Both the position numbers and the translations under genes were made by a program. Shown piece after piece: positions 1 to 64,000 of a stretch of DNA of 64,000 bases (position 1 is the first letter of the stretch; each line of letters opens with the position of its first letter). The notes beneath the pieces were generated by a model, which was given only the letters and a program-made list of their open reading frames with translations, did no database searches and was not told the DNA's origin. The stretch lies in the NCBI RefSeq assembly GCF_900103955.1, contig NZ_FNIL01000002.1, forward strand, positions 124,001 through 188,000, given 5' to 3'. The stretch is from Alkalicoccus daliensis (GTDB taxonomy: Bacteria > Bacillota > Bacilli > Bacillales > Salisediminibacteriaceae).

Positions 1-672
1 CCGGAGGAAATGAATCCGTTTCTTGGGTTCCGTGCGATTCGGCTCTGTCTGGAAATGACGGATATGTTCCGCACACAGCTCCGTGCTTTATTAAGAGCAA
101 GTGCCTTCGGCAACCTGAAAATCATGTTCCCGATGATTGCAACTCTGCAGGAATTCCGTGAAGCAAAAGCTTTGCTTGAGGAAGAAAAGCAGAAGTTAAT
201 TTCTGAAGGGGTCGAAGTGAGCGAGGAGCTGGAAGTGGGTATAATGGTAGAAATACCATCTACCGCAGTGATGGCTCCGCAGTTTGCGAAAGAAGTTGAT
301 TTCTTCAGTATCGGTACGAATGATTTGATTCAGTACACGATGGCTGCCGATCGTATGAATGAAAGAGTATCTTACCTGTATCAGCCATACAGCCCGGCTA
401 TTTTAAATCTTGTGAAGATGGTAATTGATGCCTCTCATAAAGAAGGAAAATGGACTGGAATGTGCGGCGAAATGGCAGGAGACGAGGTAGCAATTCCTTT
501 ACTCTTCGGTCTCGGCCTGGATGAATTCAGCATGAGTGCTACTTCCGTGCTTCCTGCACGAAGCCAGCTGCTGCAGCTGACGAAAGAGGAAGCTGCGCAG
601 GTGGCGGAACAAGCACTGACGCTGCAGACGGCAGAAGAAGTTCAGGACCTGGTAGAAAAGAAATTCTTATAA
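1..672 (+). CDS. ptsI: Phosphoenolpyruvate-protein phosphotransferase (PTS enzyme I), C-terminal part
   Basis: Enzyme I takes phosphate from phosphoenolpyruvate and passes it to HPr, the first step of PTS sugar uptake; it is cytoplasmic. The window opens inside the gene and the frame is open from base 1, so about 223 C-terminal residues of a protein usually near 570 aa are visible; the swivelling His domain lies outside. The PEP-binding barrel is clear: [14 protein letters not shown] at the start, then [28 protein letters not shown] and the active-site Cys in [10 protein letters not shown]. The frame ends in TAA and is followed by a terminator-like hairpin, so it closes its transcription unit (normally ptsHI). 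In B. subtilis ptsI is not next to racE, so this neighbour is a rearrangement relative to that genome. Identity is certain; only the missing 5' part limits the annotation. Confidence 0.95.
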
Positions 673-682
673 ATATGTTTAT

Positions 683-716
683 CCGCTCTCTGATCTTTCA
701 GGGGGCGGTTTTTTAA
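683..716 (+). terminator. Probable terminator after ptsI
   Basis: A six-pair stem (CCGCTC with GGGCGG, one G-T pair) around a loop of about 14 bases is followed directly by six T residues. It lies 11 bases after the ptsI stop codon. Confidence 0.5.
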
Positions 717-1122
717 AAGAACGAAAGCATCAAGCCCATGCGCATATGCGTGAAAAAATGTGTGAAGATTACCCGGTATTCAGTCGGTGCTTTTTCCGCG
801 GCAAGGGGAGAAATTGAAGCTGTATGAAGTTTTTTTTAGTAAATGGATGATCTACTGTCGTGCTATTAGGCAGTACATAAAATAAACATAAAGGATTATT
901 CGCTGACCTGGAAAGTCCAATGAGAAATTAGAGATATTCACAAAAATGATAAAAAATATTTATAAAATATTCATTAAATTATCCAATTTAGGAAGAGACC
1001 CTGTTAAAATGAAGAAGATCAAAGATGAGAAAGTGCAAATTTTCTCTGGGGACTTTGGGTAATTATTTAAAAAGGACAACATAAAAAGATAATATTCGCT
1101 TTTCAACGAAAGGGAGAGGGAA
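717..1122. other. Intergenic region ptsI to MarR gene
   Basis: About 400 bases without a convincing gene. It becomes AT-rich from about 890 onward and holds the promoter region of the MarR gene, with a GATAAT at about 1088 as a possible -10. I see no repeat or RNA signature. An open frame on the minus strand reaching into the MarR gene has no ribosome binding site and is rejected. Confidence 0.5.
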
Positions 1123-1602
1123 ATGACAAATAAGCAGGAAGCTTTAAAAACAGATCTGGAGCAGGTAGCGGTAATCGAAAAATCATTACGAATGGTTTCA
1201 GATATAATCAAGCAGAAGGGGCGGGAAATTTTAAATGAATTCCCTATTACGCCGCCGCAGTTTATTGCGCTCCAATGGCTTCATGAGTTTGGAGATATGA
1301 CAATTGGGGAACTTTCTTCAAAAATGTACCTTGCCTGCAGCACGACCACAGATTTAATCGATCGTATGGAAAAAAATGAACTGGTCGAACGTGTCAAAGA
1401 TACAAATGACCGAAGAGTTGTGCGAATTCACCTGCTGGATAAAGGAAAGAAAATTATTCGTGAAGTGATCCAGCAGCGCCAGGTGTATTTACAGAATGTG
1501 CTTGAAGATTTTTCGCAGGATAACGTAGACTTTTTAGAGCAAAGCTTAAATGTTCTTCTTGAAGAAATGAAAAAAGATGCAGAAACATGGAAATCATTTT
1601 AA
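1123..1602 (+). CDS. MarR-family transcriptional regulator (YsmB-like)
   Basis: A 159-residue winged-helix regulator of the MarR family; these bind palindromic operators as dimers and often sense small molecules. The N-terminal helix is followed by PPQFIALQWLHEFGDMTIGE, the recognition helix region (SSKMYLACSTTTDLIDRMEK) and the wing with the signature DTNDRRVVRIHLLDKGK. The C-terminal helices form the dimer interface. The ATG at 1123 is preceded by a GA-rich ribosome binding site (AAGGGAGAGGGAA). The racemase gene follows after 21 bases, so the two are probably co-transcribed. B. subtilis has the MarR-type gene ysmB at the same place beside racE, which supports orthology, but its regulon and ligand are unknown to me. 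Confidence 0.85.
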   Translation: MTNKQEALKTDLEQVAVIEKSLRMVSDIIKQKGREILNEFPITPPQFIALQWLHEFGDMTIGELSSKMYLACSTTTDLIDRMEKNELVERVKDTNDRRVVRIHLLDKGKKIIREVIQQRQVYLQNVLEDFSQDNVDFLEQSLNVLLEEMKKDAETWKSF

Positions 1603-1623
1603 AGATGGAAAGAGGAAGTTGAT

Positions 1624-2457
1624 GTGAAAGCAGAAGATTTGCAGACGCGGCCGATTGGTGTGATCGACTCCGGTGTCGGCGGTTTAACAGTGGCTTCCGA
1701 ACTGATGCGGCAGCTGCCGAAGGAAGAGATTATTTATGTAGGGGATACATCCCGCTGTCCTTATGGACCGAGGCCTGAGGAAGAAGTAAGGTCTTATACA
1801 TGGGAAATGATAGATTATTTACGTACGAAAAATATTAAATTACTTGTCATTGCCTGCAACACTGCTACGGCAGTCGTACTGGAAGAAGCCAAGCGCCTGC
1901 TTCCCTTTCCTGTGCTCGGAGTAATTCATCCAGGTGCAGTCGCAGCATTGAAAGTCACTAAGCAGGAGCATATTGGGGTAATAGGAACAGAAGGAACAAT
2001 TTACAGCGGTGCCTATCATAAAGAACTTACAAGTATTAACAACCGGGTCCGCGTGGTAAGCCTGGCCTGCCCGACACTTGTACCTCTCGTGGAATCAGGT
2101 GATTTCAAAGGTGAAGCTGCAGAAAACATCGTAAAAGATGCACTTGCGCCGATGCTTTCGTATGAAATTGACAGCTTAATTCTCGGATGTACGCATTATC
2201 CGCTGCTTGCGCCGCTGGTGAAAAAAGTAGTAGGCGCTGAGGTGGAAGTGATTTCTTCCGGTGACGAGACAGCGCGTGAAGTAAGTTCACTTTTATATTT
2301 TAAAGATCTCCAATATAACGGAGATCGCGTGCCGGAACATCAGTTTTACACAACAGGCGGACTGAGGGCATTTGCACAGATTGCCGAAAGCTGGCTGCTG
2401 AAAAAGCAGCCGATATATGAGCTGGATCTGCAGTCTGTAAGTCAGTACACAACGTAA
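1624..2457 (+). CDS. racE: Glutamate racemase
   Basis: A cofactor-independent racemase that converts L-glutamate to D-glutamate for peptidoglycan synthesis in the cytoplasm. The 277-residue length is normal for the family. The two catalytic cysteines sit in the expected motifs: ACNTATA (about residue 78) and LGCTHYPLL (about residue 188); the N-terminal [13 protein letters not shown] and [11 protein letters not shown] are diagnostic. The start is GTG at 1624, placed after a GAGGAAG ribosome binding site; the ATG two bases upstream is out of frame. It follows the MarR gene by 21 bases. In B. subtilis the next gene is the germination/sporulation gene gerM; here a repeat-containing gap of about 680 bases follows instead. 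The symbol racE follows B. subtilis; murI is equivalent. Confidence 0.95.
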
Positions 2458-2655
2458 GGAGTGTGCTGGCTTTTTTGCTGTCCAGGAAATGAAAAAGTTA
2501 CTTTTCTGCAGTCAAAAAGCTTGGCGTATGAGTGGAATGGGAAGGAACCATGCTCCACCACCATAGATGAGTCGCATAAAATGCAGGCGCTTTTGTTTTT
2601 TTCGGCAGTGGGCAGGCGGCAAAAATGAATTAATGGAATTTCGGCGTTTTAAAAA

Positions 2656-2768
2656 TGAGAAAAACATGCCAGTGCGGGAATAAACGGCTTACGCGGGAGT
2701 AAAGTCTGTTCAAAAGGAGTAATTCACCATAAGGCGGGAGTTATGCGCTGCATCATGAGAGTAAATCA
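2656..2768 (-). repeat. Phased GAGTAAA repeat array, first locus
   Basis: Six degenerate copies of the core GGGAGTAAA lie at about 2657, 2676, 2695, 2715, 2736 and 2757, so the spacing is 19 to 21 bases. The best copies are CGGGAATAAAC, CGGGAGTAAAG and TGAGAGTAAATC; intervening bases are not conserved. The same motif occurs in reverse orientation (TTTACTCCCG) at 30720-30880. The strand is given relative to that second locus. Function is unknown to me; see findings. Confidence 0.7.
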
Positions 2769-3057
2769 GCAAATAAACATTAAGCAGGCAAAAATTAACC
2801 TTGTAATGAGAACTTTTATGTTTTTGGTGCTGTTACCGTACATCGTTACCAGAAACGGGTGCGTCACTCTAGACTGCCTGTCGAAAAAGCATCAGCTGTC
2901 AGAGTAAACAAATTCGAATTCAAAATATTTTTTCTCTGCGCAGAAACATATTTTTTTCAGGTTTCTGTATCATTTAAAATTTTCAAATGGTGTTGATTTA
3001 CGCAGTAATAAACACTGAATTTCTATGAAGAGCCTTTATATCGAAGCTGTCGAGAGT

Positions 3058-3086
3058 TTGAAAATTTGCAGAGGAACACGTATGAT
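3058..3086 (+). promoter_or_regulatory. Sigma-A-type promoter for the rph operon
   Basis: TTGAAA at 3058-3063, a 17-base spacer and TATGAT at 3081-3086. It lies 55 bases upstream of the rph start codon and is well placed to drive rph, the pyrophosphatase gene and the phosphodiesterase gene. Confidence 0.6.
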
Positions 3087-3141
3087 AATGGAGAAAGAAA
3101 ATCGATCTTAATAAATGTATTTTTTGAAGGAGAGTGACAAT

Positions 3142-3915
3142 ATGCGCGCAAATGACCGGCAGCCGCATGAGAAACGTGAAATTGAAATTGTGCCACATTA
3201 CATTAAACATCCGGAAGGATCTGTATTAATTTCATTTGGTGATACAAAAGTTATCTGTTCTGCAAGTGTGGAGGACAGAGTGCCTCCATTCCTCCGAGGA
3301 AAAGGGCAGGGATGGATTACAGCAGAATATGCCATGCTTCCCCGGGCGACTTCACAGCGGAATATAAGAGAATCTTCTAAAGGAAAAGTGGCCGGCAGAA
3401 CGATGGAAATTCAGCGGCTGATCGGAAGAGCGCTGCGGTCTGTAGTTGACTTGGAAAAACTGGGTGAAAAAACAATCTGGGTGGACTGCGATGTCATTCA
3501 GGCAGACGGCGGGACAAGAACTGCTGCTATTACAGGGGCATTCACCGCAGTAGGTCTTGCTGTAGAAGAAATGCTGAAAAAAGAAAAGATTAAAGAAAAT
3601 CCACTGACTGGTTTTCTTGCTGCTGTATCTGTCGGCATGACGAACGAAGGCAAGGCAATTCTTGATTTGGATTACCAGGAAGATTCTACCGCAGATGTTG
3701 ATATGAACGTAGTAATGAAAAGCGGAGGAAGACTTGTAGAAGTGCAGGGAACTGGAGAAGAAGCAACATTTTCCCGTGCAGAACTGAATCAGATGCTGGA
3801 TATGGCAGAAACAGGCATCAATGAATTATTTGCTGCGCAGAAAGAAGTGCTTGGGAACTTCGGTGAAAGCCTCGCAGAAAGTGAAAGAAAAGAGGAAACG
3901 ACAAATGCTACATGA
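3142..3915 (+). CDS. rph: Ribonuclease PH
   Basis: A phosphorolytic 3'-5' exoribonuclease that trims the 3' ends of tRNA precursors and uses phosphate as co-substrate. The protein has the RNase PH fold with [20 protein letters not shown] near the start, [20 protein letters not shown], the phosphate-binding region [17 protein letters not shown], and [20 protein letters not shown]. The start is ATG 3142, behind AAGGAGAGTGA; an in-frame ATG at 3115 would add nine residues lacking in homologues and has no ribosome binding site. At 257 residues it is slightly longer than B. subtilis Rph because of a Glu/Lys-rich tail. It overlaps the next gene by 11 bases, so the two are translationally coupled. 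Confidence 0.95.
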
Positions 3916-4492
3916 AATTTTTATCGCTTCGAATAATAAAGGGAAAATAGCCGAATTCAAACAGTTTTTTCAGAAAAAGGGGATTGAAGTAAAGTCTCTG
4001 CAGGATCTGCCTGAATCAATAGATGTAGTGGAAGATGGAGAGACCTTTGAAGCAAATGCCCAAAAAAAAGCAGAAGAAATCGGCAAGAAGTTTAATATCG
4101 CTGTCCTCGCTGATGACTCAGGCCTGGAAGTAGATGCGTTGAACGGAGCGCCGGGGGTATATTCTGCCCGGTATGCCGGAGAAGAAAAAGATGATGCAGC
4201 TAACAATCAGAAGCTGTTAAAAGAATTATCGGAGGAAAATAATCGTACTGCCAGGTTTGTCTGCGCATTGGCAATCTATCGTCCCGGGAACGAAACAAAA
4301 ATTGTCAGAGGCACAATTGAAGGAGAAATCGGTAAAGAAATGCACGGCAGCCACGGGTTTGGTTATGATCCTTTATTTTATGTCACTTCTGAATCACGTT
4401 TTATGGCGGAGCTGACCAGGGAAGAGAAAAATATGCTTAGTCATCGGGCAAATGCACTCCACAAATTAGACAATGAATGGAATTTACTTTAA
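3905..4492 (+). CDS. rdgB: RdgB/HAM1-family XTP/dITP diphosphatase (YsnA)
   Basis: A house-cleaning nucleotide pyrophosphatase that hydrolyses dITP, dXTP and ITP to monophosphates and so keeps deaminated purines out of DNA and RNA. Motifs visible are the substrate-binding FIASNNKGK at the N terminus, the catalytic [24 protein letters not shown], and [10 protein letters not shown]. From ATG 3905 the protein has 195 residues, the normal length; a longer reading from 3821 would lie wholly inside rph and is rejected. The start follows AGAGGAAACGAC and overlaps the end of rph by 11 bases. The order rph-rdgB-yfcE is the same as rph-ysnA-ysnB in B. subtilis. Confidence 0.93.
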
Positions 4493-4509
4493 ACAAAACA
4501 GGAGGGTTC

Positions 4510-5022
4510 ATGTTGAAGGTACTAATCATGAGCGACAGTCATGGGTGGAGGGAAGAAGTAGCAGAAGTTATCCACCGTCATGCTGACGAAGCAGCAGGGA
4601 TTATTCACTGCGGAGATTCTGAATTGCAAGCAGACGCCGAAGTATTTGAAGAAACGCAGGTAGTTCGTGGAAACTGTGATATGGATGGAGCGCTTCCGGA
4701 AGAAATAAAGAAAAAATTCGGGTCCCTGACTTTTTTTGTCGCCCACGGCCACTTATTGAATGTGAAAACTACAGCGATGAATTTGTTGTATAAGGCCGAG
4801 GAAACAGAAGCGGATATTGTATGCTTCGGACATACGCATGTGCCTGCAGCTGTGCAGGAGAAGGGGAAAATTTTAATTAACCCCGGCAGCATGCGCCTTC
4901 CAAGGGAATATCCTGAGGGAACTTATGTATTGCTGGAGCATTCTGAAAACGTGGTCCGTGTGAATTTTTATGATATGAAAGGCAACCAGGTAGAAGAACT
5001 TTCAAAAACTTTTTCAGTATAA
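4510..5022 (+). CDS. YfcE/MJ0936-type metallophosphoesterase (YsnB)
   Basis: A 170-residue member of the calcineurin-like phosphoesterase family, subfamily YfcE. The metal-binding motifs are SDSHG at the N terminus, HCGDSE, VRGNCD, AHGHLLNV and GHTHVP, which together form the dinuclear metal site. These enzymes hydrolyse phosphodiesters in vitro, but the cellular substrate of YsnB is not established. The start is ATG 4510 directly after AGGAGGG; an in-frame upstream ATG inside rdgB is rejected. It ends the rph-rdgB operon and is followed at once by the promoter of tRNA-Arg. Confidence 0.9.
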   Translation: MLKVLIMSDSHGWREEVAEVIHRHADEAAGIIHCGDSELQADAEVFEETQVVRGNCDMDGALPEEIKKKFGSLTFFVAHGHLLNVKTTAMNLLYKAEETEADIVCFGHTHVPAAVQEKGKILINPGSMRLPREYPEGTYVLLEHSENVVRVNFYDMKGNQVEELSKTFSV

Positions 5023-5024
5023 GG

Positions 5025-5053
5025 TTGACACATTCGAAGGAATTGTTTATATT
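5025..5053 (+). promoter_or_regulatory. Strong sigma-A promoter of tRNA-Arg
   Basis: A consensus TTGACA at 5025-5030, exactly 17 bases, then TATATT at 5048-5053. The tRNA begins 63 bases after the -10 element. It starts two bases after the stop codon of the preceding gene. Confidence 0.75.
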
Positions 5054-5115
5054 AAGTATTGTCGCTGAAACAAAAACATGGTGACAGCAATTCCTTCTTT
5101 TACATAATGAAATAT

Positions 5116-5192
<77 letters not shown>

Positions 5193-5206
5193 TTTACTCA
5201 AGTAAC

Positions 5207-5258
5207 GCCTTCTTTTATTCTTCCTTTATATACAGGGAGAAAAAAGAAGGCTTTTTTT
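5207..5258 (+). terminator. Terminator of tRNA-Arg
   Basis: GCCTTCTTTT pairs with AAAAGAAGGC across a 24-base loop region, then TTTTTTT. It begins 15 bases after the tRNA CCA end. Confidence 0.75.
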
Positions 5259-5279
5259 GTGTTTGCCCTGCTAATGTTC

Positions 5280-5590
5280 AGCATGATAGGAAGGGACAGC
5301 CCAATGAATCCCGAACGGTCTTTCTCCTGACCCTTGGGCAGAGAAAAGGATCTTCAGTCTCCGCCGGACGCTTTGCAGAGGGAATTTTTCAAGGGAAATG
5401 GTGGATAAATACCAATCGGATTCTGTATGCAAGCTGCCGTTGCAGAAGATCGAATTCTGAAGGATTATGAAAAATCTGAAGAACCTTCCGGACAGATCAG
5501 CTGTGAGGCTCTCTTCCGGAACGAGCCCATTAGAGACAAAAGCTTAAAACCGTATGCTTATATAGAAGTAGTCTTTTTTCAACGGACTGA
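5280..5590 (+). repeat. Degenerate intergenic repeat related to the element at 35185-35639
   Basis: No gene is seen here. The right part, around GAGACAAAAGCTTAAAACCG and the following GTATGCTTATATAGAAGTAG, CTTTTTTCAAC (5531-5582), matches the right end of the 35.2-35.6 kb element (GAGACAAAAGCATAAAATC, ATATACTTCTTTAGAAAAAT, CTTTTTCAAC). The left part is diverged and no matching terminal repeat remains, so this looks like an old copy. It also contains a short segment (CCGCCGGACGCTTT at about 5360) resembling the other repeat family at 46.4-47.5 kb. Confidence 0.45.
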
Positions 5591-5591
5591 A

Positions 5592-5618
5592 AAAACGACC
5601 TGCATCAGCAGGCCGTTT
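5592..5618 (-). terminator. Terminator of the small lipoprotein gene (minus strand)
   Basis: Read on the minus strand, AAACGGCCTGC pairs with GCAGGTCGTTT around a four-base loop, and a run of six T residues follows. It begins four bases beyond the stop codon of the lipoprotein gene. Confidence 0.75.
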
Positions 5619-5621
5619 ATT

Positions 5622-5831
5622 TTATCCTTCATTATTTTCCATATCTGTTTCGATACCATCTTCTCCATCATCGAAGTTATTGTTTACACCGTTCTCTTCT
5701 TCGATTTCAGTGGTATTTACACCATTTTCTCCATTATCAAAATCATCATTTACATCATTTCCGCCGCATGCAGCAAGTGAACCTAGTACAAACATGCTGG
5801 AAAGTGCAGAAATCATCATTTTCTTTTTCAT
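5622..5831 (-). CDS. Tiny acidic lipoprotein, function unknown
   Basis: I do not recognise a family. The 69-residue product has a lipoprotein signal peptide: MKKKMM, a hydrophobic stretch (ISALSSMFVLGS) and the lipobox LAAC, so the mature form is a 48-residue lipid-anchored peptide starting CGGND. That peptide contains almost only Asp, Glu, Asn and Gly with two related halves (DDFDNGENGVN and NNFDDGEDGIE) and no other domain. The start ATG is preceded by an excellent AAGGAGGAGG at seven to eight bases, and a strong terminator follows the stop, so expression is credible. It stands alone between repeat debris and an empty region. Mature sequence resembles the acidic linker of the sugar-binding lipoprotein at 57.7 kb. 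It would sit on the outer face of the membrane. Confidence 0.75.
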   Translation of the reverse strand: MKKKMMISALSSMFVLGSLAACGGNDVNDDFDNGENGVNTTEIEEENGVNNNFDDGEDGIETDMENNEG

Positions 5832-6387
5832 TATTATACCTCCTCCTTAATATTAGCTCCAACAGCTTTTTATTAAGCTGCAGGCTGTCTTTATTACTAT
5901 CTTTAACACAAGTTTGCTGTAGTTAAACGTAAAATTTATTTAGAGATGTGAATGTTCCTATGTATTCCTACGCAGTAAAGGCGCAATGGAAGACTTTCCA
6001 GGAAATTCTGGCAGGCGAGAAATTTCCTTCACGTATATTGGGACAGAAATATAGAAAAGTGGAAGCATCATAGAAAAATAAAAAGGAGTTCCTGCCTAAA
6101 GAAAAGAATACTTATTTACGAAGACTGTCGATAAGAGAAACGTCACTGCTGCGGGACGCAGAGAAGTACGTACACAGTCTGAGAACACGTTTTGCGAAGA
6201 ACGGCAGGATAGTTCTTAAAAGAAAAGCTTCCGGGCAGGCATTTGTCCAGAGTGGAATGCAGCAGGAATTCTTCAAATTCATAAAGAGTTTTGTTTTTAT
6301 AGTATCTGGCTTTGGTTTTATACAGCCTCAAACAGGGTAAAAAGTATTTAATCTTTAATGGCGTAAATCTAAGTAATGATTGTAAGA
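5832..6387. other. Intergenic region upstream of the TPR gene
   Basis: About 555 bases that hold the minus-strand promoter of the lipoprotein gene at one end and little else. A 62-codon minus-strand frame at 6143-6331 has no ribosome binding site or recognisable product and is not accepted. No repeat or RNA signature is obvious. Confidence 0.4.
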
Positions 6388-6416
6388 TTGTCTTTCATAC
6401 CGGCAATTGGTACACT
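6388..6416 (+). promoter_or_regulatory. Possible promoter of the TPR gene
   Basis: TTGTCT at 6388-6393, a 17-base spacer and TACACT at 6411-6416, 41 bases upstream of the start codon. Both boxes deviate from consensus. Confidence 0.4.
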
Positions 6417-6456
6417 GTAAGGATAATGATCATTACAACTACATAAAGGAGGTGAA

Positions 6457-7482
6457 ATGATGGGAAATCAGAAGCGCGAAGATAATGTAGTGCTGTTTCC
6501 TGGACTAATACCGAGGCTTGTGGAAAGAGGAATGACTGCGCTCAAGGAAAAAAGATATTATGATGCCTTATCCTGTTTTCAGCAGACGACAGATCTGGAA
6601 GAGGGACATCCCCAGGCAAGGTATGGACTGGTGATAACCAACATAGAACTGAACCGGCTTTCGCAGGCGAAGGAACACTGCAAGTCAATGCTGGAAGAAG
6701 GTATTGGGGAGTATTATGAAATACTTCAGGTGTATATATCTATTCTTGTGCAGCTCGGACACTACGAAGAAGTCGTCACCATGCTTGAAGGAGTAATTGA
6801 AGAAGAAAAAATGCCGGCAGATAAAGCAGAATCTTTTTATCAGCTGCTGCAGTTTGCAAGGCAGATGTCGGGAGATTCGGGCGAAGTTGAAGAAGAACTT
6901 GAAGAACCGGTGTTTGCGCCTCCTGCCGAGGAACTTTTACATCAGCTGGAAAAAGGGGATGTCGATCAGCAGCTTGGTGCAATTCAGCAGCTGAGCAAGT
7001 ATGATATAAACAACGTAAAAGAGACATACCGGAAGTTTTTGGCGGATGAAGAGCAGAATCCTGTATTAAAAAGTTATATATTGCAGCTGTTAAAAGAATT
7101 AGGCTGTGAGGATACATTTGAAGTACATAAATTTAACGAGAAGTATGAAGTACATATTGCCAGCCTGGAAGAAGTATTCCATGAAAGGTTCGGCCGTGCA
7201 GTTTTTGAAAGACTGGAAGATGAACTGGCACAGGAGAATCCAACAATGCTAAGTATGATCGGGCAGATGTGGTGGCATTTTCTTTTCGCCATTTATCCAA
7301 AGTCCCCACAGCCGAGAGATGTAAACGTCTGGGCATGCGCGCTCCACCGCACCGGAAGACATATGCTTGGGGAAACAGCGGAAGATGTTACAAAGTTGTA
7401 CGAGGTGGAACTGCAGGAAGTTGAAGAAGCAGAAAAATTGCTTCAGGAAATGGAAGCGATCGTTCTTCCCACTGAAAACTAA
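6457..7482 (+). CDS. Tetratricopeptide-repeat protein (YsoA-like)
   Basis: A 341-residue cytoplasmic protein without signal peptide. The N-terminal 130 residues form at least two to three TPR units (for example ALKEKRYYDALSCFQQTTDL, ARYGLVITNIELNRLSQAKE and VQLGHYEEVVTMLEGVIEEE), a protein-interaction scaffold. The rest is helical and acidic, with a short Trp-rich stretch (GQMWWHFLFAIYP). B. subtilis carries the TPR protein gene ysoA directly upstream of tig, and the position and length match. Its function is unestablished; the neighbourhood (trigger factor, ClpX, Lon) hints at protein quality control, but that is inference. Two adjacent ATG codons (6457 and 6460) follow AAAGGAGGTGA; either may be used. 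Confidence 0.85.
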   Translation: MMGNQKREDNVVLFPGLIPRLVERGMTALKEKRYYDALSCFQQTTDLEEGHPQARYGLVITNIELNRLSQAKEHCKSMLEEGIGEYYEILQVYISILVQLGHYEEVVTMLEGVIEEEKMPADKAESFYQLLQFARQMSGDSGEVEEELEEPVFAPPAEELLHQLEKGDVDQQLGAIQQLSKYDINNVKETYRKFLADEEQNPVLKSYILQLLKELGCEDTFEVHKFNEKYEVHIASLEEVFHERFGRAVFERLEDELAQENPTMLSMIGQMWWHFLFAIYPKSPQPRDVNVWACALHRTGRHMLGETAEDVTKLYEVELQEVEEAEKLLQEMEAIVLPTEN

Positions 7483-7525
7483 CATACATAACTTGCACTG
7501 CTGTGAAAGAATCAAATAGAAATCG

Positions 7526-7553
7526 TTGAAATGATATAGCGCTATGTTATAAT
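7526..7553 (+). promoter_or_regulatory. Extended -10 sigma-A promoter of tig
   Basis: TTGAAA at 7526-7531, a 16-base spacer and TATAAT at 7548-7553, with TG one base upstream of the -10 box (TGTTATAAT). The tig start codon lies 64 bases downstream. Confidence 0.7.
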
Positions 7554-7616
7554 AGAATGGTTGTCAACAAAGGTAAACGATAAAATTGAACATGAATGTT
7601 GGAGGGAATATATCCT

Positions 7617-8921
7617 ATGTCAGTAAATTGGGAAAAGCAAGAAGGTAATACAGGCGTTTTAACTGTGGAAGTTGACAGTAAGCGTGTAAACAAAGCACTT
7701 GATGAAGCGTTTAAAAAAGTTGTTAAATCGGTAAACGTACCAGGTTTCCGTAAAGGAAAGGTACCTCGTCCGATTTTTGAACAGCGCTTCGGTGTAGAAG
7801 CACTTTATCAGGATGCACTGGATATTCTTCTTCCGGAAGCTTATGGAGAAGCTGTGGAAGAAGCAGGAATTGATCCAGTAGATCAGCCGGAAATCGATCT
7901 CGATGATATGGCGAAAAACGAACCGCTTACGTTCCGTGCTACTGTAACAGTAAAGCCGGAAGTAGAACTTGGTGAGTATAAAGGCCTGGAAGTAGAAGAA
8001 GAAACTATAGAAGTTACAGACGAAGAAGTGGATGAAGAAATCACCCGCCTGCAGAACGAACATGCGGAACTGTCTGTTGTTGAAGACGGGGAAGTACAGG
8101 AAGGCGACACTGTCGTAATGGACTTCGAAGGTTTTGTGGATGGAGAAGCGTTTGAAGGCGGTCAGGCGGAGAACTATTCTCTTGAAATCGGCTCCGGTCA
8201 ATTTATTCCCGGCTTTGAAGAAAAGCTTGTAGGAGCGAAAGCGGGAGAAGAAACGTCTGTAGACGTGGAATTCCCGGAAGAGTATCACTCTGAGGATCTT
8301 GCTGGCAAGCCGGCAACGTTTAAAGTAACAGTACACGACATTAAACGAAAAGAACTGCCTGAGCTTGATGATGAGTTTGCAAAAGATGTAGATGAGTCCT
8401 ACGAGACATTTGAAGACATGAAAAAAGCTATCCGCGAGCGTCTTGAAAATGAGAAAAAGCAGCAGGCAGAAATGGCTGTAAAAGATAAGCTTGTAGAAAA
8501 AGCTACAGAAAATGCAACAATCGATATTCCGGAAGCTATGATCAACACAGAGATTGACCGCATGCTTCAGGAATTTGGACAAAGACTTCAGTCTCAGGGA
8601 ATGTCCCTTGACATGTACTACCAGTTCGCACAGACAGATGAAGAAGGAATGAAAGAGCAGTTTAAGGAAGATGCAGAAAAGCGTGTACGCATGAACATGA
8701 CGCTTGAAGCTATTTCTAAAGCTGAAAATCTGGAAGCTTCTGAAGAAGATGTGGAACAGGAACTTGAAAAAATGGCTGAAATGTATCAGCGTCCAGTGGA
8801 CGAGATCAAGCAGCTTCTTGCTATGCAGGGCGGCACAGACGTCCTGAAGGGTGATCTTCAGATCCGTAAAGCAATTGAATTTCTTGAAGAACAAAGCAAA
8901 AAAGTTCCAGCAACAGAATAA
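7617..8921 (+). CDS. tig: Trigger factor, ribosome-bound chaperone/prolyl isomerase
   Basis: Trigger factor binds ribosomal protein L23 at the tunnel exit and shields nascent chains; its FKBP-like domain isomerises prolyl bonds. The N-terminal ribosome-binding signature [17 protein letters not shown] is at residues 37-53. The FKBP-like domain follows at about 155-245 ([50 protein letters not shown]), then the long helical C-terminal arms. At 434 residues it has normal length. The start is ATG 7617 ([10 protein letters not shown]) behind GGAGGG; an in-frame ATG 21 bases upstream lacks support. The whole protein is strongly acidic. It is preceded by its own promoter and followed by a strong hairpin, so it is probably monocistronic. 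Confidence 0.97.
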
Positions 8922-8932
8922 TAATTTATAAA

Positions 8933-8965
8933 AGAGCAAGGCACGGGAATTTCGTGCCTTGCTCT
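8933..8965 (+). terminator. Long perfect hairpin after tig
   Basis: AGAGCAAGGCACG pairs perfectly with CGTGCCTTGCTCT (13 pairs) around a seven-base loop, 12 bases after the tig stop. No T-run follows, so it may act as an RNA-stabilising or processing hairpin rather than a classical intrinsic terminator. Confidence 0.55.
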
Positions 8966-9068
8966 GTCCATACATAATGATGATTTGACAATTGCGAACT
9001 GCCTCCATTACGCTGGGCAAACCTGAAACTAAGGCGAGAGGCTATTAATAGGAAGCAGCCGTAAATTA

Positions 9069-9077
9069 TGATACAAT
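9069..9077 (+). promoter_or_regulatory. Possible extended -10 element upstream of clpX
   Basis: TGATACAAT, an extended -10 motif without a clear -35 box, 149 bases upstream of the clpX start. The leader then contains a short inverted repeat (AGTATT ... AATACT, about 9176-9206). Confidence 0.35.
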
Positions 9078-9225
9078 TTACATGTTGAATAACTCGTTCA
9101 GGCCTATCCTGTATTATGCGCTTTTAATCTGCTGCATTTTCCGGCTAAGTCTTCTTTATAAAGAGATATGTTTTGAGTATTCGCCAATCGTATGTTTCAA
9201 TACTTACTAAGAGGGGTGAAAGTTG

Positions 9226-10491
9226 ATGTTTAAATTTAATGAAGAAAAGGGACAACTTAAATGTTCTTTCTGCGGCAAAACACAGGATCAGGTACGTAAA
9301 CTTGTTGCTGGCCCAGGTGTATATATATGTGATGAGTGTATTGAACTCTGCACGGAGATTGTGGAAGAGGAACTTGGCTCTGAAGAGGAAGTGGAGCTGG
9401 AGGATATTCCGAAGCCGCAGGAGATCCGTGATATCCTGAATGAATATGTTATCGGGCAGGATAAGGCGAAAAAGACTCTTTCTGTAGCCGTCTATAATCA
9501 TTATAAGCGTATTAACGCAAGCAGTAAAAATGACGAAGTAGAACTTGCGAAAAGTAATATTTGTCTGATTGGTCCGACTGGAAGCGGGAAAACACTTCTT
9601 GCGCAGACGCTCGCACGTATCCTGAATGTTCCGTTTGCAATTGCAGATGCGACTTCTCTCACAGAGGCAGGCTATGTAGGGGAAGATGTAGAAAATATCC
9701 TGCTGAAACTGATTCAGGCCGCAGATTATGATGTGGAAAAAGCAGAACGCGGCATCATTTATATCGATGAAATTGATAAAGTTGCCCGTAAATCTGAAAA
9801 CCCATCCATCACCCGTGATGTTTCCGGGGAAGGTGTTCAGCAGGCGCTGCTGAAAATTCTTGAAGGTACTACTGCAAGTGTACCTCCGCAGGGAGGACGC
9901 AAGCATCCTCATCAGGAATTTATCCAGATTGATACTACCAATGTGCTGTTTATTATCGGCGGTGCGTTTGATGGCATCGATGCTATTATTAAACGCCGTC
10001 TCGGTAAGAAAATCATTGGTTTCGGCTCTGAGACAGAAACGTCCCAGCTGGAAGAGCACCAGTATCTATCGAAAATTCTTCCGGAAGATCTGCTGCGCTA
10101 CGGCCTGATCCCTGAATTTATCGGACGTATGCCTGTAATCGCAAGTCTGGAATATCTGGACGAAGAGGCACTCGTAGAAATTCTGACCGGTCCGAAAAAC
10201 GCACTGGTAAAGCAGTACAAAAAACTGCTTGAATTAGATGATGTGGAGCTTGAATTCACAGAAGAAGCTTTGAAAGAAGTAGCACATCTGGCAATTGAAC
10301 GTAAAACAGGAGCCCGGGGTCTGCGCTCGATTATTGAATCTCTTATGCTCGATGTAATGTATGATCTGCCTTCCCGTGAGGATATTGTAAAATGTATCAT
10401 TACCGGAGAAACTGTGGCAGATAACAAAGCACCGACGCTGATTGATGAAGATGGCAGCGAGATCCAGATTGAACCGAAAGAAAGCGCGTAA
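9226..10491 (+). CDS. clpX: ATP-dependent Clp protease ATP-binding subunit ClpX
   Basis: An AAA+ unfoldase that recognises tagged or damaged proteins and feeds them into ClpP. The N-terminal zinc domain has CSFCG and CDECIELC (four Cys). The AAA+ module has Walker A GPTGSGKT, Walker [10 protein letters not shown], the arginine-rich sensor [10 protein letters not shown] and the IGF-like loop IIGFGSE that docks on ClpP. Length (421 aa) is normal. The start is taken as ATG 9226 after GAGGGGTGA; a TTG immediately before is possible but would add one residue. In B. subtilis lonB follows clpX; here lonA comes next directly. A pair of interleaved inverted repeats lies in the gap after the gene. Confidence 0.97.
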
Positions 10492-10534
10492 ACAACCATA
10501 GTGTAAGGTGTGCAAAACCGGCGTTGGAGAACAA

Positions 10535-10591
10535 ATCCGGAGGGCGTCCTGCGCCTTTCCGGATGACGCCCGGTATGCATGCCTTTTTTTG
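10535..10591 (+). terminator. Interleaved stems and T-run between clpX and lonA
   Basis: ATCCGGA (10535-10541) pairs with TCCGGAT (10558-10564), and GGGCGTC (10542-10548) pairs with GACGCCC (10565-10571). The two seven-base perfect stems are interleaved and so mutually exclusive or pseudoknotted. A run of seven T starts at 10585, 13 bases further, so terminator function is uncertain. Confidence 0.4.
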
Positions 10592-10712
10592 TTTCCTGCG
10601 TGTATAAAAAGTGGCTGCCATTTAAAAACAAAGCGCAGCACTTTTGCTGTGACGATAAAATATAATATTTCAAATTCATGTGTCAGAATTTGATTTTATG
10701 GAGGTGCAATCT

Positions 10713-13031
10713 ATGTCAAATGAAATGAAAACAATCCCACTTCTGCCTCTCCGCGGACTGCTTGTGTATCCGACGATGGTGCTGCATCTGGATGTTGGAC
10801 GCAAAAAATCTGTCAGCGCACTGGAGCAGGCGATGGTGGAAGATAACTTTATCTTTCTTCTTACGCAGAAAGAAGTAGCGACAGAAGAGCCGAATGATAA
10901 AGATTTATATACGGTAGGTACCGTGGCGAAAGTAAAACAGATGCTCAAGCTTCCGAACGGAACCATCCGTGTCCTGGTGGAAGGAATTGAACGGGGGCGT
11001 GTAAAATCCATCAATCATGGAGAAGATTTCGCTTCAGCCGAAATTGAAACGATCGATGAGCGGCAGGAAGCTACTGTAGAAGAGCAGGCTTTAATGCGTA
11101 ATGTGCTGGAGCAGTTCGAGCAGTATACCCAGATCTCCAAGAAAATTTCCCAGGAAACATTCGCTTCCGTAGCAGATATTGTAGAGCCCGGCCGGCTGGC
11201 AGATATTGTTTCCTCCCATCTGCCATTAAAAATAGTCCAGAAGCAGGAAGTGCTGGAGACATTGTCCCTGGATGAAAGGCTGAAGCTGATGCTGCGGATT
11301 CTTTCCAATGAGCGGGAAGTGCTCGGCCTGGAAAAGAAAATTGGCCAGCGAGTAAAGAAGTCAATGGAACGTACGCAGAAAGAATACTACCTGCGGGAGC
11401 AGATGAAAGCGATTCAGAAAGAACTGGGAGACGGCGCAGGCAAAGAAAGCGAAGCAGAAGAACTGCGGGAGAAAATTTACGACGCCGAAATGCCGGAGGC
11501 CGTGGAAGAAAAAGCATTGAAAGAACTGCAGCGCTATGAAAAAATGCCTGCCAATGCTGCCGAAAGCTCTGTGATCCGTAATTACATTGAATGGCTCGCG
11601 CAGATTCCATGGAGTGAAGAAACAGAAGATCTGCTTGATATTCACCGCTCTGAAGACATTTTAAATGAAGACCATTACGGTTTGGAGAAAGTAAAGGAAC
11701 GAGTGCTGGAATACCTTGCAGTTCAGCAGCTGACCCGTGAATTAAAAGGGCCGATTCTTTGTCTGTCCGGGCCTCCCGGCGTAGGGAAAACTTCGCTTGC
11801 CCGTTCGATTGCACGGTCCCTCGACCGTAAGTTTGTGCGTATGTCTCTCGGCGGTGTCAGAGATGAAGCGGAAATCCGCGGTCACCGAAGAACATATGTC
11901 GGAGCGATGCCGGGAAGAATTATTCAGGGTATGAAAAAAGCAGGCACAGTCAATCCTGTTTTCCTGCTGGATGAAATTGATAAAATGGCGAATGATTTCC
12001 GGGGAGACCCATCTTCTGCACTGCTGGAAGTACTCGATCCGGAACAGAATAATACGTTCAGTGATCACTTCATTGAAGAGCCGTATGATTTATCTAAAGT
12101 AATGTTTGTAACGACAGCGAATAATATCGGCGCCATTCCAGCTCCGCTGCGTGACAGAATGGAAATTATTCATATTGCCGGCTATACAGAAGTAGAAAAG
12201 CTGGAAATAGCAAAAGCCTACCTGCTTCCAAAGCAGATCAGAGAACATGGTCTTTCCAAAGGAAGCATGCAGGTGCGCGACGAAGCACTGCTGAGCATTA
12301 TCCGTTATTACACAAGAGAAGCAGGGGTGCGGAATTTGGAGCGCCAGCTTGCTACTGTCTGCCGGAAAGCGGCAAAACAAATCGTTTCCAAAGAAAAGAA
12401 GCGTGTCGTAGTTACGGAAAAAAATATTGAAGACCTGCTCGGAAAGAAAACATTCCGCTATGGAAAAGCGGAGCTCGAGAATCAGGTGGGCGCAGCGACC
12501 GGCCTTGCATACACTACTGCCGGTGGAGATACGCTCACAATTGAAGTGGCGTTAACGCCTGGTTCCGGAAAACTGACGCTTACCGGAAAGCTTGGGGATG
12601 TAATGAAGGAATCAGCACAGGCTGCATTCAGCTATATCCGTACAAGAGCAGAAGAGTTAAATATTGATCCGGAATTCAATAAGAAAAACGATGTCCATGT
12701 GCACGTTCCTGAAGGAGCCGTACCAAAGGATGGTCCTTCTGCAGGTATTACAATGGCAACTGCACTGATCTCTGCTTTAACAGAAGTCCCTGTGAAAAAG
12801 GAAGTTGGGATGACAGGAGAGATCACCCTCCGCGGCCGGGTACTCCCGATTGGCGGTTTAAAAGAAAAATCAATGAGCGCACATCGAGCGGGACTGACGC
12901 ATATTATTATGCCGAAGGAAAACGAAAAAGATTTGGATGACATTCCGGAAAGTGTCCGGAAAGACTTAACTTTTATCCCGGTGTCTCATTTGGACGAAGT
13001 ACTAAAACATGCATTAGTGGGGAAAAAATAA
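10713..13031 (+). CDS. lonA: ATP-dependent Lon protease, class III stress endopeptidase
   Basis: Lon unfolds and degrades abnormal and short-lived regulatory proteins in the cytoplasm. The N-terminal LON substrate-binding domain ([19 protein letters not shown]) spans about 1-200, followed by a helical domain ([20 protein letters not shown]), the AAA+ module with Walker [10 protein letters not shown] and Walker [10 protein letters not shown], and the protease domain with catalytic Ser in [15 protein letters not shown] and Lys in GGLKEK. At 772 residues it matches B. subtilis LonA (about 774). The start is ATG 10713 after GGAGGTG; an in-frame ATG 33 bases upstream is less likely. The stop overlaps the start of engB by one base (TAATG), so they are coupled. 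No lonB gene precedes it. Confidence 0.97.
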
Positions 13032-13621
13032 TGAAAATAAAAACTGCAGAATTAACAATCAGCGCAGCCAGAGTGGATCAGTTTCCGAGCAATCCTGCAC
13101 CGGAGATTGCACTCTCCGGGCGTTCCAATGTAGGAAAGTCTTCTTTTATTAATACACTGCTTGCCCGGAAAGGACTTGCGAGAACTTCGCAGCGTCCTGG
13201 AAAAACGCAGACACTGAATTACTACTGGCTGAATGAACGATTTCACTTTGTGGATGTTCCTGGTTACGGTTATGCGAAGGTGTCAAAAAGCGAGCGGGAA
13301 TCCTGGGGCAAGGTAATGGAAACATATTTTCAGTCGCGTGAACAGCTGAAAGCAGTAGTACAGCTGATAGATGCCCGTCATAAACCTTCTGAAGATGACA
13401 TGATGATGTATGACTGGCTCAAGTATCACGAACTGCCGGTAATCGTTGTAGCGACGAAAGTGGATAAAGTTCCTAAAAATAAATGGGGCTCCCACACCAA
13501 GCGGATTAAAGAAGATTTACAGATGGAGGAAAGTGATCCCTTGATTCTGTTTTCTTCAGAAACTGCCCAGGGAAAAGATAAAGCATGGAGTGCAATTCAA
13601 AGTGCACTTTTCGAAAAGTAG
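13031..13621 (+). CDS. engB: Ribosome-biogenesis GTPase EngB (YsxC)
   Basis: An essential TRAFAC GTPase needed for assembly of the large ribosomal subunit. The G motifs are in order: G1 GRSNVGKSS (residues about 30-38), G2 region [11 protein letters not shown]3 DVPGYG, G4 TKVDK and G5 FSSETAQGK. Length of 196 residues is typical. It starts at ATG 13031 within TAATG, overlapping the lonA stop by one base, so it is translated by reinitiation. The lonA-ysxC linkage is the same as in B. subtilis. The amino-acid ABC ATPase gene follows after 15 bases, probably on the same mRNA. Confidence 0.96.
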
Positions 13622-13636
13622 AAAGGACGTAAGCGG

Positions 13637-14362
13637 ATGATCCGAGTGGAGGATTTATATAAATCGTTCAATGGCACACCAGTGCTGAAAGGGATAGACC
13701 TTACTGTACAGGAAGGTGAAGTAGTCTGCCTGATCGGTTCGAGTGGTTCCGGGAAAAGCACTTTGCTTCGCTGCCTTAACTTTCTTGAAGAAAAAGACAG
13801 CGGCGTGATCGAGATTGGCGGAGAGCGTTTTGAAGCCGGCGGAAAAAATATTAACAAACTTCGGCAGCGGGTCGGTATGGTCTTTCAGCACTTTCACCTT
13901 TTTCCGCATAAAACCGTCCTGGAAAATGTGATGGAAGCCCCGGTTCATGTAATGAGTATCCCGAAAAAAGAAGCGGTGCAAGAAGCAGAGGCACTGCTGC
14001 AGAAAGTAGGACTTCAGGATAAGCGGGATGTTTATCCTGCAAGTCTCTCCGGCGGCCAGCAGCAGCGGGTAGCGATTGCAAGGGCACTTGCGATGAAGCC
14101 GGAAGTGATGCTTTTTGACGAACCTACTTCTGCTTTGGATCCGGAGCTTGTCGGTGAAGTACTCGATACGATGAAGCAGCTTGCAAAAGAAGGAATGACC
14201 ATGATCATTGTCACGCATGAAATGAATTTTGCGAGAGAAGTGGCCGATTATACCATGCTGATTCACGAAGGGCGAATTGTAGAAAGCGCCCCTTCCAAAG
14301 AGTTGTTTGCAAATCCGAAAGAGGAGCCGACCAAGGCGTTTTTAAGTAAAATTCTTTCGTAA
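13637..14362 (+). CDS. Polar-amino-acid-type ABC transporter ATP-binding protein, orphan
   Basis: A 241-residue ABC ATPase of the GlnQ/HisP group, which energises uptake of polar amino acids or cystine. Visible are Walker A GSSGSGKSTLLRCLNFLE, the Q-loop VFQHFHLFPHKTVLENV typical of this group, the signature LSGGQQQRVAIARALA, Walker B MLFDEPTSALDPELVGEVL and the H-loop IVTHEMNFAREV. The start is ATG 13637 after GAAAGGACG. No permease or binding-protein gene lies beside it; it is sandwiched between engB and a terminator, so the partner proteins must be encoded elsewhere or the protein has another role. Such orphans are unusual for this transporter class. Substrate cannot be inferred. Confidence 0.88.
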   Translation: MIRVEDLYKSFNGTPVLKGIDLTVQEGEVVCLIGSSGSGKSTLLRCLNFLEEKDSGVIEIGGERFEAGGKNINKLRQRVGMVFQHFHLFPHKTVLENVMEAPVHVMSIPKKEAVQEAEALLQKVGLQDKRDVYPASLSGGQQQRVAIARALAMKPEVMLFDEPTSALDPELVGEVLDTMKQLAKEGMTMIIVTHEMNFAREVADYTMLIHEGRIVESAPSKELFANPKEEPTKAFLSKILS

Positions 14363-14368
14363 TGATCT

Positions 14369-14418
14369 CTTCCTGAACACTGTGCGGTTGTACAGAAATC
14401 AGGAGGGGGTTATTTTTT
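14369..14418 (+). terminator. Terminator after the ABC ATPase gene
   Basis: CTTCCTGA pairs with TCAGGAGG (one G-T pair) with an inner CTGT/ACAG stem, then GGGTTATTTTTTT. It ends the lonA-engB-ATPase unit. Confidence 0.6.
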
Positions 14419-14513
14419 TATGTGAACAGCACAAAAAAACAGCTGAAGGTTTCTCCACCGTTAAAAAAATAAACAGCCGCAGACAATTACAGCACTTACA
14501 GAGATTGCAGTCA

Positions 14514-14565
14514 TAAAAAAACTTCTTGTACTGTTATTACTTTTTACAAGTAACAGTACAAGAAG
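14514..14565 (-). terminator. Strong terminator of the RsbR-like gene (minus strand)
   Basis: A perfect 15-pair stem (CTTCTTGTACTGTTA with TAACAGTACAAGAAG) and, on the minus strand, a run of seven T after it. It lies 30 bases beyond the minus-strand stop codon. Confidence 0.85.
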
Positions 14566-14594
14566 GAAGAAAGCTGAATATTAATTTATCTGGA

Positions 14595-15422
14595 TTATTT
14601 CCCGTCAGCGAGGACTTCTAATGCCTGTTTTACCGTAGAATAGAAGTTCCCACGGCTTACATTAATTCCACTCTGTACTACTTTTAATACAGTTTCCGGG
14701 CGCATCCCAGTCGTAACTACTGAAATGCCCATTAATTTTAGAATTCTGCCTATCTGGTCAAAGGTATAAATGACCTCGGGAGTTACTTCAGAAATTCCCG
14801 AATAATCAGCAATTACTACTTCCGCTCTCATTTTAACAATAGCGGGCACAGTTTCTTCCATCATATATCTTGTTCGTTCCGGAGTAATGTTCCCTATAAT
14901 GGGAACAATTACAATACCCTGCTGTACAGGAACAATAGGTGCCGAAAGCTGTAAAAGCTCTGCTTCCTGTTTTTGTCTGTATTCTTCGGAAAGCTGCTCA
15001 TAGCTGTGGAATGTTTCCATCAAGCTGGCATCCAGCAGCTGGTTAATTTTCTTTAACAGCATACTGTGCTGCTGCAGCGTGAGGGTAAAGGAGATGCTGA
15101 GTGCAGTAAGCAGGTCTGAGAACACATCGCGTGTAGGAGGATAGCGTCTCACGATTTTGGAGATGCTCTCTGCAGAGGTAACTTGTCTTTCTGCATTTTG
15201 CTTGCTCCATGCAAGCATTGATTCAGGCACCGCTTCTTCACTTTGATTCAAAATTGAAAAGCTGAAAAACTCAAAAAAATCAGTATACATAATTACAGCT
15301 TCTTCCCGTTCCCGAGAGGAAATAGAAAGCTTCATTTTTTGAAGTACCTGTGAAACGACTTGTTTCGCAAGCGTTGCTTTATTATCACGCAGATAAATGG
15401 AAATTTCCTCATTATAAGACAT
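14595..15422 (-). CDS. RsbR-family STAS-domain protein (stressosome co-antagonist paralogue)
   Basis: RsbR-type proteins combine an N-terminal globin-like helical sensor with a C-terminal STAS domain and build the stressosome that controls sigma-B. Here the helical part spans about 1-155 and the STAS domain about 165-275 (GIVIVPIIGNI, AEVVIADYSGI, ISVVTTGMRPE). Counting from the upstream GTG, Thr183 (ITPERT) and Ser211 (DYSG) are at the places where RsbRA has its two phosphorylated threonines, so the second is a Ser. The start is taken as ATG 15422, nine bases after AAAGG; a GTG at 15431 is the alternative. The gene stands alone, without rsbS, rsbT or sigB, like the dispersed RsbR paralogues of B. 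subtilis. Its signal is unknown. Confidence 0.85.
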   Translation of the reverse strand: MSYNEEISIYLRDNKATLAKQVVSQVLQKMKLSISSREREEAVIMYTDFFEFFSFSILNQSEEAVPESMLAWSKQNAERQVTSAESISKIVRRYPPTRDVFSDLLTALSISFTLTLQQHSMLLKKINQLLDASLMETFHSYEQLSEEYRQKQEAELLQLSAPIVPVQQGIVIVPIIGNITPERTRYMMEETVPAIVKMRAEVVIADYSGISEVTPEVIYTFDQIGRILKLMGISVVTTGMRPETVLKVVQSGINVSRGNFYSTVKQALEVLADGK

Positions 15423-15596
15423 TCGCAGCACACCTTTGGGGTTGGTCTTCCTCTAAATGTAAGGGAAGCCTCGTTCGGATGCAAGGGCAAATGAAAAGAA
15501 ATAAAAAAACAGGGAATTTTCCCACCTTTACAGCAGGCATTATGAATGAAACTGTAGAAGAGAATCACACAGAGATACCTTTATCCTCTGCATATA

Positions 15597-15628
15597 TAAA
15601 AGCTCCCTCTGTTTCAGAGGGAGCTTTT
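15597..15628. terminator. Bidirectional-type terminator hairpin
   Basis: AAAAGCTCCCTCTG pairs with CAGAGGGAGCTTTT around a three-base loop: A-run, GC-rich stem, T-run, so it could work in both directions. No gene ends close to it on either strand; the nearest is the minus-strand membrane-protein gene 250 bases away. Confidence 0.75.
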
Positions 15629-15876
15629 AAAAATTTGGGTCTGGTGTTGATAGAAGAAAGGTACGCCTGCGCGGAGAAAACCTTCCGCTTGCCCTCTGAA
15701 TAAGCAGGGTTCCGAGCAGCCAATCCAAGCATGACAAAGACCGTTTTGCTTGGATGCAAGATATCGGCTGGCTTCCCACCTGCTTTTTGAGAATAATAAC
15801 TACAGGGAATTAATAACCATAAAAATAAACTGATTTTAATCATACAGGGGCCTCAACATGAACATAGCTGAAAACT
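15629..15876. other. Intergenic region with a 9-bp hairpin
   Basis: Together with 15423-15596 this makes about 450 bases without an accepted gene. It contains a perfect nine-pair inverted repeat ATCCAAGCA/TGCTTGGAT at 15723-15755. A 92-codon minus-strand frame (15565-15843) begins like a signal peptide but has no ribosome binding site and runs through the terminator hairpin, so it is not annotated. Confidence 0.45.
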
Positions 15877-16380
15877 TTAATATCTGCGTCCTTTTCTGCT
15901 TCTTCCAAAAAAGATTAAATATACTCCTGCGATAATAAATAAAAGCGGCCAGAAGGGAAGGACAGCTTCAGGAATAAACTGAAGCAGCTGCAGAAGATGA
16001 GCAGAAAACAAAGCGGCTGCTGTAATTGCCAGGAGAATCAATCCAGTGCCGAGCCCATCACGTTTATTTACGAAATATTTAAGCAGAAAGGCGATGCCGA
16101 TCACGAGAGTAAAATAAGGCCAGTCGTGCTGCCACAACTGGAACGTGTAGGAACCGTGGAACAACACACCGAGTCCCGTAAGCACAGCTCCGGAAAACAT
16201 ATGCTGGGCGTCTTTATTGGAGAACCCGAGCCACATTAATACTGCGCCGATTCCAAGCAGTATCGTCGGCCAGCGGAGAAGTTCTTCAGTAAACGGAATA
16301 GCCACTTCCCACTGCCCTGCAAGAAAATACAAACCTGTTACAAGGAGAATGATACCTGGAAGAATATTATTGGATTTCAT
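15877..16380 (-). CDS. Small multi-pass membrane protein with LiaI/LiaF-like transmembrane region
   Basis: A 167-residue integral membrane protein. Hydrophobic segments lie at about 6-22, 38-52, 62-78, 88-105, 113-131 and 142-158, with a basic C terminus (GRSRKGRRY). The paired-helix pattern (ILPGIILLVTGLYFLAGQW, WPTILLGIGAVLMWLGFS) resembles the LiaI/LiaF-type transmembrane module found in envelope-stress proteins, but there is no soluble C-terminal domain. It starts at ATG 16380 with AAAGGGGCA upstream on the minus strand and stands alone. Function is unknown. It reads away from hemA, whose promoter region it shares. Confidence 0.75.
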   Translation of the reverse strand: MKSNNILPGIILLVTGLYFLAGQWEVAIPFTEELLRWPTILLGIGAVLMWLGFSNKDAQHMFSGAVLTGLGVLFHGSYTFQLWQHDWPYFTLVIGIAFLLKYFVNKRDGLGTGLILLAITAAALFSAHLLQLLQFIPEAVLPFWPLLFIIAGVYLIFFGRSRKGRRY

Positions 16381-16578
16381 AAAAGTGCCCCTTTAAAGAA
16401 GATTTGCTGTTAAAATAACAGGAGAAATAATTAGTAAGTCTGAAGGCGCAGGAGATTACTTTTTTTCTTTGCCAGTAAGTAATAGCAGTGGACGGATACG
16501 TTAGTAAATACATACAACAAGCGACACAAATCCTTCATAAAAAGAAAAGCTTAATCTCTAACGGAGCCAGATTAAAAA

Positions 16579-16587
16579 TGTTATAAT
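16579..16587 (+). promoter_or_regulatory. Extended -10 promoter element of the hem operon
   Basis: TGTTATAAT, an extended -10 motif 105 bases upstream of hemA. The -35 box is poor. The region 16381-16691 between the divergent membrane-protein gene and hemA holds no gene. Confidence 0.5.
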
Positions 16588-16691
16588 GTAAAAAGAATAA
16601 TAAATAGCGAAAAACAGATGCGAATCTTGTAAGACATATTAAAATCGTGTAGAATTAATATCGGTTAAAATCAGGGGGTGTACCCGCAGTT

Positions 16692-18086
16692 ATGCATATA
16701 TTAGTAACCAGTTTGAATTATAAATCAACTCCAGTGGAAATACGAGAGAAATTTACATTCACTAATGATACGGAGGCAGCTTTAAAAACACTGCGGCAGT
16801 CCAAAAGTATTCTTGAATGTGTCATTGTTTCTACTTGTAACCGCACGGAGTTGTATATTGTAGCTGACCAGCTGCATACCGGGCGTTATTATACGAAATT
16901 ATTTCTTCAGGAATGGTTTAATATTGATAAAGAAGAATTCAGCCACTATCTTCAGGTTCGTGAAGATGAACATGCGATTGAACACTTATTCCGTGTGACA
17001 GCAGGACTGGATTCAATGGTTCTCGGCGAAACGCAGATTCTTGGGCAGGTAAGACAGAGTTTTGATCTCGCCAGAAGCACCGGTACGACCGGAACAGTAT
17101 TCAACCATCTATTTAAACAGGCGGTCACCGTTGCAAAACGGGGGCATTCTGAAACAACAATCAATGCGAACGCAGTCTCTGTCAGCTACGCAGCTGTAGA
17201 ACTCGGGAAAAAAATCTTTGGTGATTTCAAAGATAAGCAGGTTCTTGTAATGGGTGCCGGCAAAATGAGTGAACTGACAGCACAGCATCTTACTTCCAGC
17301 GGAGTTTCCAACATTACGGTAATGAACCGTACGAAAGCCAAGGCGGAAGAGCTTGCTGCAAAATTTTTCGGGAAAGCGGAAAGCATGGATACGCTGCAGG
17401 ATTCATTGACGCAGACAGACATTCTTATCAGCTCTACCGGTTCTAAAGATTATGTGATCCGCAAAGAAGAAGTAAAGAACCTGCTGAAGAAACGAAAAGG
17501 CCGTCCGCTGTTTCTCGTGGATATTGCAGTGCCGCGTGATCTGGATCCGGAACTTGCGGAGCTGGAGAATGTATATTTATATGATATTGATGACCTGCAG
17601 GGAATTGTAAATGCGAACCTGGAGGAACGGAAGCAGGAAGCAGAAAAAATTGAGCTGATGATTGAAGAGGAGCTTGTAGCGTTCAGCCACTGGCTGGATA
17701 CGCTGGGAGTCGTCCCTGTAATCAGTGCACTGCGTTCCAAAGCTGCCACAGTACAGGAACAGACGATGGAAAGCCTGGAGCGGAAGCTATCCAGTTTATC
17801 TGACCGGGAGAAAAAACTGATCCGCAAGCATATGAAGAGCATCGTGAATCAGCTGCTCCGCGATCCAATTACTGCACTGAAGGAAATTCCGGAAGAAGAA
17901 AGCCCGGAATTAATGCTTGATTATATGACAAAAGCGTTTGGCCTGGAGGAACACGTTCAGGAAGGTGAATCTCCGCTGACGCACGATATAAGAATCAATA
18001 AAGCAGAACGGGAATGGAGCATTGAGCAGCGCCGCATGCGCATTGCCGCGCAGGAGAAAGATTTAGTTCGGACGTTTCTCCGATGA
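16692..18086 (+). CDS. hemA: Glutamyl-tRNA reductase
   Basis: Reduces glutamyl-tRNA(Glu) with NADPH to glutamate-1-semialdehyde, the committed and usually rate-limiting step of C5 tetrapyrrole synthesis. The catalytic Cys is in [10 protein letters not shown] (about residue 49). Other landmarks are [20 protein letters not shown], the NADPH-binding [13 protein letters not shown], and the C-terminal dimerisation helices. Length is 464 residues against about 455 in B. subtilis. The start is ATG 16692, 11 bases after GGGGGTG. It heads the operon hemAXCDBL in the same order as B. subtilis, and its stop overlaps the hemX start (ATGA). Confidence 0.97.
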
Positions 18087-18895
18087 ATCTGATTTATCTG
18101 CTTATCCTGGTATGTTATTCTGCCAGCGTTCTCGGATACTTTATTGATTTCATGCAAAACAACCAGAAGGTCAATCGATTGGCTTTCTGGTTGCTTTCGA
18201 TTGTCTGGATATTACAGCTGGCGATCTTTTTATGGCGCATCTTTACCTTAGAGCGTGTCCCGCTGATGACTTCCCTGGAGGGCATGTTTATTTATGCATG
18301 GATTCTGGTAACAATTTCTCTTATATTAAATAAAATGCTGAAGATGAACGTTTTCATGCTTCTCGTAAACTCGATTGGTTTTACGCTGCTTTCCATCAGC
18401 ATGATCGCACCGCGCAATGACATTTCCGAAGAGCTGGCACAGGTATTGATTACGGAGTTTCTCGTAGTCCATGTCGGTTTACTGATGTTCTCCTATGGTG
18501 CATTTACGATCGCGTTTGCTTTTTCCCTGCTGTATATTGTGCAGCACAAACTTCTTAAGAAAAAGAAGTGGGGCGAGTGGATGGAGAAATTCGGCAGCTT
18601 GTCCCGCCTGGAAAGAAACTCTTATTATGCTTCGCTCATAGGGGTGCCGCTTTTATTTACGGGGCTGATTTTAGGAATTGTGTGGGCCTCCGTAACCGTG
18701 GGTGCAGTTCCGTGGTTCGATCCGAAAATTATTTCTTCTTTTTTCGTAATGATCGTGTATGGGGTTTACCTGGTACAGTACCAATTTATGAAAAGAAGAG
18801 GTTACAGTGTGGCGCTGCTGAACGCTGCGGCGTTTCTGATTTTATTAATTAATTACTTTTTGTCCAGTGCCTTTTCAGAATTTCATATCTGGTAA
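18083..18895 (+). CDS. hemX: HemX, membrane protein of the hem operon
   Basis: A 270-residue integral membrane protein with about eight hydrophobic segments, in the CcsA/ResC-like cytochrome c assembly family. In B. subtilis HemX lowers the amount of HemA protein and is not an enzyme of the pathway; the same role is inferred here. The start codon overlaps the hemA stop by four bases (ATGA), so translation is coupled. Conserved short stretches include [20 protein letters not shown] and [17 protein letters not shown], which carries a His typical of the family. hemC follows after 77 bases. Confidence 0.92.
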
Positions 18896-18972
18896 GAGGC
18901 GCGGAATCTTTTATTCATGATACAATAGATGCGGAAAAAGAAGCATACAGCTTTAAGGAGGCAGTCAAAACT

Positions 18973-19905
18973 ATGCGTACAATCGTGATCGGCTCACGCC
19001 GAAGCAATCTGGCGATGACCCAGACAAGATGGGTGATTGATCAATTTAAAAAACTGAATGTTCCTTATGAATTCGAAATCAAGGAAATAGTAACAAAAGG
19101 GGATAAAATTCTGGACGTTACACTTTCGAAAGTCGGAGGAAAAGGACTTTTCGTAAAGGAAATAGAGCAGGCAATGTATGATAAGGAAATTGATATGGCT
19201 GTCCACAGCATGAAAGACCTTCCATCTGAAATTGCAGAAGGCTTAACTGTAGGAGCAGTTCCGGAGAGAGAAGATCCGCGGGATGCGTTTATTTCCAACA
19301 GCGGGGCAAAACTTCTGGATCTGCCGGAAGGCGCAGTGGTCGGTACGAGCAGTCTCCGGCGCGGTGCCATGGTATTAATGCAGCGTCCAGATATTAAAAT
19401 TCAGTGGATCCGTGGAAATATTGAAACCCGCCTGCGTAAGTGCCGGGAAGAAGATTTTGACGCGATCATTCTCGCAGCTGCCGGGCTTAAGCGTGTCGGC
19501 TGGGATCCTTCGATCGTGTCCGAATTTCTTCCTCCGGAAACATGTCTTCCGGCAGTTGGACAGGGGGCACTTGGAATTGAGTGCCGTGCAGATGATACCG
19601 AGCTTCTGGAACTGCTGAAGAAAATTGATGATCCTGATACAGCGAGAACGACTGCGGCAGAGCGGTCCTTCCTGCATACAGTAGAAGGCGGCTGCCAGGT
19701 GCCGATTGCAGGCTACGCAACACTGACAGAGGATAATCAGGTGAGTCTTACCGCGCTCGTAGCTTCACCGGACGGCAAGCAGGTATTTAAGGAACAGATC
19801 ACGGGCCATGATCCTGTAGCTATCGGAAAACAGGCAGCTGAAAAAATGCTTGCAGAAGGCGCAAAAGAGGTACTCGATAAGGTGAAAGCAGACCTCGAAG
19901 AGTAG
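18973..19905 (+). CDS. hemC: Porphobilinogen deaminase (hydroxymethylbilane synthase)
   Basis: Polymerises four porphobilinogens into hydroxymethylbilane using a covalent dipyrromethane primer. The primer-binding Cys is in [12 protein letters not shown] (about residue 241). Other motifs are [12 protein letters not shown] at the N terminus, [29 protein letters not shown] and [12 protein letters not shown]. Length (310) is normal. The start is ATG 18973 after AAGGAGGC; spacing is 10. A possible -10 (GATACAAT, about 18919) in the hemX-hemC gap could provide an internal promoter. hemD follows with seven bases between. Confidence 0.97.
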
Positions 19906-19912
19906 AGGAGAG

Positions 19913-20632
19913 ATGGCAGTGAGACCGCTGACCTTGTTAAATACGAGAGCGGAGCATCAGCTTGCCTCTCTTACGAAAAAAATTGAAGCAGCAGGTGCCC
20001 GGAGTTTAGAGGTGCCGCTGATTCGGATTGAAGCAGTTACTCCTCCAGCTGTTCCCACGCTGCGAAAGGAAGACTGGCTTGTGTTTACGAGTGTGAACAG
20101 CGTGCATTTCTGGGAAGCACTCGTGCCGGATAAACAGGTGCATACTGCCTGTGTCGGTGAAAAAACAGCTGCAGCTGCTAGAGCAAAAGGATATACTGTG
20201 TCGCTTATACCTTCGCAGTATGACGCGGAATCTCTCGCAGAAGCGCTTATTCAGCGTACCGATGAGGAAACAAGAATTGTTTACCCGAGAAGTGCAAAGT
20301 CACGTATGGTGCTGAAAGAGCAATTAACAGCTGCAGGCAGACATTTTGCAGATCCTGTTGTCTATGACACAGTTCCAAATGAAGCTTCGCAGGAAAATTT
20401 GAAGAAAGCCGTGCACGAAGTAGACGGGGTGTTGTTTTTAAGCCCTTCTGCAGTTCACGCTTTTTTTCATTTCTGCGGCACTCATGAAATACCGCCGTTG
20501 TTTTACGGATGTATCGGAGGGGTAACGGAAGAGGTGTGCAGAAGCTATACAGACAGGCGTATTATCGTTCCGGATACATATACGATAGAAGCGCTGCTGA
20601 CTAAGATAATGAAGGAGAAGGTGAAAAAATGA
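19913..20632 (+). CDS. hemD: Uroporphyrinogen-III synthase
   Basis: Closes and isomerises hydroxymethylbilane to uroporphyrinogen III. HemD proteins are poorly conserved; identification rests on the two-lobe pattern ([20 protein letters not shown] near the start, [55 protein letters not shown]) and on its place between hemC and hemB. Length is 239 residues. The ATG at 19913 is only two bases from GAGGAG, so the in-frame GTG at 19919, eight bases away, may be the true start; this changes two residues only. The stop overlaps the hemB start (ATGA). Confidence 0.93.
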
Positions 20633-21603
20633 CACAATCATTTGACCGCCACCGCAGACTGCGCAGATCCGCAGGTATGCGTGATATTGTTCGGGAAACA
20701 CATGTACACACAGAAGATTTAATCTACCCTTTATTCGTAAAGGATGGGAAAGATATTAAAAATCCAATTCCTTCCATGCCGGAGGTTTATCAGTGGTCAC
20801 TGGACCTGGTGGATGCAGAAGTGCAGGAAGCGGTGGATAAAGGAATCCGCGCGATTATATTGTTCGGCCTCCCGGCGGAAAAGGATCCGATTGGCACAAG
20901 CGCTTACGATACAGAAGGCATCGTACAGAGAGCAGTGCGGCAGATTAAAGCAAACCACCCCGATCTGACTGTCATCGCGGATACCTGCCTGTGCCAGTTT
21001 ACAGATCACGGTCACTGCGGCGTTGTGCATGAGGGGGAGATTCTGAATGATGAATCCCTGGATTTATTAGTGAAAACAGCTGTGTCCCAGGCAGAAGCGG
21101 GAGCAGACATTATCGCTCCTTCCAACATGATGGATGGATTTGTCGCAGCAATCCGGGAAGGCTTGGATGAAGCAGGATATAAAAATATTTCTGTAATGAG
21201 TTATGCAGTGAAATATGCTTCTGCTTTCTACGGCCCATTCCGTGATGCCGCAAATTCCTCCCCGCAGTCCGGGGACCGCAAAACGTATCAGATGGACCCT
21301 GCAAACCGCAGAGAAGCATTCCGCGAAGCACGTTCCGACGTGGAGGAAGGCGCCGATTTTCTCATCGTAAAGCCTGCTTTGTCCTACCTGGATATTATCA
21401 GGGACGTGCGGGAAAGAGAAGATCTGCCGATTGTCGCATATAACGTCAGCGGAGAATATTCCATGGTAAAAGCAGCGGCGCAGAACGGCTGGATTGATGA
21501 AAAAGCTGTCGTAATGGAAAAAGTAACGAGCATGAAACGGGCCGGTGCAGACTTGATCTTAACGTATCATGCAAAAAATATCGCAGACTGGCTGAAACAC
21601 TAA
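20629..21603 (+). CDS. hemB: Delta-aminolevulinic acid dehydratase (porphobilinogen synthase)
   Basis: Condenses two 5-aminolevulinates to porphobilinogen. The metal-binding cysteine cluster [17 protein letters not shown] is the zinc type. Schiff-base lysines are in [17 protein letters not shown] and [16 protein letters not shown]-terminal RHRRLRRS-type start ([17 protein letters not shown]) and 324 residues are typical. It starts at ATG 20629 overlapping the hemD stop by four bases. hemL follows 21 bases after the stop. All motifs are intact, so the pathway is complete through this operon up to uroporphyrinogen III. Confidence 0.97.
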
Positions 21604-21624
21604 ACTGATGAAGAGGTGATAGAT

Positions 21625-22920
21625 ATGAATTGGAATCGATCTTCTCAAGCATTTGAAAAAGCAAAACCGCTCATGCCGGGCGGGGTAAATTCTCCTGTAC
21701 GTGCGTTTAACTCTGTCGGCAGAGACCCGGTCTATTTTGAAAAAGGAAAAGGCTCCCGTCTCTGGGACCTGGACGGCAATGAATATATCGATTACGTCCT
21801 TTCGTGGGGCCCGTTAATTCACGGGCATGCCGATGATAAAGTCATCAAGGCAGTAACATCAACTGCAGAAAAAGGGACAAGCTTCGGGGCGCCGCATGAG
21901 CTTGAAACAAAGCTTGCAGAACTTGTAATTGAACGCGTGCCGTCGGTGGAAGTAGTCAGAATGGTAAGCTCCGGTACGGAAGCTACGATGAGTGCGCTTC
22001 GTCTCGCAAGAGGATATACAGGGCGCAATAAGATTTTGAAATTCGAAGGCTGCTACCACGGCCATGGAGACTCCCTGCTGATTAAAGCAGGCTCAGGGGT
22101 GGCAACACTCGGTCTTCCCGACAGCCCGGGCGTGCCTGAATCTGTTGCATCCAATACGCTGACGGTACCTTACAACGACTTAGAGAGCCTGAAGCTCGCA
22201 TTTGAAAATTACGGGGATGATATTGCCGGAGTAATTCTGGAGCCGGTCACAGGCAACATGGGAGTTGTCCGGCCGGAAGAAGGATACCTGGAAGGAATCC
22301 GTGAAATTACGGAAGAATACGGCTCCCTGCTTATTTTTGATGAAGTAATGACAGGGTTCCGCGTGGGCTATCACTGCGCACAGGGAGAACTCGGCGTTAC
22401 TCCTGACCTGACGTGTCTTGGAAAAGTGATCGGTGGCGGACTGCCGGCGGGAGCATTCGGTGGAAAGCGGGAGATTATGGAACAGATCGCACCTGCAGGT
22501 AACATTTATCAGGCAGGAACGCTCTCTGGAAATCCGCTTGCGATGGCAGCAGGGTATGAAACAATCAGCCAGCTGACGCCGGAAAGCTATGATTACTTCG
22601 ATAAAATCGGAGACAAGCTGGAAAAAGGGATGGCTGCCGCTGCGGAAAAGTACGGTATTCCGCACTGGACGACGCGCGCAGGCTCAATGGTCGGCTTCTT
22701 CTTTACGAATGAAAAAGTAGTGAACTTTGAAACTGCAAAAAGTTCCGATCTTGATATGTTCAGCCGCTATTTCAACCTGATGCTGGAGCAGGGTGTATCT
22801 GTGCCGCCATCTCAGTTTGAAGGCTTGTTCCTCTCCACGAAGCATACAGAAGCGGATATTGATGAAACGCTTGCTGCTGCAGAAAAAGCATTTGCACAAA
22901 TTCAGAAGGAACAGCAGTAA
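21625..22920 (+). CDS. hemL: Glutamate-1-semialdehyde 2,1-aminomutase
   Basis: A PLP enzyme that converts glutamate-1-semialdehyde, the product of HemA, into 5-aminolevulinate. The PLP lysine is in [18 protein letters not shown]; other signatures are [43 protein letters not shown] and [16 protein letters not shown]. From ATG 21625 the protein has 431 residues, as usual; a GTG nine bases upstream lies inside the AGAGGTGAT ribosome binding site and is rejected. A strong terminator ends the operon. In B. subtilis spoVID and ysxE come next; here they are absent. Confidence 0.97.
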
Positions 22921-22935
22921 TTTGATTTAAATTTC

Positions 22936-22970
22936 AAGCCACCGCGGCAAAAATACGCGGTGGCTTTTTT
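22936..22970 (+). terminator. Terminator of the hem operon
   Basis: AAGCCACCGCG pairs perfectly with CGCGGTGGCTT around a nine-base loop and runs into TTTT. It begins 15 bases after the hemL stop. Confidence 0.9.
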
Positions 22971-23057
22971 CAACGGGATGAAAGCTATTAATCCCTATTT
23001 TCATACACGTTAATTTGCTGGGGATGGTCTTTATAATACCCAAAAGGAGGTTCTGCG

Positions 23058-23297
23058 ATGTTTGAAATACTTATTATTATCATCAGTTTCCTTGTAATTT
23101 TCACTGGGTTTTACAGTATAAATAATGAACCGAATACCATCTCGGCTGTGAGCCTTGGTATTTTCCAGAGCTTGTTGTTCGCTGTGATAGGAAGGAGAGA
23201 ATGGATGCGTAATCACCGCATCGCAGGTGTTATTCTTTTTGCTGGAACGCTTTTTATCGTTTTACAGATGATCAGGTACAACGTTGCATTGTCTTAA
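23058..23297 (+). CDS. Small two/three-helix membrane protein, unknown function
   Basis: I do not recognise a family. The 79-residue product is mostly hydrophobic: segments at about 3-21, 29-45 and 57-74, with short charged turns (GRREWMRNHR). The start is well supported by AAAGGAGGT nine bases before ATG 23058, and a TATAAT at 23032-23037 may be the -10 box of its promoter, although no -35 box is clear. The stop overlaps by three to four bases, tail to tail, with the minus-strand anti-sigma gene. It stands alone where B. subtilis would carry spoVID, but shows no relation to it. Confidence 0.7.
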   Translation: MFEILIIIISFLVIFTGFYSINNEPNTISAVSLGIFQSLLFAVIGRREWMRNHRIAGVILFAGTLFIVLQMIRYNVALS

Positions 23298-24817
23298 TCA
23301 CTCTCCAATGAATCTATTTTCCTCGGCTGGATAGTAATAGATTCTTCCATGGGGAATCGTTCGCTGTAACCATAGTAACTTAATTTGAGGTCTGTTAAGT
23401 CACTGCTTCCAATTTCGAAAATGACTTCATTCTCATGCTGCAGCGGCGCTTCCAGCTCTTCATATACATGGTGGGTCAATTCTTCCAGGGGATAAACTTC
23501 GTGATGTTTGTCAGAGAGAAAGCTTTCCTGATGATCTGTTGCACGGTCCAGGCTTTCTTCCCGTTTTGTAATATCCAGATGAAGGCTCCCTGTATCCAGA
23601 TTCTCTTTGTCGGGGGAGAAGGCGGTGAGCTGTGTTTCAGCGGTTTGTTCAATTATTGCTTCCCCGAGAGCGGTATCGACAGTAACTGTATCTCGATCAT
23701 TGAAATCCAGCTCAGTTTCATAGAAATTCAAATCAGTCACCAGAAAATCATCAAACTGAAATTCGATTGCAGACATTTCTCCGTAAAATAATGACTCATA
23801 TGTAACCATATATTCATTTCTGTACTGGCTGATCATTTCGCCTGTAAAACCGCCGGATTGAACCGCTGCGGGATGATGATAGCTCAGATCATTTTCCCAC
23901 GTCTCTGAGCTGAGCCGGTAAACTAAAGTGGTGGCAGCAGGGCCGACTTTCATCTGTTCGAAAATATAAGAAATATCGTCATGAAGGAGTAACTCTGTAT
24001 CATGCAGATCATAGCGTGTGCTCTCTTTTCTTTCGAAAGGCACTTCCAGTGATATGTCGGCGGGCAGCGGCTCTTCCTGGGAAAATAACTCATAAGAAAC
24101 AAAAGTATCTATGTGCAGCTGCAGCACGCCGTTTTCCACATCTGGTGCAGGAAAAGCAAAGCGTCCACGCGTCACTCCTTCCTCAGTTTCTTCGAGTATT
24201 GTGTGGTTTTCAATATGAATAAACCTTTCATGGTCATTTTCCGGTGAAACATCCCAAATATCTTCCTTGTTTGTAATGTTAAATCCTTCGATATGTGAGA
24301 CGGGGACGTAGTGATTTTCTTCAGTTACATGTTCTGACTCATAGTACACATGCAGCTGGCTTTCATCCGCTACAACTTCCGTTATCTCAAAGCGGATCTC
24401 TTCTGTTGTTTCCTCTGCATTCACCTGCAGGGCATAACCATCGCTTACGAGTCTTTCCAGTGGATCGTAGCTTAGCGGGGTGCGGTCTCCGACCCAGTAG
24501 TAAAAGGAGTCGGAAGCGAATAAGGCAGCAGTGAAACCTGCAGGCAGAAGTACCGCTGCAGCTGCAATTTTTTTCCACAGATAAAAAGGTTTTTTCTCCG
24601 GCTTCTGTAGCTCTTCATTCTGCATCAGTTCCTTCACTTTTATGGAAGGAGGTGGAACAGACTGTGCCTCTTTTTGAAACGACTGCAGCTGTGTTTTCAC
24701 TTCTTCCAGTGTTTCCCTGCAGGAAGGACAGCTATTAAGGTGTCCTGTAATGTCGGATGCAGAGTCAGGACCAGTAAGATAAGTAAGTATTTTTTTCTGG
24801 CAGACAGAACAGTCCAT
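23294..24817 (-). CDS. Zinc-finger anti-sigma factor with large extracytoplasmic domain
   Basis: A 507-residue single-pass membrane protein. The N terminus carries a putative zinc-binding anti-sigma module: C3 and C6, then the HxxxCxxC motif H26, C30, C33 (GHLNSCPSC). A transmembrane helix lies at about 84-101 (AAAAVLLPAGFTAALFA). The remaining 400 residues are an acidic beta-rich outer domain resembling the DUF4179-type sensor domain of Bacillus anti-sigma factors. The usual role is to hold an ECF sigma factor inactive until an outside signal arrives. The gene directly upstream on the same strand (12 bases away) encodes a divergent sigma-like protein, the expected partner. The start ATG 24817 follows AAGGGAGG on the minus strand. 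Confidence 0.85.
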   Translation of the reverse strand: MDCSVCQKKILTYLTGPDSASDITGHLNSCPSCRETLEEVKTQLQSFQKEAQSVPPPSIKVKELMQNEELQKPEKKPFYLWKKIAAAAVLLPAGFTAALFASDSFYYWVGDRTPLSYDPLERLVSDGYALQVNAEETTEEIRFEITEVVADESQLHVYYESEHVTEENHYVPVSHIEGFNITNKEDIWDVSPENDHERFIHIENHTILEETEEGVTRGRFAFPAPDVENGVLQLHIDTFVSYELFSQEEPLPADISLEVPFERKESTRYDLHDTELLLHDDISYIFEQMKVGPAATTLVYRLSSETWENDLSYHHPAAVQSGGFTGEMISQYRNEYMVTYESLFYGEMSAIEFQFDDFLVTDLNFYETELDFNDRDTVTVDTALGEAIIEQTAETQLTAFSPDKENLDTGSLHLDITKREESLDRATDHQESFLSDKHHEVYPLEELTHHVYEELEAPLQHENEVIFEIGSSDLTDLKLSYYGYSERFPMEESITIQPRKIDSLESD

Positions 24818-24829
24818 GCGATCCCTCCC

Positions 24830-25261
24830 TTAGTTATAACAAGCCTGTATGTATCGGATCGAGCGTATCAATTCTTCCTCCAGCAATTCTTCTGTTTTAT
24901 TGCTGATGCGGGCGGCCAGATTCATAGACAGCTCTCCATAGCTGTAAGCAATTAAATCTGCTTTCTTTTCAGCATCCAGGACCTGCAGCTTCTCTCTTTC
25001 CCCTGCATTCGGGATGCTGTCATGGATGGCACACTCCTGGAGAAACGTTTTCCATAAATAAGCTTCTGTATCTTCTGGAAGCTTATTTTTATTGGCAAGA
25101 CAATGCTCCAGCCACATTTTCAGCCTGGTTTCCAGTTCGTTTTCGAGGCCATAGGCGAATGCAATCCCAGTAAGTGCAGCTTTATTTTCTTCTGTCCATG
25201 CTGTAAGAGTTTCCAGCGTACTTTCTATTAAATCTGTACAGAGTAATTCATTTACCGGCAT
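24830..25261 (-). CDS. Divergent ECF sigma-factor-like protein, partner of the anti-sigma gene
   Basis: A 143-residue, mainly helical cytoplasmic protein. I see no confident sequence match, but its layout fits an ECF sigma factor: residues about 28-80 (GIAFAYGLENELETRLKMWL, EAYLWKTFLQECAI) align in hydrophobic pattern with region 2, and about 100-140 (LIAYSYGELSMNLAARISNK, ELIRSIRYIQ) with region 4, where ECF factors read roughly GLSYEEIAEILGIS followed by RARKKL. The usual region-2 acidic DAEDLVQ motif is missing. It is the promoter-proximal gene of a pair with a zinc-finger anti-sigma, the standard order. The start is ATG 25261 after AAGGGAGGA; a start 27 bases upstream lacks a ribosome site. 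It could instead be an unrelated helical protein. Confidence 0.5.
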   Translation of the reverse strand: MPVNELLCTDLIESTLETLTAWTEENKAALTGIAFAYGLENELETRLKMWLEHCLANKNKLPEDTEAYLWKTFLQECAIHDSIPNAGEREKLQVLDAEKKADLIAYSYGELSMNLAARISNKTEELLEEELIRSIRYIQACYN

Positions 25262-25388
25262 TTGTAATTCCTCCCTTTTAATTACCATATCATAACTTTA
25301 AATTAGTTTCAGGTGCATTTTTCTTACACATGAAACCTATACTCTGCCAGCATCGTATTTTTAACAGGAAGAAACTAGGAGGGTTGAT

Positions 25389-25991
25389 ATGCTGAAACGT
25401 TTGAAAGAAGCAGATGCAAATTCACTTCTGCCTTACGTGCTCACTGCCGGGCCGCTGTTAATGATCATGGCATTTTTCGTGCCGTTCATTGCGGTAATGA
25501 TGATCCAGGATCTGCTTTTCTTTTCCCGCAGCCACTGGTCCTTTATCCGTCCGCGGGAAGCCTATCTCGGATTTGGAGCAGGCATGATCTGGCTTGCGGT
25601 CTGTCTTTTTTCACTTTTTGCAGCGAAAGTTATTTTTGAACGAAAGAAGCGGGAAGACTGGTTGTCGGGACTGCATATCATTTTAATGCTCCTGGCACTG
25701 CCGATATTCGTGCTATCTATCTATCATTATGCGTATCTTGACGAACACGGGGTGCAGGTAAATTCTTTCTGGAGTATGTCGGAAGAGAGCCTGGCGTGGG
25801 ATAATGTCGTGTATGTATCCAGAGTCGAAAGAGAAGGATCACGGGAGGTATTATCCTATACTTTCTCAGATGGCGAGAAGTCACTTACCATTCCTTATAC
25901 GACAGATGATTACCAGACGAGACAGGCGGTCAACGAGGTAATAAATGTTTACGCATGGGAAGTGGAGACCGTTATTGAAGGTGAAACATAA
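25389..25991 (+). CDS. Membrane protein with three helices and a cytoplasmic or surface domain, unknown function
   Basis: I do not recognise a named family. The 200-residue product has hydrophobic segments at about 13-45, 63-81 and 95-115, then a soluble C-terminal part of about 85 residues (WDNVVYVSRVEREGSREVLS, YTFSDGEKSLTIPYTTDDYQ) that looks like a small beta domain of the PH-like type found in Bacillus membrane proteins. ATG 25389 is preceded by AGGAGGGTTGAT. It is transcribed divergently from the sigma-like gene with about 127 bases between, so it could be a target of that system; this is inference from position only. Confidence 0.7.
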   Translation: MLKRLKEADANSLLPYVLTAGPLLMIMAFFVPFIAVMMIQDLLFFSRSHWSFIRPREAYLGFGAGMIWLAVCLFSLFAAKVIFERKKREDWLSGLHIILMLLALPIFVLSIYHYAYLDEHGVQVNSFWSMSEESLAWDNVVYVSRVEREGSREVLSYTFSDGEKSLTIPYTTDDYQTRQAVNEVINVYAWEVETVIEGET

Positions 25992-26211
25992 GAACGCGCT
26001 TATAAAAATTCAAAGGAAGTTTTTTATTCTCATGCTCGTTGAAGGCCTGTGCAAGCTAGAGGTTTTCTCCCTGCCGAGTGCAGCAAAGTTTTCTCATATT
26101 ATCAATAAGGAACATTATCAACCCTTAAACATCAACCATTAAGGAAGCATGAAATGCATTTTCTATAAATTTTCTCCATTCTCCGCTACAATATTTACAG
26201 GAGGTGTATGT

Positions 26212-26688
26212 ATGAGTTATTTTGAAAATATGCGGAAACACGTAGGAAAAGAGCCGCTGCTTTTACCGGGGGCGGCGGTTATTATACATACGGCGGAAAA
26301 CGATATTCTGCTGCAAAAAAGAAACGATGGACATTGGGGACTGCCGGGAGGACTAATGGAACTCGGGGAAAGTTATCTGGAAACGGCGCTGAGAGAAACA
26401 GAAGAAGAAACTGGGGTAAAGCTGCCGGAGGAAGAGATGCATTTATTCGGGGTGTTTTCCGGAAAGGATTACTATGTGGAAGCGCCGAATGGAGATCCTT
26501 ATTATGCAGTAACCGGACTGTATACGTGTAAGGACCCGGGACAGCCGTTAAACGATGCAGACGAAGAAACGCTGGAACTCCGCTATTTTCCAATCACTGC
26601 GCTTCCACAGGAGCTGCGGCCGTCACATAAGCATTTTCTCGCTTTGTTTGATAAACACGGAGAGCAGAGAGGACTGCTGGATAAATAA
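26212..26688 (+). CDS. Nudix hydrolase
   Basis: A 158-residue pyrophosphohydrolase of the Nudix family, which cleaves nucleoside diphosphates linked to other moieties. The Nudix box GLMELGESYLETALRETEEE followed by TGV fits the consensus Gx5Ex7REUxEExGU with all catalytic glutamates, preceded by LLQKRNDGHWGLPGG. The start is ATG 26212 after AGGAGGTG; a frame open 63 bases further upstream has no support. It stands alone between a membrane-protein gene and the valS T-box leader. Substrate cannot be inferred from sequence; similar Bacillus proteins are annotated only as Nudix or MutT-like. Confidence 0.88.
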   Translation: MSYFENMRKHVGKEPLLLPGAAVIIHTAENDILLQKRNDGHWGLPGGLMELGESYLETALRETEEETGVKLPEEEMHLFGVFSGKDYYVEAPNGDPYYAVTGLYTCKDPGQPLNDADEETLELRYFPITALPQELRPSHKHFLALFDKHGEQRGLLDK

Positions 26689-26776
26689 TTTAACTTTCTG
26701 CAAAATGATTATTCGCCAAAAGTGGAGCAGCAATACGAAGCTGCTATATTAAAAAAGAGTTTTATTTTCCTCGCAG

Positions 26777-26805
26777 TTGATTCTTTCAAGCCAGCGTTGT
26801 AAACT
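26777..26805 (+). promoter_or_regulatory. Promoter of the valS T-box transcript
   Basis: TTGATT at 26777-26782, a 17-base spacer and TAAACT at 26800-26805. Transcription from here would begin near 26812, just before T-box stem I. Confidence 0.6.
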
Positions 26806-26811
26806 AGAAGC

Positions 26812-27072
26812 AGAATAAATGCTTGGATGGGGAAGAGTAGGAAGGGAATTCTGACAGAGAGGACGATCGGCTTGCATGCCGCTGAAAGATTGTCCCGGAA
26901 GGAAATTCTGAAGGTCGCCCCGGAGCAGCCGCAGTGAATGCAGTAGCTGTGGACGAGTCAGCCACGTTACGGCCGGGAGTGTACTGAAGACGGGAGGATT
27001 CCCGTTTCAGTAAACAAAGGTGGTACCGCGAGGATTCTAACCCTCTTCGTCCTTTGACGCAGAGGGTTTTTT
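26812..27072 (+). ncRNA. T-box riboswitch controlling valS
   Basis: A leader RNA that senses uncharged tRNA-Val. Stem I begins with GGATGGGGAAGAGTAGG, the usual AGTA region; its specifier segment reads CTGAAGGTCGCCCCGGAGC, with GTC (Val) at 26914-26916. The T-box itself is AAAGGTGGTACCGCG (27017-27030), where TGGT in the bulge pairs with the ACCA end of tRNA-Val. The terminator is ACCCTCTTCG ... GCAGAGGGT followed by TTTTTT (27040-27072). Binding of uncharged tRNA-Val would stabilise the antiterminator and allow valS transcription. Confidence 0.92.
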
Positions 27073-27122
27073 GTTGTGTTTAAAATCAAATTATTTAAAA
27101 AGCATATTGGGAGGTCAACAGC

Positions 27123-29768
27123 ATGGCAGAGCTGAATCAGGAAATTTCAATGCCGCCGAAATATGATCCGCAGGCGACAGAAGCAAAATGGTATCCGTAC
27201 TGGGTGGACGGAAAATTCTTTGAAGCTACAGGAGACAAGGAGAAAGAACCTTACACGGTGGTAATTCCGCCGCCGAACGTAACAGGACGGCTGCATCTCG
27301 GGCACGCCTGGGACACGACGCTCCAGGATATTTTAATCCGCACGAAGCGGATGCAGGGGTATGACGCACTCTGGCTTCCAGGGATGGACCACGCGGGTAT
27401 TGCCACGCAGGCGAAGGTAGAAGGAAAACTCAAGGAACAGGGAATTTCCCGCTATGACCTGGGACGGGAAAAGTTCCTTGAAAAAAGCTGGGAGTGGAAA
27501 GAGGAGTATGCTTCTTTTATCCGGGAGCAGTGGGCGAAAATGGGACTTTCCCTCGACTACTCCAGAGAGCGTTTTACACTGGATGAAGGGCTTTCGGATG
27601 CGGTGCGCGAAGTTTTCGTGCGTCTGTATGAAGAAGGACTGATTTACCGCGGTGAGTACATCATTAACTGGGACCCGTCCACAAAAACGGCCCTCTCTGA
27701 TATTGAAGTTATTTACCAGGACGTAAAAGGCGCATTTTATCATATGCGATATCCCTTAAAAGACGGCTCCGGCCATATTGAAGTAGCGACCACACGTCCG
27801 GAAACGATGCTCGGAGATACGGCAGTGGCAGTGCATCCGAAAGATGAGCGGTACAAGCACCTAATCGGCAAGACAGTAGTCCTTCCAGTAGTCGGAAGAG
27901 AAATTCCGATCGTTGCCGATGATTATGTAGATATGGATTTTGGTTCCGGTGCTGTAAAGATCACGCCGGCGCACGATCCGAATGACTTTGAAATCGGCAA
28001 CCGCCATGATCTGGAGCGGATTCTCGTGATGGATGAAGGCGGCGTTATGAACGAGCTTGCTGGAAAGTACGAAGGAATGGACCGCTTTGCATGCCGGAAA
28101 GCGATCGTAAAGGATCTGCAGGAGGAAGGCATTCTTTTCGATATTGAAGAGCACGATCACAGTGTCGGCCATTCTGAACGAAGCGGTGCCGTAGTGGAGC
28201 CTTACCTTTCCACGCAGTGGTTTGTAAAGATGGGGCCGCTTGCCGAGCAGGCGATTGAGCTGCAAAAGCAGGAGAAAAAAGTAAACTTTGTGCCGGACCG
28301 TTTTGAAAAGACGTACATGCACTGGATTGAAAACATCCGGGACTGGTGTATTTCCCGCCAGCTCTGGTGGGGACACCGTATCCCGGCATGGCACCATAAA
28401 GAAACAGGCGAAATATTTGTAGGAAAAGAAGCTCCTGCAGATATGGAAAACTGGGAGCAGGATGAGGACGTACTGGATACGTGGTTCTCTTCCGCACTCT
28501 GGCCGTTTTCTACGATGGGCTGGCCGGACGAAAATGCCGAGGACTTTCAGCGCTATTATCCGACAGATGCGCTGGTAACAGGCTACGATATTATTTATTT
28601 CTGGGTGGCGCGCATGATTTTCCAGGGAAAGCAGTTCACTGATGAACGTCCGTTTAAAGACGTGCTGATTCACGGACTCGTGCGGGATGCAGAAGGACGA
28701 AAAATGAGTAAATCCCTCGGCAACGGTGTTGATCCGATGGACGTGATCGACAAGTACGGTGCAGATGCGCTTCGTTTCTTCCTGTCGACCGGAAGCTCGC
28801 CGGGACAGGATCTGCGTTTCTACTGGGAAAAGGTAGAAGCTAACTGGAACTTCGGCAATAAAATCTGGAACGCTTCCCGTTTTGCTTTGATGAACATGAA
28901 CGGCCTGAAACATGAGGAAATTGATCTTTCCGGGAAAAAGTCAATTGCGGATGAATGGATTTTAACCCGTCTGAATGAAACGATTGCGCACGTAACAAAA
29001 TATATTGATGCCTATGAATTTGGGGAAGTCGGGCGTGCCCTGTATAACTTTATCTGGGACGATTTCTGCGACTGGTATATTGAAATGGCCAAGCTGCCGC
29101 TGAACGGGGAAGACGAGGAAGCAAAGCATACGACCCGCTCCGTGCTAGCGTACGTGCTCGATCAGACGATGCGTCTCCTGCACCCGTTTATGCCGTTTAT
29201 TACCGAAGAAGTGTGGCAGCACCTGCCGCATGAAGGCGAGTCGATTACCGTTGCTTCCTGGCCGAAGGAAAATGAACATTCGAACGGACAGGCAGTCAAG
29301 GATATGCAGCTGCTGCAGGAAATTATCCGGTCGGTAAGAAATACCCGGTCAGAACTGAACGTTCCGATGTCCCGTGAAATTACGCTGCAGGTAAAAGCCG
29401 ATTCCACACAGGTACTGGATCAGCTGGAGCGCGGCAGAGCGTATATTGAAAAGTTCTGTAATCCATCGGAGCTTGTTCTCGGCACAGATTTAAAAGCGCC
29501 TGAAAAATCGATGAGCTCGGTACTTTCCGGCGTGGAGCTTTACATGCCGCTCGAAGGCCTGCTGGATCTGGACGCGGAAGTGAAGCGTCTGGAAGCAGAA
29601 GTAAAACGTCTGGACGGGGAAGTAACCCGCGTACAGAAAAAGCTCGGCAATGAAGGCTTTGTCGCGAAAGCACCGCAGAAAGTAGTCGATGAAGAGCGTG
29701 CGAAAGAAAAAGATTATGCAGAACAGCGGGAGAAAGTACTTGCCCGTTTAGAAGAACTGAAAAATTAG
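27123..29768 (+). CDS. valS: Valyl-tRNA synthetase
   Basis: Charges tRNA-Val with valine and edits mischarged threonine. This class Ia enzyme has [15 protein letters not shown] (the HIGH motif as HLGH) near residue 50, the editing domain in the first third ([18 protein letters not shown]), the KMSKS motif in [15 protein letters not shown], the anticodon-binding region, and a C-terminal coiled coil ([20 protein letters not shown]). At 881 residues it matches B. subtilis ValS. ATG 27123 follows GGGAGGTC. It is controlled by the T-box leader directly upstream. The D-amino-acid aminotransferase gene follows after 12 bases; in B. subtilis folC follows instead. Confidence 0.98.
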
Positions 29769-29780
29769 GGAGGCAGTATC

Positions 29781-30632
29781 ATGCCTGAAATTGCATTTTA
29801 TCAGGATCGTTTCGTCGACGTAGACGAAGCGGTCATCCCCATTCAGGAACGGGGGCACCAGTTTGGAGACGGGATCTATGAAGTCATTCGTATTTATGAC
29901 GGAAAGCCATTTACGATGCCGGAGCACATGGCAAGACTCGAAAAAAGCTTAGCAGCAATAAAGATGCCGCTCCCTTATCCAATCGAGGAAATAGAGCGGA
30001 TCGCACTGGAAGCGCTGGACAAATCAGGCTTGAAGGAAGCGGAAATTTATATGCAGATTACACGCGGCATTTTTTTGCGCCAGCATCAATTTCCGGAACC
30101 GAGTTCCCCTGTGATTTCCATCGTTGTGAAAAACGCCCGTACAGTAAGCGAGGAGAAGCGGGCTGCAGGAGTGCCTGTCATCACGACGGAAGACGTGCGC
30201 TGGAAACTCTGCCATATTAAGTCGCTGAACCTGCTGCCAAACGTGATGGCAAAACAGGAGGCTTATGAAGCAGGAGCGCATGAAGCTGTGTTTGTGGAAA
30301 AAGGAATCGTCAAGGAAGGTTCCAGTACAAATATCTTCTGTGTAAAAGACGGCGTAGTGCAGACACATCCTGCCACAAACGGGATTCTGCACGGCATCAC
30401 CAGACAGGTAGTGCTCGATTTAGCCGATGAGTTGGGAATCCCGGTGGAAGAGCGGACATTTTCTCTCGCAGAGCTGAAAAATGCAGAAGAAGTGTTTTTA
30501 ACTTCTACCACAATGGAAGTACTGAAAGTATCTTCTGTCGATGGAGAAAAACTTTCTGAAGAGCGCACAGTGATCGATCAGCTGTATACGGCATTTCAGG
30601 AGAGAAAACAAATGGCGAAGAAAGCTTTATAA
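29781..30632 (+). CDS. dat: D-amino-acid (D-alanine) aminotransferase
   Basis: A fold-type IV PLP transaminase that interconverts D-alanine plus 2-oxoglutarate with pyruvate plus D-glutamate, supplying D-amino acids for the cell wall. The length (283) matches Bacillus Dat. Landmarks are RGHQFGDGIYEVIRIYDGKP near the start, the PLP lysine in CHIKSLNLLPNVMAKQEA (about residue 145), VKEGSSTNIFCVK and NGILHGITRQ; the latter loops favour Dat over branched-chain aminotransferases. ATG 29781 follows GGGAGGC, 12 bases after valS, so it may be co-transcribed under the valine T-box. It joins racE, at the other end of the window, as a second route to D-glutamate. Confidence 0.9.
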   Translation: MPEIAFYQDRFVDVDEAVIPIQERGHQFGDGIYEVIRIYDGKPFTMPEHMARLEKSLAAIKMPLPYPIEEIERIALEALDKSGLKEAEIYMQITRGIFLRQHQFPEPSSPVISIVVKNARTVSEEKRAAGVPVITTEDVRWKLCHIKSLNLLPNVMAKQEAYEAGAHEAVFVEKGIVKEGSSTNIFCVKDGVVQTHPATNGILHGITRQVVLDLADELGIPVEERTFSLAELKNAEEVFLTSTTMEVLKVSSVDGEKLSEERTVIDQLYTAFQERKQMAKKAL

Positions 30633-30634
30633 AA

Positions 30635-30680
30635 GAAAGACCCGCACAGCCGCTTATCTCAGTGGCTGTGCGGGTCTTTT
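30635..30680 (+). terminator. Terminator of valS-dat
   Basis: AAAGACCCGCACAGCC pairs with GGCTGTGCGGGTCTTT around a 12-base loop, followed by T residues. Very strong stem. Confidence 0.9.
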
Positions 30681-30719
30681 CGTATGGAAAAAATACAGCG
30701 TGCTGTACTAAAGCTGTAA

Positions 30720-30880
30720 TTTACTCCCGCGTCACGGGGGTTTGCTCATTTTTAAGAGGATTTACTCATTTTTCATCAGGTTTACTCCCGTGCAGCCACT
30801 TTACTCACGCGCTGAAGAAGTTTACTCATTTTTAAAAGGAGGAAATCCCGGGAATTCATTTTTTCAGCTGCATTTACTCT
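30720..30880 (+). repeat. Phased TTTACTC repeat array, second locus
   Basis: Copies of TTTACTC[CA] start at 30720, 30741 (TTTGCTC), 30761, 30781, 30800 and 30821, and a last one near 30872; the spacing is 19 to 21 bases. Two ending classes alternate: TTTACTCCCG or TTTACTCACG, and TTTACTCATTTTT. It is the reverse complement of the array at 2656-2768. It lies between the valS-dat terminator and the 3' end of modA, in an interval (30633-30966) with no gene. Confidence 0.8.
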
Positions 30881-30966
30881 TATTTTAAATTTTCCTGTAG
30901 GAGTGGCGGATTGTGTTTATTTATTAAAAGTATGTGGAGAAAAAAACCCCAATGTAGATAATTGAA

Positions 30967-31722
30967 TTACTCTTCTTCCGGAAGCACAAATCCATAAGCT
31001 TCCATCACGTCCTGCCCCTCTTCAGAAAACAAATACTCTATAAACAGCGCTGCTTCCTCCGGATGCTCACTTCGTACAGGTACCGCCAGCGCCTGCAGCA
31101 GCGGCTCGTGGGCAGATGAATCTATCGGCGTATAGGAAAGCTCCGACTGCATCGAGAGCGCAGTTGCGACGATCCCCACGTCCACATTGCCGGTTTCTAC
31201 AAACTGCAGGGCTTCCCGGATATTGTTTGCATAGACGAGTTTTTCTTCAATTTCTCCCCACATGTCCCATGTTTCCAGTGCTTCCTGCGCGGCTTTTCCA
31301 TACGGCGCGTGCCCAGGGTTTGCGATCGCTATCTGCTGCACGTCCTCGGAAAGAAGGTCTTTCGGGCTGAAAGAATCGTACATTTCTTCGTCATATAAAA
31401 ATCCAAGAGAACCTTCTGCATACAGCTGCCTAGAGTCTTCCAGCACATCTTCTGACTCGATCAGGCGGTCTATGTAGGATTCATGCGCTGCGGCAAAAAT
31501 ATCAAAGTCTGCACCCTGTTCTATCTGCTGGGTGAGCTGCCCCGTGGAACCGAAAGAAAAAACGATTTCTATATTATATTCCGCTTCAAAATTCTCCCCC
31601 AGTTCTGAAAAGGCATGGTACAAATCAGACGCTGCCGCTATGTGCAGTTCCACCGCTTCTTCTGCGTTTCCGCAGCCGGTGAGCAGCAATCCCGGCACCC
31701 CGAACAAAAACAATTTCTTCAC
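30967..31722 (-). CDS. modA: Molybdate-type ABC transporter substrate-binding lipoprotein
   Basis: A 251-residue lipoprotein of the ModA family, which binds molybdate or tungstate outside the membrane. The signal peptide ends in the lipobox LLTGC (Cys17). Family motifs are IAAASDLYHAFSELGENFE, FSFGSTGQLTQQIEQGADFD, the central IANPGHAPYGKAAQEALE and the end SEEGQDVMEAYGF. The start is GTG 31722 after TTGGAGGGAA on the minus strand. No modB or modC lies beside it, so the permease and ATPase must be elsewhere, or the gene is a leftover. It reads divergently from the lia operon. The oxyanion ligand residues cannot be fixed by eye, so tungstate is possible. Confidence 0.85.
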   Translation of the reverse strand: MKKLFLFGVPGLLLTGCGNAEEAVELHIAAASDLYHAFSELGENFEAEYNIEIVFSFGSTGQLTQQIEQGADFDIFAAAHESYIDRLIESEDVLEDSRQLYAEGSLGFLYDEEMYDSFSPKDLLSEDVQQIAIANPGHAPYGKAAQEALETWDMWGEIEEKLVYANNIREALQFVETGNVDVGIVATALSMQSELSYTPIDSSAHEPLLQALAVPVRSEHPEEAALFIEYLFSEEGQDVMEAYGFVLPEEE

Positions 31723-31787
31723 GATGTTCCCTCCAATAAGTATATCTTTGTCTATTTTAGCGTACGAAAATTAATTTGGCTAACACC

Positions 31788-31809
31788 TTCTAAGACTCCG
31801 GGCTTAGAA
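31788..31809. promoter_or_regulatory. Inverted repeat between modA and the lia operon
   Basis: TTCTAAG (31788-31794) and CTTAGAA (31803-31809) form a perfect seven-base inverted repeat with eight bases between. It lies 76 bases upstream of liaI and 66 bases upstream of modA. It may be an operator, possibly for LiaR; I have no consensus to confirm that. Confidence 0.35.
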
Positions 31810-31884
31810 ACAAATACGGCGAAGGCTCGTTACCTGAAATTGCGGGAGAAAGTAAGATAAAGACAGAAAGAAACAAAGGAGGAA

Positions 31885-32187
31885 ATGATGATGAAATTCT
31901 TACTGTTTTTAGCCGCAATTGTTCTGGTGATTGTCGCACTGGCAAACCTTGGCCCGATGATTTTGTTCGCAGTGGGGGCGTGGCTTCTCTATCTTATCTA
32001 CAAACAGTTCATGAAGGCGGAGTCCACCGCGGGGAAAGTTGTCTGGATCATTATCGGCGTGATGGTGCTCAGCATGACACTCAGCAATATCACCGCACTT
32101 GTCGGCGTACTGGCAATTTATTTCTTGTATGTACTTTACCGCAGCTGGGATGACAATAATAAAAAAGGAGCACGAGTATATGAGTAA
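31885..32187 (+). CDS. liaI: LiaI-like small membrane protein
   Basis: A 100-residue membrane protein at the head of a lia-type operon. Three to four hydrophobic segments are visible (about 4-40 as two, 48-68, 70-87), with a short charged tail (WDDNNKKGARVYE). In B. subtilis LiaI is the membrane anchor for LiaH at envelope-stress sites; by position and topology the same role is inferred, although direct sequence similarity is weak. Three consecutive ATG codons (31885, 31888, 31891) follow AAAGGAGG; the third has the best spacing. The stop overlaps the liaH start by eight bases. Confidence 0.7.
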   Translation: MMMKFLLFLAAIVLVIVALANLGPMILFAVGAWLLYLIYKQFMKAESTAGKVVWIIIGVMVLSMTLSNITALVGVLAIYFLYVLYRSWDDNNKKGARVYE

Positions 32188-32773
32188 CGTATGGGAAAGA
32201 TTCACAAAGACGATTAGAGAAGATATGGAAAAGTTAAGCGGCACTTCCGTTAAAGAAGCAGTGAAAGCCCAGTCGAATGAACAGGAAAAAAAAGCTGGCA
32301 AAATTGACAGACAGCTGCGGGAGCAGAAGCAGCTGATCCGCCAGTTTGAAAAAGAAAAAGACGAAGTGGATGTCATGATTGCTTCACGCAAAAGACAGCT
32401 GCACCTTGCAAAAGAAGAGGGAGAAGAAAAGCTCGCTGAATTTGCGGAAAAGGATCTTGCGGCCTATGAGAAGCAGGGAGAAAGACTGGAGCGGATGATC
32501 CACGCAGCCAAAGAGCAGCAAATGGAACTGGAGCATATGTTTCAGGAAATGACTCATCAGCTGAAGGAGCGGAAGCTGGAGCAGCTGGAAATCCAGGGGA
32601 AAGAAAAAGCGGCTTCGCTCCGTCAGGAAATGCGCGCTATGAATGCGGGAAAAGAAGCTCCTGCAGCGCCGGAGGCAGAATCGCCAGGCGATATGCACGA
32701 TCTGGAACGCCAGCTGCTGCTGCTGGAAAAAAGGCATGCACCGAAAGAAAACCCTGCCGATTATATGAAATAA
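32180..32773 (+). CDS. liaH: PspA/IM30-family phage-shock protein LiaH
   Basis: A 197-residue member of the PspA/IM30 (ESCRT-III-like) family that forms large oligomers on stressed membranes. It begins NVWERFTKTIREDMEKL and continues as long charged helices predicted to form a coiled coil (REQKQLIRQFEKEKDEVDVM, LAAYEKQGERLERMIHAAKE, MFQEMTHQLKERKLEQLEIQ). A short Ala/Pro-rich linker precedes a last helix (DLERQLLLLEKRHA). The start is ATG 32180 after AAAAGGAGC, overlapping the preceding gene. It sits between liaI and liaF as in the B. subtilis liaIHGFSR operon. Confidence 0.85.
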   Translation: MSNVWERFTKTIREDMEKLSGTSVKEAVKAQSNEQEKKAGKIDRQLREQKQLIRQFEKEKDEVDVMIASRKRQLHLAKEEGEEKLAEFAEKDLAAYEKQGERLERMIHAAKEQQMELEHMFQEMTHQLKERKLEQLEIQGKEKAASLRQEMRAMNAGKEAPAAPEAESPGDMHDLERQLLLLEKRHAPKENPADYMK

Positions 32774-32819
32774 GTGATAAAATGCAAATAGTGTAAAAAA
32801 AGTAGAGGAGGGGGCAGCC

Positions 32820-33545
32820 ATGGTACGAGATATTCCAACGAGAAGATTGAATCTGATTATCCTGCTCTCCCTTCTTTTTTTAGTAATAGAATTATTAGGA
32901 AGCGGCTCCGGCAGAATCATCGGAGTCGCCATTCTTATATTTATGATGTACATTGGCTGGAAGCAGTATGAAACTTCTGTCGGCAAGCTCATCTGCTGGA
33001 TTGGAATTATCGGTTTTGTGATCCAGGTGCTGAGCTTGTTTGCAGTCCAGTTTTTTGTCATAGCCTTCCTTGTACTGCTCGTTCTTGAATATAAAAAGCA
33101 GAAAAAGGAGCCGCAGGTCATTGCACCGCAGATGAGCGATTCCCTTGCCCAAAAGAAAAGTGTGATCCAGTCCTCCACGCTGCTGCCGCACCGGCTGATT
33201 GGAACACAGACGACACAGGAAGAGCCGTATCAGTGGCGGGATATCAATATACAGACGGGAATCGGCAGCAAAGTGATTGACTTAAGCAATACGGTCATCC
33301 GGGACACTGCTGTGGTTTCCATCCGCCATCTGATTGGCCCTGTAACAATTCTTGTGCCGTATGATCTTGATCTGCAGATCGTGCACAGCGCGATGTACGG
33401 GAGGCTGCAGATTTTTTCGGAGCCGGAGCATAAACTGTTGAATGAAACAGTCATGTATGAAACGCAAGACTATGCAGCGGCGAAAATGCGGGTGAAAATA
33501 ATCACTACCGTCATCTCCGGCGATGTGGAGGTGAAGCGGGTATGA
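32820..33545 (+). CDS. liaF: LiaF, inhibitor of the LiaSR envelope-stress system
   Basis: A 241-residue membrane protein. The N-terminal part has four hydrophobic segments (LNLIILLSLLFLVIELLGSG to VIAFLVLLVLEYK), and the C-terminal domain from about 130 is the LiaF-type beta domain (WRDINIQTGIGSKVIDLSNT, VSIRHLIGPVTILVPYDLDL, VKIITTVISGDVEVKRV). LiaF keeps LiaS inactive in unstressed B. subtilis cells. The gene starts at ATG 32820 behind AGGAGGGG and overlaps liaS by four bases (ATGA). The B. subtilis gene liaG, normally just upstream, is missing here. Confidence 0.9.
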   Translation: MVRDIPTRRLNLIILLSLLFLVIELLGSGSGRIIGVAILIFMMYIGWKQYETSVGKLICWIGIIGFVIQVLSLFAVQFFVIAFLVLLVLEYKKQKKEPQVIAPQMSDSLAQKKSVIQSSTLLPHRLIGTQTTQEEPYQWRDINIQTGIGSKVIDLSNTVIRDTAVVSIRHLIGPVTILVPYDLDLQIVHSAMYGRLQIFSEPEHKLLNETVMYETQDYAAAKMRVKIITTVISGDVEVKRV

Positions 33546-34561
33546 TGACTCCCACAAAGCTGGTAATGCTGCTCAGTATGCTTTTTACCGCTGCATTTTT
33601 GGTCGTGGCAGGGATAACGCTGCTGCTGTTTCCGCCGCCGGTCTGGAGTATATTATGGATGACCTCCGTCTACGGCCTCCCGTATCCGGCGTTTCTGGCA
33701 GCAGTGCTCATCATGGTCACTTTGTTTACCGGGTTGATTGTCCAGGCCCAGTGGAAAAAAACCGCCGAGCAGGTGGGCAGGCGGCTGGATGACGCAATGA
33801 AAGGCACGATGCCGGAAATAACATCAAAAGACACTCTGCTGCAGAAAATTGACCAGCTGCAGGAAAAGCTGGCGAAACAGACCCAGCGCTCCCAGCAGAT
33901 TGCTTCTGAAAAAGCGTCGGAAAGAGAAAAAAGCCTGCAGGAAGTAGTGGTGCAGGAAAGAACGCGGCTGGCCAGGGAGCTGCATGACTCAGTCAGCCAG
34001 CAGTTGTTTGCTGCGTCTATGCTTGCCGCAGCGATTAACGAAACAAACGAGCTGAATGGAGAAACGAAAAAGCAGTTTGCGCTGGTAGAGAAAATGATTA
34101 ATCAGAGCCAGCTGGAAATGAGAGCTTTACTGCTGCATTTACGGCCGGCGGCCCTCAAAGGAAAGTCCCTGCAGGAAGGAATGCAGGAGCTGCTAAGCGA
34201 ATTAAAGCAGAAGGTGCCTCTGTCGGTGGAAACAACGATTGAAGAAGTGGTACTGGATAAAGGGGTGGAAGATCACTTATTCCGTATTCTGCAGGAAGCA
34301 GTTTCCAACAGCCTGCGCCATGCAGATGCAGGGGAAATGAAAGTGACACTGCTGCAGCGAGATAAAAAAGCGATCCTTCAGGTTATAGACAACGGAAAGG
34401 GCTTTAAGGTTGAGGGATCTGCCTACGGATCCTATGGACTATCGACCATGAAAGAGCGGGCAGAGGAAGTAGGCGGGACCCTGCGCATCGTAAGCGTCCC
34501 GGGGGAAGGGACACGAATAGATGTGCAGATACCAATACTGGTAGAGGGGGAAGAACTATGA
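33542..34561 (+). CDS. liaS: LiaS, sensor histidine kinase of the envelope-stress system
   Basis: A 339-residue NarL-type (HPK7) sensor kinase. Two membrane helices at about 8-30 and 40-62 enclose a short loop, so it is an intramembrane-sensing type. The phosphorylated His is in ERTRLARELHDSVSQQLFAA (HisKA_3); the ATPase domain has EAVSNSLRHADAGE (N box) and IDNGKGFKVEG (G1 box) and GEGTRIDVQIP. It overlaps liaF and liaR by four bases each (ATGA), so the F-S-R genes are translated together. Its partner is the response regulator encoded next. Cell-wall antibiotics acting on lipid II are the known triggers in B. subtilis. Confidence 0.93.
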   Translation: MMTPTKLVMLLSMLFTAAFLVVAGITLLLFPPPVWSILWMTSVYGLPYPAFLAAVLIMVTLFTGLIVQAQWKKTAEQVGRRLDDAMKGTMPEITSKDTLLQKIDQLQEKLAKQTQRSQQIASEKASEREKSLQEVVVQERTRLARELHDSVSQQLFAASMLAAAINETNELNGETKKQFALVEKMINQSQLEMRALLLHLRPAALKGKSLQEGMQELLSELKQKVPLSVETTIEEVVLDKGVEDHLFRILQEAVSNSLRHADAGEMKVTLLQRDKKAILQVIDNGKGFKVEGSAYGSYGLSTMKERAEEVGGTLRIVSVPGEGTRIDVQIPILVEGEEL

Positions 34562-35184
34562 TTCGAGTCGTTTTTGCAGATGACCATGAGATGGTGCGGA
34601 TTGGTGTAGCAGCGTATTTGAAGGCCCAGGCGGATATAGATGTAGTTGCTGAAGCAAGCGACGGAGCCGAGGCAGTCAGGCTGGTGGAAGAGCATCAGCC
34701 GGATGTTGTGCTGATGGACCTTGTTATGGAGCCAATGGATGGGATCGAAGCAACTAAGCTGATTGTAGAAGCAAATCCGGAAGCGAAAGTGCTGATTATG
34801 ACGAGTTTTTTAGATGATGAAAAAGTGTATCCTGCACTCGAAGCGGGTGCATTCAGCTACATGCTGAAAACTTCGCGCGCTGCAGATATAGCCAAAGCGA
34901 TCCGGGATACATATGAAGGGCAGTCTGTGCTGGAACCGGCTGTAGCGACGAAAGTGATGACAAAGATGCGGAAGCCGAAAGAGCAGAAGCACGATGCGCT
35001 TACGGAGCGGGAAAGAGAAGTACTGAAGCTGATGGCGGATGGAAAATCCAATCAGGAAATTGCAGATGAATTATTTATTGCCGTAAAAACTGCAAAAGTA
35101 CATGTGAGCAATATTTTAATGAAGCTGGATGTGCACGACCGCACGCAGGCAGTTATTTATGCACTGAAACAGAAAATGTTTTAA
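34558..35184 (+). CDS. liaR: LiaR, response regulator of the envelope-stress system
   Basis: A 208-residue NarL/FixJ-type regulator. The receiver domain shows the acidic pocket ADDHEM, the phosphorylated Asp in DVVLMDLVMEPMDGIEA and the Lys in SYMLKTSRAADIA. The C-terminal LuxR-type helix-turn-helix is LTEREREVLKLMADGKSNQE to TAKVHVSNILMKLDVHDR. It is the last gene of the liaIHFSR operon and overlaps liaS by four bases. A MITE-like repeat begins directly at its stop codon. Confidence 0.95.
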   Translation: MIRVVFADDHEMVRIGVAAYLKAQADIDVVAEASDGAEAVRLVEEHQPDVVLMDLVMEPMDGIEATKLIVEANPEAKVLIMTSFLDDEKVYPALEAGAFSYMLKTSRAADIAKAIRDTYEGQSVLEPAVATKVMTKMRKPKEQKHDALTEREREVLKLMADGKSNQEIADELFIAVKTAKVHVSNILMKLDVHDRTQAVIYALKQKMF

Positions 35185-35639
35185 AAGGCTGTTTGGAAAG
35201 TAAAAGATATTGTATATTTATGACTTTTATTTATTGGGTTCTCCTTCGCTTCAATCCCGCTGTCACCGCCGAGCGCGATGGAGAAAAGTTATTTATGAAG
35301 AAAAAGTGTTCATATCTCTGTGGTTTTGTATAAAAACCATTGTCTCCCTTAATTATGCTGCAGGCGCAGAAGAGTCGACTCCTGGAGGATGAAGAACGAT
35401 TCTTATATCTTCTCAGGCGTTCTTACTGGGAAGATATAGTAAGCATGTGCGAAACCAGCCAATGATCTTGAAATTACTGGAAAGAGCTCTTTGCTTTCCA
35501 GTAATTTGGCTGCGTGAAGCCATGCTCCTCTTTTAAGGAGGCAGGTTAGCTGAGAGAGTTCCCTCCTGAAAGCTACTCTTCGGAGACAAAAGCATAAAAT
35601 CATATACTTCTTTAGAAAAATCACTTTTTCAACAGCCTT
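35185..35639. repeat. MITE-like element with 17-bp terminal inverted repeats
   Basis: A 455-base non-coding element. Its left end AAGGCTGTTTGGAAAGT (35185-35201) matches the reverse complement of its right end, AAGGCTGTTGAAAAAGT (35623-35639), at 15 of 17 positions. Inside are hairpins, for example TTACTGGAAAG/CTTTCCAGTAA at about 35474-35505 and TGCTCC/GGAGGCA at about 35522-35543. No transposase frame is present. The left end touches the liaR stop, and the right end lies 17 bases from the 3' end of the minus-strand ATP-grasp gene. A degenerate relative lies at 5280-5590. Confidence 0.65.
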
Positions 35640-35655
35640 AAATGTTTCTCAAGGA

Positions 35656-36483
35656 TTATCTCATTTCCTCCGCTACATAAGTTAAAAATACTTCTGCAAT
35701 ATTTATATCACTGTTCATGTATAAACTGCGGCAGCCGACAGCGTCTTCCATTTCGTTAAACAGCAGGCTTCCATCTTCTGCGAGGAGAAAATCAATGCCT
35801 GCAAAGTCGATCGGAAGTGCTTGGGTGATTTTTTGGACGATCGTGATATCCTGCTCTTTCAAGTGAAACAGCGAAGCAGCGGCCCCGCCTGAAATATTCG
35901 CTTTAAAATTTGTTTCCGATTCGCGCAGCACTGCTGCAACAATTTCTCCTCCCACAATATACACGCGCACGTCTTTTCCGCGCTGGCCGCCGACAGGCTG
36001 CATCAGCAGATCATTTTTTCTGCGGCTCATATACAGCTGCTGGGGGCGTGATATCCATTCTACGCCGGTCCCGCCGCGCCCGAGCGGGTCTTTTAATATG
36101 TATGGGTAGGAAGGGCTTATTCTTGTCAGGGCATCCCGGTGTGCTGCCGTAGAAGAAAGCATCGGCACTCCGAGAGTGTTTACAAACGCATGGCTGAGCC
36201 GTTTGTCATTTGCAATTCTGCTTACATTGGCACGGTTGAAGACCCGGATCCCGCGGATTTCTGCAGCTTCATTCAGCCAGGGGGTGCATGTGCGGATAAT
36301 GAGAAAATCAGGTATTCTCCTGCTGTGGAAAAGAGGAGCATTTCCGGAAAGTGTCATGACGAGCGTTTCATACGTGACAACATCCAGCTCAATGTTCTCC
36401 TGCTCTGCAGCCTCCTGCATCCACTGAATAAATCTTCCGTTTCTCCTGCGGTCTTCTTCCTTGTAAACAAGCCATCCGATCAT
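35656..36483 (-). CDS. RimK-type ATP-grasp ligase, second of a pair
   Basis: A 275-residue ATP-grasp enzyme; the family joins a carboxylate, activated as acyl phosphate, to an amine or thiol. Seen are the pre-ATP-grasp segment (LIIRTCTPWLNEAAEIRG), RIANDKRLSHAFVNTLGVP, the phosphate loop PYILKDPLGRGGTGVEW, GKDVRVYIVGGEIVAAVLRE and the C-terminal metal site FAGIDFLLAEDGSLLFNEME. The usual Glu-x-Asn of the second metal site reads Glu-Met-Glu here (about residues 244-246), which is unusual. The start is ATG 36483 after GGGGGAGAC, overlapping the stop of the upstream ligase gene by four bases. Substrate is unknown; a paired, sequential or heteromeric action with the neighbour is inference. Confidence 0.8.
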   Translation of the reverse strand: MIGWLVYKEEDRRRNGRFIQWMQEAAEQENIELDVVTYETLVMTLSGNAPLFHSRRIPDFLIIRTCTPWLNEAAEIRGIRVFNRANVSRIANDKRLSHAFVNTLGVPMLSSTAAHRDALTRISPSYPYILKDPLGRGGTGVEWISRPQQLYMSRRKNDLLMQPVGGQRGKDVRVYIVGGEIVAAVLRESETNFKANISGGAAASLFHLKEQDITIVQKITQALPIDFAGIDFLLAEDGSLLFNEMEDAVGCRSLYMNSDINIAEVFLTYVAEEMR

Positions 36484-37370
36484 TTTCTGTCTCCCCCTCG
36501 CTGCATATGTTTGATCATCGCATCTTCCACATGAATTCCTGTACATTCAATAATGCTCCGCACGTGCGGATTCGAGTTAATCTCACAGACGAGCGGCGGC
36601 CCATCATTTAAAAATAAGTCGACGCCTGCCATATCTGCCCCTACCGCCTGCGCTGCAGCTATGGCCGTATAAATCTGCTCCGGTGAAGGCGTATAAGGAA
36701 CTGTCTTGCCGCCAGCGGTGACGTTTGCCCGGAAATCATCTGCGGAAACACGCTTCATTGCTGCAACCACCTGGTTTCCTACGACGTTCAGACGCACATC
36801 TTTCCCAAAACTGCTTGTCACCGCCTGCTGATAAATATGCGGGGTTCCCTGCAGTTTATGGGCCATGTCAGTTAAATCTTCCATTGATTCTATCCAGTAT
36901 ACCTGTTCACCAAACGAGCCGAATGCTTCTTTCACAATTAAAGGAAGCCCCAGCTGCTTCGTTACTTCATTTAAATAACCAAAATCCTTACGTCCGATAT
37001 TCGCATATGCCATCGGCGCGAGAATTGTTTTCGGCTGCGGCACCCCTGACGCCTGAAACGTCTGGTGCATGAGCCGCTTATCGTCACACAAAGCGATGGT
37101 CCGGGAAGAATTATAGAGGCGGTGTCCTTCTTGTTCCAGCGCTTCTGCCAGAAAAAGATCTTTATCCGCAAAATGTACAAACTCCGGTACCGGCAGTTTT
37201 TCTTTGAGGGAAATAACTCCTTCAGAGGAAACGAGCAGTGAATCATTCGCCAGTGCGCACAGCTCTAGGCCGTTTCTTTCCGCCGCCTCCCGCATCAGCG
37301 CTTCGTAGTCCTGAAATTTTTTAGTATAAAGCCCGCCATTATAGACGAGCCAGCACGAACGTGTCGTCAT
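36480..37370 (-). CDS. RimK-type ATP-grasp ligase, first of a pair
   Basis: A 296-residue ATP-grasp ligase of the RimK/LysX type. Motifs: NSSRTIALCDDKRLMHQTFQ and GVPQPKTI before the ATP lid, PLIVKEAFGSFGEQVYWIES, FGKDVRLNVVGNQVVAAMKR, the loop SADDFRANVTAGG typical of RimK enzymes, and the metal site AGVDLFLNDGPPLVCEINSN followed by PHVRS, with the canonical Glu-x-Asn. The start is ATG 37370 behind AAGGGAG on the minus strand. It overlaps the next ligase gene by four bases (ATGA), so the two form one operon reading away from folC. RimK relatives add glutamate to proteins or peptides, or make peptide-like metabolites; which applies here cannot be told. Confidence 0.82.
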   Translation of the reverse strand: MTTRSCWLVYNGGLYTKKFQDYEALMREAAERNGLELCALANDSLLVSSEGVISLKEKLPVPEFVHFADKDLFLAEALEQEGHRLYNSSRTIALCDDKRLMHQTFQASGVPQPKTILAPMAYANIGRKDFGYLNEVTKQLGLPLIVKEAFGSFGEQVYWIESMEDLTDMAHKLQGTPHIYQQAVTSSFGKDVRLNVVGNQVVAAMKRVSADDFRANVTAGGKTVPYTPSPEQIYTAIAAAQAVGADMAGVDLFLNDGPPLVCEINSNPHVRSIIECTGIHVEDAMIKHMQRGGDRK

Positions 37371-37457
37371 AACCAGACTCCCTTATGTATAATAGATGTA
37401 CTTAGATTTTTTCATTAATCCGTACAAAAAGCAATGTTGGAAAAGGAGCTTTGCAGT

Positions 37458-38651
37458 ATGACTGAAGCAGATAAAGTATTTACAGCGCGTGAAGACGCAG
37501 GAATCGCTTATACGCTGGATAGAATCACAAAAGTAATGAAGGAGCTGGGAGAGCCGCAGAATACGCTTCCTGTCATTCACGTAGCAGGAACAAACGGAAA
37601 AGGCTCCACCGTCGTTTATATGGAAACAATGCTGCGAAAAGCAGGAAAAACAACTGCTGCCTTTATGACGCCTTCGCTTGGGGAAAGACATGAGCAGGTG
37701 CTGGTGAATGGGGAACCGGTCACAGAAGCAGTTTTTGCAGAAGCAGTTGCACGGATCATGCCTGCCGTGGAAAAAGTGGAAAACGAAAGAAAGGAAATGG
37801 TCAGCCCGTTTGAACTGCTGACTGCTGCCGCATTCGTAATAGCAGCGGAGATCGCGGAAGCAGATGTATTCCTTGTCGAAGCTGGCATGGGAGGAAAACG
37901 GGACGCTACGAATATTGTTCATGCGCCGCGCGCTGTGGTGCTGACATCGATCGGTACAGATCATGCAGAATTTCTCGGCGGGACGAGAGAAGCAGCAGCA
38001 AGAGAAAAAGCAGGAATTATGCGAAAAGGAGTCCCCTGTATTTCTGCGTGTGATAAAGAAGCAGAATCCTGGCTTTCGGAAGAGGCAGAAAAAATCGGTG
38101 CGTTATGGGAGCCGATTTCTCAGGACTGTGATTGGAAAGCGCCGAACATACTGCTGACATCAGGAAAAACAATCCATCTTCCTGCACCGGGAGCTCATCA
38201 GGCGCGTAACGCAATCGCTGCGATTGCTGCAGCCTCCTATATTACAAAGGTATATGAAGAAGATCTGGAACAAGCTTCTCTGCCGGGGCGCTGGGAGCCG
38301 TTTGCGGAGAATGTGTATCTGGATACTGCACACAACAAAGAAGCAGTAGAAGCAATGATGCAAAGTCTTCCGAAGGGGAAGAAGATTACTTTTTTAACTG
38401 CTGTGATGCGGGATAAGCCAGTTGCTGACATGATCCGCCAGTGGGAAAAGCAGGGGACCGTATTTGTCAGTGAAATGCCGGACCCGCGGGGAATGACAAA
38501 AGAGGAATGGAAGAAAAAATTTCCTCATTTACATGTAGTAACATCGCCGGCTGACTGGATCGAAAACTGGATAAACAGCAGCACTGCCGGAGAACTGCTT
38601 GTGATCACAGGTTCCCACGATTTTATCCGATTTATTAAAAGTATTCGGTAA
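37458..38651 (+). CDS. folC: Folylpolyglutamate synthase/dihydrofolate synthase
   Basis: Adds glutamate to dihydropteroate and extends the polyglutamate tail of folates with ATP; a Mur-ligase-fold enzyme. The P loop is VAGTNGKGSTVVYMETML, followed by GERHEQVLVNG, EAGMGGKRDATNIV, TSIGTDHAEFLGGT with a metal-binding His, and GAHQARNAIAAIAA. The start is ATG 37458, nine bases after AAAAGGAGC; an in-frame ATG 24 bases upstream is unlikely. At 397 residues it is shorter than B. subtilis FolC (about 430). In B. subtilis folC follows valS directly; here 7.7 kb of dat, modA, lia and ATP-grasp genes lies between. The genes of the pilus locus follow. Confidence 0.92.
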   Translation: MTEADKVFTAREDAGIAYTLDRITKVMKELGEPQNTLPVIHVAGTNGKGSTVVYMETMLRKAGKTTAAFMTPSLGERHEQVLVNGEPVTEAVFAEAVARIMPAVEKVENERKEMVSPFELLTAAAFVIAAEIAEADVFLVEAGMGGKRDATNIVHAPRAVVLTSIGTDHAEFLGGTREAAAREKAGIMRKGVPCISACDKEAESWLSEEAEKIGALWEPISQDCDWKAPNILLTSGKTIHLPAPGAHQARNAIAAIAAASYITKVYEEDLEQASLPGRWEPFAENVYLDTAHNKEAVEAMMQSLPKGKKITFLTAVMRDKPVADMIRQWEKQGTVFVSEMPDPRGMTKEEWKKKFPHLHVVTSPADWIENWINSSTAGELLVITGSHDFIRFIKSIR

Positions 38652-38819
38652 ATGCCGGGAAAGGAAAGATGTGACTGCTGCTCTATCTTTTTCATGAGCT
38701 GCGGGAAAATCTTTCCGCTGACGTTCGGTTAGTTCTGTGAAGCCACTTGATACAAGCCGAAGAGCGGTATTCCTGGATGCAGGAGCCTTCTTGGTTCACC
38801 CTGTTTTTTTACAGGAAAG

Positions 38820-38853
38820 AGATTTTTCTGGGAGTTTTCTTAAGGAAAAATCT
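38820..38853 (+). terminator. Weak hairpin in the folC downstream gap
   Basis: AGATTTTTC pairs perfectly with GAAAAATCT across a 16-base loop; a short T-rich stretch follows. A smaller stem CCTG/CAGG encloses seven T just upstream. The gap 38652-38891 holds no gene. Confidence 0.3.
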
Positions 38854-38891
38854 ATCTTTACCTTGTTTACTGCGCTAAAATAGGAATAACT

Positions 38892-39497
38892 ATGCAAGTA
38901 TATGACAGCTCAGGAGGCTTGTTTGCTTTGATGTATATCTTTATTACTATCGCTTTTGTATTATTACTAGGAATTATGCTGCTGATCCCTTCCGTATTTA
39001 CGAGAAAAATGACAACGCTGTTAGTAAGTGTCGCTTTTTTATTCTCTCTCGGGGGATACTGGGCACTGGAAAACTTTTATTGGCCTTTTGTACTCGGAAG
39101 TCTTGCACTCGTAATACTCGTTACTGCTTTTGCAGTCTCCAGATATATTCCTGAAGGAGATCCGGATGCGCTTGAGGAACCGGATGAAGTTGAAAATGAA
39201 GTGCAGGCGGAGAAAACAGCAGCGCCGCAGGAAGAGAATCAGGGAAATGATACAGCAGAAAATCCTGAAGAAGAAAACGCTGCGCTGGAGGAAGAAAATT
39301 ATTATTATGACGCTTCCAGAAAGCCATTGCAGGGAGAAGACATAGACGAACAAAGCGAAGAGGAAGATACAGAAGATCTGCCGGAACGAACGGACCGCGG
39401 AGAACATACAGAGGAGCGTGAAGGATCCCCGGAGGCTGAGGAGGAAGCACTTTCACGCAGAGAGCGTTTATTCAAACAGCTGGAAGACGAACGATAG
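38892..39497 (+). CDS. Membrane protein with long acidic tail, upstream of the pilus genes
   Basis: I do not recognise a family. The 201-residue product has three hydrophobic segments (about 14-34, 40-56, 62-84) and then a 115-residue tail made almost only of Glu, Asp, Asn, Gln, Pro and Ala, ending in a basic/acidic helix (SRRERLFKQLEDER). The tail is on the cytoplasmic side if the first helix enters from outside; orientation is uncertain. ATG 38892 has only a weak AGGAAT upstream; the TTG at 38928 or ATG at 38931 after AGGAGG may be the real start, which would remove 12 to 13 residues. It ends 11 bases before the VanW-like gene, so both probably belong to the pilus operon. Confidence 0.7.
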   Translation: MQVYDSSGGLFALMYIFITIAFVLLLGIMLLIPSVFTRKMTTLLVSVAFLFSLGGYWALENFYWPFVLGSLALVILVTAFAVSRYIPEGDPDALEEPDEVENEVQAEKTAAPQEENQGNDTAENPEEENAALEEENYYYDASRKPLQGEDIDEQSEEEDTEDLPERTDRGEHTEEREGSPEAEEEALSRRERLFKQLEDER

Positions 39498-39508
39498 GAG
39501 GAGCAGGA

Positions 39509-41596
39509 ATGACAACAAGACAATGGTTTGCAGCGTCCTTCCTTGTAATTGCAGGAAGTGTAACTTTTATACTTATTTTTGCTTATACTGGTCTGCTTAT
39601 GTACCAGGTAGCGTTTCAGGAGCCCCGCTTTCCGGAAGAGACGAGTGTTGCCGGCGTGGACATTTCCAATATGGACCGGGAAGAAGCAATCGATGCTGTC
39701 AATATATCGATGGAAGAAAGGGAAACGGATTCTTATTATGCAGTAACCTGGTTTGATATGGAAGTGCCTGTTCCCCCGGAAGCGGTAAATTTTTCAGTGG
39801 AATCCACCATTGATGAGGTAATGGAAAGCGGCCGCACGGAAACAGATCTTGCCGTTACAGTAAATCACGGCAGATTAGAGGAAGCACTCAGTGAATTCTT
39901 TTATAATAATAATGCCGAAGGAGCAGTGAGAACAGAGGAGCTGGCTGCGGCGCTGGAAGAGGAAGCGGGAACGCTGCCTGAGGATGGCATCAGCTTAATG
40001 CTTCATCCGTATCTGATAGAAACGGAGCGCCCGCAGGAAGTTTATATTCATGGGGCTTCCCGCAGCGGGATTGTGACTCCGGGAGTAGAAGAAATTTTGG
40101 GAAGTTTAAGCAGTGTAACCATTGAAAGCAAATCTAATTTTTCTTTGCTGGAGGAGCTGGATTTATCTGCCGGTGATCTGGTGGAGGAAGAAGTACTGGC
40201 TGCAATCAGTTCTGCTGTGTTTGAAACGGTTGCTTCTACTAATTTTGCAATTGAGGAGCGCCATCAGCGTCACGCGCTGCTGGACATTGTGCCTGCCGGG
40301 TTCGATGCTCATATCGCAGTGGATGCAAAGGATTTTCAGTTTTATAATCCCAATGATTACAATTATGAATTAGAAGTAAGTACGAATGGCAGTGATTTGG
40401 AAGTCAGTTTGTACGGCTACGAATTTCCTTATAATATTGAAGTAGCTGTAGAAGAAACAGATCGTTTAGGTACGGAAAGGCGAATTATTTATACGAAAGA
40501 AGGGGAAACAGCTTCTTCTGATATGTCTTCCTTCTCAAACACAGAAACTGAGGAAGAAATTTCCGGAGACACCGTAGAAGCCGGTGAAGAAGGGTTCAGA
40601 GTAGAAACTGTCCGCACCATCTCTTATGCCGGCGATCTGGAAGAGTCTGCGGTCCAGCTACTGGCAGAGGATTATTATGCTCCTTTCCACGTGCTGGAAG
40701 AACGGGATATTAACGTCCGTGAACCGGAAGAAGAGGAGCCCGCAGATGAATTTCCATGGCAGGAAGATCAGTGGAATGGCAACGGCGGGATGGACCAGGA
40801 AGACTATGAAAACTGGATGAATAATGGCGGCGGAGACGACTTTGAAGACTGGCTGGATGAAGGAAGCCCCGGCAATTATGATCAATGGCTGGAAGAAAAC
40901 GGCCGGGAGGAAAGCAGCGGCTTTGAGTTTGACAGAAACAACGGCTTCGACTTTGGCAGCGGTACAGGTAACGGCTACCCAGGGTATGACGGAGGCCCCG
41001 GTGGCGGTTTCCCCGGGTATGATGGAGGGAACGGCCCCGGCGGAGGATTTCCAGGGTATGGCGGCAGCAATGGACCAGGAAACGGTTATCCTGGCTACGA
41101 CGGAGGCGCCGGACCGGGATTTCCGGGATATGACGGCAGCAATGGAACAGGCAGCGGTTTTCCTGGTTACGACGGAGGCAGCGGTACGCAGCCTGGCGGT
41201 TTCCCCGGGTATGATGACAGTGGAAACGGCAGCGGTTTCCCAGGATATGACGGCGGAACGGGAGAAGGATTCCCGGGCTATGATGGCGCTGGACCGGGGA
41301 GCGGCTTTCCCGGGTACGGCGGCAGTAACGGATCTGGGGGAGAATTCCCTGGGTACAACGGAGATACGGGAGAAAGCATTCCGGGCTATCATGATGGAGC
41401 CGGAACAGGAAATGGTGTGCCAGGGTACGGCGGAAGCAATGGTACCGGAGACGGCTTTCCAGGCGGTGACAGCACTGTGCCAGGAGGCTACCCAGGATAT
41501 AATGGCGACGGCATCCCGGGCTATCCTGGAGGACCAGGAACTGGAATACCGGGATATAACGGAAACGGCGAAGCTCCTCCTGTCAAAGGAGAGTAA
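39509..41596 (+). CDS. VanW-like surface protein with C-terminal PGY repeats, in the pilus operon
   Basis: A 695-residue protein anchored by one N-terminal transmembrane helix (about 8-32), so most of it is outside. The N-terminal 200 residues resemble the peptidoglycan-binding-like part of YoaR/VanW proteins. A VanW-like domain spans about 205-325 (FSLLEELDLSAG; GFDAHIAVDAKDFQFYNPND; LEVSLYGYEFPYN). After an acidic linker come three copies of a Trp motif (DYENWMNNGG, DFEDWLDEGS, NYDQWLEENG; 432-465) and then 17 units of about 8-14 residues with the core [FYIV]PGY (490-690). ATG 39509 follows AGGAGG. pilB follows after 26 bases. Function is unknown; location suggests a pilus-associated or wall-spanning factor. 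Confidence 0.8.
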   Translation: MTTRQWFAASFLVIAGSVTFILIFAYTGLLMYQVAFQEPRFPEETSVAGVDISNMDREEAIDAVNISMEERETDSYYAVTWFDMEVPVPPEAVNFSVESTIDEVMESGRTETDLAVTVNHGRLEEALSEFFYNNNAEGAVRTEELAAALEEEAGTLPEDGISLMLHPYLIETERPQEVYIHGASRSGIVTPGVEEILGSLSSVTIESKSNFSLLEELDLSAGDLVEEEVLAAISSAVFETVASTNFAIEERHQRHALLDIVPAGFDAHIAVDAKDFQFYNPNDYNYELEVSTNGSDLEVSLYGYEFPYNIEVAVEETDRLGTERRIIYTKEGETASSDMSSFSNTETEEEISGDTVEAGEEGFRVETVRTISYAGDLEESAVQLLAEDYYAPFHVLEERDINVREPEEEEPADEFPWQEDQWNGNGGMDQEDYENWMNNGGGDDFEDWLDEGSPGNYDQWLEENGREESSGFEFDRNNGFDFGSGTGNGYPGYDGGPGGGFPGYDGGNGPGGGFPGYGGSNGPGNGYPGYDGGAGPGFPGYDGSNGTGSGFPGYDGGSGTQPGGFPGYDDSGNGSGFPGYDGGTGEGFPGYDGAGPGSGFPGYGGSNGSGGEFPGYNGDTGESIPGYHDGAGTGNGVPGYGGSNGTGDGFPGGDSTVPGGYPGYNGDGIPGYPGGPGTGIPGYNGNGEAPPVKGE
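40976..41590 (+). repeat. In-gene tandem repeat encoding [FYIV]PGY units
   Basis: Seventeen degenerate units of about 24-42 bases, each encoding Phe/Tyr/Ile/Val-Pro-Gly-Tyr and a Gly/Asp/Asn/Ser-rich spacer; 16 units keep PGY and one reads PGG. The DNA is GC-richer than the surroundings. Unit lengths vary in steps of one codon, so the repeat keeps the frame. Confidence 0.9.
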
Positions 41597-41622
41597 AAAC
41601 TGCTGAATAAGGAGAGCATCCG

Positions 41623-43284
41623 ATGAAAGAAAACCGCAGGCGTCTTGGAGATATACTGGTAGAAGCGAATGTGCTGACGAAAGACCAGGTGGAAGAAACG
41701 GTAAAGAATAAAGGAAATAAAAAGCTTGGGGATGCGCTGAAAGAGGCAGGGCTTATTTCAGAAGAACAGCTGCTGGAAGTGCTGGAATTTCAGCTGAACA
41801 TTCCACGTGTTAAGCTGAAAAGCTACCCGATTGATTCGCAGCTGACAAAACTCACGGCACTCGAATTCGCAGAACGCAACAGCGTATTTCCCATCGATAA
41901 AAAAGATGGACGTCTGATAGTGGCCATGGCAGATCCGATGGATTATTTCACGCTGGACGATCTTCGGATGGCCACTGGTTTTGAAATAGAGCCGGTGATT
42001 GCCAGCTATAAAGAAATCCAGGAAGCGATTAAAACGTATTATGGAAACAAACAGGAAGTAAGCGATCTGGAAGTGGAAGACCCGGAAGAATTAAATGTAA
42101 ACACGCAGATAGCCGATGATGAAACGGATGCGCCGGTGATCAGAATGGTCAACCAGGCACTCGTGACAGGGCTGGAGAAAAAAGCGAGTGATATTCATAT
42201 CGATCCGCAGGAGACGAAAATCGTCATTCGTTACCGGATTGACGGCATTCTGTTTACGGAACGTGCAATTGCCAAACAGCACCACAATGCAATGGTAGCA
42301 AGGGTAAAGATTATGGCTAACCTGAATATTACAGAAACGCGGCTGCCGCAGGATGGTCGGGTGAAAGTGACCCTGCAGGGAACGCGTGCAGATTTACGTG
42401 TTTCTTCCATGCCAACGGTTTTCGGAGAAAAGATTGTTATCCGGATCCTTGATATGAATCAGGCGCAGATTAACCTGGAGGACCTGGATTTTAATGCGAT
42501 TAATCAAACGGTGTTCCAGGAATTAATTCACCGCCCGGGCGGCATGGTGCTGATTACCGGCCCGACCGGATCAGGGAAAACAACTACGCTTTACGCGGCG
42601 CTGAATAAAAGAAACAACGAAGAAATGAATGTAATTACTGTGGAAGATCCGGTGGAATACCAAATCGAAGGAATCAACCAGGTGCAGGTAAATCCAAAAA
42701 TCGGTTTAACTTTTGCACACGGGCTTCGGGCGATTCTCCGCCAGGATCCCGATTTAGTAATGGTAGGAGAAATAAGAGACAGTGAAACTGCAGAAATTGC
42801 TGTCCGTGCTTCTCTCACGGGTCACCTTGTACTGAGCACGATCCATACTAACAGTGCCATCGCGACAATCCCCCGGCTGATAGATATGGGCGTGGAACCG
42901 TATTTGGTCATGTCTTCCTTAAGCGGTATTGTCAGCCAGCGCCTGGTGAGAAAGATCTGCACTCATTGTAAAACCTCATATGAACCAACGAAAACAGAGC
43001 TGCAGGCGCTCGAAGAAAGAGGAATAAAAGCGGAAGTGCTCTACCGCGGGCCAGGATGCGAAAACTGTAACGAGACAGGCTACGAAGGAAGAATGGCGAT
43101 ACATGAGCTTCTTTCCATCGATGACGAAGTACGCCGGCTCGTATTAAATCAGGAAGCAGTTTCGGTGATTAAAGCATATTTGCTGGAAAAAGATATGCTT
43201 TTTTTAAAGGATGATGGGTTCTTTAAAGTGAAACAAGGCTTTACCACAATGGAGGAAGTATTCCGGGTGGCAAGTGATGATTAA
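41623..43284 (+). CDS. pilB: Type IV pilus assembly ATPase PilB
   Basis: The hexameric motor that drives pilus extension from the inner face of the membrane. The 553-residue protein has an N-terminal MshEN/GspE-N domain (RRLGDILVEANVLTKDQVEE), then the ATPase core with Walker [20 protein letters not shown], the Asp box (TVEDPVEYQIEGINQVQVNP), Walker B DPDLVMVGEIRDSETAEIA and the His box (LTGHLVLSTIHTN). A tetracysteine zinc motif is present: CTHC and, about 38 residues on, CENC. ATG 41623 follows AGGAGAGC. pilT follows 13 bases after the stop. The full-length N domain and a separate pilT distinguish it from ComGA. Confidence 0.95.
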   Translation: MKENRRRLGDILVEANVLTKDQVEETVKNKGNKKLGDALKEAGLISEEQLLEVLEFQLNIPRVKLKSYPIDSQLTKLTALEFAERNSVFPIDKKDGRLIVAMADPMDYFTLDDLRMATGFEIEPVIASYKEIQEAIKTYYGNKQEVSDLEVEDPEELNVNTQIADDETDAPVIRMVNQALVTGLEKKASDIHIDPQETKIVIRYRIDGILFTERAIAKQHHNAMVARVKIMANLNITETRLPQDGRVKVTLQGTRADLRVSSMPTVFGEKIVIRILDMNQAQINLEDLDFNAINQTVFQELIHRPGGMVLITGPTGSGKTTTLYAALNKRNNEEMNVITVEDPVEYQIEGINQVQVNPKIGLTFAHGLRAILRQDPDLVMVGEIRDSETAEIAVRASLTGHLVLSTIHTNSAIATIPRLIDMGVEPYLVMSSLSGIVSQRLVRKICTHCKTSYEPTKTELQALEERGIKAEVLYRGPGCENCNETGYEGRMAIHELLSIDDEVRRLVLNQEAVSVIKAYLLEKDMLFLKDDGFFKVKQGFTTMEEVFRVASDD

Positions 43285-43297
43285 TGGAGGGATACAG

Positions 43298-44329
43298 ATG
43301 GGGCAGGAAGTAGATAATATGCTTACAGAAGCTTTTCATATGGGAGCTTCTGATATTCATTTAACTGTGGGGACTCCGCCCGCACTGCGTCTGAACGGCG
43401 AACTGACGAGAAGAGAAAAGGCTGCTTTAAAACCTGCTGACACTGAAGCGGTCGCGAAAGAAATGATTCCAAAAGCAATGTGGAGTACATTTGAAAAACG
43501 GGGAGAACTTGATTTTTCCTACGCAGTCCGGGGACTGTCCCGATTCCGGGTAAACGCTTACTACCAGCGTTCGTGCATAAGCCTTGCGATCCGGGTCGTT
43601 CCTACGCACATCCCTTCTATCGAAGATTTAAAAATGCCGGAGATATTGAAGTTAATCGCAGGAAAGCCGCAGGGACTCGTGCTAGTGACCGGTCCGACCG
43701 GCTCAGGCAAGTCGACAACGCTTGCGGCAATGATCCGCTATATGAACGAGGAAATGAACAGACATATTATTACGCTGGAAGATCCGATCGAATATTTACA
43801 TACGCATAATAAATCTTTAATTGATCAGCGGGAAATCGGGTTTGATACCCAAAGCTTTGCCAACGGGCTCCGCGCAGCGCTGCGGCAGGATCCGGACGTG
43901 ATACTTGTCGGGGAAATGAGAGATCTGGAAACGATCAGTACAGCGATTACCGCAGCAGAAACCGGCCATCTCGTGCTGGGAACGCTGCACACCTCTGACG
44001 CGCCTTCTACGATTGACCGGGTTATCGATGTATTTCCGCCGGAACAGCAGGACCAGATTCGTATCCAGCTCTCTGCGGTTCTGAACGCCGTGATTTCCCA
44101 GCGCCTCCTGCGAACACCGGATGGAAGCGGGAGAAGGGCGGCAACCGAAATTTTAATTAATAACAGCGCCGTAAAAAACCTAATCAGAAACGAAAAAATC
44201 CATCAGATTCCAAGTGTGATCCAGACGGGAAAAGCACAGGGAATGCACACGATGGAAATGTCTATAAAACAGCTGCTGCAGCAGGGAGCAGTAAATCAGG
44301 AAGCTGCTGCTTATTTTCTTACAGATTAA
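43298..44329 (+). CDS. pilT: Type IV pilus retraction ATPase PilT
   Basis: The motor that depolymerises pili and powers twitching. At 343 residues it is short and lacks the GspE N-terminal domain and the zinc motif. Seen: MGASDIHLTVGTPPALRLNG at the N terminus, Walker A GPTGSGKSTTLAAMIRYMN, Asp box TLEDPIEYLH, Walker B DPDVILVGEMRDLET, His box ETGHLVLGTLHTSDA and the PilT-specific AVKNLIRNEKIHQIPSVIQT (AIRNLIRE-type motif needed for retraction). The start is ATG 43298 after AATGGAGGG; an in-frame ATG inside the end of pilB is rejected. Its presence means these pili are likely retractile. Confidence 0.95.
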   Translation: MGQEVDNMLTEAFHMGASDIHLTVGTPPALRLNGELTRREKAALKPADTEAVAKEMIPKAMWSTFEKRGELDFSYAVRGLSRFRVNAYYQRSCISLAIRVVPTHIPSIEDLKMPEILKLIAGKPQGLVLVTGPTGSGKSTTLAAMIRYMNEEMNRHIITLEDPIEYLHTHNKSLIDQREIGFDTQSFANGLRAALRQDPDVILVGEMRDLETISTAITAAETGHLVLGTLHTSDAPSTIDRVIDVFPPEQQDQIRIQLSAVLNAVISQRLLRTPDGSGRRAATEILINNSAVKNLIRNEKIHQIPSVIQTGKAQGMHTMEMSIKQLLQQGAVNQEAAAYFLTD

Positions 44330-44344
44330 CAGGAGGGGAACCGC

Positions 44345-45550
44345 ATGCCATTTTATCAGTACTACGGAAGGGACGGCGGCGGAGTGCCTGTCCAGGGAAA
44401 AATAAAAGGAGCCACAGAAACAGACATCCGCGCAAAACTCGAACGAAAACAGATTTATCCGAAAGAAATAAATCTGCTGGAAGGCTGGCTGTATCAGGAT
44501 ATTAAGCTGTTTCAGAAAGCCAGGCCGAAAGACCTCGTGCTTTTTTTACGGCAGATGGCAACGCTGCTGCAGGCAGGAATTTCTTTAGTTGAAAGTATCC
44601 AGCTGCTGGCAGACCAAATGCAGAATAAAATATGGAAGGACACGCTGCGAACAATGGAGGAAGATATTCGCGGAGGCACTCCCTTTTCTGCCGCAGCTGA
44701 AAAACACCGCCACATGTTTCCTGCTCTAATGACGAACATGATTAAAGCGGGAGAAGCAGCGGGAGACCTGGATGAAGTCATGGACCGGCTTGCTTTTTAT
44801 TACGAGAAGCAGTACCGGCTCCGTCAGAAAGTGATTTCCTCTGTTTCCTATCCGATTATTTTAAGTGTTGTCGCCTTTGCCGTTGTCATCTTTCTTCTGG
44901 CGGTGGTAGTACCGACGTTTGTCGACATGTTCGCAAGCTTTGGCTCGGACCTTCCCTGGATTACCAACCTGGTGCTGCAGACAGGAATGATCGTCACAGA
45001 ACTTTACTGGCTGGTGTTTCCTCTGATTATATTGATCGCAGCAGCAGCTGGTGCGGTGAAGAAAAACCCGCAGGCAAAATATTATCTGGATTATGCCCTG
45101 CTCCGCCTTCCGGTACTCGGCAGCGTGCTTCAAAAGGCAGCACTTGCAAGAATGAGCCGCACGTGGAGCTCTCTTTTTGCCAGTTCCGTGCCCGTGCTGC
45201 ACGCAACCTCCATCGTAGAGCGGGTCGTAGGAAACGAGGTATTGGCAAGAGTGATCCGCGACTCCCGGCAGTCACTGGAAAGAGGAGAGTCATTAACCAC
45301 CCCGATGAAAAGCCACTGGATTTTTCCCCCGCTTGTCACACAGATGGTGAACGTGGGAGAAAAAACAGGAACGCTGGATCAGATGTTTGGAAAAATAGCT
45401 GATTTTTACGAGCAGGAAGTGGACCAGGCGACAGATCAAATGAAAAGCTTGCTGGAACCTGCACTTATAGTACTTATGTCAGTGGTTGTTGGGATAATCG
45501 TCGCAGCTATTGCCATTCCAATGTTCGAAGTTTTTGAAGTTATACAGTAA
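44345..45550 (+). CDS. pilC: Type IV pilus inner-membrane platform protein PilC
   Basis: A 401-residue polytopic membrane protein of the GspF/PilC family that couples the ATPases to the growing pilus. It contains two related cytoplasmic GspF domains (FLRQMATLLQAGISLVESIQ; FASSVPVLHATSIVERVVGN) and membrane helices at about 170-192, 217-240 and 370-395. The signature IKAGEAAGDLDEVMDRLAFY and the matching VNVGEKTGTLDQMFGKIADF are clear. ATG 44345 follows AGGAGGGG, 15 bases after pilT. A gap of about 300 bases with its own promoter separates it from the prepilin gene. Confidence 0.95.
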   Translation: MPFYQYYGRDGGGVPVQGKIKGATETDIRAKLERKQIYPKEINLLEGWLYQDIKLFQKARPKDLVLFLRQMATLLQAGISLVESIQLLADQMQNKIWKDTLRTMEEDIRGGTPFSAAAEKHRHMFPALMTNMIKAGEAAGDLDEVMDRLAFYYEKQYRLRQKVISSVSYPIILSVVAFAVVIFLLAVVVPTFVDMFASFGSDLPWITNLVLQTGMIVTELYWLVFPLIILIAAAAGAVKKNPQAKYYLDYALLRLPVLGSVLQKAALARMSRTWSSLFASSVPVLHATSIVERVVGNEVLARVIRDSRQSLERGESLTTPMKSHWIFPPLVTQMVNVGEKTGTLDQMFGKIADFYEQEVDQATDQMKSLLEPALIVLMSVVVGIIVAAIAIPMFEVFEVIQ

Positions 45551-45594
45551 AATAGTTTCAAGGGTGAAAGTTGTGGGTATATAGTATGTATAAG

Positions 45595-45624
45595 TTGATA
45601 AGAGAGTAATATTCATGATAGAAT
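45595..45624 (+). promoter_or_regulatory. Promoter of the prepilin gene
   Basis: TTGATA at 45595-45600, an 18-base spacer and TAGAAT at 45619-45624. A leader of about 225 bases would separate it from the prepilin start; the interval 45551-45857 holds no accepted gene. Confidence 0.45.
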
Positions 45625-45857
45625 AGTAAGAAATCATGATGAAATAGGTAGTTTGTACCTGTCGTTCAGCTCTAATTACTTATACACTTTAGAGAACATA
45701 GTATGATAAGAGCGATGAAATTCCTATTGTATCTGGGCACTTGATAGGAGAGGAGCGAGTAGTGCAACCGGCTTATTCCATGATGATGGGGGAAGTCGGT
45801 TTTTTTGTACTTATTTTTATATTGTTCACTATTTTGAAAAAAGAGGAGAGATGGAAA

Positions 45858-46319
45858 ATGAGAAACATGAAACAGAAAATGCAGAAGCTGTTAAAACAGC
45901 AAAAGGGTTTCACGCTCGTTGAGTTACTCGCAGTAATCGTCATCTTAGGAATCATCGCAGCAATTGCAATCCCGGCGATTGGTGGGATTATTGACAACTC
46001 GAAGAAAGATGCACACATTGCCAATGCAGAGGCACTAGTTAGTGCAGCGAGGCTTGCCGTGGTGAGTGATGAAAGTATTTTTGACGGGGATGGAACTGTA
46101 ACTGATGCGGTGTTAGTAAGTAATGGATATTTAGAGTCAGAATTAGAGGATCCAGATGGTGGCAGTTATAGTCCTGCAGAAGTGACATATGTAGATGGAA
46201 ATTATGAAGTTAATCTAAATAATGGAACAAGAAAAGCTTTAACAGGTAATATAGAAAATATTCGTAGTGCTGGTAGAAGTTACTTTGATGCAACTCCAGC
46301 CTCCGGAGATGGGAATTAA
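45858..46319 (+). CDS. Type IV major prepilin
   Basis: A 153-residue pilin precursor. The leader is short and basic (MRNMKQKMQKLLKQQKG); the prepilin peptidase site is G|FTLVELLAVIVILGIIAA with Glu at mature position 5, followed by AIPAIGGIIDNSKKDAHIAN, the classical N-terminal helix. The mature C-terminal domain of about 100 residues is acidic, rich in Gly, Asn and Asp, and has no Cys pair. The start is ATG 45858, seven bases after GAGGAGAG; upstream in-frame ATGs would put an extra hydrophobic segment before the leader and are rejected. It is the only prepilin in the locus, so minor pilins must be elsewhere. A probable terminator lies 260 bases downstream, after repeat copy A. Confidence 0.92.
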   Translation: MRNMKQKMQKLLKQQKGFTLVELLAVIVILGIIAAIAIPAIGGIIDNSKKDAHIANAEALVSAARLAVVSDESIFDGDGTVTDAVLVSNGYLESELEDPDGGSYSPAEVTYVDGNYEVNLNNGTRKALTGNIENIRSAGRSYFDATPASGDGN

Positions 46320-46387
46320 TTTAAACTATTAATTAATTTTCACATGATAAGTTTAGGTTATAAGATATAAGTATCAGAGTATCCTAC

Positions 46388-46530
46388 GTTATAGACGGAT
46401 GCTTTCCCGAGGGCTTGTCTTCAGCTAAATAGGCCGAGAAAAACCCTCAGCCTATTGGATCTTCAGACTGCGCTGATCCTCCGGGAGTCACCGTCTTTCA
46501 CTTCGGATATCTTCTTTCTAAACTTTGGTT
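46388..46530 (-). repeat. Structured intergenic repeat, copy A (inverted)
   Basis: On the minus strand it reads AACCAAAGTTTAGAAAG, then AGACGGTGACTCCC ... AGTCTGAAGATCC ... AGCTGAAGACAAGC ... GGGAAAGCATCCGTCT, matching copies B and C at 46848 and 47292. The central hairpin has a different sequence from the others (AATAGGCTGAG/CTCGGCCTATT, 11 pairs), so the structure is kept while the sequence changed. It lies in the 3' untranslated part of the prepilin transcript. Confidence 0.8.
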
Positions 46531-46580
46531 CGTTAATACTTAACTTAATAAACAATTATGAAATTGATTCACTTAGATTT

Positions 46581-46610
46581 AGCAGTCCAGTAGAAATTGG
46601 GCTGCTTTTT
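46581..46610 (+). terminator. Probable terminator of the prepilin transcript
   Basis: AGCAGTCC pairs with GGGCTGCT (one G-T pair) around a ten-base loop and ends in TTTT. It would separate the prepilin message from pilD and pilMNO. Confidence 0.65.
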
Positions 46611-46847
46611 ATTATTTGAATTTAGTTATAGTAACCTTAAATACAAATAAAGAAAGATGGATGATTTGTTGCAAGAAACTTTCGATCTTATAGAAGCAAA
46701 TCAATGTTGGTTTTTCTTTAATTCCAAAATCATTTTCTAGGAGATTTTTTAAGAAAGCTAATTTCTTAAACCGGCTTCTTCATAAAAACTATCTTCATAA
46801 TTTAGTGTACTGCTGCTTTGTAATCCTTCTTTATAGTATCTTTCAAG

Positions 46848-47014
46848 TTCTGATTACCAAAGTAAAATGATTGAAACGAAAGACGGCGACTCCAGCGGTG
46901 ATGAAGCGAAGTCTGAAAATCCATTCTGACAGCGCAGAGCGCTGGAGGAATTAGTTGAAGACAAGCACCGCGGAAAGCGTCCGTCTGAAGTGCAATCATT
47001 CACCTTAACCAAAC
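46848..47014 (+). repeat. Structured intergenic repeat, copy B
   Basis: A 167-base unit starting TTCTGATTACCAAAG and ending TTAACCAAAC. Outer arms AGACGG (46881) and CCGTCT (46981) can pair; the centre holds CAGCGC-AGA-GCGCTG. It differs from copy C at only five positions. The rest of the region 46320-47707 between prepilin and pilD, apart from the repeats and the terminator, is AT-rich and holds no gene. Confidence 0.9.
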
Positions 47015-47291
47015 GCACTATTTATACAATCCTAATCAACTTGAGTCAATTATTTTTTAAAGATAAAATTGCTCAAAGTATTAAAAAAACAAAAGGTCAT
47101 TCTGTATAATCACCTGTTATTGTCATAAGAAACTGATCTGGAAGGATTCAGCTAATTTCTATCAACGGCCTCCGGAATGAAATAAATATTCCACTTCTAT
47201 TTCTGTTATAAAAGTAGATTATTTTAAGTGAAGTTGCTTTTATTAATTTATACCCCGTTGTTTGTACTGATCATTCCTTTGAAACTCTACA

Positions 47292-47458
47292 TTCTGATTA
47301 CCAAAGTAAAATGATTGAAACGAAAGACGGCGACTCCTACGGTGATGAAGCGAAGTCTGAAAATCCATTCTGACAGCGCAGAGCGCAGGAAGAATTAGTT
47401 GAAGACAAGCACCGCGGAAAGCGTCCGTCTGAAGTGAAATCATTCACCTTAACCAAAC
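47292..47458 (+). repeat. Structured intergenic repeat, copy C
   Basis: A 167-base direct copy of B, 444 bases downstream, with five differences by my count. Two of them alter the central stem (GCGCTGGAGG becomes GCGCAGGAAG). Open frames on its minus strand occur in both copies and are by-products of the repeat. Confidence 0.9.
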
Positions 47459-47707
47459 TTACAATACAAGCAGTCCCAATCATCTTAAATCAATTAAATT
47501 CTTAATTACTAGGTTGAAAAACCCCTTCAGAAAAATTAATAACAGAAGTGCAGCATCCTCCCTAAAAAACCATTCCTTTCTACCTGCACAAAACCGCGTT
47601 TCTTCCTGTCAATTTTTAGAGAAAATGGTTTCTTCCCTCCGGCAAAAAGACTATAATAAAACATAAGTGTAAAAGAATACAGAATGTTCGGTTTGGAGCT
47701 GGCGGGG

Positions 47708-48484
47708 ATGGACATCTTTTGGTACATATATTTTTTTCTTGCCGGGCTGGTGCTCGGATCTTTTTATAACGTCGTCGGTCTGCGGCTGCCGCAGAAAGAA
47801 TCACTCGTTCATCCGCGCTCGCACTGCACCGCTTGCGGCCACACACTTTCACCCTGGGAACTGATCCCGGTAGTATCCTACATACTGCTGCGAGGGAAAT
47901 GCAGATCCTGCGGGGAACAAGTCTCCCTTATTTATCCGATGTTCGAACTTGCCTCTGGAGTTCTATTTGTGTGGAGCTTTCACGTGTTCGGGTTTTCTGC
48001 AGAAACAATCGTCGCAGTGTTATTTGCTTCACTATTGATAATAATCAGCGTAAGCGATCTTTCCTACCGCCTCATCCTGGATAAAGTGCTGCTCTTTTTT
48101 CTCCTGCCGCTGCTTCTGCTTCGCTTAACTGCCGCGCCGCTAGATCCTTGGTGGGATGCTTTTGCAGGCGGGGCAGGGGGCTTTTTATTACTGCTGCTGG
48201 TGGCAGTTGTTTCCAAGGGAGGCATGGGCGGAGGCGATATTAAGCTTTACGGGGTTATAGGTCTGGTGCTGGGCTTATCGAATATGTTCCTCTCTTTATT
48301 TCTGGCTGCAGCCATCGGTCTGCTTGCTGGAGTGATCGGTATGATCTGGAAAGGCTGGGGACGAAAAACGGAGGTGCCGTTCGGTCCGTTTATTGCCATA
48401 GGGGCCCTTGCTGCCTATTTTATTGGAGAAGACCTTATTCATTTTTATCTGGGCATACTTACAGGACTGATAAACTTATTTTAA
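47708..48484 (+). CDS. pilD: Prepilin peptidase/N-methyltransferase PilD (ComC-like)
   Basis: An integral membrane aspartyl protease that removes the leader of type IV prepilins and methylates the new N terminus. The N-terminal domain has the zinc cysteines CTACG and CRSCG (about residues 41-76); the catalytic aspartates are in ISVSDLSYRLILDK and GGMGGGDIKLYG. About seven to eight membrane helices are visible. The start is taken as ATG 47708 (MDIFWYIYFFLAGLVLGSFY), as in ComC; an in-frame ATG at 47684 would add eight residues. Neither start has a perfect ribosome site. It stands at the position of B. subtilis comC and is followed 19 bases later by pilM. Confidence 0.92.
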   Translation: MDIFWYIYFFLAGLVLGSFYNVVGLRLPQKESLVHPRSHCTACGHTLSPWELIPVVSYILLRGKCRSCGEQVSLIYPMFELASGVLFVWSFHVFGFSAETIVAVLFASLLIIISVSDLSYRLILDKVLLFFLLPLLLLRLTAAPLDPWWDAFAGGAGGFLLLLLVAVVSKGGMGGGDIKLYGVIGLVLGLSNMFLSLFLAAAIGLLAGVIGMIWKGWGRKTEVPFGPFIAIGALAAYFIGEDLIHFYLGILTGLINLF

Positions 48485-48503
48485 GAAAAGGAAGCGGATA
48501 TAC

Positions 48504-49487
48504 ATGGCAATTCAACTAGGAAATAAAACGCAGCATGCGCTTCTTCTTTCAGACCACGTAATTCGCTACGCGCGGGTAAAAGGCCGGAAGCTGGACGGCG
48601 TGGAGATAATAGAGGAGCGTTATCTGCCGCAGGGGGTTTTTGCGCAGGGAGAGGTAAAAGAGGTGGAAACTTTGCTTACGATTCTTTCTGAATGTGTGGA
48701 AAAATGGAAGCTGCGCAATCAAAAAGTGGTATTTTCCATCCCGGATTCACTCTCACTTGTACGCCGGCACGAAGTTCCTTTAAATATTGCGGAAGCAAGC
48801 ATTACCGGCCATTTATATATGGAGCTGGGAGAATCCCTTCATCTGCCGCTCGAGCAGCCGGTGTTTGACTGGCATGAAATCGGCCGTACGGCAGAATACC
48901 GGGATCTGCTTATTTTTGCGGCTCCGGAACCGGCTGTCACCACGCTCGCCCGTTTAATGCGCGAGGTGCGCTTAAAGCCGGTCGCAGCTGATATTTCTCC
49001 ATTAAGTCTGTATCGTCTTTACGATAAAATGTACAATACGGAAGAAAAAATACATACGATGTTTCTGCAGATGGCGCCTTCTTATATGCAGGTGAGTATT
49101 TTTGAAGAAGAGCTTCCGTTAGTGATCCGGACGATGAATTTTCAGCTGGATGCTTCTCAGTGGCAGGTGACTGAGGATGCATCGGAGCCGCTTGTCTGGC
49201 AGGGGGCCGAGGAAGATATCCGTTCCTCCTGGCAGGATACGCTGGAGGAGCTCAGCAAGCTGCTCAATTTTTATCAGTACAATTACCAGCAGGGGAAAGC
49301 AAGGGTGGATAAAATCGTCGTTACCGGGGATCATCCTTATGCAGGCCATTTCGTAAAAGATGTAAAACAGCGGCTTGAGCTGCCGGTAAGCACGTTTGCG
49401 GAAAGCGACTGGGTTACCAAAGATAACGAAGAGATACCTTCAAAATATTATGCAGTCATCGGGCTCGCGCTGAAAAAAGAGGTGTAA
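48504..49487 (+). CDS. pilM: Type IV pilus assembly protein PilM
   Basis: A 327-residue cytoplasmic actin-like ATP-binding protein that links the assembly motor to the membrane proteins PilN and PilO. It begins with an actin-like strand pattern (ALLLSDHVIRYARVKGRKLD), followed by VVFSIPDSLSLVRRHEVPLN, the region LIFAAPEPAVTTLARLMREV and the C-terminal phosphate-2-like VDKIVVTGDHPYAGHF. The family is recognised more by position and pattern than by strong motifs. It starts at ATG 48504 after GAAAAGGAAG, 19 bases beyond pilD, and ends two bases before pilN. Confidence 0.85.
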   Translation: MAIQLGNKTQHALLLSDHVIRYARVKGRKLDGVEIIEERYLPQGVFAQGEVKEVETLLTILSECVEKWKLRNQKVVFSIPDSLSLVRRHEVPLNIAEASITGHLYMELGESLHLPLEQPVFDWHEIGRTAEYRDLLIFAAPEPAVTTLARLMREVRLKPVAADISPLSLYRLYDKMYNTEEKIHTMFLQMAPSYMQVSIFEEELPLVIRTMNFQLDASQWQVTEDASEPLVWQGAEEDIRSSWQDTLEELSKLLNFYQYNYQQGKARVDKIVVTGDHPYAGHFVKDVKQRLELPVSTFAESDWVTKDNEEIPSKYYAVIGLALKKEV

Positions 49488-49489
49488 GG

Positions 49490-50401
49490 ATGCCGATAGA
49501 AATAAATTTACTTCCTGGAAAAAAACGAAGAACGAGAACGCTTCCGATGCTGCTTTTACTCATTGGTGTCCTTGGTTTAATCGGGCTTCTTGCCATTATC
49601 TCCATTGGTTCTTCCATGGAAAACGAACGGCGAATGGCGGAAGAGGAACTGGCGGAAGCCCGGATTGCATCCGCTGAGCTTGAAAATGAGCTGGAGGAGC
49701 TGCAGGAAAGCGATATTCTGCTCCTGAATACCGTAATCGGGGAGCTGGAGGAGAAGGTAGTCCCGGCATCTTCTGTACTAATGGATATTGTTTCAAGGAT
49801 GCCGGCGGACAGCGGGCTGACGATGTTTGAGTATGAATATCCTGATCACATCACGCTCGAAATACTTTTAATGAGCATGCCGGATCTTGCTCGATTTCAG
49901 CATGAACTCGAGGACTCTCCGTTAATTCAGCAGGCAGAAATTGATATCGTGATGGGAGAAGCAATTCTCGAAGAGCTGGATGAAAATATCTTCTGGTATG
50001 AAGAATATCTTCCGCAGTATTTTGCTACGATCGTGTTGGTGCTGCATCCTGACGCCATCCGTGCATACGAACAGGAAGAAACAGAATTATCTATTCCAAG
50101 AGAGCTGGAGGAGCAGGAAGGTTCATTTGATTTCCCGGAGGAAAATGAGGAAACAGAAGAGCTGGAAGAACCGGCCGGATCACCATTTGATAATGAGAAT
50201 GCTGAAAACAATGAAGAAGAAAGTTTCCAGCAGGCACCTGGGGATAATGTGGAAGAAGACACGCCGGTAAACCGAGAAGACGATGCAAATGATCAAGAGG
50301 GCTTTTCAGATAATAATGACTGGGCAGAGGAAGAGATAGAAGAGGAAGACTTCGACTTCAATTGGGAAGATAATGAAGAAAATGAGGTGGAGCTGCCGTG
50401 A
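49490..50401 (+). CDS. pilN: Type IV pilus assembly protein PilN
   Basis: A bitopic membrane protein whose N-terminal motif EINLLPGKKR binds PilM. One helix follows (MLLLLIGVLGLIGLLAIISI), then a coiled-coil region (AEEELAEARIASAELENELE) and a ferredoxin-like region to about residue 195. Beyond that comes a 105-residue tail of almost only Glu, Asp, Asn, Pro and Gly, absent from typical PilN (about 180-200 aa), which makes the total 303 residues. It starts two bases after pilM at ATG 49490 and overlaps pilO by four bases (GTGA). The tail would be outside the membrane, between membrane and wall. Confidence 0.85.
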   Translation: MPIEINLLPGKKRRTRTLPMLLLLIGVLGLIGLLAIISIGSSMENERRMAEEELAEARIASAELENELEELQESDILLLNTVIGELEEKVVPASSVLMDIVSRMPADSGLTMFEYEYPDHITLEILLMSMPDLARFQHELEDSPLIQQAEIDIVMGEAILEELDENIFWYEEYLPQYFATIVLVLHPDAIRAYEQEETELSIPRELEEQEGSFDFPEENEETEELEEPAGSPFDNENAENNEEESFQQAPGDNVEEDTPVNREDDANDQEGFSDNNDWAEEEIEEEDFDFNWEDNEENEVELP

Positions 50402-51285
50402 CAGAAAAACAGAAGCAAATATCTATTATCGGAGGCACTTCTTTTCTGATCATTCTTGCGCTGGTCCTCTTATTTTTCACCATGGTAAATCCACATATAC
50501 AGGCAGCGAATCAGGCGGGGCAGCAGCTGGAGGAAGAGGAAGAGCATCAGGTGCGCCTGGAACAGCAGCTTCAGGAAAAAGCAGCGGAAAATGCGGAGCA
50601 GCCGGAAAGCACAACAGATCAGCAGCGCCGGCTTCCCGTCGTAAGGCTGACAGATCAGTTTATCCTTGATTTAAGCATGGCGGAGGAGCTTGCAGACATT
50701 CGGATTATGGATCTGCAGATGAGTTATGATCATCCGGTATATCAATACGAAACTGTAGAAGTAACGCCTTCAGAGGATATTCCGGACAGTGGGACAACCG
50801 TTAATGAAGTGCGTGAAGAAGACGAGGACGAACCGAATGATCCGGACGAAATGAATGAAGAAGATATGAACGAGCAGGATGTCTCGGAAACGGACGAAGA
50901 GATAGAGCTCGAGGAAACAGAAGCTGCGAGTGATCTCGAGGAACGACAGGCAGAAAGTGACGAAGAACGGACACGGGGTGCGCTGCAGCAGGAGCAGATG
51001 GAAGGTTTGAGCAAACAGACCGCAACGATTGAATTGAAAGTAAACAATTTCAGTTCTCTCGGACGCTTTTTAATAGAACTGGATTCTCTGCAGCGGTTTG
51101 TGAATATTGAGTCGATTCTTTTTCTCGGAGAAGAGGAAGACCGTATTTTTGACGGCCAGACAGATATTTTTTATGAAGTCCAGGTATCTTCTTTCTATTA
51201 TCCGGAACTGGAGCATCTGGAATTCGAAGCTCCGGTCGTGGACTACCCGGATGACGGGGAAAACACTTCACCATTTCTTAATTAA
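50398..51285 (+). CDS. pilO: Type IV pilus assembly protein PilO
   Basis: A 295-residue bitopic membrane protein: a short cytoplasmic start (TEKQKQISI), one helix (FLIILALVLLFFTMVNPHIQ), a coiled coil, then a PilO-type ferredoxin-like C-terminal domain (TIELKVNNFSSLGRFLIELD; FYEVQVSSFYYPEL). An acidic insertion of about 75 residues (about 125-200, rich in Glu and Asp) splits the outer region. The start is GTG 50398 overlapping the pilN stop (GTGA). It closes the pilus cluster; a terminator-like hairpin follows. No secretin or PilP gene is present, as expected for a one-membrane cell. Confidence 0.82.
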   Translation: MTEKQKQISIIGGTSFLIILALVLLFFTMVNPHIQAANQAGQQLEEEEEHQVRLEQQLQEKAAENAEQPESTTDQQRRLPVVRLTDQFILDLSMAEELADIRIMDLQMSYDHPVYQYETVEVTPSEDIPDSGTTVNEVREEDEDEPNDPDEMNEEDMNEQDVSETDEEIELEETEAASDLEERQAESDEERTRGALQQEQMEGLSKQTATIELKVNNFSSLGRFLIELDSLQRFVNIESILFLGEEEDRIFDGQTDIFYEVQVSSFYYPELEHLEFEAPVVDYPDDGENTSPFLN

Positions 51286-51314
51286 GCGAACAGGCTTTCG
51301 CATCAGGCAATTTT

Positions 51315-51346
51315 GTGGTATGTTAATTCATACCACTTCTTTTTTA
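51315..51346 (+). terminator. Terminator after pilO
   Basis: GTGGTATG pairs perfectly with CATACCAC around a six-base loop, followed by TTCTTTTTTATTT. Confidence 0.75.
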
Positions 51347-51399
51347 TTTACAGAGCAGAAACAAAGCGCTCTCAATATTTCTAAAAAGGAACTGTCAGC

Positions 51400-51966
51400 A
51401 TGAAAACAGTCGTACTGGCTTCGCAGTCACCGAGAAGGAAAGAGCTGCTTACACAGGCGGGGATAGAATTTACTGTTCAGCCGAGTGTAAAAGAAGAAAT
51501 TTATGATCCGGCAGAGACCCCGGATAACATCGTTGCCTCATTGGCGCTGCAGAAAGCAGAAGAGGTGTTTGCACAGCATCCCGAAGCGGTCGTGATCGGT
51601 TCCGATACGATGGTGGCCATAGATGGGAAAATGCTTGGAAAACCAAAAGATGAGGAAGAGGCAGCGAGGATGCTGAAGCAATTATCCGGACGTACGCATC
51701 AAGTGCATACCGGGGCTGCGATTCTGTCCAAAGAAGACCGTACTGTGTTTACTGAAACAGTGCAGGTGACGTTTTATCCATTAACGGAAAGTGAAATTAA
51801 CACATACATACAATCAAAGGAGCCGGCAGATAAAGCCGGTGCCTACGGGATACAAGGTCTCGGCGCTGTATTGGTGGAACGGATCGAGGGAGATTATTTT
51901 TCGATCGTCGGCCTGCCGGTGGCGAAAGTTGTTCGTGCGCTAAAAAAGCACGGAATTCAGCTTTAG
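51400..51966 (+). CDS. maf: Maf-family nucleotide pyrophosphatase
   Basis: Maf proteins hydrolyse dTTP, UTP or modified nucleotides and influence septum formation. The 188-residue protein has the N-terminal LASQSPRRKELL, the catalytic GSDTMVAIDGKMLGKP, the arginine-containing loop SGRTHQVHTGAAI, and DKAGAYGIQGLGAVLVERIE. These features fit the MafA/YhdE type. ATG 51400 follows AAAGGAACTG. radC follows after 24 bases. The maf-radC-mreBCD order is the same as in B. subtilis; there, spoIIB precedes maf, but here the pilus genes do. Confidence 0.95.
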   Translation: MKTVVLASQSPRRKELLTQAGIEFTVQPSVKEEIYDPAETPDNIVASLALQKAEEVFAQHPEAVVIGSDTMVAIDGKMLGKPKDEEEAARMLKQLSGRTHQVHTGAAILSKEDRTVFTETVQVTFYPLTESEINTYIQSKEPADKAGAYGIQGLGAVLVERIEGDYFSIVGLPVAKVVRALKKHGIQL

Positions 51967-51990
51967 CTGAAGTTCGAAAGGGGACCTTGT

Positions 51991-52677
51991 ATGTCAAAAG
52001 CGATGATGATCCGGGATGTGCCGAAAAGTGAACGGCCAAGGGAGCGGCTGATCCGTGACGGGGCGGAAGCGTTATCCAACCAGGAGCTGGTAGCGCTGCT
52101 CCTCGGCTCCGGAACGAGACAGGAGTCTGTACTTGACCTTGCTGGCAGAGTCGTGCAGCATTTTGACGGGCTGAAGCTGCTGAAAGAAGCAACGGTGGCA
52201 GAATTCATGTCAATCCGCGGTATTGGAGAAGCAAAAGCAGTGCAGCTGCGCGCAGCCATTGAAATCGGAAAGCGCATCAAGCAGTTTCCCGTAGAGGAAA
52301 CGCACGTGGTCAGATCTCCCCAGGATGTTGCGGATTATATGATGGAGGAAATGCGACATTTAAAGCAGGAACACTTCGTTGCCTTGTATTTAAATACGAA
52401 AAATGCCGTTTTACACAAAAAAACACTTTTTATCGGCAGTCTGAACGCAAGTCTCGTTCATCCGAGAGAGGTATTCAAGGAAGCACTGCGCTATTCCAGC
52501 GCTTCCATTGTCTGTCTGCATAATCATCCTTCCGGCAACCCGGAGCCGAGCCAGGAGGACATTGATGTCACGAAACGGCTCGTCTCTACCGGAAAAATGC
52601 TTGGTGTGGAGCTGTTGGACCACGTGATTATCGGCGACCGGAAATTTTATTCGATGAAAGAAAAAGGCTATATTTAA
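51991..52677 (+). CDS. radC: RadC/JAB-domain protein
   Basis: A 228-residue protein with an N-terminal helix-hairpin-helix region (SNQELVALLLGSGTRQ; MSIRGIGEAKAVQLRAAIEI) and a C-terminal JAB1/MPN metalloprotease-like domain with the zinc motif HNHPSGNPEPSQED. The old link of RadC to DNA repair is not supported by direct evidence, so the function is open. ATG 51991 follows GAAAGGGGACC. A strong terminator follows the stop, which separates it from mreB. Confidence 0.95.
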   Translation: MSKAMMIRDVPKSERPRERLIRDGAEALSNQELVALLLGSGTRQESVLDLAGRVVQHFDGLKLLKEATVAEFMSIRGIGEAKAVQLRAAIEIGKRIKQFPVEETHVVRSPQDVADYMMEEMRHLKQEHFVALYLNTKNAVLHKKTLFIGSLNASLVHPREVFKEALRYSSASIVCLHNHPSGNPEPSQEDIDVTKRLVSTGKMLGVELLDHVIIGDRKFYSMKEKGYI

Positions 52678-52689
52678 AAGGAACTTCTG

Positions 52690-52718
52690 CCGCCGGGTCA
52701 CTGCACCCGGCGGTTTTT
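52690..52718 (+). terminator. Terminator of maf-radC
   Basis: CCGCCGGGT pairs perfectly with ACCCGGCGG around a six-base loop, followed by TTTTT. The remaining gap up to mreB (to 53012) is about 300 bases and holds a TATAAT at 52934 that may belong to the mreB promoter, with no clear -35. Confidence 0.9.
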
Positions 52719-53012
52719 CTGCAGCAAAAAAATGGGAAGCGGAAGCTTATTTTCTTTAAAGAATACTCTCACTCTATGCTTATCTATTCACTTCGGTTTT
52801 CTCGTCTTTCCCAAGGTTTTCATAAATAGAAGCATCTTTGGCTATATGTACATAAAAACAGGGGTGTGTTAGGATAAAGTGAGGATTTTTGAACAGAGAG
52901 CGGAAAATGCTACTCTTTGGAAGTTACTTTGAGTATAATAAAACGTATCGGTCAAAAATACGATAATAATTAATATAAAAAATGAACTTGAGGTCGAAGG
53001 GAGATTACATAG

Positions 53013-54053
53013 ATGTTTTCAGGATTTTCAAAAGATTTAGGAATTGATTTAGGAACAGCAAACACGCTTGTATATGTGAAAGGAAAGGGAGTTATTCTGC
53101 GGGAGCCGTCCGTTGTGGCGATCCGGTCGGATACAGGCTCTATTGAAGCTGTCGGAAGCGACGCGCGGAATATGATCGGCCGAACGCCGGGAAATATTGT
53201 GGCGATTCGTCCAATGAAAGACGGCGTGATTGCAGATTTTGATACAACTGCAACGATGATGAAGCATTTCATTCAGCAGGCGCTGAAGCAGCGGTCATTT
53301 ATGATGAAAAAACCGAACGTAATGGTTTGTGTTCCGTCCGGCATTACTGCCGTGGAAAAAAGAGCGGTGGAAGATGCAACGAAGCAGGCTGGAGCAAGAG
53401 AAGCGTATACGATTGAAGAGCCTTTTGCGGCGGCAATCGGCGCAAATCTTCCTGTCTGGGAGCCGACAGGCAGCATGATCGTGGATATCGGCGGAGGTAC
53501 TACAGAAGTAGCAATTATTTCTCTCGGCGGGATTGTGACAAGCCAGTCAGTACGGGTTGCCGGTGATGAAATGGATGAGTCCATTATTCAGTACGTGAAG
53601 AAGAATTACAGCCTGATGATCGGGGAAAGAACAGCTGAAGCGATTAAATTTGAAGTCGGTGCAGCTGGAGAAGTCAGCAGTGACGAATCCATGGAAATCC
53701 GCGGACGGGACCTTGTAACCGGACTTCCGAAAACAATTACCATCACAGGAAAAGAAATTTCCGGCGCACTGGTAGATACGGTTACTTCTATTATTGAAGC
53801 GGTGAAAAACACGCTGGAGCAGTCACCACCGGAGCTTGCAGCAGATATTATGGACCGCGGAATTGTCCTTACAGGGGGCGGCGCGCTTCTGCGTAACCTG
53901 GATAAAGTATTAAGTGATGAAACAAATATGCCAGTTCTTGTATCTGATGATCCGCTTGACAGTGTGGCAGTCGGTACAGGGAAAGCACTGGAAAATCTGC
54001 ATTTATTTCGTTCCAAAGCAGGAATTACTGCCCGCTCGAATCGAAAAGGGTAA
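53013..54053 (+). CDS. mreB: Rod-shape-determining protein MreB
   Basis: An actin homologue that forms membrane-bound filaments and directs the elongation machinery for the side wall. Phosphate-1 motif [19 protein letters not shown], connect-1 [14 protein letters not shown], phosphate-2 [20 protein letters not shown] and adenosine motif [17 protein letters not shown] are all present. Length is 346 residues. The N terminus [10 protein letters not shown] contains the hydrophobic membrane-contact segment. ATG 53013 follows GAAGGGAGA. mreC follows after 13 bases. Confidence 0.97.
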
Positions 54054-54066
54054 GTGGGTGTTGTAA

Positions 54067-54999
54067 ATGTCCCCATTTTTCTCTAATCGGCGGCTGATTG
54101 TGCTGCTCGTGTGCCTGATATTTCTTGTAGGGCTGATTGGATATTCTTTAAGTGATCAGCGGAATTTATCCTGGCCGGAGCAGTTCGTGCAGGATTCTGT
54201 CGGCACTGTGCAGTCTATATTTTCACGACCTGCCTATTTACTGTCTAACTCAATTGATGCGGTGAATGATCTGCGAAATGTGTACCAGGAAAACCAGGTG
54301 TTGAAATCACATCTGGATGAATATGCTTCTCTACAGGTGGAATTAGGGGAGCTCCAGCGGCGGAACCAGGAGCTTGAAGATATGACGGATATGGAAGAGG
54401 ATCTGCTGGATTACTCTGTCCGCAACGCCATGGTAATTCACCGCTCTCCGGACCGCTGGAATGAATTGATCGGAATTAATCAGGGAGCCCAGCACGGCAT
54501 TGAGGAAGATATGGCTGTGATGACTTCCGAAGGGCTGATCGGTAAAATTCGTGAAGTATCCCAGTTTTCCTCCTCCGTGCAGCTGTTAAGTGATCAGGAT
54601 GCAGGAAACCGTATTTCAGCTATGGTGGATGCTGATGAAACCGTATATGGTTTTATGGAAGGTATTGATGACGAAAGCGGCCATCTCCGCTTTACAAAAG
54701 TGGATATTGATATTGAAATTGAAGAAGGACAGATCGTTTCTACTTCAGGTCTCGGCGGGGTTTTTCCGGATGGTCTTGTGATAGGCGAGATTGTAAATGT
54801 AGAAACGGATGAATTCGGTCTCAGCCAGACAGCTTTAGTAGAGCCTTCTGCAAACTTTTATCACCTCGATTACGTCATGATTATTGAACGCAGTGCTTCT
54901 GCCATGGAAGATTTTGACGCTGTGGAAGAAAATGAGGAAGATGCAGCGCTGGAAGAATTACTGGAAAATGAACAGGATTCAGAAGAGGAGGGTGAATGA
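54067..54999 (+). CDS. mreC: Rod-shape-determining protein MreC
   Basis: A bitopic membrane protein that bridges the MreB filament and the wall synthases outside. One helix lies at about 11-28 (LIVLLVCLIFLVGLIGYSL), then a coiled coil (YQENQVLKSHLDEYASLQVE, LGELQRRNQELEDM) and the double beta-barrel domain (AMVIHRSPDRWNELIGINQG; VSTSGLGGVFPDGLVIGEIV). The last 30 residues are an extra acidic tail (ENEEDAALEELLENEQDSEE). Length is 310. It begins at ATG 54067 and overlaps mreD by four bases. Confidence 0.95.
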   Translation: MSPFFSNRRLIVLLVCLIFLVGLIGYSLSDQRNLSWPEQFVQDSVGTVQSIFSRPAYLLSNSIDAVNDLRNVYQENQVLKSHLDEYASLQVELGELQRRNQELEDMTDMEEDLLDYSVRNAMVIHRSPDRWNELIGINQGAQHGIEEDMAVMTSEGLIGKIREVSQFSSSVQLLSDQDAGNRISAMVDADETVYGFMEGIDDESGHLRFTKVDIDIEIEEGQIVSTSGLGGVFPDGLVIGEIVNVETDEFGLSQTALVEPSANFYHLDYVMIIERSASAMEDFDAVEENEEDAALEELLENEQDSEEEGE

Positions 55000-55511
55000 T
55001 GCGGTTTGCTCTCCCCGCTGTCATGTTCCTTCTTTTCATATTGGAAGGTACGGCGTTTCAAATATTTGCCCCGGATTACCGGGGATCAGAGCTGCAGTTT
55101 ATTCCCAGATTTATGTTCCTGCTTATTTTAATGACAGGTATCTTCCGTGGGAGAAGTCATGGACTTTTTTACGCCGTTATTTTTGGAATTCTTTATGATA
55201 TCGTATATTCCCCGGTTCTCGGGGTGTACACTTTTGGAATTGGTTTACTTACTTATTTATTTTCCATGTCGACCTCTTATATTAAAAGAAGACTCGGTCT
55301 CGTTCTTCTGCTGGTGCTGATGGCCGTGATCGGATTTGAATATTACGTGTACGGCATGATGTCTCTGCTTGGTATCACTTCATTGGCGCACGAAGCTATT
55401 TTCACAACCCGGTTACTCCCTTCATTTATAATGAATGGGCTGGTCGCAGCTCTTATGGTGTACCCGGTTCGCTCGTGGTTTTATTCAGTAGATGGATTGG
55501 ATGACAGATAA
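54996..55511 (+). CDS. mreD: Rod-shape-determining protein MreD
   Basis: A 171-residue integral membrane protein of the elongasome with about five hydrophobic segments (for example LPAVMFLLFILEGTAFQIFA and LGLVLLLVLMAVIGFEYYVY). Sequence motifs in this family are weak; the call rests on topology, the typical FRGRSHGLFYAVIFGILYDI segment and its place between mreC and minC. The start is the first of two ATGs at 54996, overlapping the mreC stop (ATGA). Confidence 0.92.
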   Translation: MMRFALPAVMFLLFILEGTAFQIFAPDYRGSELQFIPRFMFLLILMTGIFRGRSHGLFYAVIFGILYDIVYSPVLGVYTFGIGLLTYLFSMSTSYIKRRLGLVLLLVLMAVIGFEYYVYGMMSLLGITSLAHEAIFTTRLLPSFIMNGLVAALMVYPVRSWFYSVDGLDDR

Positions 55512-55539
55512 CTATGCTCGCGATCGGAGGTAGAGGCCT

Positions 55540-56220
55540 GTGACAAAGCAACTTCAACAGCACGTCACGTTAAAAGGAACGAAAGAAGGACTGCAGCTGC
55601 AGCTGGATGATCAGTGTACATTTGAAGTCCTGCTGAAGGAAGTCGAAGACAAGCTTTCAGAACAGAAAGAGCAGCTCACGTCGCCGAAGGGAGAACGTCT
55701 TCAGGTGAAAGTGGATGCAGGGTACCGCTATCTGAAAGAAGGCCAGCAGGAAGCCCTGACAGCGATGCTCCAGGACACCTTTCATATTGATGTAGCAGAA
55801 GTAAGGTCGAACGTCATCTCCAGAACACAGGCCGAAGCCGCACGAAAAGAAGATCATGTTATTCGAATGGCAAGAGTAATACGATCCGGCCAGGTGCTTG
55901 AGCTCGAAGGAGATGTACTGATCGTCGGGGATATAAATCCGGGGGCGGTAGTGAAGACAACAGGAAGCATCTTCGTACTCGGGAGTTTAAAAGGGGTGGC
56001 GCATGCCGGCTGCAACGGAAATGTCCGGGCAGTGATTTGTGCTTCTTTTATGGATCCGGCACAGCTGCGCATCGCACACATTGTCCGTCATCCACCGGAA
56101 GAAGAAGAGTGGCGTGGGATGTTTGAATCTGCTTTTGTAAATGACGAAGGCACCCTCGTGCTCGAACGCGGGCAGAAGCTTGGGTTCTTCCGGCCGGAGC
56201 TGGCAGAGGATGATGACTAG
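55540..56220 (+). CDS. minC: Septum-site-determining protein MinC
   Basis: Inhibits FtsZ polymerisation away from midcell; it is brought to the membrane by MinD. The N-terminal FtsZ-interacting domain (about 1-100) is variable, and the C-terminal beta-helix domain carries the signature VIRSGQVLELEGDVLIVGDI, GGAVVKTTGSIFVLGSLKG-like repeat (PGAVVKTTGSIFVLGSLKGV) and HAGCNGNVRAVICASFM. Length is 226. The start is GTG 55540, eight bases after CGGAGGTAG. minD follows after 63 bases. Confidence 0.95.
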   Translation: MTKQLQQHVTLKGTKEGLQLQLDDQCTFEVLLKEVEDKLSEQKEQLTSPKGERLQVKVDAGYRYLKEGQQEALTAMLQDTFHIDVAEVRSNVISRTQAEAARKEDHVIRMARVIRSGQVLELEGDVLIVGDINPGAVVKTTGSIFVLGSLKGVAHAGCNGNVRAVICASFMDPAQLRIAHIVRHPPEEEEWRGMFESAFVNDEGTLVLERGQKLGFFRPELAEDDD

Positions 56221-56283
56221 TTTTTCTGATCGTTTATGATAAAATGGAACGTAGAATAGGTTTGTCTGAAAGGGGAGAATGTT

Positions 56284-57084
56284 GTGGGAGAAGCCATTGT
56301 AGTCACATCAGGGAAAGGCGGCGTCGGAAAAACAACGACGACAGCGAATTTAGGTACCGCACTCGCGCTGAATGGACATAAAGTATGTCTCGTTGATACC
56401 GATATCGGACTCCGGAATTTAGACGTAGTAATGGGGCTGGAAAACCGGATTATCTACGATCTTGTTGATGTGGCGGAAGGTAACTGCCGACTGCAGCAGG
56501 CACTCATCAAGGATAAGCGGTTCGAATCGCTGTACCTCCTGCCCGCGGCGCAGACAAAAGATAAAGACGCCGTTGCTCCGGAACAGATTAAAGAATTGAT
56601 CACCGAACTGAAAGAATCCTTCGATTACATATTGATCGACTGTCCGGCAGGAATTGAACAGGGATATAAAAATGCGGTGGCAGGAGCTGACCGGGCGATT
56701 GTCGTGACAACTCCTGAAATTTCCTCCGTACGTGATGCGGACCGTATTATCGGTCTGCTGGAGAAGGAAACCCATGTGCAGACGCCGGCGCTCGTTATTA
56801 ACCGTATTCGTAATCATATGATGAAATCCGGAGAATCCATGGACGTAGACGAAATTGTCTCGATCCTTGCCGTGGATCTTCTGGGAATCGTTGTAGATGA
56901 TGATTCAGTTATTAAATCCTCCAACTCCGGAGAACCGGTGGCACTCAGCCCGAAAAGTAAAGCTTCTATTGCCTACCGCAATATCGGCCGCAGACTGACG
57001 GGCGAAAATGTTCCTTTAATGAATTTAGAAGAAGATACCAGCGTGCTGACGCGAGTAAAAAAGTTTCTCGGTATGCGCAGCTGA
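56284..57084 (+). CDS. minD: Septum-site-determining ATPase MinD
   Basis: A membrane-associated Walker-type ATPase that recruits MinC and so blocks division at the poles. The deviant Walker A is SGKGGVGKTTTTANLGTALA; further motifs are VDTDIGLRNLDVVMGLENRI, IDCPAGIEQGYKNA and the C-terminal amphipathic helix TRVKKFLGMRS. Length is 266. The start is GTG 56284 after AAAGGGGAGAATGTT. In B. subtilis spoIVFA and spoIVFB follow; here a terminator and a sugar-transport operon follow instead. Confidence 0.97.
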   Translation: MGEAIVVTSGKGGVGKTTTTANLGTALALNGHKVCLVDTDIGLRNLDVVMGLENRIIYDLVDVAEGNCRLQQALIKDKRFESLYLLPAAQTKDKDAVAPEQIKELITELKESFDYILIDCPAGIEQGYKNAVAGADRAIVVTTPEISSVRDADRIIGLLEKETHVQTPALVINRIRNHMMKSGESMDVDEIVSILAVDLLGIVVDDDSVIKSSNSGEPVALSPKSKASIAYRNIGRRLTGENVPLMNLEEDTSVLTRVKKFLGMRS

Positions 57085-57088
57085 TATG

Positions 57089-57121
57089 AAGAACCCCTGC
57101 AGACGGCAGGGGTTCTTTTTT
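57089..57121 (+). terminator. Terminator of mreBCD-minCD
   Basis: AAGAACCCCTGC pairs perfectly with GCAGGGGTTCTT around a five-base loop, followed by TTTTTT. Beyond it, 57122-57563 is AT-rich and holds no gene. Confidence 0.9.
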
Positions 57122-57563
57122 TAGCAGAGTTAGAAAATAATATAAAGCCAGCGGGTGCAAAAGGAGCCACATAAAGAAGTAAATGAACTTCTCTCCATAA
57201 AGAAGAAAAGGACTAAATCATGGAACTACCCGTTTTTGTGTCTTTTAAAATCACAATATCAGCACGAGTAACTTCAAAAGTTGTATGGTTTCTGTAAAGT
57301 TCAATATATTTCCCGGCAAAATTCAAGAAAAAATCTTCTTTAGTTACGAAAGAATTATTATAAAAAAATCCGCATTATTATTCTTTTGTAATTCGAAAGA
57401 AGGTGCTGAAAAATACATCTGGAATTCTAATGAAAGTGCTATTTTTAACTAACTAAAGTGGAATTAAGCAGTATATTTTAAAAATATTTTAACTGTAAAA
57501 CGTTGGGGCTCTAAGAGGAAATTGAATATGCGAAAAAAAGTAACGAATTTTTAAAAAATTTAC

Positions 57564-57592
57564 TTGAAATCGTTTTCATATGAGAATATACT
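57564..57592 (+). promoter_or_regulatory. Promoter of the sugar ABC operon
   Basis: TTGAAA at 57564-57569, a 17-base spacer and TATACT at 57587-57592. The -35 box and spacer overlap operator O1; O2 covers the start of the transcript. Confidence 0.75.
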
Positions 57593-57702
57593 AGGTCTAT
57601 GAAAACGGTATCAGTTGCCCATACAAGTGAAGGATGATGATTATACAGCGAAGTTTGTGTAAGCACATCTCTCTTTTTTACAGGTATCTGAAATCGTTAT
57701 CA
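57565..57702 (+). promoter_or_regulatory. Three LacI-family/CRE-type operators
   Basis: O1 TGAAATCGTTTTCA (57565-57578), O2 TGAAAACGGTATCA (57600-57613) and O3 TGAAATCGTTATCA (57689-57702) all fit a LacI/CcpA-type consensus TGaAAnCGnTnnCA. O1 overlaps the -35 region, O2 lies a few bases after the -10 box and O3 lies in the leader, 34 bases before the start codon. The LacI-type regulator encoded in the operon, or CcpA, is the likely ligand. Confidence 0.7.
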
Positions 57703-57735
57703 CACATTTCAATTCTTTTAAGGGGGATTTACAAA

Positions 57736-59163
57736 ATGCAGATTAAAAAGAAAGTGTTGACGAGCGTATTGGCTTTTTCAATGGTAGGTGTACTGGCAGC
57801 GTGCGGAGATAACGGTGATACCGACAATAATGGAACTGATACAAACGCCGGCGGCAATGAAAATGTGAATACAGAGAATGATGGTGCTGATAACGCAGAC
57901 CCGGAAGCAGAGAATACTGGGGATGACGAAGAAAATATGAATGACGATGCGGAAGCTGAAAATGACGGGGAAGCAGCGGGGGACGGAGAAGAAGTTACGC
58001 TGACTTACGCGAGAGGCCAGGATGCTACAGGTGCTACAGATGTACTCGTGGAAGCATTTATGGAAGAAAATCCGAACATTACAGTGGAATTCCGGGAAAT
58101 GCCATCAGATACCGGGCAGTCGCATGACCAGTATGTGACAGAGTTCAGCGCAGGAGATACGACAATTGACGTTTTTGATGCAGACGTCATCTGGCCGGCA
58201 GAATTTGCGCAGGCAGGCTATGTACTTGAACTGGATCGTTTTATTGAGCGGGACGGCATCGATATGGAGGATTACTTTGAAGGGACAGTGGAATCAGGTA
58301 CGTTTGACGGCCGTATGTGGGCGATGCCTAAGTTTACCGATGCAGGATTGCTTTACTATCGTTCTGATATCGTTGATGAAGCACCGGCAACATGGGATGA
58401 ACTGATTGAGATGTCCCAGGAATACCAGGGAGAAGAAGGAACAGATTTCGGGTATTTAATGCAGGCGAACCAATATGAAGGATTAGTAGTTAATGCGATT
58501 GAATTCTTTGGGGCATATGGGGCACAGGTAATTGACGAAGATCAAAATGTTACCATCAATTCTCCTGAAGCTGTAACAGCGCTTGAAAAAATGATGGAAA
58601 TTGCGCAGTCCGACTTTGTTCCGGGTGACATTCTTAACTTCGATGAGCCGGCTACACATACTGCTTTCCTTGAAGGACAGGCTGTGTTTGCCCGCAACTG
58701 GCCATACATGCAGGCGATGACGGAAGATGAGGACGTTTCTCAGGTGCAGGGCAATGTTGACTTTGCGCTTCTGCCAGCGGGCGATGATGGCAGTGCGGCT
58801 GGTCTTGGCGGCTGGATGTCAATGATTAACCGAAACTCTGAACACCCGGAAGAAGCCTGGGAACTGCTGAAATTTATGACAGGTCCGGAAGGGCAGAAAA
58901 TCACTGCGATCGAAGGTGGATCTGCACCGACACTGCGTGAACTGTATGAAGATGAAGAAGTGCAGAATGCTGCTCCGTTATTTGCAAATGATGAATTTGT
59001 AGAAACGCTGGAAAATGCAGTACCGCGTCCAATTACACCAATTTATCCACAGATTTCCGATATTATGCAGATTGAGCTTTCCCGAGCACTTTCCGGTGAT
59101 ATTTCTGCAGAGGAAGCAATTGAAAACATGGAAGAAAATATTGAATCAGCATTAGCTGAATAA
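57736..59163 (+). CDS. Sugar ABC transporter substrate-binding lipoprotein, disaccharide type
   Basis: A 475-residue lipoprotein of the family-1 (MalE-like) solute-binding proteins. The signal peptide ends in LAAC (Cys22). A 65-residue linker made of Asn, Asp, Glu, Gly and Ala precedes the binding domain. That domain shows LTYARGQDATGATDVLVEAF, TTIDVFDADVIWPAEFAQAG, LLYYRSDIVDEAPATWDELI and GGWMSMINRNSEHPEEAWEL. The DVIWPAEFAQAGYVLEL region resembles trehalose/maltose-type binders, but the ligand is not proved. The start is ATG 57736 after TAAGGGGGA; an in-frame upstream ATG would destroy the signal peptide. It is first in an operon with its regulator and two permeases. Confidence 0.88.
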   Translation: MQIKKKVLTSVLAFSMVGVLAACGDNGDTDNNGTDTNAGGNENVNTENDGADNADPEAENTGDDEENMNDDAEAENDGEAAGDGEEVTLTYARGQDATGATDVLVEAFMEENPNITVEFREMPSDTGQSHDQYVTEFSAGDTTIDVFDADVIWPAEFAQAGYVLELDRFIERDGIDMEDYFEGTVESGTFDGRMWAMPKFTDAGLLYYRSDIVDEAPATWDELIEMSQEYQGEEGTDFGYLMQANQYEGLVVNAIEFFGAYGAQVIDEDQNVTINSPEAVTALEKMMEIAQSDFVPGDILNFDEPATHTAFLEGQAVFARNWPYMQAMTEDEDVSQVQGNVDFALLPAGDDGSAAGLGGWMSMINRNSEHPEEAWELLKFMTGPEGQKITAIEGGSAPTLRELYEDEEVQNAAPLFANDEFVETLENAVPRPITPIYPQISDIMQIELSRALSGDISAEEAIENMEENIESALAE

Positions 59164-59172
59164 AAGAATTAT

Positions 59173-59208
59173 GAGGGAGTGGACACTCTGTTCACTCCCT
59201 CTTTCTTT
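59173..59208 (+). terminator. Hairpin between binding-protein and regulator genes
   Basis: AGGGAGTG pairs with CACTCCCT around an 11-base loop and is followed by CTTTCTTT. It may attenuate transcription so that the binding protein is made in excess over the downstream products. Confidence 0.6.
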
Positions 59209-59247
59209 AAAAGTCCAGCGGTGCAGTGAAAGGCAGGTGAGATTAAT

Positions 59248-60237
59248 TTGGCAACGATAAAAGAAGTAGCTGCAAAAACAGGTTTGTCCCCGACTACTGT
59301 TTCCCGTGTTATTAATAACCACCCATACGTCGATGCGAACAAAAGACAAATTGTGCTGGAAGCAATGGAAGAGCTGGGGTATGTTCCAAACTCTTCTGCC
59401 AGAAGACTGCGGGGGCAGCGGACCGATACAATTGCTGTCATCATTTCACGTATCGTCAATCCTTTCTTCAGTCATCTGATCGATGCAATGGAACATGTTG
59501 CGGCAAAGGAAGGATATCAGTTAATTCTTTGTGATTCGCGGCTCGATAAAAAAAGAGAGCTGCAGCAGCTGGATCTGCTGAAAACGAAGCAGGTAGATGG
59601 AATAATACTCGCCTCCCTGCAGAATAAATGGTCGGTGATCGAGCCGTTTACGAAGTTTGGTCCGATCATTTGCTGCAATGAATATGATTCAAATGCAAAG
59701 CTGCCTATGGTTATCTGTGACCAGGAGCATGGAGGGTATCTCGGTACACGCCATTTAATTGAACAGGGACATAAAAGAATTGCTTATGCCGGAGGAACGG
59801 ACAGAATTGAACTGACAAGAGACCGTTACCGGGGATTTGAAAGAGCGATGAAAGAGGCGGACCTTGCAATTGACAGGGCACTGCTGTTTCCAAGCTTTTA
59901 CGGGATTGAAGATGGGAAAAACATTTTCCAGCAGATTATTTCCATGAAACAGCCTCCCACAGCTATCTTTGCCGGGGGGGACGAGGTAGCTGCAGGTATC
60001 ATCCGGGAAGCAAAACAGTTTCAGTACAGAGTACCGGAGGATCTGGCGGTTTTAGGATTCGATAATCAGCCATTAGCCGAATTAATCGATCCTGGGATTA
60101 CAACAATTGATCAGCCCATTAAGCAGATGGGCACAAGAGCAGTAGAGCTGATGGTGGAGATGATTAAAGAGAATCATGAAGTGACTTACTCGAAGGAAAC
60201 GCTGCCGCTGCAGCTGATCAAAAGAGAATCAACCTAA
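59248..60237 (+). CDS. LacI-family transcriptional regulator of the sugar operon
   Basis: A 329-residue repressor-type regulator. The N-terminal helix-turn-helix ATIKEVAAKTGLSPTTVSRV and the hinge helix PNSSARRLRGQRTDT are followed by a periplasmic-binding-protein-like sugar domain (IAVIISRIVNPFFSHLIDAM; IFAGGDEVAAGIIREAKQFQ; PEDLAVLGFDNQPLAELIDP). The start is TTG 59248, eight bases after AGGTGA; no ATG fits. The gene lies between the binding protein and the permeases of the operon it most likely controls through the three operators. The inducer is probably the transported sugar or a derivative. Confidence 0.92.
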   Translation: MATIKEVAAKTGLSPTTVSRVINNHPYVDANKRQIVLEAMEELGYVPNSSARRLRGQRTDTIAVIISRIVNPFFSHLIDAMEHVAAKEGYQLILCDSRLDKKRELQQLDLLKTKQVDGIILASLQNKWSVIEPFTKFGPIICCNEYDSNAKLPMVICDQEHGGYLGTRHLIEQGHKRIAYAGGTDRIELTRDRYRGFERAMKEADLAIDRALLFPSFYGIEDGKNIFQQIISMKQPPTAIFAGGDEVAAGIIREAKQFQYRVPEDLAVLGFDNQPLAELIDPGITTIDQPIKQMGTRAVELMVEMIKENHEVTYSKETLPLQLIKREST

Positions 60238-60295
60238 TTTCCATCTACAAATGTAAAGTATGGTAATACAGGCATCATGTAAAGGAGGATAAAAG

Positions 60296-61630
60296 ATGGG
60301 GGATAAGAAAAAACGCTTTCAGCTTAATGAATCACAATTAGGCTATGTGATGGTAATGCCGGCGCTTATCTTAATTTTTGCAATAACTCTCTGGCCGGTA
60401 GGGCAGTCATTCTGGAACAGTATGTTTGATTATCGCCTGAACGATCCTACACGTAATCAGACGACCCTCAGTTATACAATTGACCTTGAACGTTATGCTG
60501 ATAATTATTTTTATTATGAGCGTGACATTGAAACGTTAATTGATTCCGTGGAAGGGACGGAAATGGAGCCGACTGTACGTGAGATTGAGGCGACAATTGA
60601 GGAGTTTCATGAACAAATTGTCACTTCTGATAACCTGGCGGAACAATATGCAGTCGTTGATGAAATGGTAATGAATTTTCAGCCGGTAAATGATGATGAT
60701 TTAAAATATGGCTCGATCAGTAATGAGTTTTCTGAGAATTATATTGATGCAATTGAGGCAGCCGATGCAGAGCTGACAAACTACTTTGAGCAGACAGAAG
60801 ATGAAGAACTTGCTACTGCGATTGCTGATGCAAATGCCCAGCTCGGACAGCTGGACCGGAGTTTGATCAGGCCGAACTTTATCGGGCTTGCCAACTATGG
60901 TAAATACTTAACAGAAGCAAGAACATGGTCCGCCATGTGGAATACGGTTTTCTTTACCGTGGTTTCGGTATTTTTCGAACTTGTCATAGGTCTCGCGGTC
61001 GCGCTTGTCATCAACCGGGCATTTATCGGGCGAGGGGCAGTGCGCGCTGCGGTGCTTATTCCCTGGGCGATTCCTACTGCAGTAAGTGCAATGATGTGGA
61101 GTTATTTATACGATGGACAGTCTGGAATCGTGGCTCATTATTTCGAACAGCTTGGATTTATTTCAGATGCTTCCGTACTATTAAGTACAGGATCTGGAGC
61201 AATGTTTTCGATTATTTTAGCAGATGTCTGGAAAACTATGCCTTATATGGCGCTTCTTCTGCTCGCAGGGCTGCAGACAATATCAGAATCACTGTATGAA
61301 GCAGCAGAAGTAGACGGCGCCGGTAAGTTTCAGCAGTTTTTATATATTACGCTTCCCATGCTGAAATCAGCCATTCTTGTCGCACTTCTTTTCCGTACGC
61401 TGGATGCATTCCGGGTATTTGACTTAATTTACGTATTAACCGGCGGTGGGCCGGCAAACAGCACAGAATCTGTTTCTGTTTATGCCTACCAGGTGCTTTT
61501 TGCACAGCAGAATTTTGGAGAAGGCTCCGTACTGTCTGTGATTATGTTCCTTTCCGTCGCGTTGATCAGCATTATCTTTATTAAATTAATCGGGTCAGAT
61601 CTTTTTGAAGACAAAAAAGGAAGCAAATAA
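60296..61630 (+). CDS. Sugar ABC transporter permease (MalF-like) with large inserted domain
   Basis: A 444-residue inner-membrane permease. The first helix (YVMVMPALILIFAITLWPVG, about 17-37) is followed by an acidic, helical insertion at about 52-190, then FIGLANYGKYL and the normal five-helix permease core. The EAA loop that contacts the ATPase is EAAEVDGAGKFQQFLYITLP. Typical homologues in Gram-positive bacteria have about 290-320 residues, so about 130 are extra; E. coli MalF also has a large loop, but later in the sequence (after its third helix). ATG 60296 follows AAAGGAGG. The companion permease follows after 16 bases. No ATPase gene is present, so a shared MsmX-type ATPase is likely. 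Confidence 0.88.
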   Translation: MGDKKKRFQLNESQLGYVMVMPALILIFAITLWPVGQSFWNSMFDYRLNDPTRNQTTLSYTIDLERYADNYFYYERDIETLIDSVEGTEMEPTVREIEATIEEFHEQIVTSDNLAEQYAVVDEMVMNFQPVNDDDLKYGSISNEFSENYIDAIEAADAELTNYFEQTEDEELATAIADANAQLGQLDRSLIRPNFIGLANYGKYLTEARTWSAMWNTVFFTVVSVFFELVIGLAVALVINRAFIGRGAVRAAVLIPWAIPTAVSAMMWSYLYDGQSGIVAHYFEQLGFISDASVLLSTGSGAMFSIILADVWKTMPYMALLLLAGLQTISESLYEAAEVDGAGKFQQFLYITLPMLKSAILVALLFRTLDAFRVFDLIYVLTGGGPANSTESVSVYAYQVLFAQQNFGEGSVLSVIMFLSVALISIIFIKLIGSDLFEDKKGSK

Positions 61631-61646
61631 AAAGGAGGCAGCTGAT

Positions 61647-62468
61647 ATGAGAAAAAAAGCAGGAATCTGGTTTTATATTTTTCTAAGCATTTTTATCTTC
61701 GTCACGATGTTTCCCTTCCTTTGGGTCTTCCTGACGTCGATTAAACCACCGGCAGAAATTTTTAATAACTTTAACTGGTTCACTACCAACCCGACAGGTC
61801 AGTCTTATTTAAACGCAATCCAGACGAGGCCGCTGTTTCTTTATATGTGGAACAGTATTGCCGTCTCCACTTTAACTACTGTGCTTGCGATTTCGGTGGC
61901 ATCTCTTGCAGCATATGCTGTAACCAGGCTGCCGATTAAATTCAAAGGGACGATTCTTGGCATTGTGCTCGCTGCTGCCATGTTCCCGCAGATTGCAATT
62001 ATTTCGCCGATCTTCAATCTGATCTCTGGACTTGGTCTGCGTAACAGCTATATGGGGCTGGTTATTCCTTATATTACAATCAGTCTTCCGCTTGCAATCT
62101 GGATTCTGGCTACTTTCTTTAAGAAAATACCTTATGAGCTGGAGGAGTCTGCGAAACTGGACGGAGCAACGCCGTTTCAGACGTTCCGAAAAATTATTTT
62201 TCCGCTGGCTGCACCAGGTGTTTTTACGACCGCAATTCTCGTATTTATCGCTGCGTGGAATGAATTTTTGTTCGCGCTGACGATTAACTCTGATGATAAC
62301 TGGCGCACGGTGCCGGTCGGACTTTCCCTTTACCAGTCGCAGTACACCATTCCCTGGGGGGATATAACTGCAGCGACGGTACTCGTGACAATACCGATTG
62401 TGATTATCGTGTTAATTTTCCAGCGTCGTATTGTAGCTGGACTAACATCAGGTTCCGTAAAAGAATAA
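61647..62468 (+). CDS. Sugar ABC transporter permease (MalG-like)
   Basis: A 273-residue permease with six membrane helices. Recognisable are MFPFLWVFLTSIKPPAEIF, LAAYAVTRLPIKFKG, the EAA loop ELEESAKLDGATPFQTFRKI followed by IFPLAAPGV, and the terminal FQRRIVAGLTSGSVK-type sequence usual for MalG homologues. The start is ATG 61647 after AAAGGAGGC; an in-frame ATG 42 bases upstream lies inside the preceding gene and is rejected. It ends the operon. Confidence 0.93.
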   Translation: MRKKAGIWFYIFLSIFIFVTMFPFLWVFLTSIKPPAEIFNNFNWFTTNPTGQSYLNAIQTRPLFLYMWNSIAVSTLTTVLAISVASLAAYAVTRLPIKFKGTILGIVLAAAMFPQIAIISPIFNLISGLGLRNSYMGLVIPYITISLPLAIWILATFFKKIPYELEESAKLDGATPFQTFRKIIFPLAAPGVFTTAILVFIAAWNEFLFALTINSDDNWRTVPVGLSLYQSQYTIPWGDITAATVLVTIPIVIIVLIFQRRIVAGLTSGSVKE

Positions 62469-62482
62469 CAGTTATAGAGGAA

Positions 62483-62517
62483 GAGCGTCTGTGTAAACAG
62501 CAGGCGTTCTTTTTTTT
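62483..62517 (+). terminator. Terminator of the sugar ABC operon
   Basis: AGCGTCTG pairs with CAGGCGTT (two G-T pairs) around a nine-base loop, followed by CTTTTTTTT. Confidence 0.8.
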
Positions 62518-62665
62518 ATGAAAAATTCGTATCATTTTCCCTCTCCAAGCTCAGGAAAACTGCCGTTTCTTTTCATTTGAAGGCTGGAAAGATATAATAA
62601 GTACAGTTTACCGGAGACTGCGCGGAGATTTGCGGAGCAGTGCCGGGGAAAGGACGTTGTTGCTA

Positions 62666-64000
62666 ATGAATCGACAGGTAGTAATTGAAAAGATACGGGA
62701 AGGCCACCGCGGCGCAGTACTTGAAAATGAAAAAGTACAGGAATGGATGCTGGATGATCCTGGGGCCCCACTGCAGGATGGGATGATCCTCAGCGGAAAA
62801 GTAAGCAATGTGATCGGCAATATGGAAGCAGCTTTTATTGATATCGGAGCGGCAAAGCATGGATATTTACATAAGAAAGAACATCCCGCGCACCAGCAGT
62901 GGAAAATCTCGCAGGAGGGCAGGGAACCGAATATAAGTTCACTGCTCCAGCCTGGGGATAAGGTGCTTGTGCAGGTGAAAAAAGAAGCTGCCGGTACAAA
63001 AGGCGCTACGCTTACGATGCTGCTTAATTTCCCGGGGAATTATGTGGTGTTTATGCCTTACGGCGGCTATGCTGCAATTTCCAAAAAACTCGATGATGAG
63101 AAGCGTTCGGAGTTGCGGACGGCAGCGAAAACCTGGCTCCGCGGAGATGAAGGTCTGATTGTTAGGACGAATGCTGGAGAGCAGCCGGCAGAGGTGCTGG
63201 AAAAAGAATTCTACGCATTGAAAGAAGATTTTGAAGCACTTGCGGAGCAGGGACCGGGGGCACCGGGCACGATTCATCTGGATCAGTCGTCTGTCGTGTC
63301 GCGCACAGAAAGAGATTTTTTAACAGATGGAGAAACGGAAATTTTAACAAATGATGCTTCACTAGTGGCAAGGTGGAAGCGGCAGCATCCGGAAACAGCT
63401 TCCCGGATTCACTGGAGATCAGAAGTGAGCCTGTTTATCACGATGGGACTGGACCGGGAACTCGAAAAAGCACTCCGCCCATTTGCCTGGATGAAAAACG
63501 GGGCCTCGCTGATGATAGAGCAGACAGAGGCAATGACAATTATCGATGTGAATTCTGCAAAGTATACCGGTAAAGGAGCAGGAGAGCTCAGTGGCACAGC
63601 AAAAGAAGTAAATCTGGCTGCGGCGCTGGAAATCGCAAGACAGCTCCGTCTTCGGAACATTGGCGGCATTATCATTATTGATTTTATCGACATGAAAACA
63701 GACGAGGAAAGAGAAGAAGTGCTGAGCGCCCTAAAGCGGGCTGTCAAACTGGACAGGACGATTACGAATGTGATCGGGTTTACCGGGCTCGGGTATGTGG
63801 AGATGACGAGAAAGCAGTCCCGCCGCACGCTGGAATATATGCTGACAGATACTTGTGACACATGCGGGGGTGCGGGCAGAATCGTAAGAAATTCCGCGTT
63901 GGGTGAAGATCTGCACCGGACGCTCCTCGCACTCGACAGCGTGGAAGCCGCACTTATCGACGTTTCCCCGCGGTTCTACCGCTGGCTTTTGAGGGAAGGA
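62666..64000 (+). CDS. rng: Ribonuclease E/G family protein, N-terminal 445 residues
   Basis: An endoribonuclease of the RNase G/E family that acts in rRNA processing and mRNA decay. The frame is open from ATG 62666 to the window edge. Motifs: the S1-like domain (ILSGKVSNVIGNMEAAFIDI, HGYLHKKEHP), the RNase H-like and DNase I-like core (IEQTEAMTIIDVNSAKYTGK; LRNIGGIIIIDFIDMKTDEE with the catalytic Asp residues; GFTGLGYVEMTRKQSRRTLE) and the zinc-link CDTCGGAGR. TTG codons at 62657 and 62660 are alternative starts close to AAAGGA. A TATAAT at 62593-62598 may be part of its promoter. In related Bacillaceae rng precedes rplU; B. subtilis has no rng. Confidence 0.93.
   Translation, partial: MNRQVVIEKIREGHRGAVLENEKVQEWMLDDPGAPLQDGMILSGKVSNVIGNMEAAFIDIGAAKHGYLHKKEHPAHQQWKISQEGREPNISSLLQPGDKVLVQVKKEAAGTKGATLTMLLNFPGNYVVFMPYGGYAAISKKLDDEKRSELRTAAKTWLRGDEGLIVRTNAGEQPAEVLEKEFYALKEDFEALAEQGPGAPGTIHLDQSSVVSRTERDFLTDGETEILTNDASLVARWKRQHPETASRIHWRSEVSLFITMGLDRELEKALRPFAWMKNGASLMIEQTEAMTIIDVNSAKYTGKGAGELSGTAKEVNLAAALEIARQLRLRNIGGIIIIDFIDMKTDEEREEVLSALKRAVKLDRTITNVIGFTGLGYVEMTRKQSRRTLEYMLTDTCDTCGGAGRIVRNSALGEDLHRTLLALDSVEAALIDVSPRFYRWLLREG

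Follow-up and report, generated by a model that had tools for sequence, protein, structure and literature searches.

The window, that is, the whole 64,000-nucleotide stretch of Alkalicoccus daliensis DNA analysed here, carries a VanW-like gene in a type IV pilus locus. With moderate confidence, we consider its product to be specific to the type IV pilus operon of Bacillales, as an apparently catalytically dead descendant of PG4-VanW-G5 proteins that probably docks the pilus platform to the cell wall. The gene order of the locus is folC, a gene for a 201-aa membrane protein, the VanW-like gene, pilB, pilT, pilC, the pilin gene, pilD, pilM, a pilN-like gene and a pilO-like gene; maf, radC, mre and min genes come next. 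Locus genes without a family match were named by reading the ORF sequences. The features are as follows.

38892..39497, + strand: upstream membrane protein, 201 aa, acidic tail ending RRxxLFxx[LM]E (ORF; no family match above cut-off)
39509..41596, + strand: T4P-linked apparent pseudo-VanW/G5 protein, 695 aa (ORF, Pfam VanW, family profile)
39515..39613, + strand: N-terminal membrane helix, residues 3-35 (hydrophobic stretch, AlphaFold2 model)
39626..40030, + strand: PG4-like (putative peptidoglycan-binding) domain, residues about 40-174
40202..40414, + strand: second half of VanW, residues 232-302, without GGGxCQ and ERxxHS (Pfam, alignment)
40427..40714, + strand: G5-like domain, residues 307-402
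40802..40891, + strand: three Trp motifs, residues 432-461 (motif scan)
40976..41557, + strand: 16 [FYIV]PGY units in a Gly/Asn/Asp/Ser-rich tail, residues 490-683 (this species only among those examined)
41576..41593, + strand: C-terminal motif PPVKGE with K693
41623..43284, + strand: pilB, T2SSE plus MshEN domains (domain search)
43274..44329, + strand: pilT (ORF; query for the pilT searches)
44345..45550, + strand: pilC (ORF, named from sequence; relatives at the same place)
45700..45782, + strand: c-di-GMP-II riboswitch ahead of the pilin gene (Rfam RF01786, 62.9 bits vs 53.5)
45858..46319, + strand: type IV pilin, N_methyl (PF07963, 36.8 bits)
47684..48484, + strand: pilD, prepilin peptidase (ORF named from sequence; relatives)
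48504..49487, + strand: pilM (PF11104, 45.5 bits)
49490..50401, + strand: pilN-like, acidic tail (position and sequence; no Pfam match above cut-off)
50398..51285, + strand: pilO-like, no SPOR match (position and sequence; no Pfam match above cut-off)

The VanW-like ORF has an ATG start and ends 26 bases ahead of pilB, as the original prediction had it. The membrane anchor, the VanW-like domain and the three Trp motifs of the form [DN][YF]xxW[ML] that it described were likewise found: the N-terminus is hydrophobic and helical in the AlphaFold2 model, PF04294 matches with 38.1 bits (cut-off 27), and the motifs begin at residues 432, 444 and 456. The PF04294 match covers profile positions 60-130 of 130 only. 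The family profile identifies the protein in its own genome at E 3.2e-138, the protein itself being a row of that profile. Profiles and predicted structure together suggest the domain order membrane helix, PG4-like, partial VanW, G5-like and variable tail. PG4 has no Pfam match in the window protein and is absent from the Pfam families listed for 26 family members; profile-profile comparison and structure agree with PG4. Foldseek alone produced no match to the predicted structure at E<=0.001, and no clear fold match emerged for the VanW portion.

The acidic tail end RRxxLFxx[LM]E of the upstream membrane protein is found in the window and five relatives; the corresponding place in other families is taken by a membrane protein together with a PRC-barrel protein.

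Linkage with pilus genes was examined across the order. Profile A1 was built from 26 family members, leaving out L035 and L036, and a match at E<=1e-30 was scored as presence in the 199 genomes of the order searched. The family was present in 127/199 genomes and strong pilT in 146/199. Both were found in 123 genomes, the family only in 4, pilT only in 23 and neither in 49 (Fisher p 5e-24 for family plus pilT, overstated as the genomes are related). Another 19 genomes with weaker matches only were taken to have canonical VanW and were not counted among the 127, because their listed matches cover little beyond the second half of VanW. In pilT genomes 122/124 copies share the strand of pilT and precede it by 1.7-7.0 kb, with a median of 1.9 kb, approximately the length of pilB plus a short tail. 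Contig ends account for both copies away from pilT: one shares its contig with a pilB cut by the contig end, and the other is 0.7 kb from a contig end. The next ORF longer than 300 aa begins within 600 bases in 57/71 copies, at a median of 15 bases. In G177, two copies of the VanW protein, both ending KGY, lie ∼4 kb apart upstream of pilT (L106).

PF04294 was also searched in the window's own genome and 39 related genomes, where its copies fall into two classes. The 16 canonical copies (E below 1e-40) had no pil gene in any stretch read. The 28 partial copies, one of them the window's, had pil genes in every stretch, 23 with pilB and 5 in reduced operons, and all 28 begin at profile position 35 or later. 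G010, missed by the Pfam search, has the gene by tblastn.

The co-location with pilus genes first noticed in the window is a conserved feature of the order and no one-off. As to whether such VanW proteins always accompany pilB/pilT, 123/127 family genomes have strong pilT and 4 do not. Homologues mostly away from pilus genes, which the original prediction named as evidence against itself, were not what we found; 4 genomes lack pilB, pilT and pilC at the locus. It also knew of no described link between VanW proteins and type IV pili, and our search of open-licence literature found no publication linking VanW to pili and no description of a pilus-dedicated pseudo-L,D-transpeptidase.

The VanW protein is not essential to all such pili, as 23/146 pilT genomes lack the family. 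In 20 of these 23 the stretch upstream of pilB was read and held no family ORF (one stretch is just 2.8 kb, at a contig end), and in G190 tblastn over the upstream stretch gave no family match, so that all of the 23 but G145 and G215 were covered. A 511-aa ORF that begins like a pilin and contains a long internal repeat lies upstream of pilB in one pil operon lacking the VanW protein (L083 4023-5558).

Other parts of the locus concern its regulation. The riboswitch sits between pilC and the pilin gene, and riboswitches of the c-di-GMP-II class regulate a pilin in C. difficile. Rfam placed one directly 3' of pilC in 11/18 related loci searched, 2 of them (L139 and L145) without the VanW protein, and found none in 3 loci without pilB/T/C (L170, L176 and L178). 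A GGDEF diguanylate cyclase gene was identified by Pfam between folC and the VanW gene at L178 3140-4819; ORFs like it by sequence were seen in L046, L059 and L176 and none in the window. The GGDEF neighbour and the MshEN domain of PilB point to c-di-GMP control of the locus. Between the pilin gene and pilD the window has two 214-base direct repeats, 90% identical (46848-47061 and 47292-47505). This element has 19 matches in its own genome, the query itself counted, and may be an intergenic repeat of the dispersed type. In two relatives, matches to group II intron RNA occur near the pil locus (L054 9910-10189 and L178 11086-11386).

Genomes that have lost part of the operon were used to consider the likely partner. 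In G006, G009, G014 and G019 the locus is without pilB, pilT and pilC (pilC absence was scored at locus level only), and there is no strong pilT genome-wide. All four retain a full-length VanW ORF, the KG end, pilD and pilN. PilO was detected by tblastn in G006 and G014, and the next ORF in G009 is PilO-like; PilM was not found in G006. The dN/dS of the VanW gene in the G009/G019 pair is 0.30, close to the 0.26 of folC, so we regard the gene as still in use. Retention without pilB/T/C points to PilN/PilO and the wall as partners, not the motors, and also weighs against a function confined to pilus extension. In G075 a shortened VanW gene overlaps a pilM remnant (L173 8370-9699), an overlap that is a deletion scar, and pilN- and pilO-like genes remain. 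G034 lacks pilB and has only a fragment of pilT.

These same genomes also speak for a general cell-wall or shape factor that serves wall maintenance rather than pili and is merely housed in the pil operon, with maf, radC, mreB and min downstream. The gene is kept and constrained where pilB/T/C are missing from the locus, and the window runs on into mre and min genes. In two loci of phylum-level relatives, examined by ORF reading, a catalytic relative is not part of the pil operon but has ruvX- and mltG-like genes on either side. However, just 4/127 family genomes are without strong pilT, all 4 have remains of the operon, and the gene is upstream of pilB, not beside mre. We felt that a wall factor of this kind is unlikely.

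The catalytic relatives bear on the origin of the family. PG4-VanW-G5 proteins of phylum-level relatives have their domains in the order that the pil family seems to show, and the profile match extends over 344 columns. They carry GGGxCQ and ERxxH, whereas the pil family is without the catalytic loop. They compare with LdtCd4/LdtCd5 of C. difficile as presented in excerpts of PMC12729407. At a guess, the organisms concerned are probably Clostridia. At least 20 VanW-G5 copies outside Bacilli, among the matches listed, have pilT within 100 kb, and each of these 20 listed copies precedes a pilT of the same strand by 12-95 kb. At least 13 further VanW-G5/pilT pairs among the matches listed are separated by more than 100 kb, on mixed strands. 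In the two loci read, aro and other genes intervene. Read cautiously, this proximity is synteny of origin and no evidence of function. In family f48 (class level) 3/4 genomes have strong pilT and, among the matches listed, none has a family match at 1e-20. In G384, which belongs to another order, the family is 2.0 kb upstream of pilT.

The tail was examined in 69 sequences; 4 duplicate loci (L074-L077) and two L035 fragments were left out of the tail, motif and Lys counts. The original prediction counted 17 PGY units in the window protein. Sixteen are exact [FYIV]PGY, and the remaining unit is present but reads FPGG. In 2000 tail shuffles the units averaged 0.14 and never exceeded 2, vs 16 observed, and the array is only weakly tandem at the DNA level (two short TRF rows). 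Elastin- and silk-like proteins have Pro-Gly-Tyr with Gly-rich spacers, and the window tail shares both. This likeness is confined to one species among those examined: PGY occurs in the tail of 1/69 family sequences, that of the window, and in none of the other 68, while same-genus relatives have GSGNGS-, DFDNGNGAD- or Trp-rich repeats instead. The view that the PGY repeats are the meaningful part of the protein was not supported. As the key feature of the family they were rejected, being present in one tail of 69.

A pilus or surface adhesin, or a matrix protein with a self-associating, elastin-like repeat tail, would account for the regularity of the 16 PGY units, and G5 domains are found in the surface proteins Aap and SasG. 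Against it, tails range from 0 to 287 aa (median 70), their sequence is unconserved and their composition varies, and what is conserved is the C-terminal lysine. We consider such an adhesin improbable.

In the window's family, f1, each of the 17 copies closes with KG followed by 1-3 residues, as in NPIKGY and PPVKGE. Lys occurs within the last six residues in 59/69 copies vs 121/347 other ORFs of the same loci, and KG within the last nine residues in 31/69 vs 13/347. Within-tail shuffles gave a mean of 11/65 with the C-terminal Lys vs 56/65 seen. The Lys is at position -1 in 20/69 and at -3 in 21/69, and ten of 69 copies are without it. The 287-aa tail of the window protein has a sole Lys, K693, at -3. 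In the simplest reading the conserved tail end would be a short docking motif on a tether that is probably disordered.

OutB of type II secretion (excerpts of PMC12274547) has its C-terminal Lys fixed to peptidoglycan through L,D-transpeptidases. The tail lysine of the pil family could be covalently joined in the manner of OutB or Braun's lipoprotein, bolting the platform to the wall. The N-terminal membrane anchor combined with a C-terminal Lys resembles OutB, Lys stands at -1 in 20/69 copies and at -3 in 21/69, and YkuD enzymes occur in 6/10 genomes searched. Covalent attachment by a known L,D-transpeptidase as the rule is nevertheless unlikely, because the window genome and three congeners gave no YkuD match and no VanW match but the pil-linked one, and still keep the KG tail end, as do all 17 f1 copies; the window Lys is also at -3, not -1. 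Non-covalent docking is more likely than covalent attachment. Attachment by an L,D-transpeptidase was retained as a low rival only, and a covalent bolt to the wall we judge very improbable.

In 2024, VanW domains were recognised as L,D-transpeptidases that have a Cys-His triad (excerpts of PMC12729407 and PMC11986978), and some VanW proteins are inactive, with roles given as unknown in the same excerpts of PMC12729407. In our alignment the pil family is without the GGGxCQ loop. GG.CQ was found in 0/69 family copies vs GGGxCQ in 13/13 canonical copies, which were chosen independently of the cysteine; the set of phylum-level relatives was chosen by GGGxCQ and gives no independent count. There is no Cys anywhere in 37/69 family copies, and the window protein also has none. 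[EQ]RxxHS is present in 11/13 canonical copies, and ERxxH in 1/56 parsed pil copies (15/71 were unparsable). At this second motif the window reads ERHQRH, with the His one residue later. From the alignment and a review, we take GGGxCQ and [EQ]RxxHS to hold the catalytic Cys and His. With the cysteine motif missing in 69/69 copies, the pil-linked VanW protein looks like a pseudoenzyme. VanW homology would suggest an active L,D-transpeptidase, opening or remodelling the wall to make way for the pilus, but this is hardly credible given a window protein free of Cys, a cysteine motif missing from all family copies and ERxxH in just 1/56 parsed ones.

The preferred explanation remains a dedicated pilus component. 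It would be anchored in the membrane and descend from the PG4-VanW-G5 family of L,D-transpeptidases, apparently with catalysis lost. The PG4-like, pseudo-VanW and G5-like domains are predicted to be extracellular and would bind peptidoglycan, and the bound ectodomain would keep the PilM/PilN/PilO platform close to the thick wall. The tail, acidic and probably disordered, may extend into or through the wall and offer the conserved C-terminal lysine motif as a docking site. The wall-spanning conduit, anchor or adhesin first suggested for the protein survives in part: anchoring fits the domains, and no evidence was found for a conduit or adhesin. A more detailed scenario is possible but doubtful. 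To run a type IV pilus through a thick wall, monoderm Bacillales may have turned an L,D-transpeptidase into a dead peptidoglycan receptor of the PilM/N/O platform, not of the motors, with the C-terminal lysine motif of the disordered tail captured in the wall or by the platform, and the sub-complex kept without pilB/T/C, perhaps for the competence (ComG) pilus.

For the crossing of the thick monoderm wall, and anchoring to it, the family is a concrete and widely conserved candidate. It may account for some of the VanW proteins that lack transpeptidase activity, and an entry 'vanW' in a list of resistance genes may in some cases stand for a pseudoenzyme linked to pili.

Other wall-contact modules appear in the order. 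In the VanW-less operon of G110 a PilO-like protein of 502 aa matches SPOR in a search with its first 420 residues (22 bits vs 21), and SPOR is above cut-off near pilT in VanW-less G102, G166, G141, G036, G108 and G190. It is also found near pilT together with the VanW protein in G099 (28.1 bits), G080 (21.4) and G033 (20.7, or 21.6 with neighbours). SPOR-PilO as a clean swap for the VanW protein was rejected, since SPOR also occurs in VanW-bearing genomes. With SPOR hits in both kinds of genome, the wall-contact modules on monoderm pilus platforms of the order thus seem to be of more than one kind.

Among known systems, PilP, TsaP and FimV are envelope-side accessory proteins that link pilus platform and wall, in diderms and with other folds. 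OutB (GspB) of Dickeya type II secretion, as described in parts of PMC12274547, is likewise an inner-membrane scaffold of a related machine with a linker and a C-terminal Lys. It differs in having a PF16537 domain, in being diderm, in placing Lys at the very end and in needing L,D-transpeptidases. In excerpts of a 2019 review on monoderm pili (PMC6916266), the authors could only speculate about PilO, and the large PilO of Streptococcus sanguinis is the proposed wall contact of a monoderm pilus platform. The S. sanguinis PilO and the G110 SPOR-PilO resemble the pil-linked VanW protein in their proposed or apparent contact with the wall, but their module is fused to PilO, whereas here it is a separate protein.
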